DNA of 43,251 bases. It comes from Actinomycetota bacterium. Its GTDB lineage: Bacteria; Actinomycetota; Acidimicrobiia; IMCC26256; PALSA-610. Positions 1 through 43,251 of the stretch are shown here, in pieces (the first letter of the stretch is position 1; each line of letters starts with the position of its first letter). The stretch spans positions 1 through 43,251 of the forward strand of contig SXHN01000080.1 of NCBI GenBank assembly GCA_005773635.1, read 5' to 3'. A model generated the notes under the pieces. It did not search any database. It was not told the origin of the DNA and was given only the letters and a program-made list of their open reading frames with translations. The position numbers were made by a program, and so were the translations under genes.

Positions 1-1764
1 CGGGCCGCCTTCGCCGGCGAACATGCGCGTTGGGTCTTCGTTTTCTCGCTTGAACGGAAACACGCCGCCCACGAATGGAAACGCGCCAGGGAGATTCTCG
101 CTGCGAAGCCAGCGCACAAGTTCACCGTCATCGACAAATCTCGGAAGGGCGACCTTTGGCACCTTCGTGCCGCTGAGCGACTCGCGAGTCAGCACTGTGG
201 TGATTTCACGATCACGCACTCTCGTGACGTGCTCGTCGCCTTGGTACGCAGCTTGGCGTGCGGGCCACTCAGCCAACAAGTTACGAGTCTCGGCATCGAG
301 TGCACGATCTGCGTGATCGATGAGCGAGTCGATATCGACGGTGTCGTTACCCGCGCTTTGGAGTGCGCGGCGAGCTCCCCGCAATTGCGCAACGTGTCGT
401 GCCGCCGTCGCTTGCGTTTGCGTTGCCCGGTGATACGAGCGCACCGTGTGAGAGATGTCGGCGAGATACCGACCCCGCGCCGGAGGAATCAACGCCGTCG
501 CCGCCGTCGACGACGCTCGGACCGATACCGTCTCGAGCACACCGTCACTGAGCTGCAAATCGGTGCGCGAGGCCAGCTCGCTGCGAAGATATTGATAGAG
601 CGCCGTCACTCCGTCGTCGTTGAAGCGTGAAGCGATCGTGCCGAACACAGGCAGGTCATCGTTCGCACCGAACCGCTCGAGATTGCGGGCCATTTGGCGC
701 CGCACGTCGCGCAAGGCGTCTTCGCCGCCACGCCGTTCGAACTTGTTGATCGCGACCGCGGCGGCGAAGTCGAGCATGTCGATCTTTTCGAGTTGCGACG
801 CAGCACCAAACTCTGGGGTCATCACGTACACCGGCACATCGACATGGTCCACGACGCCCGCGTCGCCCTGACCTATTCCTGGCGTCTCCACGATCACGAG
901 GTCAAAGCCCGCTGCTTTGCACGCGGCAATCATGTCGTCGATTGTGGCGGGCACTTCGCCGGTGCCGCCACGAGTGGCAAACGACCGGTAGTACACGTTG
1001 TCGCCTTCGATCGCGTTCATACGTATGCGGTCGCCTAGCAGCGCGCCGCCACCGCGCCGTCGGGTTGGGTCGATCGCAAGCACAGCGATTTGCAGTTTGT
1101 CTTGTTGATCAATGCGGAAGCGGCGCACGATTTCGTCGGTGAGCGACGACTTTCCGCTGCCACCGGTGCCCGTCATACCGAGCACCGCCGTTGGTCGGGC
1201 CCCTGCCGCGCTTCGAATCGCGGCGAGCACCTCGTTCCCGGTTCGAAGTTCTTCGATGCAAGTGAGGATACGGGCGAGCGCCCGGTGATTGCCGTTGAAC
1301 ACGTCGTAGAGGTCGACGGACTCCGCGGCAAGGTCGTCGTCGCACGCCTCGATCATCGTGTTGACCATCGCGGCAAGCCCGAGCTGTTGGCCGTCGTCGG
1401 GCGAAAAAATCTTCGTCACGCCATAGGCCTGCAGCTCCGCGATCTCGTCGGGAACGATTACTCCGCCACCACCACCAAACACTTTGATATGAGCGGAGCC
1501 GAGCCGACGAAGTTCGTCGATAAGAAACTTAAAATATTCGAGGTGGCCGCCCTGATACGACGACACCGCGATCCCGTGCACATCTTCTTGAATCGCGGCC
1601 GAGACCACTTCGGCAACACTGCGATTGTGCCCGAGATGGATAACTTCTGCACCTTGACTCTGCAAGATGCGGCGCATGATGTTGATAGCAGCGTCGTGGC
1701 CATCGAAGAGCGTCGCCGCGGTGATGAACCGCACCGGACGAGATGGCAGATACAAGTCAGTCAC
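1..1764 (-). CDS. icmF: Fused isobutyryl-CoA mutase IcmF (N-terminal 588 residues, runs off window)
   Basis: Adenosylcobalamin-dependent acyl-CoA mutase fused to its G-protein chaperone; the family interconverts isobutyryl-CoA and n-butyryl-CoA in the cytoplasm. Reading starts at GTG 1764 and stays open to base 1. Residues 1-135 are the B12-binding domain (DGHD at 21-24, then GHNRSV near 45-50, GGGGGVI near 97-103). Residues 190-430 are a MeaB-like GTPase: Walker A GMTGTGGSGKSS at 196-207, ETPGIGQGD switch, and a base-specificity loop NKFE instead of the usual NKxD. The mutase domain begins just before the edge (MFAGEGGP at 581-588 matches the MxAGxGG entry of mutase large subunits). The order B12-GTPase-mutase distinguishes IcmF from separate MutA/MutB. 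No clear ribosome site precedes the GTG, so the start is the weaker part of the call. Confidence 0.93.
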   Translation of the reverse strand, partial: MTDLYLPSRPVRFITAATLFDGHDAAINIMRRILQSQGAEVIHLGHNRSVAEVVSAAIQEDVHGIAVSSYQGGHLEYFKFLIDELRRLGSAHIKVFGGGGGVIVPDEIAELQAYGVTKIFSPDDGQQLGLAAMVNTMIEACDDDLAAESVDLYDVFNGNHRALARILTCIEELRTGNEVLAAIRSAAGARPTAVLGMTGTGGSGKSSLTDEIVRRFRIDQQDKLQIAVLAIDPTRRRGGGALLGDRIRMNAIEGDNVYYRSFATRGGTGEVPATIDDMIAACKAAGFDLVIVETPGIGQGDAGVVDHVDVPVYVMTPEFGAASQLEKIDMLDFAAAVAINKFERRGGEDALRDVRRQMARNLERFGANDDLPVFGTIASRFNDDGVTALYQYLRSELASRTDLQLSDGVLETVSVRASSTAATALIPPARGRYLADISHTVRSYHRATQTQATAARHVAQLRGARRALQSAGNDTVDIDSLIDHADRALDAETRNLLAEWPARQAAYQGDEHVTRVRDREITTVLTRESLSGTKVPKVALPRFVDDGELVRWLRSENLPGAFPFVGGVFPFKRENEDPTRMFAGEGGP

Positions 1765-1862
1765 CAGCCAAGCCTACGACCCACCCGAGCGTCGGCGCGA
1801 AAGTCGACCGCCGACGGTACACAAACGCGCCAACCCTGATTCGGTTCGGGCCATCCGCCACG

Positions 1863-1901
1863 CGACGGGGTGGGCAGACGCCGTTGTCTGCCCACCCGTC
1901 G
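1863..1901 (-). terminator. Strong hairpin between the small membrane gene and icmF
   Basis: GTGGGCAGAC and GTCTGCCCAC pair perfectly over 10 bp, extended by CGACGG/CCGTCG with one bulged G, around the 6-nt loop GCCGTT. It lies 44 nt past the stop of the minus-strand membrane gene and about 100 nt before icmF. No clear T-run follows, so this is either a weak intrinsic terminator or an mRNA-stabilising hairpin. Confidence 0.6.
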
Positions 1902-1944
1902 GTCATCCCGCACGAAATGCGAGGCGGTATGCCCCGGCTCGTAG

Positions 1945-2268
1945 CTACGCGGCTTTGATCATCCGATGTTCGCCAAGGGTTTCGTCGCTGGCAGCCTTGT
2001 CGTGGGTGAGATACCCAAACATTGCTCGCCAAGGAACCGTCATACCCGCAACGATGAGGCCCGTCATCCAAAGACCCGTGTTGTGATTGCGAACCGCGAC
2101 ACCGAAGCTGTCGAACAGTGAGTAGTCGAGGAGCAAGACGGAGCCGATGCCAAGCACGAATGTGAGCAACGACTTCATGGACTTAATCGACGGCACTGCA
2201 TCGGTAAGAAAGTCGACAAGCTTGACGGTTGCCAATGCAAGCAGGGCGACGATGGCAAATGCGTACAT
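1945..2268 (-). CDS. Small hydrophobic membrane protein, unknown function
   Basis: 107 residues. I do not recognise the family. The start is the ATG at 2268 because a full AGGAGG lies 8 nt upstream; the reading frame stays open 21 codons further upstream but that part looks non-coding. Three likely membrane helices: about residues 3-20 (AFAIVALLALATVKLV), 32-50 (LLTFVLGIGSVLLLDY) and 63-85 (LWMTGLIVAGMTVPWRAMFGYL). The C-terminal tail is charged (HDKAASDETLGEHR). The gene is monocistronic, followed by a strong hairpin and preceded by a 7-bp inverted repeat (2346-2369). The very strong ribosome site suggests high translation (inference). Confidence 0.75.
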   Translation of the reverse strand: MYAFAIVALLALATVKLVDFLTDAVPSIKSMKSLLTFVLGIGSVLLLDYSLFDSFGVAVRNHNTGLWMTGLIVAGMTVPWRAMFGYLTHDKAASDETLGEHRMIKAA

Positions 2269-2345
2269 GAGACCCACCTCCTGGTGGACATTCAACCCAG
2301 CGTGACTTGCGCTGGTAGCCAAATACGACACAACGAATCACGAAC

Positions 2346-2369
2346 AGTTACAAGGGTATTCATGTAACT
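2346..2369. promoter_or_regulatory. Inverted repeat AGTTACA-N10-TGTAACT, candidate operator
   Basis: Perfect 7-bp arms separated by 10 nt, in the 185-nt gap between the SnoaL-like gene end (2454) and the membrane gene start (2268). It lies about 78 nt upstream of the membrane gene, where a transcription-factor site would be expected. A terminator role is unlikely because the stem is AT-rich and no T-run follows. Confidence 0.4.
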
Positions 2370-2453
2370 ATTAGGGAGTGACGAGTGTCGCTTCGCTACC
2401 AGTCGGTGAATTCCACGGCCACTCCCCACTAAGCCGCGAGCACCACGAAATGC

Positions 2454-2933
2454 CTAGCGGCGCATCTGTGGAAATGTGAAGACTTCATTGCGGCCAGTCC
2501 GCTTCAACGATTGGTAGTTGCGGCGAGCGAACCACCAGCGGCCGTCGACTCGCATGTACTCGTCTTGATATAGCCCAAAGGCCTGCGAATCGGCACCCGT
2601 CGCAACCTCTTGACGAAGCTCACACATGAACACCCGAGCCCACGCTCGATCAAGATCGCCTTCAATCCCAATCACCGTATGCGCATTGAGAATCACGAAT
2701 TCGAAAAACTCAAACATCTCGATCGCGCCACTGATGAAATCACCCAATGCCGCGGGGCCGTTGAACTCAAACGCGGGGCGGGTCACGGTATCGACGGTGA
2801 TGTGCGCAGCCGGCAGAAACAACTCAGTTAATTCAGACCATGCTCGACGGTTCACTACATCGGCATACGCCGATTGCAAGCGAGACACCGCGATGTAATC
2901 AATGGTGTCCTGCGCGATTGCGAACTCACTCAC
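2454..2933 (-). CDS. SnoaL/NTF2-like protein, likely polyketide-cyclase-fold enzyme or binding protein
   Basis: 159 residues from GTG 2933, which overlaps the stop of the preceding SDR (GTGAGTGA), so translation is probably coupled. The frame continues upstream inside the SDR but has no reason to be used. Features of the SnoaL_4-like fold: N-terminal helix IDYIAVSRLQSAYADVVNRRAW, strand LTELFLPAAHITVD, GPAALGDFI, and a C-terminal sheet ending VDGRWWFARRNYQSL. Such proteins act as cyclases, isomerases or dehydratases, or only bind ligand; the substrate cannot be read from sequence. Being third in an operon with a crotonase and a dienoyl-CoA-reductase-like SDR suggests work on a CoA-ester or ring intermediate (inference). 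Confidence 0.8.
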   Translation of the reverse strand: MSEFAIAQDTIDYIAVSRLQSAYADVVNRRAWSELTELFLPAAHITVDTVTRPAFEFNGPAALGDFISGAIEMFEFFEFVILNAHTVIGIEGDLDRAWARVFMCELRQEVATGADSQAFGLYQDEYMRVDGRWWFARRNYQSLKRTGRNEVFTFPQMRR

Positions 2934-3807
2934 CGAACGGACCCTTGCCCATCTGATCGCGCACCGTAATGACCGGCGGGTTGGTGAGTAAGCGGCGTTG
3001 CCAGTTGGCGCCGTCGACCACGAGGGTGTGGCCTGATATGAATCGAGCGTAGGGCGAAGCCAAGAACGTGGCCGCCCATCCGAGTTCCCGCAACCTCCCG
3101 ACCCGCAACGCAGGCTGGCAAACATCTTTGTCGTTCGTTCGCGCCAGGTTGCCCTGAATATCCGCGGTCATGTCGTCGTGCGGGAACAGCCCCGGCACTA
3201 GACCGTTGACTTGGATGCCGTAGGGCCCCCATTCCACCGCCAATGTTTCCACCATGTTTTTCACACCAGCCTTTGCCGCCGCCGAATGCGCGAAACCCGG
3301 GCCGCCGGTCCAGGCATAGGACGCACCAACGTTGATAATCGACCCCGGCGTGCCGGCCGCGAGATGGCGTCGCCCAAACTCACGGGCGCAGAAGTATGTG
3401 CCGTTCAGCGTGATATCCACAACGGTGCGCCACGCATTGGGCGACATGTCTTCCGCTGGCACGGGGAAATTGGCAGCCGCGTTATTGACCAACACGCTCG
3501 GTAACCCAAACGCGCCGACCGCGGCGTCGAATGCGGCCGCGATCGAATCGGGCTCGCGAATATCACAGGCGACAGTCAATACGTTCGCGCCGACTTCACG
3601 CATCGACGATTCACCCTGTTCAAGATGTTCGGGCTTGCGACTCGCAATCACGATCGAAGCACCCAGCCGCGCAAACTCGGTGGCGATCGCGCGGCCGAGC
3701 CCGGTGCCGCCACCGGTGACGAAGACACACTCACCGTTGTAGGTACCCGCAGGCAGCGCACTCGCGCCTAACGGCGCCGGTTCGCCAAGCCCAATCAGTT
3801 CAGTCAT
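2926..3807 (-). CDS. SDR oxidoreductase of the 2,4-dienoyl-CoA reductase type
   Basis: 293 residues; ATG 3807 chosen because AAGGGAAG lies 8-9 nt upstream and the crotonase stop is 5 nt away (a TTG at 3816 is possible). NADP-binding TGGGTGLG at 31-38, NNAAANF at 108-114. The classical YxxxK is missing: the lysine K179 lies in HSAAAKAG with no tyrosine four residues before. Y164, S175, K179 and N113 reproduce the spacing of Tyr199, Ser210, Lys214 and Asn148 of mitochondrial DECR1, so this is that catalytic subgroup and not FabG-like. Expected reaction: NADPH reduction of 2,4-dienoyl-CoA or a related enoyl-CoA. Second gene of the operon starting at 4595. Confidence 0.85.
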   Translation of the reverse strand: MTELIGLGEPAPLGASALPAGTYNGECVFVTGGGTGLGRAIATEFARLGASIVIASRKPEHLEQGESSMREVGANVLTVACDIREPDSIAAAFDAAVGAFGLPSVLVNNAAANFPVPAEDMSPNAWRTVVDITLNGTYFCAREFGRRHLAAGTPGSIINVGASYAWTGGPGFAHSAAAKAGVKNMVETLAVEWGPYGIQVNGLVPGLFPHDDMTADIQGNLARTNDKDVCQPALRVGRLRELGWAATFLASPYARFISGHTLVVDGANWQRRLLTNPPVITVRDQMGKGPFGE

Positions 3808-3812
3808 TGCGT

Positions 3813-4595
3813 TCAACTTCCCTTGTAGTTCGGTGCCCGATCTTCAGCGCGCGCGGCACGAAACTCAGCGTAGTCATCCGACTTATTGACAAAGGTTTGA
3901 TAGATCAATTCAGCACTCATCGACGAGACAACTTCAGGTTCGGCCAGATGGCGAATCACCCTCCGCGCCATCTTCACCGTCACTTTTGGAGACGCGGCAA
4001 TCTTTTCCGCCATCTCGCGTGCGACCGCATCGAGTTGTTCGGCAGGCACAACGCGCGAAACGATGCCGTAAGCAAGTGCCTCGTGCGCATCGAGAAGCCG
4101 ACCGGTGAGCACCATGTCGCTCACCAATCCATGGCCACACATTTGAAACAGCCGGCCAACTCCCCCGGTGTCGGGAATCACTCCGTGGCCGACCTCGGGG
4201 AGCATGAATCGAGCGCCCTCTGCAGCGATGCGAATATCGCACAGCAGAGCACGTTGGAACGACCCGCCGATCGCCCAGCCTTGGATCGGCACAATGATCG
4301 GCGCGTCAATCTCAAACATCCGCTGGATGCCTCGATGGCCCCGAGTCATGAGTTCGTGATGGGTCAGGGCTTGATCACCATTGCCAATAGAACCCACGTC
4401 GCGACCCGACGACCAGCTCTTGCCTTCACCGCGCCAGATGATGGCCCGCACTTCCGGTCGATGTTGGAGTTCCCCGAGAATCTCAAACAACGCAAGATCC
4501 ATCGGATCATCAAACGCGTTGTGTTTTTCTACGTTGTTGTTCGTAATGACAGCAATTGCACCGTCGATTTCGAGGGTCACTCTTGGGTCAGCCAT
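3813..4595 (-). CDS. Crotonase-fold enoyl-CoA hydratase/isomerase family protein
   Basis: 260 residues from ATG 4595, typical crotonase length. Oxyanion-hole segments WSSGRD (61-66) and GWAIGG (106-111) are present. Of the two hydratase glutamates, the second is kept (E134 in LPEVGHG) but the first, normally in GGxxE, is Q114 (GGSFQRALLCD). IPDTGG at 140-145 carries an Asp where hydratases usually have Gly. Loss of one Glu makes classical syn-hydration doubtful; isomerase, hydrolase or ring-modifying activity is possible. First gene of a three-gene operon. There is no Shine-Dalgarno, but TAAGGT at 4609-4604 stands 8 nt before ATG, suggesting a leaderless start. Confidence 0.88.
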   Translation of the reverse strand: MADPRVTLEIDGAIAVITNNNVEKHNAFDDPMDLALFEILGELQHRPEVRAIIWRGEGKSWSSGRDVGSIGNGDQALTHHELMTRGHRGIQRMFEIDAPIIVPIQGWAIGGSFQRALLCDIRIAAEGARFMLPEVGHGVIPDTGGVGRLFQMCGHGLVSDMVLTGRLLDAHEALAYGIVSRVVPAEQLDAVAREMAEKIAASPKVTVKMARRVIRHLAEPEVVSSMSAELIYQTFVNKSDDYAEFRAARAEDRAPNYKGS

Positions 4596-4603
4596 GATCG
4601 CAG

Positions 4604-4609
4604 ACCTTA
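4604..4609 (-). promoter_or_regulatory. -10 box TAAGGT of a probable leaderless promoter
   Basis: On the minus strand TAAGGT is followed by 8 nt and the crotonase ATG (4595). No purine-rich ribosome site lies closer than the box itself. The arrangement fits a transcript starting at or next to the start codon. Confidence 0.45.
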
Positions 4610-4726
4610 GAACGCTCGCCAATAGATGCAACTGAATCCGCGACAAGATTCCTGTTCCCCGCTCTCGGTCGCACCACGAGCGACGACGGCGTGTTTCTAT
4701 ACCGCGGACGGTCGCCACCGAGCCCT

Positions 4727-4732
4727 TAACGT
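4727..4732 (+). promoter_or_regulatory. -10 box TAACGT of a probable leaderless promoter
   Basis: TAACGT, then 7 nt, then the ATG of the SDR at 4740, with no Shine-Dalgarno between. It faces away from the crotonase promoter in the 144-nt divergent gap. Confidence 0.5.
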
Positions 4733-4739
4733 GCACGTC

Positions 4740-5486
4740 ATGTTTGATCTCAGTGGCAAAGTGGCGTTGGTGACTGGTGCTGGGCAAGGCATCGGTGCTG
4801 GTATCGCTCGCGCACTGGCCGCCCAAGGCGCAGTCGTCGCGGTGAACGACGTAGTTGCGAATCGTGCACAAACGACAGTCGAATCCATCGTGGCCGCTGG
4901 CGCGCAGGCCATCGCTTGCGGCTTCGATGTCACCGATTACAACAATGTCGACACCGCGATCGCAGCGATCACCGACACATTCGGGGCAATCGACATCCTC
5001 GTCAACAACGCTGGCATCCCCTTCGGAATGGGGCTCAAGAAGTTTCGAGAAACCGAACCTAGCGAGTGGCGCAAATACATCGACATCAACCTCTATGGCG
5101 TGATGAATTGCTCACGGATAGTCATCGAAAACATGTGCGACCGCGGCTTTGGGCGGGTGATCACGATTGCGAGCGGCGCGGGTACGCATGGTCTGGAGCT
5201 CGGGGTTTCGGGATACGGCGCAGGCAAGGGCGGCGGCATCGCGTTCATGCGTCACCTGGCCCTCGAACACGCAAAGTTCGGCGTTACTGCAAACTCGATC
5301 GCCCTTGGGCTGATGGCTGGAGGTCCGGAACCCGATGTCACCGAGAGCATCGCCCGGAGCATTCCTGCTCGTCGCCTCGGAACGCCTGAAGACGTCGGGG
5401 CATTGTGCGTGTATCTCGCAAGCAATGAAGCCGGCTGGATAACGGGTCAGACCATGCATCTCAACGGCGGCAGTCAAACCTCATAG
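4740..5486 (+). CDS. Short-chain dehydrogenase/reductase (FabG-like)
   Basis: 248 residues, classical SDR length. The start ATG 4740 gives MFDLSGKVALVTG, the usual SDR beginning; upstream in-frame codons do not look coding. Cofactor motif TGAGQGIG at 12-19, D64 in FDVTD, NNAG at 89-92, catalytic S145, Y159 and K163 (YGAGK). Acts as an NAD(P)H-dependent alcohol/ketone oxidoreductase in the cytoplasm; the substrate is unknown. It is divergent from the crotonase operon and convergent with the P450 (20-nt gap), so it may belong to the same degradative function, perhaps as a 3-hydroxyacyl-CoA dehydrogenase (inference). Confidence 0.87.
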   Translation: MFDLSGKVALVTGAGQGIGAGIARALAAQGAVVAVNDVVANRAQTTVESIVAAGAQAIACGFDVTDYNNVDTAIAAITDTFGAIDILVNNAGIPFGMGLKKFRETEPSEWRKYIDINLYGVMNCSRIVIENMCDRGFGRVITIASGAGTHGLELGVSGYGAGKGGGIAFMRHLALEHAKFGVTANSIALGLMAGGPEPDVTESIARSIPARRLGTPEDVGALCVYLASNEAGWITGQTMHLNGGSQTS

Positions 5487-5506
5487 CTCAGCGCCTCACG
5501 CGGCGA

Positions 5507-6694
5507 TCAGTACGTGATCGGCACCGATGCTGGGCCCCGAACCGTATTGGTGGCCACATATTCAACTGCGTCGCGATCGACGCGCCACGTTGGAAACCGC
5601 AGCAGAGTCTCTTCAAGCGCAACCCGACCTTCCAGCCGAGCGAGCGCCGCACCGAGACAGAAATGCGCGCCGTAACCGAGGCTCAAATGCCGCGTCGAAT
5701 CGCGTTGCACGATGAATCGATCCGCGTCGGCGTACTGGCGTTCGTCACGTCCAGCCGACCCAGTGAGCATCGCCAGAGTCGATCCAGCAGGAATTACCGT
5801 GCCATGCATCTCAACATCGCATGTCACGTAGCGGCTCTGAATCGGGGAAGGTGCTTCGTATCGCAGCAGTTCTTCGATGGCCGCGGGTATAAGCGCCGGA
5901 TTCGAAACCAATAGCTCGCGCTGATCGGCGAAGTCGCACAGCACCACGCTCGCCCAACCCAGCATGCGTGCCACGGTCTCGTTCCCCGCATTGCTAATTA
6001 ATCCGATCATGCCGAGCACTTCCATGTCGTCGAGCTTTCGCACTGTTCCATCAAGATCCGTGAGCTCAGCATCGCAGAGCGCCGATATGAAATCATCTTG
6101 AGGATTCGCGCGCCGTTGCTGCATTACCTCGTAGTAGTACGTATGCATTTTCGTCAAGACCTCGAGCGCGTCTTTCGCGATCCCTTCGTGACCTTCCTCT
6201 CGATGGAGCATGAGGTCACTCCACTCGCGGAGTTGGTCGTGATCTTCCTCCGGGAATCCAAGCAACGTTGAGATGACCATCACCGGAAGGCGCGCGCCAA
6301 AATCGGTGACGTAGTCGAAGCCACCAGCACCAATCAGTGGGTCGAGATACGCACTACACAACTCGCGAATGCGCGCTTCCATCGCACCAACGCGTCGAGG
6401 CGTGTACACACGATTCACGACCTTGCGCATCACATCGTGCTTGGGCGGGTCCATCATGATCATCATGGGAATCGTCGGCTCTTGTGGGATCGAATCCAAT
6501 GTGATGCCGTGCGCCGAGCTAAAGGTCTCGGTATCCATCGAAGCCGCGAGCACGTCGTCGAAGCGACTCAAAGCGTAGAAGTTGTATCGCTCATTGCGGT
6601 ACACAGGAGCTTCGTCACGCAAACGCCGCCATGCCTCATAGGGCGAGGCTTGAAAAGCAGCGGCATAGGGATCCCAATAGGGCGAATCAGCCAT
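5507..6694 (-). CDS. Cytochrome P450
   Basis: 395 residues, soluble bacterial class. I-helix oxygen-binding motif AGNET at 236-240, K-helix EELLR (ExxR) at 274-278, and heme loop LGYGAHFCLG at 339-348 with thiolate ligand C346 (the first Phe of the usual FGxGxHxCxG is Leu). No membrane anchor. Catalyses NAD(P)H-, ferredoxin-dependent monooxygenation of an unknown substrate; no ferredoxin or ferredoxin reductase gene is adjacent, so redox partners must come from elsewhere. ATG 6694 is 6 nt after a TAGAGT box with no ribosome site, so it is probably leaderless. The gene lies back to back with the amidase. Confidence 0.93.
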   Translation of the reverse strand: MADSPYWDPYAAAFQASPYEAWRRLRDEAPVYRNERYNFYALSRFDDVLAASMDTETFSSAHGITLDSIPQEPTIPMMIMMDPPKHDVMRKVVNRVYTPRRVGAMEARIRELCSAYLDPLIGAGGFDYVTDFGARLPVMVISTLLGFPEEDHDQLREWSDLMLHREEGHEGIAKDALEVLTKMHTYYYEVMQQRRANPQDDFISALCDAELTDLDGTVRKLDDMEVLGMIGLISNAGNETVARMLGWASVVLCDFADQRELLVSNPALIPAAIEELLRYEAPSPIQSRYVTCDVEMHGTVIPAGSTLAMLTGSAGRDERQYADADRFIVQRDSTRHLSLGYGAHFCLGAALARLEGRVALEETLLRFPTWRVDRDAVEYVATNTVRGPASVPITY

Positions 6695-6700
6695 GACGGC

Positions 6701-6706
6701 ACTCTA
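6701..6706 (-). promoter_or_regulatory. -10 box TAGAGT of a probable leaderless promoter for the P450
   Basis: TAGAGT on the minus strand is followed by 6 nt and the P450 ATG at 6694. No purine-rich site precedes the start. Confidence 0.5.
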
Positions 6707-6782
6707 CGCAACGCATGCGCGCGCCGAAATCTGGCATCATGCAAGCTCAAGAAAACGGACGCATCACGCAAGGAGTTCCGCT

Positions 6783-8189
6783 ATGACAATGCTTTCGGTG
6801 GCCGCAGCCGCGGCCGCTATTCGTAATCGCACGATCACGGCCCGAGACCTTGTCGAGCAATGTCTCGAGGCGATCGACCGACACAATCCGTCGCTCAACG
6901 CGTTTGTTCATCTTGACACCGTCGGCGCGCGATCTCGCGCCGACGCCACCGATGCGGCGTTGCAGCGCGGCGACGATCTCGGGCCGCTTGCCGGCGTGCC
7001 GTTCGGAGTAAAAGACCTTGAAGATTGCGCGGGTATGCCCACGACACAAGGCTCGCGTTGGTATCAAGGGCAACCACCTGCGAGCAACGACGACATTCAC
7101 GTCGCTCGCTTGCGGGCTGCGGGCGCGAACCCAATCGGCAAAACCGCGACACCGGAGTTCGGCACGTGGGCATACACCACAAGCCCGGCATTGGGTGTCA
7201 CTCGCAATCCATGGAACGCGTCGTGCACGCCGGGTGGATCGAGTGGCGGATCGAGCGCGGCCGTCAGTGCGGGCTTGGTGCCGTTTTGCACGGCCAGCGA
7301 CGGCGGCGGTTCCATTCGCACGCCCGCTGGATTCACAGGCCTTGTGGGTCTCAAAACCACCTACGGTCGGATCCCCGGCCTCAATCGGACAGTCACCGCG
7401 CAAAACTCCGTGGTCGGTTCGCTCACCACCACTGTCGAAGACACTGCCCTGCTCCTCGACATCATGGCTGGCCCCGATGCCCGCGATCGGGTTTGTCTGC
7501 CCCATCCGACGATCCGATACGCGGATGCGCTACACGACCTTGATGTGCGCGGGCTACGAGCAACATTTACGCCCGATTTCGGATTCGCCATAGTCGATGC
7601 CGAAGTGGTTGCGATCGCTCGGGCGGCCGCACGCGCGATCGCCGTGGCTTCCGGTTTGCAATGGGTGGATGTCGACATCCAGTTCGACGATTGGGTGCCG
7701 ACGTACGCTCGAATGGAGGGCATCGACATGTTCATGGGCCGCGACCGAGCGCTGTGGGAAACGCGGCTCGACGAGCTAGATCCACTAGTCGCTCCCGGGT
7801 GGGCCAGCGCGCAACGGATTACGCTTCCGAAACTCGCCGCCGTATACGACCGCCGTTTCGCCTACGAACAACAAGTCGCCACGCTCTGCAATGACGTCGA
7901 CATTGTGTTTTCTCCCACTTCAGCGATCACAGCATTTGCGGCTGAGGGACCAATGCCAACGACCGTTTGTGGGGTTGAGACCCACGCTGGGATGGCCGTC
8001 CCTCACGCAATGCTCGCCAACTTGGTCAATTTGCCCGCGATCTCGATTCCGGCCGGTAGCCATAGCAACGGAATGCCCGTAGGGCTCCATGCGATGGCAC
8101 CCCGTTATCGGGAAGAAATCTGTTTGCGCCTCGCGAAGATCGCCGAATCCACCAATCCTTGGCCGCGGTTCGCTCCAATGTCGAGCTAG
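6783..8189 (+). CDS. Amidase (amidase-signature family)
   Basis: 468 residues. ATG 6783 chosen for AAGGAG about 8 nt upstream; an in-frame upstream ATG overlaps the P450 promoter and is unlikely. The Ser-cisSer-Lys triad is visible: K77 in FGVKDLED, the GGSSGGSS loop at 151-158, and nucleophile S177 in DGGGSIRTPA. The family hydrolyses amide bonds of small amides, aryl amides or acyl-amides. The short C-terminal half without an extra domain argues against GatA (no gatB or gatC nearby). Monocistronic, with a hairpin-capable inverted repeat 26 nt after the stop. Substrate unknown; it could be a nitrile-pathway or xenobiotic amidase. Confidence 0.9.
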   Translation: MTMLSVAAAAAAIRNRTITARDLVEQCLEAIDRHNPSLNAFVHLDTVGARSRADATDAALQRGDDLGPLAGVPFGVKDLEDCAGMPTTQGSRWYQGQPPASNDDIHVARLRAAGANPIGKTATPEFGTWAYTTSPALGVTRNPWNASCTPGGSSGGSSAAVSAGLVPFCTASDGGGSIRTPAGFTGLVGLKTTYGRIPGLNRTVTAQNSVVGSLTTTVEDTALLLDIMAGPDARDRVCLPHPTIRYADALHDLDVRGLRATFTPDFGFAIVDAEVVAIARAAARAIAVASGLQWVDVDIQFDDWVPTYARMEGIDMFMGRDRALWETRLDELDPLVAPGWASAQRITLPKLAAVYDRRFAYEQQVATLCNDVDIVFSPTSAITAFAAEGPMPTTVCGVETHAGMAVPHAMLANLVNLPAISIPAGSHSNGMPVGLHAMAPRYREEICLRLAKIAESTNPWPRFAPMSS

Positions 8190-8214
8190 CGCTCACCGTG
8201 TAGCAGCCGCACCG

Positions 8215-8241
8215 TGTCACACTTCGCGTTGCTACATCGTC
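8215..8241 (+). promoter_or_regulatory. ECF41-type promoter TGTCACA-N16-CGTC
   Basis: TGTCACA at 8215-8221 and CGTC at 8238-8241 are separated by exactly 16 nt. This is the target motif I recall for ECF41 sigma factors, and the downstream operon encodes such a factor. The implied start near 8248 leaves a short leader with AAAGG at 8261-8265, 7 nt before ATG 8273. The same stretch holds an inverted repeat (8215-8225 with 8243-8253, 11 pairs including one G-U), which might also end amidase transcription. Confidence 0.8.
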
Positions 8242-8272
8242 TGAGGTGTGACAGCAAACGAAAGGCTGAATC

Positions 8273-9493
8273 ATGACACGAAGAATCATTGTGATTGGCG
8301 GCGGCTGGGCCGGGCTCGCGGCGGCCGCAACCGCAGCGTCCAACGGTGCCGAAGTGGTGCTCCTTGAAGCCCGCCGCGAATTGGGCGGCCGGGCGCGCAC
8401 TGAAGCAGTTGATGGCTTCATGTTCAATCAGGGGGCGCACGCGTTGTATGCGGGCTTCGAAGGGATGCGCGTGCTGCGGGGATTAGGCATCGAGCCGAAG
8501 GGCAACAAACCCCCGCTCAAAGGCTACGGGCGTTTACGGGGCAAGGTCGGCTTGATGCCTGGAACTCCACTGGATTCGATTCGTTCGCCGATGATCGGGC
8601 TCGGCGCGAAGGTTCAGCTTGGCAAACTGCTCGCAAACCCAAAGAAAGTTCTGCGCACCGAGATGATAGGTCGCTCCATGCAGCAATGGATCGAAGAACA
8701 AGTATCGAACGCCGACGCCCGCCTCATTCTCGCAATGGTCGCGCGAACCGCGACCTATCAAGACGACTTGAACTCAGTCGCGGCATGTGTTGGCGTGCCA
8801 CAAACCATTGGGGCGTTGACCGATGGAGTCCTGTACCTCGACGGAGGGTGGCAGCAAATCGTCAATGCACTTCGCAATATCGCGACCGAAGCGGGAGTTA
8901 AAATCGATACCGATGCGAAGGTCGAATCACTCAACGACATCGACGACTGCGACGCAGTCATCATCGCTAGTGGCGGGCCGTCCCATGCCGCAAAGTTGCT
9001 TGGCAATCGTTCGACACTCGTGGGCGAGTGGGCTGCCGCAGCGCAACCGGTCTACGCGTCAAGCCTCGATCTTGGACTGCGATCGCTGCCGGTGCCGCAG
9101 CGGCGATTCTGTTTGGGCGTCGATAGCCCGCTGTATTTCTCCACCCACACGCCTTCTGCAAAACTGGCTCCTGACGGATGTGAACTCGTGCATGTGTTGC
9201 GCTATGGCGACGCGCCTGGCGACCCGCGTGCCGAGATGGACGAACTGCTCGACGACGCACAACCGGGCTGGCAAGAGCAGGTGCTGGCCGAACGGTACGG
9301 TAAACGTTGGCTCGTTGCGCACGACCGTCCAACGCCCGAGCAAGGCCCGCTGACCAACCGTCCTGGGCCGGCGATACCCGATTGCGACAATGTGTTCGTG
9401 GCCGGCGACTGGGTTGGGGCGCACGGTCTGCTCGGCGACGCGGCACTAGCGAGTGGCCGCGATGCTGCACTTGCCGCATTGACGTTGATGTAG
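8273..9493 (+). CDS. FAD-dependent amine-oxidase/phytoene-desaturase-like oxidoreductase
   Basis: 406 residues. The N-terminus is a dinucleotide-binding fold (IIVIGGGWAGLAAA, residues 5-18, then LLEARRELGGRART near 30-43). The C-terminus has the second FAD motif with NVFVAGDWVGAHGLLGDAALASGRDAA. The overall pattern is that of the NAD(P)-binding Rossmann amino-oxidase group, including protoporphyrinogen oxidase- and phytoene desaturase-like enzymes; the substrate is unclear. It is co-transcribed with the ECF41 sigma gene 4 nt downstream and sits behind the ECF41 promoter. ECF41 loci are known to carry carboxymuconolactone decarboxylases, oxidoreductases or epimerases, so this is probably the regulon's main output. 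Confidence 0.85.
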   Translation: MTRRIIVIGGGWAGLAAAATAASNGAEVVLLEARRELGGRARTEAVDGFMFNQGAHALYAGFEGMRVLRGLGIEPKGNKPPLKGYGRLRGKVGLMPGTPLDSIRSPMIGLGAKVQLGKLLANPKKVLRTEMIGRSMQQWIEEQVSNADARLILAMVARTATYQDDLNSVAACVGVPQTIGALTDGVLYLDGGWQQIVNALRNIATEAGVKIDTDAKVESLNDIDDCDAVIIASGGPSHAAKLLGNRSTLVGEWAAAAQPVYASSLDLGLRSLPVPQRRFCLGVDSPLYFSTHTPSAKLAPDGCELVHVLRYGDAPGDPRAEMDELLDDAQPGWQEQVLAERYGKRWLVAHDRPTPEQGPLTNRPGPAIPDCDNVFVAGDWVGAHGLLGDAALASGRDAALAALTLM

Positions 9494-9497
9494 CTAC

Positions 9498-10382
9498 ATG
9501 GATTCCTTGGCGGCCTTCGAAGCACATCGCGATCGTCTGTTCGGAGTCGCGTATCGCATGACCGGATCGGTGGCCGACGCTCACGACATCTGCCAAGACG
9601 CTTGGTTGAAATGGCAGGCCGTTGACACCGAAACAGTCGACAACGCTGAAGCATTTCTGGTGCGCGCAGTGACGCGACTCGCGATCGATCGCGCGCGTTC
9701 AGCTCAGGTGCGGCGCGAGACTTACGTGGGGCCGTTCCTACCCGAGCCGCTTGTGAACACTTCAGCAACCGATCCGCAGGCCAACGCTGAGCTAGCCGAT
9801 TCATTGACCTTCGCATTCCTAGTTGTACTCGATGAGTTGTCGCCGGTGGAACGGGCGGTATTCCTGCTGCATGATGTCTTCGCCTATTCGTTTGACGAAA
9901 TCTCAGCGGCGGTCGATCGCAGCACCGCTGCATGCCGCCAAATCGCGAGTAGGACACGGCACCGCATTGCGGATCACAAACCCGATGTACGCCGCATCGA
10001 CAACGGAGCGGAGCGCGCACTCATCGAGCATCTGATTGCGCTCACGATCGCAGGCGACATCGAGGGTCTCATGGCGAAATGCGCACCCGATGTCGTCGAA
10101 CTTGCCGATGCGGGGTCAATGCGGCGAGCCGCGCGATACCCCGTCGTCGGACCAGCTCGAGTCGCTCGCCTCATGGTCAACTTGGCGAAGCGCATCATGC
10201 CCGCGATGACTATGGAATTTGTTCGAGTGAACGAAGGCGTTGGTGTTCTATTTCGCGATCAGGGTGAGCCCGACATGGTCATGGTCTTCGGCTTCACTCC
10301 AGATGGGCAGCTCCGACGCGTATTCGTGCAACGCAACCTCGAGAAGCTCCGCCACATCGCGAGACCAAGTAGCCCTATTTGA
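9498..10382 (+). CDS. sigJ: ECF41-family RNA polymerase sigma factor with fused SnoaL-like domain
   Basis: 294 residues. Sigma-2 region at about 5-75 (FEAHRDRLFGVAYRMTGSVADAHDICQDAWLKW), linker YVGPFLPEPL at 76-85 typical of this group, sigma-4 region at 113-160 (LSPVERAVFLLHDVFAYSFDEISAAVDRS), and a SnoaL-like extension at 175-285. In ECF41 factors this extension controls activity in place of a separate anti-sigma factor, and none is encoded here. The conserved DGGGK is degenerate (DAGSM at 204-208) and the C-terminal NPDKL reads NLEKL (280-284). It starts 4 nt after the oxidoreductase stop. The ECF41 promoter at 8215 implies autoregulation. The symbol follows the mycobacterial SigJ-type naming and is tentative. 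Confidence 0.9.
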   Translation: MDSLAAFEAHRDRLFGVAYRMTGSVADAHDICQDAWLKWQAVDTETVDNAEAFLVRAVTRLAIDRARSAQVRRETYVGPFLPEPLVNTSATDPQANAELADSLTFAFLVVLDELSPVERAVFLLHDVFAYSFDEISAAVDRSTAACRQIASRTRHRIADHKPDVRRIDNGAERALIEHLIALTIAGDIEGLMAKCAPDVVELADAGSMRRAARYPVVGPARVARLMVNLAKRIMPAMTMEFVRVNEGVGVLFRDQGEPDMVMVFGFTPDGQLRRVFVQRNLEKLRHIARPSSPI

Positions 10383-11301
10383 TAGCTGTTGGAGCGACGG
10401 GGCCGCCGACTGCGTGGGTGAAAGGAATCGGTGTGGCGGTTAACAAGAAGTCGTATTGCCCGTCGGCGAGACAGTCGGCGGCAAGTTCGTCAAGCGCCCA
10501 ATTCTGGCCCTGAGCGAGGCCAATGTCGCGCAGGTGGATCATGTGTACGGCCAAGTTCGCGGCCGGATCCTCTGCCGGATAGTTCTCGAACACCAATGTG
10601 TCGGTAGCCACACCGGCAACATCATGATCACGAAACCACTCAATCGATTTCGGCGATGGACCAGGAGTGGGAAATGAGTAGTGCAACTTCTCGTTGACGC
10701 GCAACCAATGCATCCACCCAGTACGTATGCAAATAATGTCTCCTGGAGCGACGGTCACACCGGCATGTCGTGCTGCGATATCGAGATCGTCACCGGTAAT
10801 TGCATACCCGTCGGGCAACATCTCAGCCCCGAGCGCACGAGCGACGTCAAGCAGCACACCCCGCGTCGCGATCGCTCCGTAATTGTCAATCCCGAGGTCC
10901 GCGCTTCCCGCGTCGGTGATCGAGGCACTCGGCACTCCGTTGTAGAGCAAACCGTTATAACTCACGTGCGCGAGCGCGTCCCAGTGCGTCGCTGACTGCA
11001 CGCCCATCTCTACTGCGTCGTCACTCGTTGTGAAATCAGACTTGTCGCCGGTTAGCGACTCGTCAATTTGAATCATGGTGCGTTTCGGATTGATACGCCC
11101 AGGGATAAAGCCGAGCTGAGGACCCTCCTCGTTGAACGGCATCGCGAGCGAAAACACCTTGCCCTGGCGCGCCGAAGCCAGCCCTCGATTCACCGCGACA
11201 GCATCGATGAGGTTGAGCGTGCCTCGGCGATCATCGGCGCCCCAACGTCCCCAGTTGGAGACCTTTTGACCAAGTTCGATCAGTTCCCGTGGCAGCGCCA
11301 T
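10375..11301 (-). CDS. Cyclase-family (kynurenine-formamidase-like) metal-dependent hydrolase
   Basis: 308 residues from ATG 11301, with AAAGGG 6 nt upstream. Contains the family metal site HWDALAH at 106-112 (general form HxxxHxDxxxH) and the conserved GVLLDVARA and CIRTGW strands. Family members (PF04199) hydrolyse N-formylkynurenine or other amide/lactone bonds; this longer version resembles the uncharacterised cyclase group often found near aromatic or xenobiotic degradation genes. It is convergent with the sigma factor gene and overlaps its stop by 8 bp. No neighbouring kynurenine-pathway gene, so the KynB name is not justified. Confidence 0.83.
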   Translation of the reverse strand: MALPRELIELGQKVSNWGRWGADDRRGTLNLIDAVAVNRGLASARQGKVFSLAMPFNEEGPQLGFIPGRINPKRTMIQIDESLTGDKSDFTTSDDAVEMGVQSATHWDALAHVSYNGLLYNGVPSASITDAGSADLGIDNYGAIATRGVLLDVARALGAEMLPDGYAITGDDLDIAARHAGVTVAPGDIICIRTGWMHWLRVNEKLHYSFPTPGPSPKSIEWFRDHDVAGVATDTLVFENYPAEDPAANLAVHMIHLRDIGLAQGQNWALDELAADCLADGQYDFLLTATPIPFTHAVGGPVAPTAIK

Positions 11302-11390
11302 CTTTGCCCTTTCGCCGGTTTCGATGTCGAGGGCAAGGTACACGAACGCCCCTGTGCAATAGTCAAGTGCACGCCGATGGAGGAAGAACG

Positions 11391-12209
11391 ATGGCATCGA
11401 ACGAGTCGATAACCGACCGCGCTCACCTCATTGACTTCGCCTACGCAACGCCGGATCGTTTACGCAAACGAATACGGCTATACGACTTTCAAGTCGATCC
11501 GATCGACTTGCCCGCGTGGGTGCTCGATCACATCCCGAGTGCGGCGACTGCACACTTCCTCGACGTTGGCTGCGGGCCAGGCCGCTATCTCGAAGCGATC
11601 CGCAGCTCGCATCCAGTCGCGACCGCCTTCGGATGTGATCTCTCGTTCGGCATGGCGAGGGAAGCCGCTCTGCACTCTCCGTCGCTTGCTGGTGATTCAA
11701 CATTTCTCCCATTTAGCGACGACTCATTCGATTGTGTGATCGCTGCGCACATGCTCTATCACGTACCGGATATCGACGCGACGCTGCGCGAGATCTTCCG
11801 CGTCACCCGCTCGGGAGGAAACGTAGCAGTCGTCCTCAACGGCGTAGCTCACCTTCGAGAACTCTTCACGGTGCTTCGGGACGCGGTTATTGCGGTTGGC
11901 GGCAAGAATGCCCCTCGTCCCGAGTCACCAGACCGCATCAAACTCCGGGCCGCCGAACCATTGATCGCCCGATACTTTGCGTCGCTCGAAACGTTCGCCG
12001 AGCGGCGCGCCATTGTCACTACCGATTCGACGGTCATCGCCGACTACGTCGAAAGTATGGAGGCAACTTTTGCTTCTGCGATAGACGTTCAGTGGTCGGA
12101 TGTCGTCGAAGCCACACGAACCATCGTCTCCGACCACATTGCGAACCATGGTGCGTGGCACACTTCAAGCAATCTCGGCATGATCCTGGCTCGCAAGCCA
12201 CGAACCTGA
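11391..12209 (+). CDS. Class I SAM-dependent methyltransferase
   Basis: 272 residues. ATG 11391 has GGAGG about 8 nt upstream. Motif I FLDVGCGPG at 56-64; the post-I acidic region is FGCDLSFGM; motif IV is LPFSDDSFDCVIAAHMLYHVPD, matching the Methyltransf_11 layout; motif VI is VTRSGGNVAVVLNG. The acceptor could be a small molecule, quinone or polyketide; the sequence does not tell. It is divergent from the cyclase-family gene with 89 nt between them, so the two may share a control region. Confidence 0.87.
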   Translation: MASNESITDRAHLIDFAYATPDRLRKRIRLYDFQVDPIDLPAWVLDHIPSAATAHFLDVGCGPGRYLEAIRSSHPVATAFGCDLSFGMAREAALHSPSLAGDSTFLPFSDDSFDCVIAAHMLYHVPDIDATLREIFRVTRSGGNVAVVLNGVAHLRELFTVLRDAVIAVGGKNAPRPESPDRIKLRAAEPLIARYFASLETFAERRAIVTTDSTVIADYVESMEATFASAIDVQWSDVVEATRTIVSDHIANHGAWHTSSNLGMILARKPRT

Positions 12210-12250
12210 TCGCTCAAGCACCCAAATAGTTCGCGGCGCTGCAGCCGTTG

Positions 12251-12278
12251 TTGATAAGGGCAGCTGCCCCCGTAACCT
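12251..12278 (+). promoter_or_regulatory. Promoter of the DEAD-box helicase gene with palindrome in the spacer
   Basis: TTGATA (12251-12256), 16 nt, TAACCT (12273-12278), then 6 nt to ATG 12285, so the transcript is probably leaderless. The perfect palindrome GGGCAGCTGCCC (12258-12269) fills the spacer, a typical place for a repressor site. Confidence 0.6.
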
Positions 12279-12284
12279 GACCGC

Positions 12285-14204
12285 ATGGAAGAGCCCGAAA
12301 TTGATAGCGCAACGTCGGGCTTTGCCAGCCTCGGTTTAATCGATGAGCTGGTGAAATCGCTGAACGAACTTGGATACGAAGAACCCACACCGATCCAATC
12401 GGAGTCGATCAGGCACCTACTCGATGGCCGTGATCTTCTCGGCCAAGCGGCCACTGGTACTGGCAAAACCGCCGCATTCGCATTGCCGATGTTGCAACGC
12501 CTTGCCACGACGAGCGACGGCAGCGATCGCGTAGCTCCCGCGGGCCTCATCCTCGTGCCAACTCGTGAGCTCGCAATGCAGGTGTCAGAAGCGGTCCACC
12601 GCTATGGCCGCCACCTCGGCACTCGGGTCCTGCCAGTCTTTGGTGGTCAACCCATCGCCCGCCAGCTCCACGCACTTCGACGAGGTGTCGACGTTGTGGT
12701 CGCAACGCCTGGTCGTGCAATCGATCACATCAACCGCGGCACGTTGGTACTCGACGAGATCACCATGGTGGTACTCGACGAAGCCGACGAAATGTTCGAT
12801 ATGGGTTTCGCCGAGGACATCGAAACGATTCTCGAAGGCATTCCGAGCACCCGCCAAACAGTGCTGTTTTCGGCCACCATGCCATCGAGGATCAACGGCG
12901 TCGCGCGCCGCCACCTCGACAAACCGGTCAAGATCGAAATCGAGCGAAAGACGAGCGACGAAGCGGGTGCACCACTCGTACAACAACGCGCCTACATCGT
13001 GCCTCGCTCCCACAAACCTGCAGCGCTTGTGCGCATCCTCGACATCGAGTCACCCGCGGCAACCTTGGTGTTTTGTCGCACGCGCATCGAAGTCGACGAA
13101 CTCACCCAAACGCTCAATGGACGCGGTTATCGCGCCGAGGCCCTGCATGGCGGTATGAACCAAGACCAACGCGATCGCGTGATGGGGAGATTACGCAACG
13201 CAACTGCTGAGCTGCTCGTCGCTACCGACGTTGCCGCACGCGGGCTCGATGTCGATCAACTCACGCACGTCATCAACTACGACGTGCCTTCCGCCCCCGA
13301 GTCGTACGTGCACCGCATTGGTCGCGTCGGCCGAGCGGGGCGCGAAGGAGTAGCGATCACACTCGCTGAACCCCGCGAACACCGGATGTTGAAAAACATC
13401 GAACGACTCACGAAACAGCGCATTGCGTTCGAGAAGGTGCCCACCGTTGCCGATCTGCGCACGATGCGCATGGCGATGACACAGGCCAGCTTGCGTGAAA
13501 CAATCGTGGAAGGCGAACTCGATCGGTTCCGAGCCATCGTCGAGGCGCTCTCTGACGAGTTCGACGTGATGGAAGTTGCCCTCGCTGCGGTCAAGATTGC
13601 GCACGAATCGGATGGCGCCGAAGCCGACCAGGACGACATTCCCGAATTCGACCCGCGTGACGATCGCGATCGTAAGTCCAATAACAAAAGTAAATCAAAG
13701 AGCAAGTCAAGCAGTAGCGACTGGCGCGACAACACCAGCGAAGCAGGCACGCCGCGAAAGGCCCGCAGCTCGGACAAGAAACCGTTCAGTGACCGCGACG
13801 ACCGAAACCATCGTGGCAGCGACCGCGGTGATCGCGGAGGTAACGATCGTGGCAGTGACCGCGGTGATCGCGGAGGTAACGATCGTGGCCGCGGCAATGA
13901 TCGTGGCGATCGAGGACGCGATGATCGCGGTGGCGAACGCCGCCCCCGACCGTCGTCCGAAGGCATGGTGCGGTTGTTCGTCGGCGCCGGTCGACTTGCG
14001 GGAGTGCGCCCCAAAGATCTCGTCGGCGCGATCGCCAACGAATCTGGGCTGAGCGGTCGCGACATTGGCGCCATCGAAATTGCCGACCGATTTTCGTTGG
14101 TGGAGATTCCTGAAGCCTCGGCCAACGATGTGGTCGCCGCACTCAAAAAGACCCGCATCAAAGGCGACCGAGCGACGGTCAGGCTCGAACGCGACCGCAC
14201 GTAA
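12285..14204 (+). CDS. deaD: DEAD-box ATP-dependent RNA helicase (DeaD/CsdA-like)
   Basis: 639 residues. Q motif around 13-39, Walker A AATGTGKT 55-62, PTREL 92-96, TPGR 141-144, DEAD 165-168, SAT 196-198, and the RecA-2 motifs VATDVAARGLD and HRIGRVGRAGR around 320-352. A basic/acidic low-complexity linker of Arg-Gly-Asp repeats (about 445-560) leads to a C-terminal DbpA-type RNA-binding domain (about 563-637, MVRLFVGAGRLAGVRPKDLVGAI). The product unwinds RNA in ribosome assembly or mRNA turnover, often in the cold. Expression probably comes from the promoter at 12251-12278. Confidence 0.95.
   Translation: MEEPEIDSATSGFASLGLIDELVKSLNELGYEEPTPIQSESIRHLLDGRDLLGQAATGTGKTAAFALPMLQRLATTSDGSDRVAPAGLILVPTRELAMQVSEAVHRYGRHLGTRVLPVFGGQPIARQLHALRRGVDVVVATPGRAIDHINRGTLVLDEITMVVLDEADEMFDMGFAEDIETILEGIPSTRQTVLFSATMPSRINGVARRHLDKPVKIEIERKTSDEAGAPLVQQRAYIVPRSHKPAALVRILDIESPAATLVFCRTRIEVDELTQTLNGRGYRAEALHGGMNQDQRDRVMGRLRNATAELLVATDVAARGLDVDQLTHVINYDVPSAPESYVHRIGRVGRAGREGVAITLAEPREHRMLKNIERLTKQRIAFEKVPTVADLRTMRMAMTQASLRETIVEGELDRFRAIVEALSDEFDVMEVALAAVKIAHESDGAEADQDDIPEFDPRDDRDRKSNNKSKSKSKSSSSDWRDNTSEAGTPRKARSSDKKPFSDRDDRNHRGSDRGDRGGNDRGSDRGDRGGNDRGRGNDRGDRGRDDRGGERRPRPSSEGMVRLFVGAGRLAGVRPKDLVGAIANESGLSGRDIGAIEIADRFSLVEIPEASANDVVAALKKTRIKGDRATVRLERDRT
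13812..13883 (+). repeat. Two tandem 36-bp copies inside the helicase linker
   Basis: Copies at 13812-13847 and 13848-13883 differ at one base and encode a 12-residue Arg/Gly/Asp-rich unit; degenerate shorter units continue to about 13940. In-frame coding repeats in an RGG-like linker, prone to length change by slippage. Confidence 0.85.
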
Positions 14205-14212
14205 GTAGCGAA

Positions 14213-14734
14213 CTACAAATTTCGCACTGGGTCGGAGCCGTCCCAATCGTGCGCGGCCTGGCGCACATGATTCATCATCCAGCCGGTCATGTCGTTGAGT
14301 TCCATAACCTCGATGCACGTGCTGGAGCTGCGGGTGTTATCGAAGTAGCAAAACCGCGCGACTCCTCCACTGTCGCCGCCGTACACGCTGGTCCATCCGG
14401 CTACGTCTGCGGCTGCGAGAAACGCGTCGTAGTCGCTGGCCCACCACGCCAAGTGATGAAAACCTTCGTGGCCCGCATCGAGAAACTCGCGATAGATACT
14501 CGGGCCGGCGTCGAGTTGCTGAATGAGTTCGATTTGAAGTTCACCGCTGTTCGCAAACGCAATCTCAAGCTCGGGATGAATGGTGCTGCCTCGATATTCA
14601 ATTGGGTATGCCGCGGCGGAGAGCTTGATCCACGGGCCCACGCCGATCGCGAGCCACTCGTCGATTGCCGCGGCAAGATCGCGGACCACGTAGCCATTCT
14701 GGCGAATAGCTCCGGGCAGCGGTGACCAGTCCAC
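14213..14734 (-). CDS. VOC-superfamily (glyoxalase-like) protein
   Basis: 173 residues if GTG 14734 is used; a GGAGG lies 8 nt before it (5 nt before the alternative TTG at 14737). Two glyoxalase half-modules: GYVVRDLAAAIDEWLAIGVGPW near the N-terminus and EGFHHLAWWASDYDAFLAAADVAGW in the second half, with a likely metal His in HHLAWW and a Glu in CIEVMEL. The pattern resembles the glyoxalase_4 / methylmalonyl-CoA-epimerase-like group, but the function cannot be assigned. It is convergent with the helicase gene (8-nt gap). Confidence 0.8.
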   Translation of the reverse strand: MDWSPLPGAIRQNGYVVRDLAAAIDEWLAIGVGPWIKLSAAAYPIEYRGSTIHPELEIAFANSGELQIELIQQLDAGPSIYREFLDAGHEGFHHLAWWASDYDAFLAAADVAGWTSVYGGDSGGVARFCYFDNTRSSSTCIEVMELNDMTGWMMNHVRQAAHDWDGSDPVRNL

Positions 14735-14889
14735 CAACTCATCCTCCCGAACCGAACCCGCGCCAAGCGTCGGGCCAAATCAACCCTCGGGAATCTACCT
14801 GCACCCCCACCCACGAGGGTTTTGCGCGCGTGGGAGGTCCCCAATGGGCGTCTCCAGAGGATCAGAACCGAGAAATTGTTCAGAATATA

Positions 14890-14917
14890 TTGACATCTGT
14901 CGATGTATGGGTAGGAT
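14890..14917 (+). promoter_or_regulatory. cadI/arsI promoter with ArsR/SmtB-like operator
   Basis: TTGACA (14890-14895), 16 nt, TAGGAT (14912-14917). The inverted repeat ACATC-tgtc-GATGT (14893-14906) overlaps the -35 box, like operators of actinobacterial ArsR-family metal sensors. The leader of about 45 nt contains AAGGAGC before ATG 14969. Confidence 0.65.
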
Positions 14918-14968
14918 GAACACATCGAAGATGATCGATACGATCCTGAGACCACAAGGAGCACCACC

Positions 14969-15382
14969 ATGTCCCGAGTACAGCTTGCCCTCAACGTCGC
15001 CAATCTCGATGAAGCGATCGAGTTCTACAGCAAAATGTTCGCCACCCAACCGGCCAAGATCAAGCCCGGGTACGCAAACTTCGCAATCGCAGACCCGCCA
15101 CTCAAGCTGGTGTTGTTCGAAGGCCAAGGCGAACCAGGTTCGCTGAACCACCTAGGCGTTGAAACTGAAACTGCAGCCGAGGTAACCGCGGCCGAATTGC
15201 GCCTGAGCGCGGACGGCCTAGATACCACCGGCGTGGCTGACACACTGTGTTGCTTCGCGGAAAAGACCGAGACTTGGGTACACGGCCCCGATACCAAGTG
15301 GGAGTGGTACGTCAAAACTGGTGATAGCGATCAGCTGAGCAATGTCGTGGTTGGCGAACACGGCAGCGTCTGCTGCGGCTAA
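14969..15382 (+). CDS. cadI: CadI/ArsI-type VOC protein (cadmium-inducible protein or C-As lyase)
   Basis: 137 residues, closely following the mycobacterial CadI pattern (MSRVQLALNV start, KPGYANFAIADPPLKLVL). Putative Fe(II) ligands Q5, H61 (LNHLG) and E112 (WEWY); vicinal cysteines C94-C95 match the substrate-thiolate pair of ArsI C-As lyases, and a second pair C135-C136 lies one residue from the C-terminus. ArsI cleaves the C-As bond of trivalent organoarsenicals; CadI itself is known as metal-induced. Usually such genes sit in an ars operon with arsR; here it is alone between a VOC gene and an ABC exporter, so a distant ArsR must act at the operator upstream. AAGGAG precedes the ATG. Confidence 0.88.
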   Translation: MSRVQLALNVANLDEAIEFYSKMFATQPAKIKPGYANFAIADPPLKLVLFEGQGEPGSLNHLGVETETAAEVTAAELRLSADGLDTTGVADTLCCFAEKTETWVHGPDTKWEWYVKTGDSDQLSNVVVGEHGSVCCG

Positions 15383-15458
15383 CCCTCGAGATGTGTGTTC
15401 GGGACTCTCGCACATCGCTCATGAAATGAAATTCCGTTCGGCGGTGTTCGCGTTTCGG

Positions 15459-15464
15459 TAATAC
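15459..15464 (+). promoter_or_regulatory. -10 box TAATAC of a probable leaderless promoter
   Basis: TAATAC is followed by 6 nt and the GTG start of the ABC ATPase. The GGAG immediately before the GTG is too close to serve as a ribosome site. Confidence 0.5.
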
Positions 15465-15470
15465 TGGAGC

Positions 15471-16247
15471 GTGAGTGCCGCCGAACCTGTTGTTGCCTTG
15501 CGTTCGGTTTCGAAGCGATTCCGCGACAAGCCGGCCGTCGATAGTCTCGATCTGATCGTCGGACGAGGCGACCGCGTTGCGCTGCTAGGCCCGAACGGAG
15601 CGGGCAAGACCACGACGTTGTTGATGTTGCTAGGCGCTATTACCCCCGACTCCGGCACAATCGAGTTGGTCGGCTATCGGCTCCCACACCATCGCACGAA
15701 GGCGCTGAGCCATGTCGGCTTCGTCGCTGGCTATCTACCGCTTCCCGAAAACCTGAAGGTGCGCGAAGCGCTCAACATCTTTGCGGGTTTCTACGGATTG
15801 AGAAAACCCAAACCTGTGATCGATGCCGCTATTGATCGATTTGGAATCGCGCATCTCGCTGATCAGCAAAGCCGAGAACTCTCATCAGGACAACGCACCC
15901 TCGTATCGATCGTGAAATCGACATTGCATCAACCGAAGTTGCTCATACTCGATGAACCAACAGCATCGCTCGACCCCGACGTCGCCCGACGAGTGCGCAC
16001 TGCGCTGCTCGATATTCATCATGAGTTCGGCACCACACTGCTCGTGACAAGCCACAACATGCGCGAAGTCGAAACCCTTTGCGAACGCGTAGTCATCATC
16101 GCCCACGGAACGGTTGCTGCCGATGGCACACCAAATGAAATCGCAACAACGTTCAATACCGACGATCTAGAAGACGCATTCTTGGAAATCGCAGCCCAAT
16201 CACGCGCTCGCGGCGGTGCCGATGACAGCGAAGGGGCGCGGCCATGA
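15471..16247 (+). CDS. ABC-2 exporter ATPase subunit
   Basis: 258 residues from GTG 15471. Walker A GPNGAGKTT at 40-48, signature LSSGQ near 136-140, Walker B LLILDEPTASLD, and H-loop SHNM near 190. The sequence resembles the DrrA/NodI-like exporter ATPases (GYLPLPENLKVREALN, ELSSGQRTLVSIVKSTLHQPK). It powers efflux of an unknown substrate with the permease encoded by the next gene, which it overlaps by 4 bp (ATGA). Confidence 0.92.
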   Translation: MSAAEPVVALRSVSKRFRDKPAVDSLDLIVGRGDRVALLGPNGAGKTTTLLMLLGAITPDSGTIELVGYRLPHHRTKALSHVGFVAGYLPLPENLKVREALNIFAGFYGLRKPKPVIDAAIDRFGIAHLADQQSRELSSGQRTLVSIVKSTLHQPKLLILDEPTASLDPDVARRVRTALLDIHHEFGTTLLVTSHNMREVETLCERVVIIAHGTVAADGTPNEIATTFNTDDLEDAFLEIAAQSRARGGADDSEGARP

Positions 16248-17032
16248 GTCTTGTTCGAATACGAGCCGTAATGTTGCGCCACTGGATTGTGCTGCGCCGC
16301 GCGCCTCACCGTTGGTTCGAAATTTCATTTTGGCCGGTAATGGATGTGCTGCTCTGGGGCTCCGTTGGCGCATACGTCAAACAACAAACTCCAGGTTCAC
16401 AAGCTGGAACTGTCTACCTACTTGCTGGCATCGTGATGTTTTGGACCTTCACCCAAGCACAATTTTCCATCGCGCTCGGAGTGAACGAAGAGACGTGGAC
16501 CAGAAACATCCTCAACGTCATGACAACACCTGTGAAAGAAGTGGAGTACATCGTCGGCATAGCGTTGTTTGGCCTGCTCAAACTCGCTCTATGTTTGTTA
16601 ACACTCACCGCCTCTACGATCGTCTTCTTCGGTTTCGACCTCTCCGATGTGGGTTGGAGCGTGATTCCTATCGTTGCCCTGCTACTCATCAACGGCTGGG
16701 CGCTAGCACTGATGGTCGTTGGGCTCGTCTTGCGATTTGGACAGAGCGCGGAAATTCTGATTTGGGGCTTCAACTACGTGATCATGGCCTTTTCAGGGGT
16801 GATGGTTCCGTCGTCATCGCTGCCTTCGGGGCTGCGAATCGTGGCGCAGCAGTTGCCCACAACTCGGGCGTTCGCTGCGCTACGCGCCGTACTCGATGGC
16901 AAACCACTCCCGTGGGGAATGCTCGGACTTTCGCTCATTGGCTCGCTGGTGTTTCTCGCCGGAGCAATCGCGTTTTCGAGTTGGCTGCTCGCAGTTTTTC
17001 GCAAGCGTGGGTTCGTCACTCGCTATTCGTGA
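16244..17032 (+). CDS. ABC-2 exporter permease subunit
   Basis: 262 residues with about six membrane helices (for example 28-43, 58-77, 103-130, 138-163, 168-190, 230-252) in the ABC2_membrane arrangement. The cytoplasmic N-terminus MSLVRIRAVMLRHWIVLRRAPHRWFE is typical. ATG overlaps the ATPase stop. It forms the translocation pore of the exporter; substrates of the family include antibiotics, lipids and polysaccharides. Confidence 0.9.
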   Translation: MSLVRIRAVMLRHWIVLRRAPHRWFEISFWPVMDVLLWGSVGAYVKQQTPGSQAGTVYLLAGIVMFWTFTQAQFSIALGVNEETWTRNILNVMTTPVKEVEYIVGIALFGLLKLALCLLTLTASTIVFFGFDLSDVGWSVIPIVALLLINGWALALMVVGLVLRFGQSAEILIWGFNYVIMAFSGVMVPSSSLPSGLRIVAQQLPTTRAFAALRAVLDGKPLPWGMLGLSLIGSLVFLAGAIAFSSWLLAVFRKRGFVTRYS

Positions 17033-17044
17033 TCTAATCAACCC

Positions 17045-18265
17045 ATGCCACAGTTCGTTGACACGCTGCGCTCGGTCTTGCAATTTCAACCGCGAGAGAG
17101 CGACGCGGATCTTCGACGGTTGCGCAAAGCCGCGAATGTCGAAGACCTCCGCACCATGGCTCGACGCCGCCTACCACGAGGGGTGTTCGACTACATCGAT
17201 GGTGGCGCCGATGCCGAAGTCAGTTTGCATCGCAATTCGCAGGCGTTTCGAGACCTCGAGTTCAAACCAAGAGTGCTCTGCGATGTGGCATCCATCGAAA
17301 TCAGCTCCCAACTACTCGGCCGACCTGTCGCCGCTCCGTTCGCGCTCGCGCCGACCGGCTTTACTCGCATCGCCGACCCTCAAGGCGAGCTCGCAGTGGC
17401 TCGTGCGGCGCGCCGAGCACAACTCCCCTACACGCTCTCGACATTGAGCACTCGCTCTATCGAGGAGGTCGCGGCTGCAAACAGTGGGAGCAAGTGGTTT
17501 CAGGTCTATATGTGGCGCGATCGAACGGTCGTGAAATCGATGCTCGACCGCGCCGCTGCGTGCGGGTACGAAGCCGCGATGCTCACAGTCGACACCGCCG
17601 TCTTCGGAAAACGCGATCGCGATGCGAGGCGCGGATTCGCATTGCCTCCGAAGATTGGGCCGTCCACGCTGATCGACGGCGCGCTGCACCCTCGCTGGAC
17701 ACTCGACTTATTGCGCAACGAACCAATTCTGTTTTCCAACCTGATTGGCGCCGATGTCAGCGACGGCACCGAAGCCGTTCAACTCGCAGATATCAGCGCG
17801 CAGTTCGATCAAAGTGTCACTTGGGACGACATTGGGTGGCTGCGCGACAACTGGCAGGGCTCAATCATTCTCAAAGGTATCCAGACCGTCGCCGACGCCG
17901 AATTAGCGGCTAGCCACAACGTCGATGCCATTGCGCTGTCCAACCACGGCGGACGCCAACTCGACGGCTCCCCAGCGCCAATCACACTCGTCCAACCGGT
18001 TGCCGAAGCTGTGGGCGGCAACATCGACATCATCTGCGACGGTGGAATCCGTCGAGGAAGCGACATCGTCAAGGCAATCGCCCTTGGTGCGACTGCATGC
18101 ACGATTGGGCGTGCCTACCTCTACGGGCTCGCGGCAGCAGGCGAACGCGGCGTCGACCACGTCCTCGAAATGCTGCGCACCGACATGCTCCGCACGATGG
18201 CACTTATCGGCGCCCGAACCCTCAACGACCTCACCCCTGGCCTCATTGCTCAACACCACCCATAG
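17045..18265 (+). CDS. FMN-dependent alpha-hydroxy-acid dehydrogenase (LldD-like)
   Basis: 406 residues. Active-site set of the family is complete: Y50 (DYIDGGAD), Y155 (QVYMW), D183 (TVDT), K277 (ILKGI), H301 and R304 (SNHGGRQLD), plus the FMN phosphate loop DGGIRRGSDIVKAIALGA. Oxidises an L-2-hydroxy acid such as lactate to the 2-oxo acid. It starts 12 nt after the permease stop, so it is probably transcribed with the exporter; no mycofactocin genes are nearby and the sequence lacks MftD features. The SNHGG motif and length fit lactate or mandelate dehydrogenases; the substrate remains open. Confidence 0.9.
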   Translation: MPQFVDTLRSVLQFQPRESDADLRRLRKAANVEDLRTMARRRLPRGVFDYIDGGADAEVSLHRNSQAFRDLEFKPRVLCDVASIEISSQLLGRPVAAPFALAPTGFTRIADPQGELAVARAARRAQLPYTLSTLSTRSIEEVAAANSGSKWFQVYMWRDRTVVKSMLDRAAACGYEAAMLTVDTAVFGKRDRDARRGFALPPKIGPSTLIDGALHPRWTLDLLRNEPILFSNLIGADVSDGTEAVQLADISAQFDQSVTWDDIGWLRDNWQGSIILKGIQTVADAELAASHNVDAIALSNHGGRQLDGSPAPITLVQPVAEAVGGNIDIICDGGIRRGSDIVKAIALGATACTIGRAYLYGLAAAGERGVDHVLEMLRTDMLRTMALIGARTLNDLTPGLIAQHHP

Positions 18266-18367
18266 AGCACGAACGAGACGCGCCCAGCAGCACCGTTTTG
18301 ACCCACTCCGGTACAAGTGTCACAGTTTGGGACTTGAGCAAGTGGTCAGCGAGAGAAAGGCACCAAT

Positions 18368-20626
18368 GTGAGATTTCGGAATCCGCTCCGCATGCGGCGT
18401 GGCGATGCTCACGACTACTCGGTATCAGCACCGGAGACGCCAATCGATATCGCGCCCAACCAACCGTTCCGTGGCGACATCCAGGGACTACGCGCGATCG
18501 CGGTTTTGGTTGTAGCACTCAATCACGCGGGTGTGACGCAGTTAAGCGGCGGCTATGTCGGTGTCGATGTCTTCTTCGTTATTTCCGGTTTCCTTATTAC
18601 GGGGCTACTGCTTCGTCGCAGCGCGCGTGACCGCAAGGTTGGATTTGGCGAATTTTACGCGGCGCGAGCGCGGCGCATCCTGCCGATCGCCACATTCACG
18701 TTGATCGCCACCACGGTCGCGTCGTGGTATTTCCTCAACTTTATTCGCGCCCAGTCTGCATTCCGCGATTCGATTTGGGCAACCTTCTTCGCCGCAAACG
18801 TTCGATTCTCGCGCATCGGCACCGACTACTTCGCAAGCGCTGAACCGAAGTCTCCGATTCAGCATTTCTGGTCGCTCGCCGTCGAAGAGCAGTTCTACTT
18901 GCTATTTCCTCTCATTGTCATGGCATCGTTGTTTGTGTTCCGAAAGGATGCGCTGTTCCACTACGACGACAACGGCCATCGACGCCGCGGACGTTTCGCT
19001 CGCCAAGACGTCGACCGGGCTGCGATTCGTCGGCTCACCCTGGCCTTGACAATCTTGGTCATCACCTCTTTGGCATGGTCAGTGTACGAAACGTCACAGA
19101 ATCCCGCGGCTGCGTACTTCTCTGCACTTACACGAGGTTGGGAGTTGGGCGTCGGTGCACTCGTCGCAGTCGGAGCCACGCTGCTCGCACGCATTCCTGC
19201 AGTTGCGCGAGCGATGCTCAGTTGGCTCGGGCTCGCGATCATTTTTGCGAGTGTCGTTGTCATGAATGAGTCAACCGCGTTTCCTGGATATCTTGCTGCA
19301 ATTCCCGTGGCAGGTGCGGCACTAGTAATTATTGGTGGACTGGGCGAAGGCCACCCGTTGGGTGCCAAATTGATCCTTTCGGCGCAACCCCTACGATTCA
19401 TTGGCGACGTGTCGTATTCCTTTTACATGTGGCACTGGCCGATCCTGATCATCGCTACGCAGCGAGCTGGCGAGCGTCTGTCGGTCACCGACGGGTTGCG
19501 ACTTTTGACCTTGGCATTCGCCATCAGCGTGGTGACCTACTTCGTGATCGAACAACCGCTGCATCGAGGAAAATTGCTCAGCGGCACGCGGCGGGGTTTA
19601 ACAGTATGGCCAATAGCGATCTCCACCGTGCTCGTTGCAGCGATCGTGGGGTTACAAGCCGTGCAGCGAGAAATAGATCGTCGCACTGTCCCGGTCGCGA
19701 TCGCATCAACGACCACGACTCGCGGAAATACTTCGGGGACCACCGTGCCCGCCGACACGACTAACACCCCATCGACGCTGCCCGTTACTGGCCCAACATC
19801 CCCGTATGAACAGGCAGTCGAAGCCAGTACAACCTCTGAGCGTCTTGGTACTCCGATTCCGTTGAAGCTCAACCCACCGGTCCAGTCGCTCGCGGATGGG
19901 TTGTACGACCCGAAGTCATGCAGCCCCGGATTCGGGGCGACAACATCGAGCGACATCTGTCATCTCGGAGACCCCGATGCCACGAGAAAGCTAGTGCTGT
20001 TCGGTGATTCGCACGCTCGCATGTGGGTGACACCTATCGCCGACTATGCCAAGACCAACAACTGGGATCTCATCCCACTGTTCAAAGAGGGGTGCGTCGC
20101 TTCCAACATCGGCAGTGGTGACGACAAGAACCGACCTGCATGTGAGGCGTGGCAACGGTGGGCATTCGATCAGGTCGAGCAGCTCCAACCGGATGCTGTG
20201 GTCATCGCGCACAGCTACTCTGAATCCGCGAGATTTGGCGACGAAATTCAAGCAGGTTCAGTGGCCACGGTTCAACGTGAAGTCGCCGCTATATCCAAGC
20301 ACGCTGAGCGCGTTGTAATCCTGGGCGACATTCCGTTTTTAGACCGCAATCCCATCGACTGTCTCCTCGCGAACAACGCGAAGTTCGGCGACTGCGTGAC
20401 CGAAATCAGCAGCTCACTCGACTACCTCGAAAACGCGATGCAACAGACCGCCACCGACAATAGCGCTCGGTTCGTTTCGACCCGACCGTGGTTCTGTGCT
20501 GGCACAAGTTGTCCGACAGTAATCGGCGACGTCATTGCATACCGAGATAAAAGTCACGTCTCGCCGGTATATGCCGCGCTACTTACGCCGGCACTCACCG
20601 ATGTGTTCAATTCGGTGCTGCAATAG
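18368..20626 (+). CDS. Membrane O-acyltransferase (acyltransferase-3 plus SGNH domain, OatA-like)
   Basis: 752 residues from GTG 18368 (GAAAGG about 7 nt upstream). Residues 34-420 are an acyltransferase-3 domain with about ten helices and the motifs GVDVFFVISGFLITGLL, FYAARARRILP and HFWSLAVEEQFYLLFP. A Thr/Ser-rich linker (about 445-490) leads to an extracellular SGNH esterase-like domain: GDSHARMW at about 546, ending in DKSHVSP near 726-731 (the Asp-His pair). Such proteins move an acetyl or other acyl group across the membrane and O-acylate cell-surface glycans. Monocistronic. Confidence 0.92.
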   Translation: MRFRNPLRMRRGDAHDYSVSAPETPIDIAPNQPFRGDIQGLRAIAVLVVALNHAGVTQLSGGYVGVDVFFVISGFLITGLLLRRSARDRKVGFGEFYAARARRILPIATFTLIATTVASWYFLNFIRAQSAFRDSIWATFFAANVRFSRIGTDYFASAEPKSPIQHFWSLAVEEQFYLLFPLIVMASLFVFRKDALFHYDDNGHRRRGRFARQDVDRAAIRRLTLALTILVITSLAWSVYETSQNPAAAYFSALTRGWELGVGALVAVGATLLARIPAVARAMLSWLGLAIIFASVVVMNESTAFPGYLAAIPVAGAALVIIGGLGEGHPLGAKLILSAQPLRFIGDVSYSFYMWHWPILIIATQRAGERLSVTDGLRLLTLAFAISVVTYFVIEQPLHRGKLLSGTRRGLTVWPIAISTVLVAAIVGLQAVQREIDRRTVPVAIASTTTTRGNTSGTTVPADTTNTPSTLPVTGPTSPYEQAVEASTTSERLGTPIPLKLNPPVQSLADGLYDPKSCSPGFGATTSSDICHLGDPDATRKLVLFGDSHARMWVTPIADYAKTNNWDLIPLFKEGCVASNIGSGDDKNRPACEAWQRWAFDQVEQLQPDAVVIAHSYSESARFGDEIQAGSVATVQREVAAISKHAERVVILGDIPFLDRNPIDCLLANNAKFGDCVTEISSSLDYLENAMQQTATDNSARFVSTRPWFCAGTSCPTVIGDVIAYRDKSHVSPVYAALLTPALTDVFNSVLQ

Positions 20627-20631
20627 ATCAG

Positions 20632-20650
20632 GCGCGTATCTACGCGCTTT
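20632..20650. terminator. Bidirectional terminator between convergent genes
   Basis: GCGCGTA-TC-TACGCGC (20632-20647) followed by TTT on the plus strand. It lies in the 23-nt gap between the acyltransferase stop and the stop of the minus-strand SRPBCC gene. The T-run is short. Confidence 0.6.
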
Positions 20651-21102
20651 CAGGCTTCGAGCGCGGCTTTCATGCGTTCTAGGGTTTTCTGCATGCCCTT
20701 CGTCATTGCCGCAGGGCGACGCAACACCGTTTCGTATAGAAACTTCTGCATGCCCGGCTCGGACGCATAGCTGTACGACTCCGTGACTTTCGTGGCAGTA
20801 CCGTTCGCCTCTAGTTCGTAACGCCACGTCGTATAACCCTCCGCAGCAAATTCGAAAACTTTGCCGGGTTCGCACGCAGTGATCTCTGAAGTCGTCGTCC
20901 ACCTCTTGGCAGTGATCGGACCAATGCTGGCGGAGTTGTCTCCTTCGAATTTCACGCCCACGGCTGGCCCAGTTGCGCCACCCACCCAACGGCACGCATG
21001 ACACTCCGGACTCCATTCACCCGTCCGTGTGACGTCGGCTATCAGTGCAAATACTTCGTCGGGCGCCCGATTGATAACAACACTTGCAGACCCTTGAGGC
21101 AT
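20650..21102 (-). CDS. SRPBCC-family (polyketide cyclase/START-like) protein
   Basis: 150 residues. ATG 21102 preceded by AAAGGTAGGT. The helix-grip fold starts ASVVINRAPDEVFALIADVTRTGEWSPE and ends with a long C-terminal helix RRPAAMTKGMQKTLERMKAALEA, the standard layout of the polyketide_cyc2 group. It probably binds or modifies a hydrophobic ligand; the actual function is unknown. Convergent with the acyltransferase; divergent from the MFS gene. Confidence 0.85.
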   Translation of the reverse strand: MPQGSASVVINRAPDEVFALIADVTRTGEWSPECHACRWVGGATGPAVGVKFEGDNSASIGPITAKRWTTTSEITACEPGKVFEFAAEGYTTWRYELEANGTATKVTESYSYASEPGMQKFLYETVLRRPAAMTKGMQKTLERMKAALEA

Positions 21103-21160
21103 GTCGACCTACCTTTATTCATCGAGGACTCACCAGGTCGGACCCTAACCTCACCGCACC

Positions 21161-22429
21161 ATGTTAGGGAGTGCTGGATTCCATAAAGTCCGTTCCGGCC
21201 CCGCAACAGCCACCCTCCGCCGAATTTTTCAATCACTCGACACCCGCAATTATCGGCTGTACTTTGCCGGAGACTTGGTCTCGCATGTGGGCGGATGGAT
21301 GCAAACTATGGCTGAGGCTTGGTTGGTACTCACCCTCACCAACAATGGCGCAGCCGTCGGCGCAACGTTCGCATTCCGGTTCTTACCAGTCGCGCTGTTC
21401 GGCCTCTGGGGCGGCGCCATTGCAGATCGGTTCGATCGCCGCAATCTCCTGATCGTCACCCAAATGATCGCTGCACTCCTCGCCATCGCCTTGTGGCTCA
21501 TCGTTTGGCAAGGCCGAGTAGCGGTCTGGATGGTCTACGCACTCGGCGTCAGTTTGGGTTTCGTGATTGTGATCGATGAACCGGCACGCCACGCATTCGT
21601 CGAAGAAATGGTTGGCCCCGAGCGTGTCGCCAACGCCGTGGCGCTCACCAGCGCCGTTGGAAATTCCGCGCGGATAACTGGGCCTGCGCTGGCAGGCCTG
21701 CTCATAGGGCAGGTTGGAGTTGAGTGGGTGTTTTTCCTCAACGGAATTTCATTTCTGGCCGTCGTCATTGCATTGTTCGCGATGGACACAAGATCGCTTC
21801 ACAAACCGCTGCGGAGAGCGCAACGCCCTTCGGTACGCGAAGGCATTCGCTATGCATGGCGCATTCACGCGATCCGCCCCACAATCATCCTTGTCGCCGT
21901 CGTCGGGACACTGGTCTACAACTTTCCAACGTTTCTGTCACTGATCGCACAGGACACCTTTGGCGGCGGCGCAAGCCTCGCGGGGCTACTCATGGCCATT
22001 CTCGGGATCGGGACGGTAATCGGTGCCTTGTTCGCCGCCCAACGAAAACCTCCGACGACACGCACCACGATTGCAAGTGCGGCCATGCTGGGCACCGCGT
22101 TGCTCATCGCAGTAAGCCTGCCTGGGCGATTGCCCTTCGAGTTGATGCTGATACCGGTAGGCGTACTTGCGGTGTTCTTCGGGTCGTCGGCGAACGCGCA
22201 TCTCCAATCACATTCGTCTCAGGAGTATCGAGGGCGAGTGATGGCGATCTACACGTCGCTCACCCTCGGCACCACGGTGATTGGTGGGCCATTTGTCGGC
22301 TGGATCTGTCAAACCTGGACCCCTCGCGCCGGTATCGCAACGGCAGGCGCAGTGAGCTTGGCCGCCGCCACGGCTCTCCACCTTCACACCAGATCTCGCC
22401 ACCTGCCCGCGACTGCGCCCGTTGATTAG
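21161..22429 (+). CDS. MFS exporter (EntS/MFS_3-like)
   Basis: 422 residues with about 12 predicted membrane helices. MFS signature GGAIADRFDRRNLL between TM2 and TM3 and the repeat SSQEYRGRVMAIYTSLTLGTTVIGG in the second half are typical of the MFS_3 group with enterobactin exporter EntS and small-drug exporters. No Shine-Dalgarno; TAACCT at 21146-21151 lies 9 nt before the ATG, so the leader is at most a few bases. Substrate unknown. Confidence 0.9.
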   Translation: MLGSAGFHKVRSGPATATLRRIFQSLDTRNYRLYFAGDLVSHVGGWMQTMAEAWLVLTLTNNGAAVGATFAFRFLPVALFGLWGGAIADRFDRRNLLIVTQMIAALLAIALWLIVWQGRVAVWMVYALGVSLGFVIVIDEPARHAFVEEMVGPERVANAVALTSAVGNSARITGPALAGLLIGQVGVEWVFFLNGISFLAVVIALFAMDTRSLHKPLRRAQRPSVREGIRYAWRIHAIRPTIILVAVVGTLVYNFPTFLSLIAQDTFGGGASLAGLLMAILGIGTVIGALFAAQRKPPTTRTTIASAAMLGTALLIAVSLPGRLPFELMLIPVGVLAVFFGSSANAHLQSHSSQEYRGRVMAIYTSLTLGTTVIGGPFVGWICQTWTPRAGIATAGAVSLAAATALHLHTRSRHLPATAPVD

Positions 22430-22455
22430 TTCAGCTTTGCTGCGCAACGACCGAG

Positions 22456-22461
22456 TACACT
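22456..22461 (+). promoter_or_regulatory. -10 box TACACT of the leucine leader transcript
   Basis: TACACT is followed by 7 nt and the leader ATG at 22469 with no ribosome site between, so the leader peptide is probably read from a leaderless transcript. Confidence 0.6.
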
Positions 22462-22468
22462 GACTGTG

Positions 22469-22504
22469 ATGCGTTTTTGTCCAACCACCCTCCTGCTTAT
22501 GTAA
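22469..22504 (+). CDS. leuL: Leucine leader peptide (MRFCPTTLLLM)
   Basis: An 11-codon ORF with three consecutive leucine codons (CTC CTG CTT, 22490-22498) just before its stop TAA, directly upstream of leuA and followed by a hairpin and then a terminator hairpin. Leucine starvation would stall a ribosome on these codons and change the folding downstream; this is the known principle of amino-acid attenuation and is reported for actinobacterial leuA. No Shine-Dalgarno; probable leaderless start. Confidence 0.8.
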   Translation: MRFCPTTLLLM

Positions 22505-22530
22505 GGCGAACGCCCACCCGGTGTTCGCCT
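22504..22530 (+). promoter_or_regulatory. Pause hairpin of the leucine attenuator
   Basis: AGGCGAAC (22504-22511) pairs with GTTCGCCT (22523-22530), with extra inner pairs. It begins at the leader stop codon, so a ribosome stalled at the leucine codons would cover or open its 5' arm. Confidence 0.7.
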
Positions 22531-22531
22531 G

Positions 22532-22563
22532 AAGCTCCTGCGCCTGTCGGCCAGGAGCTTTTT
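22532..22563 (+). terminator. Rho-independent attenuator terminator before leuA
   Basis: AAGCTCCTG (22532-22540) pairs perfectly with CAGGAGCTT (22552-22560), an 11-nt loop, followed by T's to give TTTTT. It ends about 60 nt before leuA. CTCCTG of the leucine codons (22490-22495) could also pair with CAGGAG of the 3' arm, an alternative structure; the true antiterminator needs folding. Confidence 0.85.
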
Positions 22564-22565
22564 GA

Positions 22566-24338
<1,773 letters not shown>

Positions 24339-24360
24339 TCCAGACCAAGGGAGCGACACC

Positions 24361-25473
24361 ATGAGAGTTGGAGTTCCTCGCGAAACCAAACTCGACGAGC
24401 ATCGTGTGGCGATCACCCCTGACGGCGTACACGAACTCGTGCGCCACGGTGTCGAGGTTGTTGTCGAATCCGGCGCCGGCGAGGGAAGCTCGATCGACGA
24501 CGATGCGTTTCGCTGTGCTGGCGCGACCATGGTGACGACTGCAGTCGCCGCATGGGAATCCGACTTGGTGTTGAAGGTCAAAGAACCGCAACCGAGCGAA
24601 TTCGCGTTCCTGCGCTCCGACCTGACGTTGTTTACGTACCTTCACCTCGCCGCGTATCCCGAGGTCGCCGACGCTCTGATTCAAGCCAAAACGACTGGCA
24701 TTGCATTCGAGACCGTGCAACTCCCCGATGGTTCGCTGCCCCTCCTCGCACCCATGAGCGAGGTCGCGGGCCGAATGGCGACCCAAGTTGGCGCCCATTT
24801 TCTCGAACGGCGTCACGGTGGCCGAGGCATACTGCTTGGTGGGGCGCCCGGCGTGCGCCCGGCACGAGTGGTTGTCATCGGAGCCGGCAACGTCGGGTGG
24901 AATGCGGCGTGGATTGCACAAGGTATGCAGGCCGAGGTGATACTCCTTGACCGCAACCTCGATCGTTTGCGGTGGGTCGACCAAATTCATCAAGGGCGCA
25001 TTGTCACGCTCGCGTCGAACACTGCCGCGGTCGCCCGAGCCGTTGCCGATGCCGATCTCGTCATTGGTGCCGTCCTTATTCCTGGCGGCCGTGCGCCGAA
25101 AGTGGTCACCGACGTAATGATTCAGGGGATGAAACCGCGCGCGGTAATCGTGGACGTCGCTATCGACCAAGGCGGATGCGTCGAAGGTATCCACGAGACC
25201 ACCCATCGAGATCCAACGTTTGAACACCATGGCGTGCTGCATTACGCCGTTGGCAACATGCCAGGAGCGGTTCCGCATACCTCCACGTACGCATTGACAA
25301 ATGCGACGCTTCCCTACGCCTTGGAGCTTGCAACTGAACGACTGCCTGCGGTACTCCGCCGCCACCCAGAACTCGCGCTTGGTATCAACACCATGCAGGG
25401 CCATGTCACTAACAAAGTGGTTGCTGATTCACTCGGCAAGCCCAACGCCGAACTTGCGAACTTCCTACAGTGA
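24361..25473 (+). CDS. ald: Alanine dehydrogenase
   Basis: 370 residues. ATG 24361 has GGGAG about 8 nt upstream. NAD-dependent reversible deamination of L-alanine to pyruvate and ammonia. Catalytic residues R15 (EHRVA), K74 (KVKEP) and H95 (YLHLAA) are in the family positions; NAD-binding VIGAGNVGWNAA is near 174-185, and GNMPGAVPHTSTYAL is conserved. It starts 22 nt after leuA, in the same direction, and might be read with it; alanine and leucine metabolism both draw on pyruvate. The last bases overlap the possible GTG of the P450. Confidence 0.96.
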   Translation: MRVGVPRETKLDEHRVAITPDGVHELVRHGVEVVVESGAGEGSSIDDDAFRCAGATMVTTAVAAWESDLVLKVKEPQPSEFAFLRSDLTLFTYLHLAAYPEVADALIQAKTTGIAFETVQLPDGSLPLLAPMSEVAGRMATQVGAHFLERRHGGRGILLGGAPGVRPARVVVIGAGNVGWNAAWIAQGMQAEVILLDRNLDRLRWVDQIHQGRIVTLASNTAAVARAVADADLVIGAVLIPGGRAPKVVTDVMIQGMKPRAVIVDVAIDQGGCVEGIHETTHRDPTFEHHGVLHYAVGNMPGAVPHTSTYALTNATLPYALELATERLPAVLRRHPELALGINTMQGHVTNKVVADSLGKPNAELANFLQ

Positions 25474-26672
25474 CCTGCCACAATACAGACGTGACTTCCA
25501 ATCCACTCGACGGCACTGCCGGTCTACCGTACGAGCTTTTTGCCGAGCTGCGCGCGACGTGCCCAGTGTCGACGACTCAAAGTGGCACGACATTTCTTGC
25601 TCGCCATGCCGACGTATTGAATGCGACCAAGAACATCGAGTCGTTTCAGGCCAGTTTTCGCGAGCCGGGCGTGGTGGTACCGCCAGAAGAACAACTGATA
25701 AGCGAAATTCCCGAACCCCGGCACGGCAAAATCCGCAAAATTATCAACTCCGCGATCGCACAACATCGCATCGGACGGGTTGAGCCCTTTGTCTACGAAC
25801 TTTGCAACCGCCTACTCGACGACATCTTGCAACGAGGCGCCGCGGACTTGATCGCCGACTACGTCACACCGATCCCCGCAATGGTGATCGCGCACCTCCT
25901 CGGCGCCGAACCGAATGACCACGCCCTGTTCGCGCAGTGGTCCGATGCAGTAGTGCAATCCACCTACGCAACCAAAAATAGGCGTATCGATGGCGAAGAA
26001 GGTGAAGGACTCCAAGGAGTCGCGCCCGAATTTACGGCGTACCTCGACGCCATGATCGCAGAGCGACGCAGTGCAACAGAGCCACCCGACGATTTCGTGA
26101 CCCGACTACTCAATACGGAGATCGATGGCGCTCGGCTGACCGACATGGAAATGCGGACCCAACTCGCCTTCCTGCTGATGTCCGGCAATGAAACCACTCG
26201 CCATCTCATTGGCAATATGTTGGAAACGATCTGCTGCGACACCGAACTGTTCCAAACGCTGCGCAACGATGGATCGTTGATCACGAGCTTGGTCGAGGAG
26301 TCGTTGCGACACGACCCGCCGATCCATGTTCTTATGCGCGACTGCATCAAGGAGACAACGATCAACGGCATCACGATCCCCGTCGGAGACAAGGTCGCGT
26401 TCGGGCTCGCATCAGCAAATCGCGACGAGTTGGTATATCCAGAACCCGAACGGTTTCGACTCGACCGCGACCACGCGCGCGACCACTTGGCGTTTGGTGG
26501 CGGGCCACATATTTGCCCAGGAGCCTCCCTGGCCCGCCTCGAGGGCCGCATCACGATCGAGGTATTCGTCCGTCGCGTCGCGACCGCGGAGGTTTCGGGG
26601 GGCTACAAGCGAGTCCCGGTGCCGGTTTTTTGGGCCAACGGACCCAAGCACCTCCCAGTATCACTCTCCTAG
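25470..26672 (+). CDS. Cytochrome P450 (second)
   Basis: 400 residues if GTG 25470, overlapping the ald stop (GTGA), is used; GTG 25491 is an equally plausible start and neither has a good ribosome site. I-helix SGNETT at 238-243, K-helix ESLR (277-280), heme loop FGGGPHICPG at 342-351 with ligand C349. Not closely similar to the P450 at 5507-6694 outside motifs, so probably a different family. Soluble, needs ferredoxin partners not encoded here. Substrate unknown. Confidence 0.92.
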   Translation: MTCHNTDVTSNPLDGTAGLPYELFAELRATCPVSTTQSGTTFLARHADVLNATKNIESFQASFREPGVVVPPEEQLISEIPEPRHGKIRKIINSAIAQHRIGRVEPFVYELCNRLLDDILQRGAADLIADYVTPIPAMVIAHLLGAEPNDHALFAQWSDAVVQSTYATKNRRIDGEEGEGLQGVAPEFTAYLDAMIAERRSATEPPDDFVTRLLNTEIDGARLTDMEMRTQLAFLLMSGNETTRHLIGNMLETICCDTELFQTLRNDGSLITSLVEESLRHDPPIHVLMRDCIKETTINGITIPVGDKVAFGLASANRDELVYPEPERFRLDRDHARDHLAFGGGPHICPGASLARLEGRITIEVFVRRVATAEVSGGYKRVPVPVFWANGPKHLPVSLS

Positions 26673-26701
26673 GGTGAAACCGGCTGGGCCTCACAAGAAA
26701 G

Positions 26702-29074
26702 ATGCTTCAGCAGGTTCCCCCGTCAGCCGATTCCCTTGTGGTGGACGAAGATTCCGAACGCCGCGCCGCGGCACAAGGCCACGCGGGCGTACTCTCTGCC
26801 GCGGCGCTGTCCTATGTTGTGGGTCCGCTCGCGCTCGCGTTTCTCCTCGGATTTCGATACTTTGGTCTCGTCGCCAACGTTCCCGCATGGACATACGCGG
26901 TGGCTATCGGTGGCTCGATGGGTTCAAGTCGGGTTGTCGAACGATGGCCGGCTTGCCCGCGGGGTTCGTGGCGTCTCCACGTGCGCGTCGTCGTGCACGT
27001 GGCTGGCGTCGTCGCAGTCATCTATCTCTGCGGTTGGGGTCCGGCGCTAGGCATGGCATTCGCATTCTCGGCGTTGGCTGATCTGCAAATGTCGGGCGCC
27101 TCAGCCTGGCGGGCAGCGCTCGGGTGGTCGATTGTCGGTTGCATTGTCGGCCAAGCCCTAATACTCGTCGGCTGGGCACCATCGTTTCTGACGCAGACGC
27201 AAGCTCAAACCATTGGCGTGCTCGGCGCATTTGTGTTCGGCATCGCGATCCGAATGGCTGGTGCCGTAGGCGAAGCCAAGGAACAAGCCGATGCACGCCT
27301 CCTTGCTGGAATGCACGAAGCAAATCTCGCGCGCGACGAAACTGACCTCGCCCGTGCCGAAGCACTGCTGCTGCACGCGAATTACCAGGCAATCGTGCAG
27401 AGCGCGGCAATCGGCATCATGACCTACGACAGACAGGGATTCATCGTCTCGTTCAATTCTGCCGCGGAAACGATCTTCGAATGGCCCGCATCGGATGTGA
27501 TTGGGGCATCGCTGACGAAGATAATGCCAGAAGATCTTCACGCATCATTCCGAGAGTTCCTTGCGAACCTGTCTCAAATTCAGAAAATCGCGAAGTACAT
27601 TGAACCAATCGAGCTCGTCGGTTGCCGCCGCGATGGCACACCATTTCCTATGTTGGTCTCGACAAGCCCCGTCATCGTCGACGGGTCAGTGTCGAGCCTC
27701 GCGATCGTGGTTCGAGATCTCTCCGAGCAAAAGCGGGCCGAGGCACAGCTTGTGCATCATGGACTCCATGACGCGCTCACGGGCTTGGCAAATCGTGTGA
27801 TGTTCACCGACCGCCTCGAACAAGCTGTCGCACGCCGAAACCGCAACGGGTCGACCTTTGCGGTGCTCTTTATCGATCTTGACCGATTCAAAACGGTCAA
27901 CGACACACTGGGCCACACTGCAGGAGATCAGCTGCTCATGCAGGCCGCAGCCCGCATGCAACTCGAGCTCCGCGAATTGGACACGGTCGCGAGGCTTGGT
28001 GGGGATGAATTCGTCGTCTTGTGTGAAGACATCGAGGGCGTCCACCACGCAACCGATATTGCTCAGCGAATCGCCGACGCGCTGCGCGATCCCTTCGCGC
28101 TGGGCAACGACACTGTGCAGGTTGGCGCGAGTATCGGCGTTGTACTCTCAAACGATGATCTCACAACGGCCGACTCAATCTTGTCGAACGCTGATATCGC
28201 GATGTACCGAGCGAAGGACAACGGTCGCAACCGCATCGAGCTCTTCGACACCACAATGCAGGAATGGGTTACGAACCAAAATGCACTCGAAGCTGATCTT
28301 CGTCTAGCACTGCCCGGCGACGAGCTGCGAGTCTTCTATCAGCCGACCGTTACGGCTGAAAGCGGTGAAATTTGTGGCTTCGAGGCACTCTTACGTTGGG
28401 AACGTCCTGGCTTCGGACTGGTTGCGCCCGACGATTTCATTCCAATCGCCGAAGAGTCGGGGTTGATCGTAGGTATCGGCCAATGGGTCCTCGAACAGGC
28501 CTGCCGAAATGCAGCGAACTGGGCGTTGCGGTGGCCGCACAAGCGAATCGGCGTGGCCGTCAACGTTTCCAGCCGCCAACTCAAAGAGGGCAACTTCCGT
28601 GAAGTCGTGGCCAATGTACTTGCCTACACGCGACTCGATCCTGATCTCCTGACTCTGGAACTCACCGAAAGCACCATCATCGAAGACACCATTGACACAG
28701 CTGCGCTCTTAGCCGAACTCCGCGACCTCGGCGTTCACATCGCGCTCGATGACTTTGGCACCGGCTACTCGTCGCTGACGTACTTGCGATCATTTCCGTT
28801 CGATGTCTTGAAGATCGACCGATCATTTGTGCAATCGATCGGCACTGATCGAGATGACACTGCGATCGTTGCTGCAGTTCTCGCGCTCGCGAGAAACCTC
28901 AACTTGACCGTGGTCGCCGAAGGTGTTGAAGACCACCAGCAACTCGCAGTGCTGCTACAGCTTCAGTGTGCTCGTCTTCAGGGTTACCTATTTTCGAGGC
29001 CGAGACCGCTCAACGAAGTCGAAGGCCTGATTGACGGCCCAATTCTCGGGTTGGTCACAAGCGACGAAATCTGA
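26702..29074 (+). CDS. Membrane-bound PAS-GGDEF-EAL protein (cyclic-di-GMP turnover)
   Basis: 790 residues. N-terminus has about six membrane helices (33-50, 61-75, 95-115, 118-132, 140-160, 168-186) forming an unnamed sensory domain; then a coiled linker rich in Ala/Glu (190-230), a PAS domain (about 233-355), GGDEF intact at 433-437 with an RxxD inhibitory site (RELD) five residues before, and an EAL domain with EAL at 561-563, DDFGTGYSSL and EGVED. Both synthase and phosphodiesterase signatures are intact. Convergent with the other GGDEF-EAL gene, 9 nt apart. Confidence 0.94.
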   Translation: MLQQVPPSADSLVVDEDSERRAAAQGHAGVLSAAALSYVVGPLALAFLLGFRYFGLVANVPAWTYAVAIGGSMGSSRVVERWPACPRGSWRLHVRVVVHVAGVVAVIYLCGWGPALGMAFAFSALADLQMSGASAWRAALGWSIVGCIVGQALILVGWAPSFLTQTQAQTIGVLGAFVFGIAIRMAGAVGEAKEQADARLLAGMHEANLARDETDLARAEALLLHANYQAIVQSAAIGIMTYDRQGFIVSFNSAAETIFEWPASDVIGASLTKIMPEDLHASFREFLANLSQIQKIAKYIEPIELVGCRRDGTPFPMLVSTSPVIVDGSVSSLAIVVRDLSEQKRAEAQLVHHGLHDALTGLANRVMFTDRLEQAVARRNRNGSTFAVLFIDLDRFKTVNDTLGHTAGDQLLMQAAARMQLELRELDTVARLGGDEFVVLCEDIEGVHHATDIAQRIADALRDPFALGNDTVQVGASIGVVLSNDDLTTADSILSNADIAMYRAKDNGRNRIELFDTTMQEWVTNQNALEADLRLALPGDELRVFYQPTVTAESGEICGFEALLRWERPGFGLVAPDDFIPIAEESGLIVGIGQWVLEQACRNAANWALRWPHKRIGVAVNVSSRQLKEGNFREVVANVLAYTRLDPDLLTLELTESTIIEDTIDTAALLAELRDLGVHIALDDFGTGYSSLTYLRSFPFDVLKIDRSFVQSIGTDRDDTAIVAAVLALARNLNLTVVAEGVEDHQQLAVLLQLQCARLQGYLFSRPRPLNEVEGLIDGPILGLVTSDEI

Positions 29075-29083
29075 ATAAACAGC

Positions 29084-31147
29084 TCACGCAGCCCGACGAA
29101 TCTCCAACTGACTGGCCAACATTTTCGCAAAGTCTCCGCTGGGCACAGCCTTGCCATATCGGTAGCCCTGCGCGAAATCGGAGCCAAGCTCGAGCAATGC
29201 ACGATGCTGCGCGAACGTCTCGATACCCTCGGCGACCACTTTCATACCTACCGCATGCGCCAGCGCAATCACCGCCGTCACGATTCCGCGATCAGCATCT
29301 GATTCCGCCATTCCTGATACGAACGATCGATCGATTTTCAGAATATGGGCCGGCAGTTCCCGCACGTGCACCAGGCTCGAGTACCCCGTACCAAAATCGT
29401 CAATAGCAACCTGCACGCCACTACCGACGAGCAACCCCAACGCGGATACGGCCGTCAACGCGTTGCCACGCGCAGCTCGTTCAAGCAATGCAGTCTCGGT
29501 AACTTCGAGACACAACTGTTCGCTCGCAAGCCCATGCCGCGACAGAATCGCGCCAACGTGATGCACAAGGTCGGGATCAGCGAGGTGCGCCGCGGCAAGA
29601 TTCACTGCTACAGAAATATCGTTCCTTCCCCATGCCGCACACTCTCGCACGGCGGAGTCGATCACCCAGGCCCCAAGTGCTACATCAAGTGCTGCTTCCT
29701 CGGCGATCGGCAAGAAATCGGCCGGATTCAAATGGCCAAGCCGCGGGTGGTTCCAGCGAATGAGAGCTTCAGCACCGACGATCGAGGTATCCACCAAACG
29801 CACCACCGGCTGGAAGTGCATTTCAAGACCGGCCGCATCGGGATCGTGGCCGAGTGCTCGTTCAAGTTCCTCAGCAAGCTCACGCCGTTGCGAAACCCGT
29901 AGGAAGTTTGAAGGCTCAAGCCCTCCACGTCGACGCGTTTTGACGCGATACATCGCCGCATCAGCTTCGGCCAGCAGCGCTTCCGCGCTAGTGGCCTCAA
30001 CGGCATCAGTCCAGCCGACGCTCGCAAACACTTGCACGGCCGTGGAGCGCAACGCAATCGGGCTCGCGACACGTTCCTCGATACGTTGTGCAATCTCGGC
30101 CGCTTCGGCATCATCAGCTACCCCGCCGCACACCACCACAAACTCGTCGCCTCCAAGGCGAGCAACAATGTCGTCGGAGCGAGCAATGCCGGTCAACCGT
30201 TTCGCGAGCATCGACAGCACGTGATCGCCAGACTCGTGACCATACAGGTCGTTGATGGGCTTGAAACGATCAAGGTCCACAAAGAACACGTACATCCTCG
30301 ACCTTGCGTCGATCGGCAGCGTCAATCTGTGGCCCAACGCGGCGACCAACGCGGATCGGTTGGCAAGCCCGGTCAATGAATCAGTGTTTGCCATTCGCGT
30401 CAAACGCGTTTCCAACACCCGTCGCACTGAGATGTCACTGGCAGACACGATGAGGCCGCCGACAACCGGATCGTCGATGAGGTTCGCGACCGAGAACTGA
30501 TACGGAACGTGCAGAAGTCCTGCAGTCACGAAGGTAGCCTCAAACACTGAGGTCTGGGGTTGTTCAGTGGCTCGTTGCAGGTCGGAGGTGAATTGACGGC
30601 GGTCTTCTTCGGAGATCCAGTCCGCCAAACGAGATCCGATGACATTCGAAAGGTCGTGCCCTAATTGCCGGTTGAACGTCCCAGTAGCGGCTGTCACAAT
30701 GCCGTCGGCATCAAGCAACAGCATCAGCACCGACGCGTGCTCAACAACGGTGCGGAATAATTCAGTGTCGCTCGAGGCAAGTTCCCACTTTCGACGCTCA
30801 GTCAGGTCACGCATCGATACAACCACGATGTGTCCATCGTCGGTCGAATGCGTCGCTCCAATTGCTTCGACGAGGCGGTAACCAGACGCACACCGAATGC
30901 GGATTTCGATGGGGCTGCCAAATACCTTGTCCGACACTTCAGTGAACGACGACAGCACGATCGGGAGATCGTCGGGATGCACAAGTTCAAGGGGCATTTC
31001 GCCGATCCAACGTTGCATCGATTCGCCGACGAGCACTTCGCTTGCGTGATTCGCCGCGACGATCCGCAGATCCTGGTCCACAGCGAACGCCGGGTCAGCC
31101 ACAAGCTCCAAACCCGACTGCAGGCCCTGCAGACTTGCTAAGTCCAT
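29084..31147 (-). CDS. Soluble PAS-PAS-GGDEF-EAL protein (cyclic-di-GMP turnover)
   Basis: 687 residues from ATG 31147; TTG 31189 is an alternative start adding 14 residues and lying 12 nt from the upstream stop. Two PAS-like domains (about 10-115 and 125-245), no membrane helix, GGDEF intact at 332-336 with an RxxD site (RSDD) before it, and EAL at 460-462 with DDFGTGYSSL and EGIET. Both catalytic signatures are present. The C-terminus ends soon after the EAL fold. Follows the acyltransferase gene on the same strand, possibly co-transcribed. Confidence 0.92.
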   Translation of the reverse strand: MDLASLQGLQSGLELVADPAFAVDQDLRIVAANHASEVLVGESMQRWIGEMPLELVHPDDLPIVLSSFTEVSDKVFGSPIEIRIRCASGYRLVEAIGATHSTDDGHIVVVSMRDLTERRKWELASSDTELFRTVVEHASVLMLLLDADGIVTAATGTFNRQLGHDLSNVIGSRLADWISEEDRRQFTSDLQRATEQPQTSVFEATFVTAGLLHVPYQFSVANLIDDPVVGGLIVSASDISVRRVLETRLTRMANTDSLTGLANRSALVAALGHRLTLPIDARSRMYVFFVDLDRFKPINDLYGHESGDHVLSMLAKRLTGIARSDDIVARLGGDEFVVVCGGVADDAEAAEIAQRIEERVASPIALRSTAVQVFASVGWTDAVEATSAEALLAEADAAMYRVKTRRRGGLEPSNFLRVSQRRELAEELERALGHDPDAAGLEMHFQPVVRLVDTSIVGAEALIRWNHPRLGHLNPADFLPIAEEAALDVALGAWVIDSAVRECAAWGRNDISVAVNLAAAHLADPDLVHHVGAILSRHGLASEQLCLEVTETALLERAARGNALTAVSALGLLVGSGVQVAIDDFGTGYSSLVHVRELPAHILKIDRSFVSGMAESDADRGIVTAVIALAHAVGMKVVAEGIETFAQHRALLELGSDFAQGYRYGKAVPSGDFAKMLASQLEIRRAA

Positions 31148-31201
31148 TGCCAAGGTATCGGCCCGACCCGCTCCGGAGAATAGGCCCAATCTGGTGCGGA
31201 A

Positions 31202-31792
31202 TTAGACCGATTCGGCTTCCTCACGCAGCCTTGGAGGCGTTGCGTTTTTGGGTTTTACGCCGCGCTTGCCCTTGTAGAACTCACGAACGATATCCATGTC
31301 CGCACCGATGTCGTCGCTCGGTTTGAATTCCGGACCAAAACCACCAGTTCGCGTTGGGCCATCCAAGTAGGTCAACACAATCGGAATCCCCGCGTCAATC
31401 GCGATGCGACGAAAACCTGATTTCCAAAATTCACCAAGTGATCTCGTGCCTTCGGCCGGAACCACAATTGCACTCACGCCACCGACCCGGGCACGTTCAG
31501 CGAGCTGCTGCACCAGCGCGCCGGGATTCTCGCGATCTACTTCAATACCGCCAACGGCGCGAGACAGCGGACCGAACGGCCAACGAAAGAGTTCCTTTTT
31601 CCCGAGCCACACTGGATCGAGCCCACTTTGCCACGCCATCGCGAGCATCAGCGGGAAATCCCAGTTCGAGGTGTGAGGGGCAGCCACTAACACACACGCT
31701 GGGGTGGTGGGTGGTGTGCCAACAATTCGATAACGAGCTACCGCGAGGATGATTCGAGCAAGAATTTTGCGCACGCACAGACCATAGGGCAA
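31202..31792 (-). CDS. 1-acylglycerol-3-phosphate acyltransferase-like protein (PlsC family)
   Basis: About 196 residues; the start is uncertain (TTG 31792 or GTG 31774, no clear ribosome site). Contains the acyltransferase HX4D motif as HTSNWD, the second block GKKELFRWPFGPLSRAVGG, and the third block VVPAEGTRS (EGTR). Short compared with typical PlsC, matching the small soluble/peripheral versions. It would acylate a lysophospholipid or similar acceptor at the membrane. Downstream of the sulfatase-like gene, same strand. Confidence 0.82.
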   Translation of the reverse strand: MPYGLCVRKILARIILAVARYRIVGTPPTTPACVLVAAPHTSNWDFPLMLAMAWQSGLDPVWLGKKELFRWPFGPLSRAVGGIEVDRENPGALVQQLAERARVGGVSAIVVPAEGTRSLGEFWKSGFRRIAIDAGIPIVLTYLDGPTRTGGFGPEFKPSDDIGADMDIVREFYKGKRGVKPKNATPPRLREEAESV

Positions 31793-31874
31793 CTACCGGC
31801 TTCGGCTTGATCGCGCACCCGAATTGGCAATCATCGACGATATCGGTGGTGCTCGTGCGTCGCATCGCTGAGCT

Positions 31875-33938
31875 TCACGAACTAGTCACGATCCCTAGTT
31901 GGGGCCTGCCATCAACCATCCGCGCTTCGAAGAGCTCTATTTGATTCACACCATCACGCATCGCATCGGGCAATAGTCGGCCCCACCACTTTGCGCTGTT
32001 CGAGTTTGGGGCGTTTGGGCTCACGGGAACCACCGCACTCACAATTCCATTCACGACGATTGCGAGATAAGAGTTCGCAGTCACCCCGGAGGTCACACCC
32101 GCAATATCCGCCCACGGCACGCTGCCGGTGTTGAGCACAATGCGGCTGTATTGCGAAGAATCTTTGATCGTTGCAGTAAACGAAGCCGGAGGCCCCGAGG
32201 CGAGATCTGCATACCTCAAGCCAACAATTTCACTTCTCGGCACCATACGAAACAGTCGGAGGGGGTCGCCGATCTCGCCGTTCGGAGCACCATCGAGCAC
32301 CTCCGCGAAACGAGCCGGGTCAAGTTCGATGTATTTCTTGCCCGATACGGGATGCCATTTGTTGAGTTTGAAATCCCACAGTCGCCTTGGGGCATCAGCC
32401 GCGGGTGCTCCGAGTAGTGATCGTCCATCCATGTCCCACGGCAACTCGACGCCTAGCGACTCTGCCATCGTTGGCAGCACATCAATCGATTGTGCTGGCC
32501 GGTCGTCGACAACTCCAGCATCTCCGTTCGGATATTTGATGAACAACGGCGTCCAGGCGATATTCGCCGCATTTTTTTTCGAAATACCTCGATTGGGTTC
32601 GCCGTTATCAAATCCAACTCCGTGATCTCCGGTCACCACAATCAACGAATCATCAAAAGCCTCCACCGCGCGAAGTCGGTCGATCAATTGCCCGAGCAGC
32701 ATGTCGGTCGCCTGAAGTTGCATGAGATGGCGTTGGTACCCAGATAGCCCGGCCCACTCGCTCCTCCACACTCCCTCCCACCCAGGGCTTCGGCCGGATG
32801 CATTCGTCGCTGAGCCGTCCTTGAGATATTGCCATGGCGCGTGAGGCAAGAGCACGTGCAGAAAATCAAGGCGCGGTGTCGAAGACGGTTCAATGGACTC
32901 AATGAATCTTCGAACCGATTCAATCGGGCGGTCTTTCGCCTTGTCTACCAACGCCGTGAAATCGACTTCGGAGGACTCACGTTGCGGCTTGGCAAACGAC
33001 CACCACAGTTCAACGCTTTCGCGGAGCGCACCCCCAACCCGTCTCACCGACGAACCACGATTTTTTGTAGTTGCGCTCCGCTCACATTGAGGCAATACGC
33101 ATACGACCGTCACGGCCTCATGCACGTTGAGCGAATAGGTATTCCCCAATGCGGTGAAGAGGTTGTTGGGGTGATTCGCGACCGTCGGGGGAGTTTGCGA
33201 AGCCTCGGGATATTCGCCCGAAAGCATCGCGGGCACTGCATCACTGGTGAGCGGCGACACCGTAGTGTGATTGCGATACCAATGCGATGTGGACGCGAGC
33301 GCGGAAAAATTCGGGAACAGATCATCGTCGATCAAACCCGAGCCGTCGCTGCGCAACAACGACGCGGTCGGGAACTCATCCAGTACCAACATCACGACCC
33401 GACGAGGACGTTCGATGGTGGTACGGATTGCCGAGACATCACCGCTAAATACGACGTTGGTCAGCGGAGAAAACCCGAGCGCCAAAACAACAAACAGGAT
33501 CTGGGCAAACGCCAAGAACCTCATACCGCTGCGAAGGGATTCCAGGCGAGCCGCGAGCAGGGCCCCGACAACGGCAATAGGCATAGCCACACAAAAAAAC
33601 ACCCACGGTGCCATCGTCGTGTTGTGCTTCAACAATTGCATGAGCAGCAATGCCAACAACGCAGCGACCAATACCGAGTGCATCACCTCGGCGAGCCGCG
33701 AGGAAGCAAGGCCACAAACGAATTCCAACCCGATCGCAGCCGCTGCGGGAACGATCACAATTGCCAGGCACACCAGCAACATCTCGAACGGCTCGAAGCC
33801 ACGAGATGACACAACCGATGTATTGCGAGTCAACAAATCCAGAAGCGGCTGAGTGATCGCTAGCCCACATAACCCCAGTAGTTCCCAGAACCGCTGCCGT
33901 GTCAACGACGACTTCACGTGCGGAGCAATTCGACTCAT
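31875..33938 (-). CDS. Membrane-anchored sulfatase/phosphotransferase-like enzyme
   Basis: 687 residues from ATG 33938; the frame is open further upstream but that part overlaps the divergent SDR gene. N-terminal region has about four to five helices (about 17-30, 45-68, 80-96, 104-125, 135-155). The extracytoplasmic domain has alkaline-phosphatase-superfamily features: metal Asp in VMLVLDEFPTASLL, HTTVSPLTSDAVPAMLSG around the nucleophile, VVTGDHGVGF near the second metal site. There is no Cys-x-Pro-x-Arg sulfatase signature, so a Thr/Ser nucleophile as in LTA synthase or phosphoethanolamine transferases is more likely than a true sulfatase. Role in cell-envelope polymer modification is inferred. 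Confidence 0.84.
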   Translation of the reverse strand: MSRIAPHVKSSLTRQRFWELLGLCGLAITQPLLDLLTRNTSVVSSRGFEPFEMLLVCLAIVIVPAAAAIGLEFVCGLASSRLAEVMHSVLVAALLALLLMQLLKHNTTMAPWVFFCVAMPIAVVGALLAARLESLRSGMRFLAFAQILFVVLALGFSPLTNVVFSGDVSAIRTTIERPRRVVMLVLDEFPTASLLRSDGSGLIDDDLFPNFSALASTSHWYRNHTTVSPLTSDAVPAMLSGEYPEASQTPPTVANHPNNLFTALGNTYSLNVHEAVTVVCVLPQCERSATTKNRGSSVRRVGGALRESVELWWSFAKPQRESSEVDFTALVDKAKDRPIESVRRFIESIEPSSTPRLDFLHVLLPHAPWQYLKDGSATNASGRSPGWEGVWRSEWAGLSGYQRHLMQLQATDMLLGQLIDRLRAVEAFDDSLIVVTGDHGVGFDNGEPNRGISKKNAANIAWTPLFIKYPNGDAGVVDDRPAQSIDVLPTMAESLGVELPWDMDGRSLLGAPAADAPRRLWDFKLNKWHPVSGKKYIELDPARFAEVLDGAPNGEIGDPLRLFRMVPRSEIVGLRYADLASGPPASFTATIKDSSQYSRIVLNTGSVPWADIAGVTSGVTANSYLAIVVNGIVSAVVPVSPNAPNSNSAKWWGRLLPDAMRDGVNQIELFEARMVDGRPQLGIVTSS

Positions 33939-33946
33939 CAATTTCG

Positions 33947-33952
33947 ATCGTA
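33947..33952 (-). promoter_or_regulatory. -10 box TACGAT of a probable leaderless promoter
   Basis: On the minus strand TACGAT is followed by 8 nt and the ATG of the sulfatase-like gene (33938), with no ribosome site. Confidence 0.45.
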
Positions 33953-34049
33953 TCTGGGGTAAATATGAAACTCGGTATATCGACTCAGTATGGTCACCCT
34001 CGCGTTGAGACATGTCAACAACAAGCTGCACAGGCACGGAGGACAAACC

Positions 34050-34811
34050 ATGGATATCGCAATCTGCAAAGCCATCATCGTGGGCGGAGCGTCTGGGATG
34101 GCCAGAGCAACGGCCGCGCGCATCGCGCAGGCAGGCGGACGCGTCGCCATCCTCGACCGCGGCATGAGCGCGGGTGCCGAGGTCGCTGCAGAACTTGGCG
34201 CATCGTTCCACGAGTGCGACGTGACCGACTTCGACGGCACCGAAACCGCTATCAACGCAGCTGCCGAAGCGATGGGTGGCATAGATGTGAGTGTGAACAC
34301 CGCTGGCGGCGGGATAGCTAAACGGACCATGGGCAAAGATGGCCCGCACCGACTCGACGACTTTCGTTTCGTGGTCGATCTCAACCTCATCTCGTCGTTC
34401 AACGTTGCCCGTCTCGCAGCCGCACACATGACCAACAACACGCCGAACGACGATGATGAACGCGGCGTGATCATCAGCACCGCTTCGATCGCCGCGTTCG
34501 AAGGCCAGATTGGCCAAGTCGCCTACGCCGCGGCCAAAGCAGGCATAGTCGGTATGACCTTTACGATGGCACGGGATTTGGGTTCGCTGGGTATTCGAGT
34601 AAACGCAATCGCACCCAGCTTGTTTTCGACTGGAATCACTGCAGGAATCCCTGACGAATTTTCGAAAGCCTTAACCAAAGACGCAGCATTTCCGAAACGC
34701 ATGGGCTATCCCGAAGAGTACGCGCGGTTGGCAACCTCCATCATTGAGAATCCGATGCTCAACGCGGGGACAATCCGACTCGACGCAGGCCAGCGTTTCG
34801 CCCCGAAGTAG
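34050..34811 (+). CDS. SDR of the HSD10 / 3-hydroxyacyl-CoA dehydrogenase type 2 group
   Basis: 253 residues; GGAGG lies about 7 nt before ATG 34050. Cofactor loop GGASGMARA (12-20), D56 in CDVTD, SVNTAGG (81-87; the N of NNAG is T-shifted), and the catalytic set S146, Y159, K163 in STASIAAFEGQIGQVAYAAAKAG, which closely follows the mammalian HSD17B10 segment. Likely NAD-dependent oxidation of 3-hydroxyacyl-CoA or branched-chain intermediates (inference). It is divergent from the sulfatase gene and followed 8 nt later by the HAD gene. Confidence 0.88.
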   Translation: MDIAICKAIIVGGASGMARATAARIAQAGGRVAILDRGMSAGAEVAAELGASFHECDVTDFDGTETAINAAAEAMGGIDVSVNTAGGGIAKRTMGKDGPHRLDDFRFVVDLNLISSFNVARLAAAHMTNNTPNDDDERGVIISTASIAAFEGQIGQVAYAAAKAGIVGMTFTMARDLGSLGIRVNAIAPSLFSTGITAGIPDEFSKALTKDAAFPKRMGYPEEYARLATSIIENPMLNAGTIRLDAGQRFAPK

Positions 34812-34819
34812 CGCCGTCG

Positions 34820-35425
34820 ATGAATGCCGTCCGTGCGGTGGTTTTCGATATGGGTGGAGTGTTGGTCGACTTACAAACGATTACACACCTATTCGGTGAC
34901 GACAGTGAAACCGAAGGGACAATGTGGGCGCGATGGCTCGCCAGTCCATCGGTGCGAAGCTACGAAATGGGTGAATGCGACCTGGCAACATTCGCGACTC
35001 ACTTCGTCGAAGAAGCACGACTGAAATGCAATGCAACCACCTTCATCGAACGATTTAGAAAATGGCCCAACGGTTTGTTCGCTGGTGCCGCACAGCTCGT
35101 CAACACCCTAAATCCTGGGCTTACTACTGCCATTTTGAGCAACACCAACGCATTGCATTGGCGAGAACAACGCGATGCCATCGCCATCACGGAGCTCTTC
35201 GATCGCAAATATTTAAGCTTCGAACTCGGGCTCGCAAAGCCAGACGCCGCGATGTTTGAACATGTCATCGCGGATCTCGCATGCGACCCCAGCCAAATCG
35301 TGTTTCTCGATGACAACCAAATCAACGTAGATGCCGCGCAACGCTCAGGCATTCAGGCGTTTACGGTCAAGGGCGTCGCCGAGACACGAACCGTCTTGAC
35401 AAAGCTCAATCTCGTCTGCACCTAA
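34820..35425 (+). CDS. HAD-superfamily hydrolase
   Basis: 201 residues. Motif I FDMGGVLVD with nucleophile D10, motif II LSNTN around 109-113, motif III Lys in LAKPD around 142, and motif IV FLDDNQINVDAA around 166. The GGVLxD type fits the YihX/FMN-phosphatase-like subfamily with an alpha-helical cap. Hydrolyses a small phosphoester; the substrate is unknown. It starts 8 nt after the SDR gene and is probably co-transcribed. Confidence 0.88.
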   Translation: MNAVRAVVFDMGGVLVDLQTITHLFGDDSETEGTMWARWLASPSVRSYEMGECDLATFATHFVEEARLKCNATTFIERFRKWPNGLFAGAAQLVNTLNPGLTTAILSNTNALHWREQRDAIAITELFDRKYLSFELGLAKPDAAMFEHVIADLACDPSQIVFLDDNQINVDAAQRSGIQAFTVKGVAETRTVLTKLNLVCT

Positions 35426-35454
35426 CCTGAAATTGGGCGACACGAGTAGCCGGC

Positions 35455-36276
35455 TCAACCGTCGTAAAAATACGGTGAGTGAAGCCCGACCAGCGTGCGA
35501 TCGCGCGGTGATACAGCACGCGCAATCGCCTCCTGTGACAAATGATTGACGTCTTGGGTGGTCACGATGCGTTGCGCGATATCGCGTCGGCCGTAGTGGC
35601 ACTGTAGGAAGAGCCGACCTTTCCCTCCCGGTTGTGCAGCCATGCCGCGATGCCACAGGTCAGAAACGAAACAAATCACATCACCCGCATTCGCAGTTAC
35701 AGCCACGGCGCCGCGACCCTCATACCCGAAGTCGGGATCGTTCACCCTGTCGTAGTCGGGTACCCGGCCGCTTCGGTGTGACCCAGGGATCACCTGGGTA
35801 GGGCCATCAACCTCCGCGCAATCACGAAGCATGATGTGCGTGCCGATAGCGAAGATGGGGTAAGGAATACGGTAATCCCATGGCACGCCACGCGGTCTCG
35901 GAACGTGCGGCCCCGCGTCGCAATGCCACGCGCCTCCGCCAAACTCGGGCGGGTTGCGCCACGCGGTGTTCGCGATTACGTGACAATCCTCGCCGAGCAG
36001 TGGCTCAATGACTTCCAGGATACGGGGGTGACCGATAGCTCGTTGCGCAGGGGCGGAGTAGTTCAGCATTTGATACCGAAACTCATCAGCATCGGATCGT
36101 CCACGCTCGACCGGGCGATCGACAAAGACCTGATCGATCGAATCCGTGAGCTGCGCAATTTCTCCCGCAGTCAACACTGAGGGCAACACTGCGTATCCGT
36201 CGCGCTCAAGCTGGTGTGTATGCGGATTCGGCTGTTCAACGGCAAGCCTGAGGTTGCCTCCGATACGCGTAATCAT
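35455..36276 (-). CDS. Phytanoyl-CoA dioxygenase-family Fe(II)/2-oxoglutarate oxygenase
   Basis: 273 residues from ATG 36276 (a longer frame exists but the added part is not protein-like). Iron ligands H118 and D120 (WHCDAGPH) and H209 (LWHRGM); R221 (GRLFLQ) should bind 2-oxoglutarate. N-terminal LERDGYAVLPSVLT is typical of PhyH proteins. It hydroxylates an unidentified substrate, perhaps an acyl-CoA or small metabolite, in the cytoplasm. Convergent with the HAD gene (29-nt gap). Confidence 0.88.
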   Translation of the reverse strand: MITRIGGNLRLAVEQPNPHTHQLERDGYAVLPSVLTAGEIAQLTDSIDQVFVDRPVERGRSDADEFRYQMLNYSAPAQRAIGHPRILEVIEPLLGEDCHVIANTAWRNPPEFGGGAWHCDAGPHVPRPRGVPWDYRIPYPIFAIGTHIMLRDCAEVDGPTQVIPGSHRSGRVPDYDRVNDPDFGYEGRGAVAVTANAGDVICFVSDLWHRGMAAQPGGKGRLFLQCHYGRRDIAQRIVTTQDVNHLSQEAIARAVSPRDRTLVGLHSPYFYDG

Positions 36277-36411
36277 GGCGCCGATTCTCGCGCGAGGCAC
36301 GAATTGGTTCAACTCTCGGATTATCACCAGATGTAATTGTCTCTGCGGTCCGCTGGCACCGAGCTGCTCGCACACGACCACACAACGCCGTAGCGGGTTC
36401 GATCGGTGCGA

Positions 36412-36891
36412 TCACACTAGGCGTCGTAGCAGTGATTCCAGTTGCCGCTGCTGTGTCGAGCTCAACTGCGAGAAGAGCCTTTTCTGATTGTCGAGGTAAG
36501 CGACGAGAGCTCCGTCGACGAGGCGGCGCCCGGACTTCGTGAGAGCGATCGGCTCTGATCGTCGATCACTGGGATCGCGACGTCGTTCGACGAAGCCATG
36601 TTCCTCGAGCTTGTCGATGCGACTCGTGATTCCCGCCCGCGTAACCATCACTCGGTCAGCGAGCTGTGAGGGCCGGAGCATGAACGGCTCGCCACTCCGT
36701 CGCAATGCGGACAAGACATCGAACTCCCCCACCGAGAGGCCGCGGTCCGCGAGCGTGCTCTCGAGTTGGCGCATCGACAAAATGACGAATCGGTTACAAC
36801 GTGCGAACAGCGCCATCGGCTGAAACTCGAGGTCGGGTCGCGCCGATTGCCAGCCGCTGAGCATTTCGTCAATGAGGTCTTCGTTATCCAT
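36412..36891 (-). CDS. MarR-family transcriptional regulator
   Basis: 159 residues. Winged helix-turn-helix around 60-120: LSVGEFDVLSALRRSGEPFMLRPSQLADRVMVTRAGITSRIDKLEEHGFVERRRDPSDRRSEPIALT, with the wing DPSDRRS typical of MarR. Extended N-terminus ahead of the dimer helix. ATG 36891 follows a TATATT box by 7 nt with no Shine-Dalgarno, suggesting a leaderless start. The divergent intergenic stretch holds an inverted repeat (36920-36933), so autoregulation and control of the genes on the other strand are likely. Ligand unknown. Confidence 0.92.
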   Translation of the reverse strand: MDNEDLIDEMLSGWQSARPDLEFQPMALFARCNRFVILSMRQLESTLADRGLSVGEFDVLSALRRSGEPFMLRPSQLADRVMVTRAGITSRIDKLEEHGFVERRRDPSDRRSEPIALTKSGRRLVDGALVAYLDNQKRLFSQLSSTQQRQLESLLRRLV

Positions 36892-36898
36892 TCGTGCA

Positions 36899-36933
36899 AA
36901 TATAGTCAGTCAATATATAGTTAGCTTACTAAC
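36899..36933. promoter_or_regulatory. Divergent promoter/operator with MarR-type inverted repeat
   Basis: GTTAG-CTTA-CTAAC (36920-36933) is a perfect 5-bp-arm repeat; TAGTCAG (36903) and TAGTTAG (36918) are related motifs. It overlaps a plus-strand -10 (TATAGT, 36916-36921), while the marR -10 (TATATT, 36904-36899) lies beside it. Expected binding site of the divergent MarR protein. Confidence 0.6.
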
Positions 36934-36949
36934 CATCTGGAGGCGAACA

Positions 36950-37042
36950 ATGTACGACGACCAAATCCCTCTTTCGAGGAATGAGAACCCGATCAGACAG
37001 GAGGCCGCTCGATGCACGCGCTTCGCTTCGTCTCCGCGGTGA
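36950..37042 (+). CDS. Candidate 30-codon ORF overlapping the next gene
   Basis: ATG 36950 has GGAGG 6 nt upstream, as good as any in this region. The frame encodes MYDDQIPLSRNENPIRQEAA and ten more residues and ends at TGA 37042, inside the first codons of the downstream membrane gene (start 37012) in another frame. No known family. It may be a short coupling/leader ORF that sets translation of the membrane gene. No conservation data, so existence of the peptide is unproven. Confidence 0.4.
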   Translation: MYDDQIPLSRNENPIRQEAARCTRFASSPR

Positions 37043-37470
37043 CCCTTGGTCTGCTGGCCGGTTCGCTGATGCTCGAAGGCTTGGTCCTTGTCCCGTTTTG
37101 GCGATCGTTGCATCCTGGCGCCTTCACCGATTTGCAGGCGGCGTTCGGACCGCGCCTCTATCGGTACTTCGCTCCCCTGACCGCGACCGCGGCTTCGCTG
37201 TCGCTCGCTTCAGGGATCGCGGTCGTTTGGAGCAAGGATCGAGGGTTGACCGATTGGTGCACGGTTGGCGCTGCGGCCTTGACCGCGTCGCTCCTCGCCT
37301 TCTACCAGCTGTACTTCCATGCGGCGAACGAACGCTTGCCGGTATTGGCGGCGGCGGGGGCAGACGCCGCGCTTTCCGCAGAGCTGCAACGATGGCACAG
37401 AATCCACCTCGTCCGTACTGTCGTCAGCGTTGCCGCGTTCATATTGGCGATGCTCGGAGTCGCCAGCTGA
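37012..37470 (+). CDS. Small membrane protein (DUF1772-like)
   Basis: 152 residues; AGGAGG precedes ATG 37012 by 8 nt. About four helices (5-28, 52-70, 83-100, 133-150). The layout, with a soluble loop FHAANERLPVLAAAGADAALSAELQRWHRIHLVRTV before the last helix, matches DUF1772 (anthrone-oxygenase-like) membrane proteins. Probably controlled by the MarR protein encoded divergently. Function of the family is mostly unknown. Confidence 0.72.
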   Translation: MHALRFVSAVTLGLLAGSLMLEGLVLVPFWRSLHPGAFTDLQAAFGPRLYRYFAPLTATAASLSLASGIAVVWSKDRGLTDWCTVGAAALTASLLAFYQLYFHAANERLPVLAAAGADAALSAELQRWHRIHLVRTVVSVAAFILAMLGVAS

Positions 37471-37659
37471 CGGCTCATCGGTGGCACTATCGCATTGCTG
37501 TCAGCCGATTCGGGCGGTGCGGCTCTCCCAGGTTTTCTCCAACTCCGCCTTTCGTCGCACCTTAAGAAATCGTCACGGATCACGCAGCTCCACTCGCGAA
37601 CGTGACCGAAGAACTCTTGCCGGGCTCGCTTCACAACACCAAGAGGTAGTACCGGACCA

Positions 37660-37682
37660 GGTAGCGTCACCGACTGGCTACC
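37660..37682. promoter_or_regulatory. Inverted repeat GGTAGC-N11-GCTACC upstream of the DUF4188 gene
   Basis: Perfect 6-bp arms, 25 nt before the start at 37708. It could be an operator or a small hairpin. The rest of the 237-nt gap (37471-37707) shows no gene or RNA I can identify. Confidence 0.35.
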
Positions 37683-37707
37683 ACCGGCGAGACTCGAGGA
37701 TGGACCG

Positions 37708-38196
37708 ATGGCGAGTGTGAACAGCGGACGGTGGACAGCTCAGATCGAGGGAGATTTCGTGGTCTTCATCATCGGAGCGCGAGTGAACTCCAAACGCCAA
37801 CTGTTCCGCTCGATCGCCGACCTCGGCGGACGCCGAAGCATGAACTACATGCTCAAGTATTTGTCGGCGCACCCCGAAAAGGGCCTGCTCGGATACGAAC
37901 AGGCCGGGTTCACGACCATCCAGTACTGGCGCTCATTCGAACACCTCGAAGCATTCGCCAAGGATCCCGACCCACACATGGACGTGTGGCGAAACTTCGT
38001 CAAGCGGGTCGGCAAGGGCGACCGCTCGGGCATCTGGCACGAGACATTCCTTGTTCGCGATGGTGAGTACGAGGCGATCTACACCAACGTGCCACCCCGG
38101 GGGCTCGGCAAAGCCAGCGAGCTCGTCCCAGTCGCCGAAGCCGTCGGCGCCCGCCAACGCCTCAAGAAAGCGGCAGCCCAGAGTCCCGACGAATAA
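37708..38196 (+). CDS. DUF4188 (monooxygenase-fold) protein
   Basis: 162 residues. ATG 37708 has GAGGATGG upstream. The stretch FVVFIIGARVN, HPEKGLLGYEQAG, YWRSFEHLEAFAKDPDPHMDVWRNFVKRVG, GIWHETFLV and YEAIYTNVPPRGLGKA follows DUF4188 almost motif by motif. The family resembles dimeric alpha/beta-barrel heme or monooxygenase proteins (for example the phenylacetaldoxime-dehydratase group), but its activity is not established. Near the MarR cluster; could be part of the same stress-response group. Confidence 0.82.
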   Translation: MASVNSGRWTAQIEGDFVVFIIGARVNSKRQLFRSIADLGGRRSMNYMLKYLSAHPEKGLLGYEQAGFTTIQYWRSFEHLEAFAKDPDPHMDVWRNFVKRVGKGDRSGIWHETFLVRDGEYEAIYTNVPPRGLGKASELVPVAEAVGARQRLKKAAAQSPDE

Positions 38197-38227
38197 CGGC
38201 AACCCCGGTCGCGGCGCTTCAAACGCG

Positions 38228-38308
38228 AACTCCGGCATGTTTCTTTCGATGGGCAACATCGGCGTCAACCCCAACGTCGGGATGTTGTTCATCGATTTTG
38301 AGCGCGGA
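38228..38308 (+). pseudogene. Fragment of a pyridoxamine 5'-phosphate oxidase-like gene
   Basis: In the frame of ATG 38237 the sequence reads NSGMFLSMGNIGVNPNVGM then LFIDFERG, the core of flavin-binding PPOx-family proteins (GNGMF.SLGNI..NP.VGLLFIDFER). It has neither a proper N-terminus (the frame runs back into the DUF4188 gene) nor a C-terminus (breaks down after FERG and runs into low-complexity sequence). A relic of deletion or recombination. Confidence 0.7.
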
Positions 38309-38310
38309 AG

Positions 38311-38333
38311 GTGCTCGCGGTTTGCGAGCGCAC
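38311..38333. terminator. GC hairpin after the gene fragment
   Basis: GCTCGC (38313-38318) pairs with GCGAGC (38324-38329), loop ggttt, followed by an ACACACAC run instead of T's. Weak terminator candidate. The remaining gap up to the next start at 38469 shows no other feature. Confidence 0.3.
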
Positions 38334-38468
38334 ACACACAATTTCTAATGACCTTTTCCCAATGACCTTGGGGCGATGCGACGGCGGTGTCCTCGCAGGG
38401 TGACGGTCACCAATGTGTGCCGATAGTCTGCGTCGCGAACCGCGTGCATGAGAAACAGGGAGGTTCTG

Positions 38469-41400
38469 GTGGCTGGCTCGGGGCTGATCACAATTTTGTT
38501 CACGGACCTCGTCGGTTCGACTGAACTGGCCTCCGACCTTGGTGACGTGGCGGCGGATCAGCTGAGGCGAGAGCACTTCGCGTCGTTGCGTGAAGCGGTC
38601 GCATCGTCGGGCGGGACGGAAGTGAAGTCGATCGGCGACGCACTCATGGTGTCGTACCCCGGAGCCGCCGACGCGCTCGCCGGTGCGGCTGCAATGCAAG
38701 GCGCCGTGGAGCGACACAATCGCCGCCTCGACGGATTCAAGATTGCAATGCGCGTCGGCATTAGCGCAGGGGACGCAAGTTTTGAAGGCGGCGACTGGTT
38801 CGGTTCCCCGGTCGTCGAGTCGGCACGGCTCTGCGCTGCGGCGACGGGCGGTCAGATCCTCGCGAGCGAGATAGTGCGGATGCTCGCTGGCTCGCGGACC
38901 TCCATCGAACTCCGCGCGTTGGGTTCAATGGAATTGAAAGGGCTGTCTGCGCCGCTCGCTGTGTGCGAAGTGGTCTGGCAAGTCACAGCAAACGATGCGC
39001 TGCTTCCGCTCCCGACATTTGTCGAGACCGACCCCGCGTTCCCGTTTGCCGGAAGGGTCGATCAGCTCGAGACGCTCCTCATAGCGTGGAAGGAGTCTGC
39101 GGAAGGCGCTCGCCGTGCGGTGCTTGTGTCTGGCGAGCCCGGCATCGGTAAAACCCGCCTTGTAACCGAGGCAGTACGCTCCGCCCACGACCGAGGAGCG
39201 ATCGTGCTCTGGGGACGTTGCGACGAAGATCTCGGCGCCCCGTATGAGCCGTTCGTCGAGGCCATTCGCCATTATGTCGCGGTGGTTTCACCCGATCAGC
39301 TCCGAGCTGAACTCGGCGCGCTCGGCGGTGAGCTCGTCCGGATCGTCCCGGAGATCTCCGCACGCGTCCCGAGTCTCGCGGAACCGATGCGCGCCGATGC
39401 CGATACCGAACGGCACCGGCTTTTCGACAGCGTCGTCGACCTCCTGGCTGAGATCTCGGCCGCGCACCCCGTGGTGTTGGTGCTCGACGACCTGCATTGG
39501 GCCGATAAGCCGACGCTGGTCCTGTTACGTCATCTGTTGCGCTCTGCCGCACCGATGCGGCTCTTGGTTGTTGCGACCTATCGCGATACTGATCTCGACC
39601 GTCGCCACCCGCTGTCAGATGTGCTCGCGGACCTTCGGCGTCAACCTGGCGTCGACCGCCTCGACCTTCAAGGGCTCGACGAGGATGAGATCAACGGGCT
39701 CATGACCAAGACTGCGGGCCACGACCTCGATGCGGCCGGTAGCGACCTCGCTCGAATGTTGCACACCGAGACCGAGGGCAACCCGTTCTTCGTTGGTGAA
39801 GTCTTGCGTCATCTCACCGAGACCGGAGCGATAGTGCAGGTCGACGGCCGATGGACCACGGATGCGAGCTTGGCTGATGTGGGGATCCCAGAAGGGGTGC
39901 GCGAGGTCGTCGGCCGTCGGCTGTCTCGCCTATCTGAGGCACTGAATTCGGCGCTCGCGATAGCCGCGGTCGTCGGACCGGTGTTCGATCTCGCGACGAT
40001 CGAGGGTGCGGGCGGCCCGACCGGCGACGAGTTATTCGACGCGCTCGACGAGGGCGCGCAGTTCGGCCTCATCCGCGAGGTCCCTGGCACCGTGGGCCGT
40101 TACACGTTTGCCCATGCACTCGTCAGGTCGTCGCTCTATGAGGAACTGACCACTAACCGCCGGGTGCGCATGCACTGGCGGATCGCCGAAGTGCTTGAGT
40201 CGCGTTACGCGGCGAGCATCGATGATCACCTGGACGAACTCGCATTTCACGCCGGTGAAGGTGCTCTCGCAGGTGATCCGCTCAAGGCGGTCGGTTTTGC
40301 TCGCCGCGCTGGTATCCGGGCGATGGACGATCTGGCGTTTGAGGCTGCGGCGACGCACTTCGAACGTGCACTCGGTTCGTTGGAACTCATCGACGGCTCA
40401 GCCGCGTCAGACCGCTGCGATCTTCTTCTCGAGTGGGCTACGGCATTGCATCTCAGTAGCGACGAACGCCACCGGACCGTCGTTTTTGACGCGGCAGCCG
40501 CAGCTCGGGCGATACATGACCCGGATCGTTTGGCTGCCGCGGCGCTCGTGATCGTCAAGACGTCGTCAGGGAGTACCCGTTCTGGAATGGTCGATGATGA
40601 GCTCGTCGCGCTGCTCGAGGAGGCGCTCGATGCGGTACCGCCCGAACCATCACCGCTGCGGGCTCGATTACTCGCATCGCTTGCGGTAGAGCTGCAGTGG
40701 GCGCCGGTCGCCGCACGGCGGGTTGCGCTCGCGCAGGAAGCGGTTGAGGCCGCGCGTCTCATTGGCGATCCCGACGTGCTCGCCTACGTCCTCAGCCGTG
40801 CATGGGTGTCGCTCGACTTCACAAGCCCTTGGCACACGGTCTATGCACCTTTGGTTTCCGAAGCAGAAGCCGCGGCCATTCGTTCGGCCGACACCGCCGC
40901 GCTCATTCCCGTGCAACAGTTTTCGATGTGGATGGCGGCCATGCGCGGTGACCGGGTCGCGTTCGCAAGCCACTTCGCTAGCTACGTTCGGCTCGTCGAC
41001 CAGGTGCGCCGCCCCAACCTGAACGTGTTCCGAATCTGGAACGAGGCCGCGGCGGCGGAGTACGACGGACACAGTGCGGATGCCGAGCGGCTCACCATCG
41101 AGGGGATGCAATTGGCTCAGCAGGTGGATTTCCCGGCCGACGTGAGCAGCGCGTTCGTTGGTGCGCTGTTCTACGCGATTCGAATGAGCCAGGGTCGTAT
41201 CGACGAATTGGTCGACACGATCGCGGGCCTCGTCGAGTCACAGCCAGGGGCGCCGGTCTGGCGGGTGGCATTGTGCGGCGCGCTGGTGGAGAGCGACCGG
41301 GTAGAAGCGGCGCGGGAGCATTTCATGTGGCTGGCAGCCGACGACTGCTCCCGGATCCCGAATGACCCCCAGTACCCGGTGACGTTGAATGGTCTGGCCC

Positions 41401-41786
41401 GCGTGTCGTTCCGGCTACAACCGCCCGAAGCCATGCTGCAAGTGATCTACGAACGACTGCTTCCGTTTGCTGGGTTTTTCAACTGGAGTGGTCCGACCGT
41501 GAACGAAGCGAACGACCTTGGCCTTGCGAATGCCGCGGCCAGACTCGACCGGCCTGAGGACGCCGACCGCCACTTCGCGAGTGCGATCGCCTTGTGCGAA
41601 AGCGCCGGCACGCGCGGGTATCTCGCCCGGAGCCATCACGACTGGAGCCGTGCACTCGCCGAACGTGGCGATGGGGCTAAGGCGCGCGAACACGCAGAAC
41701 GTGCGTTGATCCTCGGTGAAGAACTAGGAATGACTGGACCATTCGGCGTTGTGCCCCGAGCACGGACGTTGCTCGCCTCACTCTGA
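38469..41786 (+). CDS. Class III adenylate/guanylate cyclase fused to an AAA ATPase and TPR-like region
   Basis: 1105 residues from GTG 38469, chosen because GGGAGG is 5 nt upstream; ATG 38448 in the same frame adds seven residues. Cyclase domain at 5-175: metal ligands D13 (FTDLVGST) and D57 (SIGDAL), substrate K53; the residue normally Asn in the NxxAR element is Glu (VVESARLC). ATPase domain: Walker A GEPGIGKT at 222-229, Walker B LVLDDLHW with D340-D341. Alpha-helical repeats, TPR-like, fill 600-1105. Unlike many relatives there is no LuxR helix-turn-helix at the C-terminus, so output is probably cyclic nucleotide or protein contacts. Monocistronic. Confidence 0.9.
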   Translation: MAGSGLITILFTDLVGSTELASDLGDVAADQLRREHFASLREAVASSGGTEVKSIGDALMVSYPGAADALAGAAAMQGAVERHNRRLDGFKIAMRVGISAGDASFEGGDWFGSPVVESARLCAAATGGQILASEIVRMLAGSRTSIELRALGSMELKGLSAPLAVCEVVWQVTANDALLPLPTFVETDPAFPFAGRVDQLETLLIAWKESAEGARRAVLVSGEPGIGKTRLVTEAVRSAHDRGAIVLWGRCDEDLGAPYEPFVEAIRHYVAVVSPDQLRAELGALGGELVRIVPEISARVPSLAEPMRADADTERHRLFDSVVDLLAEISAAHPVVLVLDDLHWADKPTLVLLRHLLRSAAPMRLLVVATYRDTDLDRRHPLSDVLADLRRQPGVDRLDLQGLDEDEINGLMTKTAGHDLDAAGSDLARMLHTETEGNPFFVGEVLRHLTETGAIVQVDGRWTTDASLADVGIPEGVREVVGRRLSRLSEALNSALAIAAVVGPVFDLATIEGAGGPTGDELFDALDEGAQFGLIREVPGTVGRYTFAHALVRSSLYEELTTNRRVRMHWRIAEVLESRYAASIDDHLDELAFHAGEGALAGDPLKAVGFARRAGIRAMDDLAFEAAATHFERALGSLELIDGSAASDRCDLLLEWATALHLSSDERHRTVVFDAAAAARAIHDPDRLAAAALVIVKTSSGSTRSGMVDDELVALLEEALDAVPPEPSPLRARLLASLAVELQWAPVAARRVALAQEAVEAARLIGDPDVLAYVLSRAWVSLDFTSPWHTVYAPLVSEAEAAAIRSADTAALIPVQQFSMWMAAMRGDRVAFASHFASYVRLVDQVRRPNLNVFRIWNEAAAAEYDGHSADAERLTIEGMQLAQQVDFPADVSSAFVGALFYAIRMSQGRIDELVDTIAGLVESQPGAPVWRVALCGALVESDRVEAAREHFMWLAADDCSRIPNDPQYPVTLNGLARVSFRLQPPEAMLQVIYERLLPFAGFFNWSGPTVNEANDLGLANAAARLDRPEDADRHFASAIALCESAGTRGYLARSHHDWSRALAERGDGAKAREHAERALILGEELGMTGPFGVVPRARTLLASL

Positions 41787-41864
41787 ACGGCCCCAGCAGA
41801 TCATCGCCGTTGGGGACTGTCGGATTAAGCGGATCATGCGCCGATCGAACCCAACAGTGCGGCC

Positions 41865-42746
41865 TTAGCTGGACGGCTGAACACCGAAGCCAGCTAGCCA
41901 TTGCTGCACTGACGCGATGTCGACCCGCTGATATCCACCAAGGTACCGACAGTTGCTGGTGTAACCGTAGGAAGTGTCAGCGACGAGGTAGCCGTTGAGA
42001 AAAACGGGCCCTCCCGAATCACCGAAGCACGTTCCGCCGCCACCACGGATGTCGTTGGGATTGCCGTTGAGTTGCAGAATCTGTTGCGTGAGCTTTTGTC
42101 CCGGTGACGTGGTCTGGCGACGGTTCAGCGGGAAGCTCAACGGTACCGGCTTTTGCGGTCCGGTCGAGGCCGCCGGCCCAACGTCGGTGCCGTATCCAAC
42201 GACTGAAAAGACTGTTTTGTTCAACGTCGGCTGCGCGAACTTCGCGAGATAGTTCGGTGGAGCAAGGGGTGATGGCGTTATGCCTGAGATCGGAGTATCG
42301 AGAACGACAACACCGGTGTCGTTCCAATTCTTCACGTCGGTGAAGTCTGAATACGCAGGGTGCGTGTAGCTCGTTCCGAGCACGACACCCGAGCCGAGGG
42401 CCTCGCCGTTCCCGTACCCAACTTGGCTCACGCCGTCACCAAGATCATCGATCGCTCTCGGCAAATTGGACGGCGGCGCGGCAGCGATGTACGACTGAAA
42501 CGTAACAACCGTCTTGCCAATGGTCCCCTGCGTGCAATGGGCTGCCGTCACCAACACAGTGGGAGTTACCAGGGTGGCCGAGCATCGGAATCGGCCGTCT
42601 GGCGCATAGAACACGATGAGCGCGACATTGGGATGAGCTTCCCCGTCGTCCTGTCCGCCGACAATTGCATGAGCGCCTGGGGCAATCGTCGTTAACAGCA
42701 GCGTCGCCGCACCGACAACCCGAATAACACGATTACGAACCTGCAT
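41865..42746 (-). CDS. Secreted S1-family (trypsin/chymotrypsin-fold) serine protease
   Basis: 293 residues with signal peptide (MQVRNRVIRVVGAATLLLTTIAPGAHA), cleaved before I28 of IVGG, which suggests the mature N-terminus forms directly without a long propeptide. Catalytic H70 (TAAHC), D143 (WNDTG) and S244 (GDSGGP). The residue at the trypsin-189 position is Gly (GGGTCFGDSGG), so cleavage after Arg/Lys is unlikely; chymotrypsin- or elastase-like preference is expected. Disulfide candidates C55-C71 and C240 with C267. ATG 42746 has TAGGAG about 7 nt upstream. Extracellular. Confidence 0.92.
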   Translation of the reverse strand: MQVRNRVIRVVGAATLLLTTIAPGAHAIVGGQDDGEAHPNVALIVFYAPDGRFRCSATLVTPTVLVTAAHCTQGTIGKTVVTFQSYIAAAPPSNLPRAIDDLGDGVSQVGYGNGEALGSGVVLGTSYTHPAYSDFTDVKNWNDTGVVVLDTPISGITPSPLAPPNYLAKFAQPTLNKTVFSVVGYGTDVGPAASTGPQKPVPLSFPLNRRQTTSPGQKLTQQILQLNGNPNDIRGGGGTCFGDSGGPVFLNGYLVADTSYGYTSNCRYLGGYQRVDIASVQQWLAGFGVQPSS

Positions 42747-42845
42747 CTCTGCTCCTACGTCTCATCGTTGACCCTTCAAAGCATAGCTATCGGGCGTTAG
42801 CCGCATCGCGGTGGCGGTCACTCAGACCGTTCCGCACAATTTTCG

Positions 42846-43013
42846 TTAAGCCCAATGCGCGGCCTGCAAATGAAACGCACCGCGAATGTCGTCATACGCG
42901 GCCATGCGTTCATCCAAAACCTGCGCCGCAGCCAATACGAACTCGACGTCGATACGAAGAACCATCATCTACGAATCGCAGCCGCATTCAACGAACTTGC
43001 AGACAAGATCTAA
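42846..43013 (+). pseudogene. C-terminal remnant of an IS6-family transposase
   Basis: The open frame ending at TAA 43011-43013 reads LSPMRGLQMKRTANVVIRG then HAFIQNLRRSQYELDVD and HLRIAAAFNELADKI, the C-terminus of actinobacterial IS6-type DDE transposases (general form RPMRGL..GHAFVQNLRRGHYEL..AAAFDELA.I). The catalytic DDE core and N-terminus are absent; upstream sequence to 42747 is unrelated. The following bases carry IS6-type terminal repeats, confirming the family. Confidence 0.75.
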
Positions 43014-43134
43014 CCCGAAAGGCAACTACACGAACTTCACGCGCCGATCGCGATCACTCAATGCAACAGTGCCCCCGAAAGGCAAACTGCGCGAATTCCA
43101 CGCGCCAACAGCGATCACTCAACGCAACAGTGCC
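43014..43134. repeat. Duplicated right end of an IS6-family element with terminal inverted repeats
   Basis: Two imperfect tandem copies of about 60 nt (43014-43073 and 43074-43134), each starting CCCGAAAGGCAA and ending GCAACAGTGCC. Read on the minus strand the ends are GGCACTGTTGCA and GGCACTGTTGCG, the terminal repeat of IS26/IS6-family elements (GGCACTGTTGCAAA). The first copy abuts the transposase stop codon. Confidence 0.8.
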
Positions 43135-43147
43135 AGCCGACGGCCGG

Positions 43148-43153
43148 TACCAT
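43148..43153 (+). promoter_or_regulatory. -10 box TACCAT of a probable leaderless promoter
   Basis: TACCAT, then 7 nt, then ATG 43161, the same arrangement as at several other genes in the window. Confidence 0.4.
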
Positions 43154-43160
43154 GCTGACC

Positions 43161-43251
43161 ATGAGCGAGACCCGCAGCCCTCGCGCCCGGATCCGTGCCT
43201 GGGCGACGGCACTCGTAGTCGTCCTGACGGCCGTGTCGCTCCTCGGGGCGA
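43161..43251 (+). CDS. Start of an exported or membrane protein (runs off window)
   Basis: Thirty codons: MSETRSPRARIRAWATALVV then VLTAVSLLGA, a positively charged start followed by a hydrophobic helix, as in a signal peptide or first membrane helix. An in-frame upstream ATG (43152) would add MLT. Base composition is more GC-rich than the flanking IS remnant. Nothing can be said about function. Confidence 0.55.
   Translation, partial: MSETRSPRARIRAWATALVVVLTAVSLLGA

Follow-up and report, generated by a model that had tools for sequence, protein, structure and literature searches.

A probable autoregulatory ECF41 promoter ahead of an oxidoreductase-sigma factor operon in an Actinomycetota genome

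In the current study, we analysed a 43,251-nucleotide stretch of DNA (the window) and found that a short element at positions 8215 to 8241 of its forward strand is very probably, with a likelihood that we put at roughly 90%, the promoter for the ECF41 sigma factor encoded at 9498 to 10382. On this reading, which is based on sequence comparison, the operon containing the sigma gene would be positively autoregulated, and the oxidoreductase encoded immediately ahead of it would be the only clear other target. The element matches the published ECF41 target motif in both halves and in spacing, it stands before the only ECF41 operon of the genome, and it is conserved together with such operons across the class. 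The idea of an autoregulated ECF41 operon had already been raised in a first-pass annotation of the same DNA, and both the literature and the relatives examined here support it well.

The promoter motif and the genes behind it

The -35 element of the predicted promoter, TGTCACA (8215 to 8221), is identical to the published consensus, as is the -10 element, CGTC (8238 to 8241), and the two are separated by a 16-nt spacer (8222 to 8237). This is the motif that Wecke et al. (2012) derived from 285 sequences, TGTCACA-n16-CGTC with a spacer of 16 ± 1 nt (PMC3426412), and the first-pass annotation had given both sequence and spacing correctly. Dinucleotide shuffles of the window predict 0.02 exact matches, and this is the only one present. 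The end of CGTC lies 31 nt (8242 to 8272) ahead of the oxidoreductase ATG at 8273, and the oxidoreductase gene is followed by an ECF41 gene; here too the earlier description of distance and coupling was borne out. The site therefore has both features by which an ECF41 promoter is recognized, namely, TGTCACA and CGTC at 16 ± 1 nt and a position before a COE and/or an ECF41 gene. A likely ribosome-binding site for the oxidoreductase, GAAAGG (8260 to 8265, forward strand), was picked out by eye, and GGAAAGG occupies the equivalent place in a genome of the same genus (G004). A search for a sigma-70-type promoter between 8100 and 8400 found none.

The first gene of the operon (8273 to 9493, forward strand) is the COE gene and encodes a predicted FAD-dependent, amine-oxidase-like oxidoreductase of 406 aa, with Pfam matches to NAD_binding_8 (1.2e-14) and Amino_oxidase (2.4e-14). 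None of the NCBIfam matches listed reached an equivalog cut-off; judged by these profiles, the enzyme belongs to the FAD amine-oxidase superfamily, and neither Pfam nor NCBIfam gives it a finer name. The second gene (9498 to 10382) starts on the same strand after a gap of 4 nt and encodes a SigJ-type ECF41 sigma factor of 294 aa with a C-terminal extension (TIGR02957, 1.3e-90; PRK09636/SigJ, 2.6e-87, the latter exceeding the cut-off of its model). Sigma70_r2 covers residues 7 to 70 and Sigma70_r4_2 residues 107 to 154, after which some 130 residues follow that align with SigJ-type models over their full length. ECF41 factors are defined by sigma2 and sigma4 domains plus an extension of about 100 aa, and the protein has all three. 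It is also the only full-length match to a sigma factor of this kind in the 3.56-Mb draft genome, which is 95% complete (303 bits, versus 53 bits for the runner-up). A search of plasmids for relatives gave none at 1e-40, and one contig scan returned a single weak and partial match. The operon is flanked by an amidase gene and a cyclase gene, and no anti-sigma gene adjoins it. The amidase gene lies upstream on the same strand, its end 83 nt from the operon ATG, and read-through from it could be an additional source of operon transcription.

We propose that RNA polymerase carrying the ECF41 sigma factor would bind this promoter, start near 8248 to 8250 and cross the oxidoreductase gene and then the sigma gene, so that the sigma factor would raise expression of its own operon in a self-amplifying loop, that is, by positive autoregulation. 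The fused C-terminal SnoaL-like domain presumably keeps the sigma factor inactive until a signal alters its conformation; a regulatory role for the ECF41 C-terminal extension is taken from the literature, and that of the NPDKL motif has been described in PMC7730460. At the corresponding place (residues 279 to 287) the sigma factor of the window reads RNLEKL; most other members have NPDKL, and its nearest relatives NPDKL or NPEKL. Its linker motif (residues 80 to 84) is FLPEP, whereas the two relatives nearest to it within the family have YLPEP and most others WLPEP, and residues 204 to 208 read DAGSM where others have DGGxx. Given these three diverged motifs, the strength of self-inhibition may differ in this protein.

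The predicted transcription start, G8248 or G8250, draws on two lines of evidence. ECF41 transcripts mapped in two species start at a G and have leaders of 22 or 23 nt (PMC3426412), and a start at G8250 would give a 23-nt leader, equal to those mapped. The second line comes from relatives: in 7 of the 20 motif-bearing loci described below (in G012, G006, G699, G744, G733, G087 and G723), an in-frame ATG lies only 8 to 9 nt past CGTC, which suggests that their mRNAs are leaderless, with the A of the ATG as the 5′ end. Transferred to the window, this distance would place the start at 8250 to 8251, which fits the 8247 to 8250 expected in the first-pass annotation. Apparently leaderless relatives may thus help to fix the start-site distance of ECF41 promoters. 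In our collection these short-distance loci are listed as L018, L020, L102, L103, L105, L121 and L122.

Conservation of the motif with the operon in relatives

We gathered oxidoreductase-ECF41 loci across the family, order and class to which the genome belongs, giving 23 loci with the window included. In 17 of these (16 of 22 when the window is left out) the roughly 300 nt ahead of the oxidoreductase contain the exact motif, another three carry the variant TGTCACG, and the remaining three have no recognisable motif. A broader collection of 37 ECF41 or COE records, a few of which overlap, has the exact motif in 24 and reversed controls in none. One natural control is G031 (L080, on contig G031:C319), where a 54%-identical oxidoreductase has neither an ECF41 neighbour nor the motif. 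As judged from these loci, motif and sigma gene go together. The G031 oxidoreductase, the closest that we found outside the genome of the window (54% identity over its length), is preceded by a 168-aa gene that ends 22 nt upstream and that, by eye, has the look of an Rrf2-type regulator; this oxidoreductase may be under another regulator.

A second natural control, the same-genus genome G004, holds what appears to be a remnant of the operon (L119, G004:C67:25000-29000, also L021). The gene order is kept, with intact amidase and cyclase genes on either side of 58 alignable oxidoreductase residues, but the equivalent of window positions 8448 to 10372, which comprises the rest of the oxidoreductase gene and nearly the whole sigma gene, is missing. 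What remains after this deletion of about 1.9 kb, in which oxidoreductase residues 59 to 406 are gone, is a remnant frame of 73 aa, some short filler sequence and a promoter altered at one base: the spacing and CGTC are retained, and the -35 element reads CGTCACA. Because the site is far from the ends of its 63-kb contig, the loss is not due to a contig end, although it may stem from a misassembly.

The inverted repeat around the promoter

The -35 element of the window also forms one half of an inverted repeat that is exact over 8 bp, TGTCACAC at 8215 to 8222 against GTGTGACA at 8246 to 8253. The first-pass annotation was right that a repeat is present, but the right arm that it gave, 8243 to 8253, is slightly too long: pairing reaches 9 or 10 bp only when a G-T pair is counted. 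At any one locus, an exact TGTGACA would turn up by chance at one of 16 downstream offsets with a probability of 0.0017, a figure to be read with the fact that the repeat was spotted post hoc. Moreover, TGTCACA is itself of the form TGT-N-ACA and differs from its inverse by one base only. When TGTGACA was sought as a right arm in the 19 other motif-bearing loci, none had it (the best, in G011, agreed at 6 of 7 bases and at a different distance), and the right arm is likewise absent from G004. The right arm is seen directly in the window and is absent in relatives, and we regard the repeat as probably coincidental and most likely without a role.

The first-pass annotation had suggested that the repeat could act as an operator or a hairpin, and neither idea fared well. 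As an operator, the repeat would be bound by a dimeric regulator or by the sigma factor itself, covering the -35 element and the start and adding a second layer of control in this lineage. The perfect 8-bp match, the spacing of the arm centres (31 bp, or about three helical turns) and the low per-locus chance of the exact right arm would suit such a site. Against this, besides the fact that neither G004 nor any of the 19 other motif-bearing loci has the right arm, the pattern TGTCACA-N15-30-TGTGACA is found in only 2, and a reversed control in 6, of 58 genomes searched in the order, and no regulator gene adjoins the repeat. We therefore consider an operator very improbable. It is equally improbable that, in this one lineage, an inverse copy of the -35 element placed over the start serves as an operator through which a repressor, or the sigma factor itself, shuts the ECF41 promoter, a second layer of control for which we found no report in this group.

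Still less likely is an RNA hairpin of both arms that controls the leader or terminates transcription arriving from the amidase gene. When folded, a 71-nt stretch does pair the two arms, at -23.2 kcal/mol, but the z-score is only -1.78, 11 of 200 shuffled sequences fold equally well, and a search for a terminator-like site found none. In addition, a transcript from the ECF41 promoter cannot form this hairpin, since the predicted start at 8248 to 8250 falls within the right arm, which would leave the left arm upstream and outside the RNA. We also considered an antisense ECF41 promoter with the right arm as its -35 element; by eye, no CGTC or TGTT lies at 15 to 17 nt, and this candidate was discarded.

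Genome-wide matches and relation to known ECF41 systems

Across the 3.56-Mb draft genome the exact motif occurs three times, versus two for a reversed-pattern control, and with spacers of 15 to 17 nt it occurs eight times versus three. The motif by itself is thus hardly enriched; the telling part is its position before the sole ECF41 operon. By our arithmetic, the chance that one of three sites, distributed over both strands of 3.56 Mb, would fall within 300 bp upstream of that operon on the right strand is about 1e-4. An accidental match, with the operon read instead from the amidase promoter or from one that we failed to recognise, would accord with a genomic count close to that of the control and with the amidase gene ending a short way upstream on the same strand, but it is very improbable given that across the class the motif is conserved alongside the operon, that it is absent where the sigma gene is absent, and that 8100 to 8400 yielded no sigma-70-type promoter.

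The first-pass annotation had looked to a genome-wide motif search to define a regulon. Of the seven other matches with 15- to 17-nt spacers, six lie within long open frames, on either strand; the seventh, at C37:12024, is not covered by a long open frame, nor does any ORF of at least 120 aa start within 200 nt. A wider regulon is therefore not indicated, none of these matches being clearly placed before a gene. This fits what Wecke et al. concluded, namely, that an ECF41 factor generally governs one neighbouring gene or operon (PMC3426412).

The preferred reading, that of an ECF41 promoter serving its own operon, also places this locus among systems of an already known type, and it appears to be an ordinary ECF41 promoter-oxidoreductase-sigma operon. 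Of 107 loci with the order COE-ECF, 97 carry the motif ahead of the COE gene and none does so ahead of the sigma gene, and proteins with an Amino_oxidase domain are counted among the COE oxidoreductases, one of three COE classes (PMC3426412). Like the operon described here, RSP_0606-ecf41 of Rhodobacter sphaeroides and ydfG-ecf41 of Bacillus licheniformis have TGTCACA-N16-CGTC before the COE gene, a short leader, the sigma gene alongside and no anti-sigma gene (PMC3426412). They differ from it in the COE enzyme, which is a carboxymuconolactone decarboxylase in those two pairs (PMC3426412) and an FAD amine-oxidase-like oxidoreductase here, and in that the promoter here also happens to be half of an inverted repeat. 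The window adds one clean example of such an operon, and the useful part of the work is the comparative set.

Among solved structures, the closest to the sigma factor of the window is Mycobacterium tuberculosis SigJ (5xe7, 1.5e-46), which aligns over residues 4 to 237 and has the same layout of sigma2, linker and sigma4 followed by a C-terminal extension. The two proteins differ in the linker LPEP motif, which is preceded by phenylalanine in the window and by tryptophan in M. tuberculosis SigJ.
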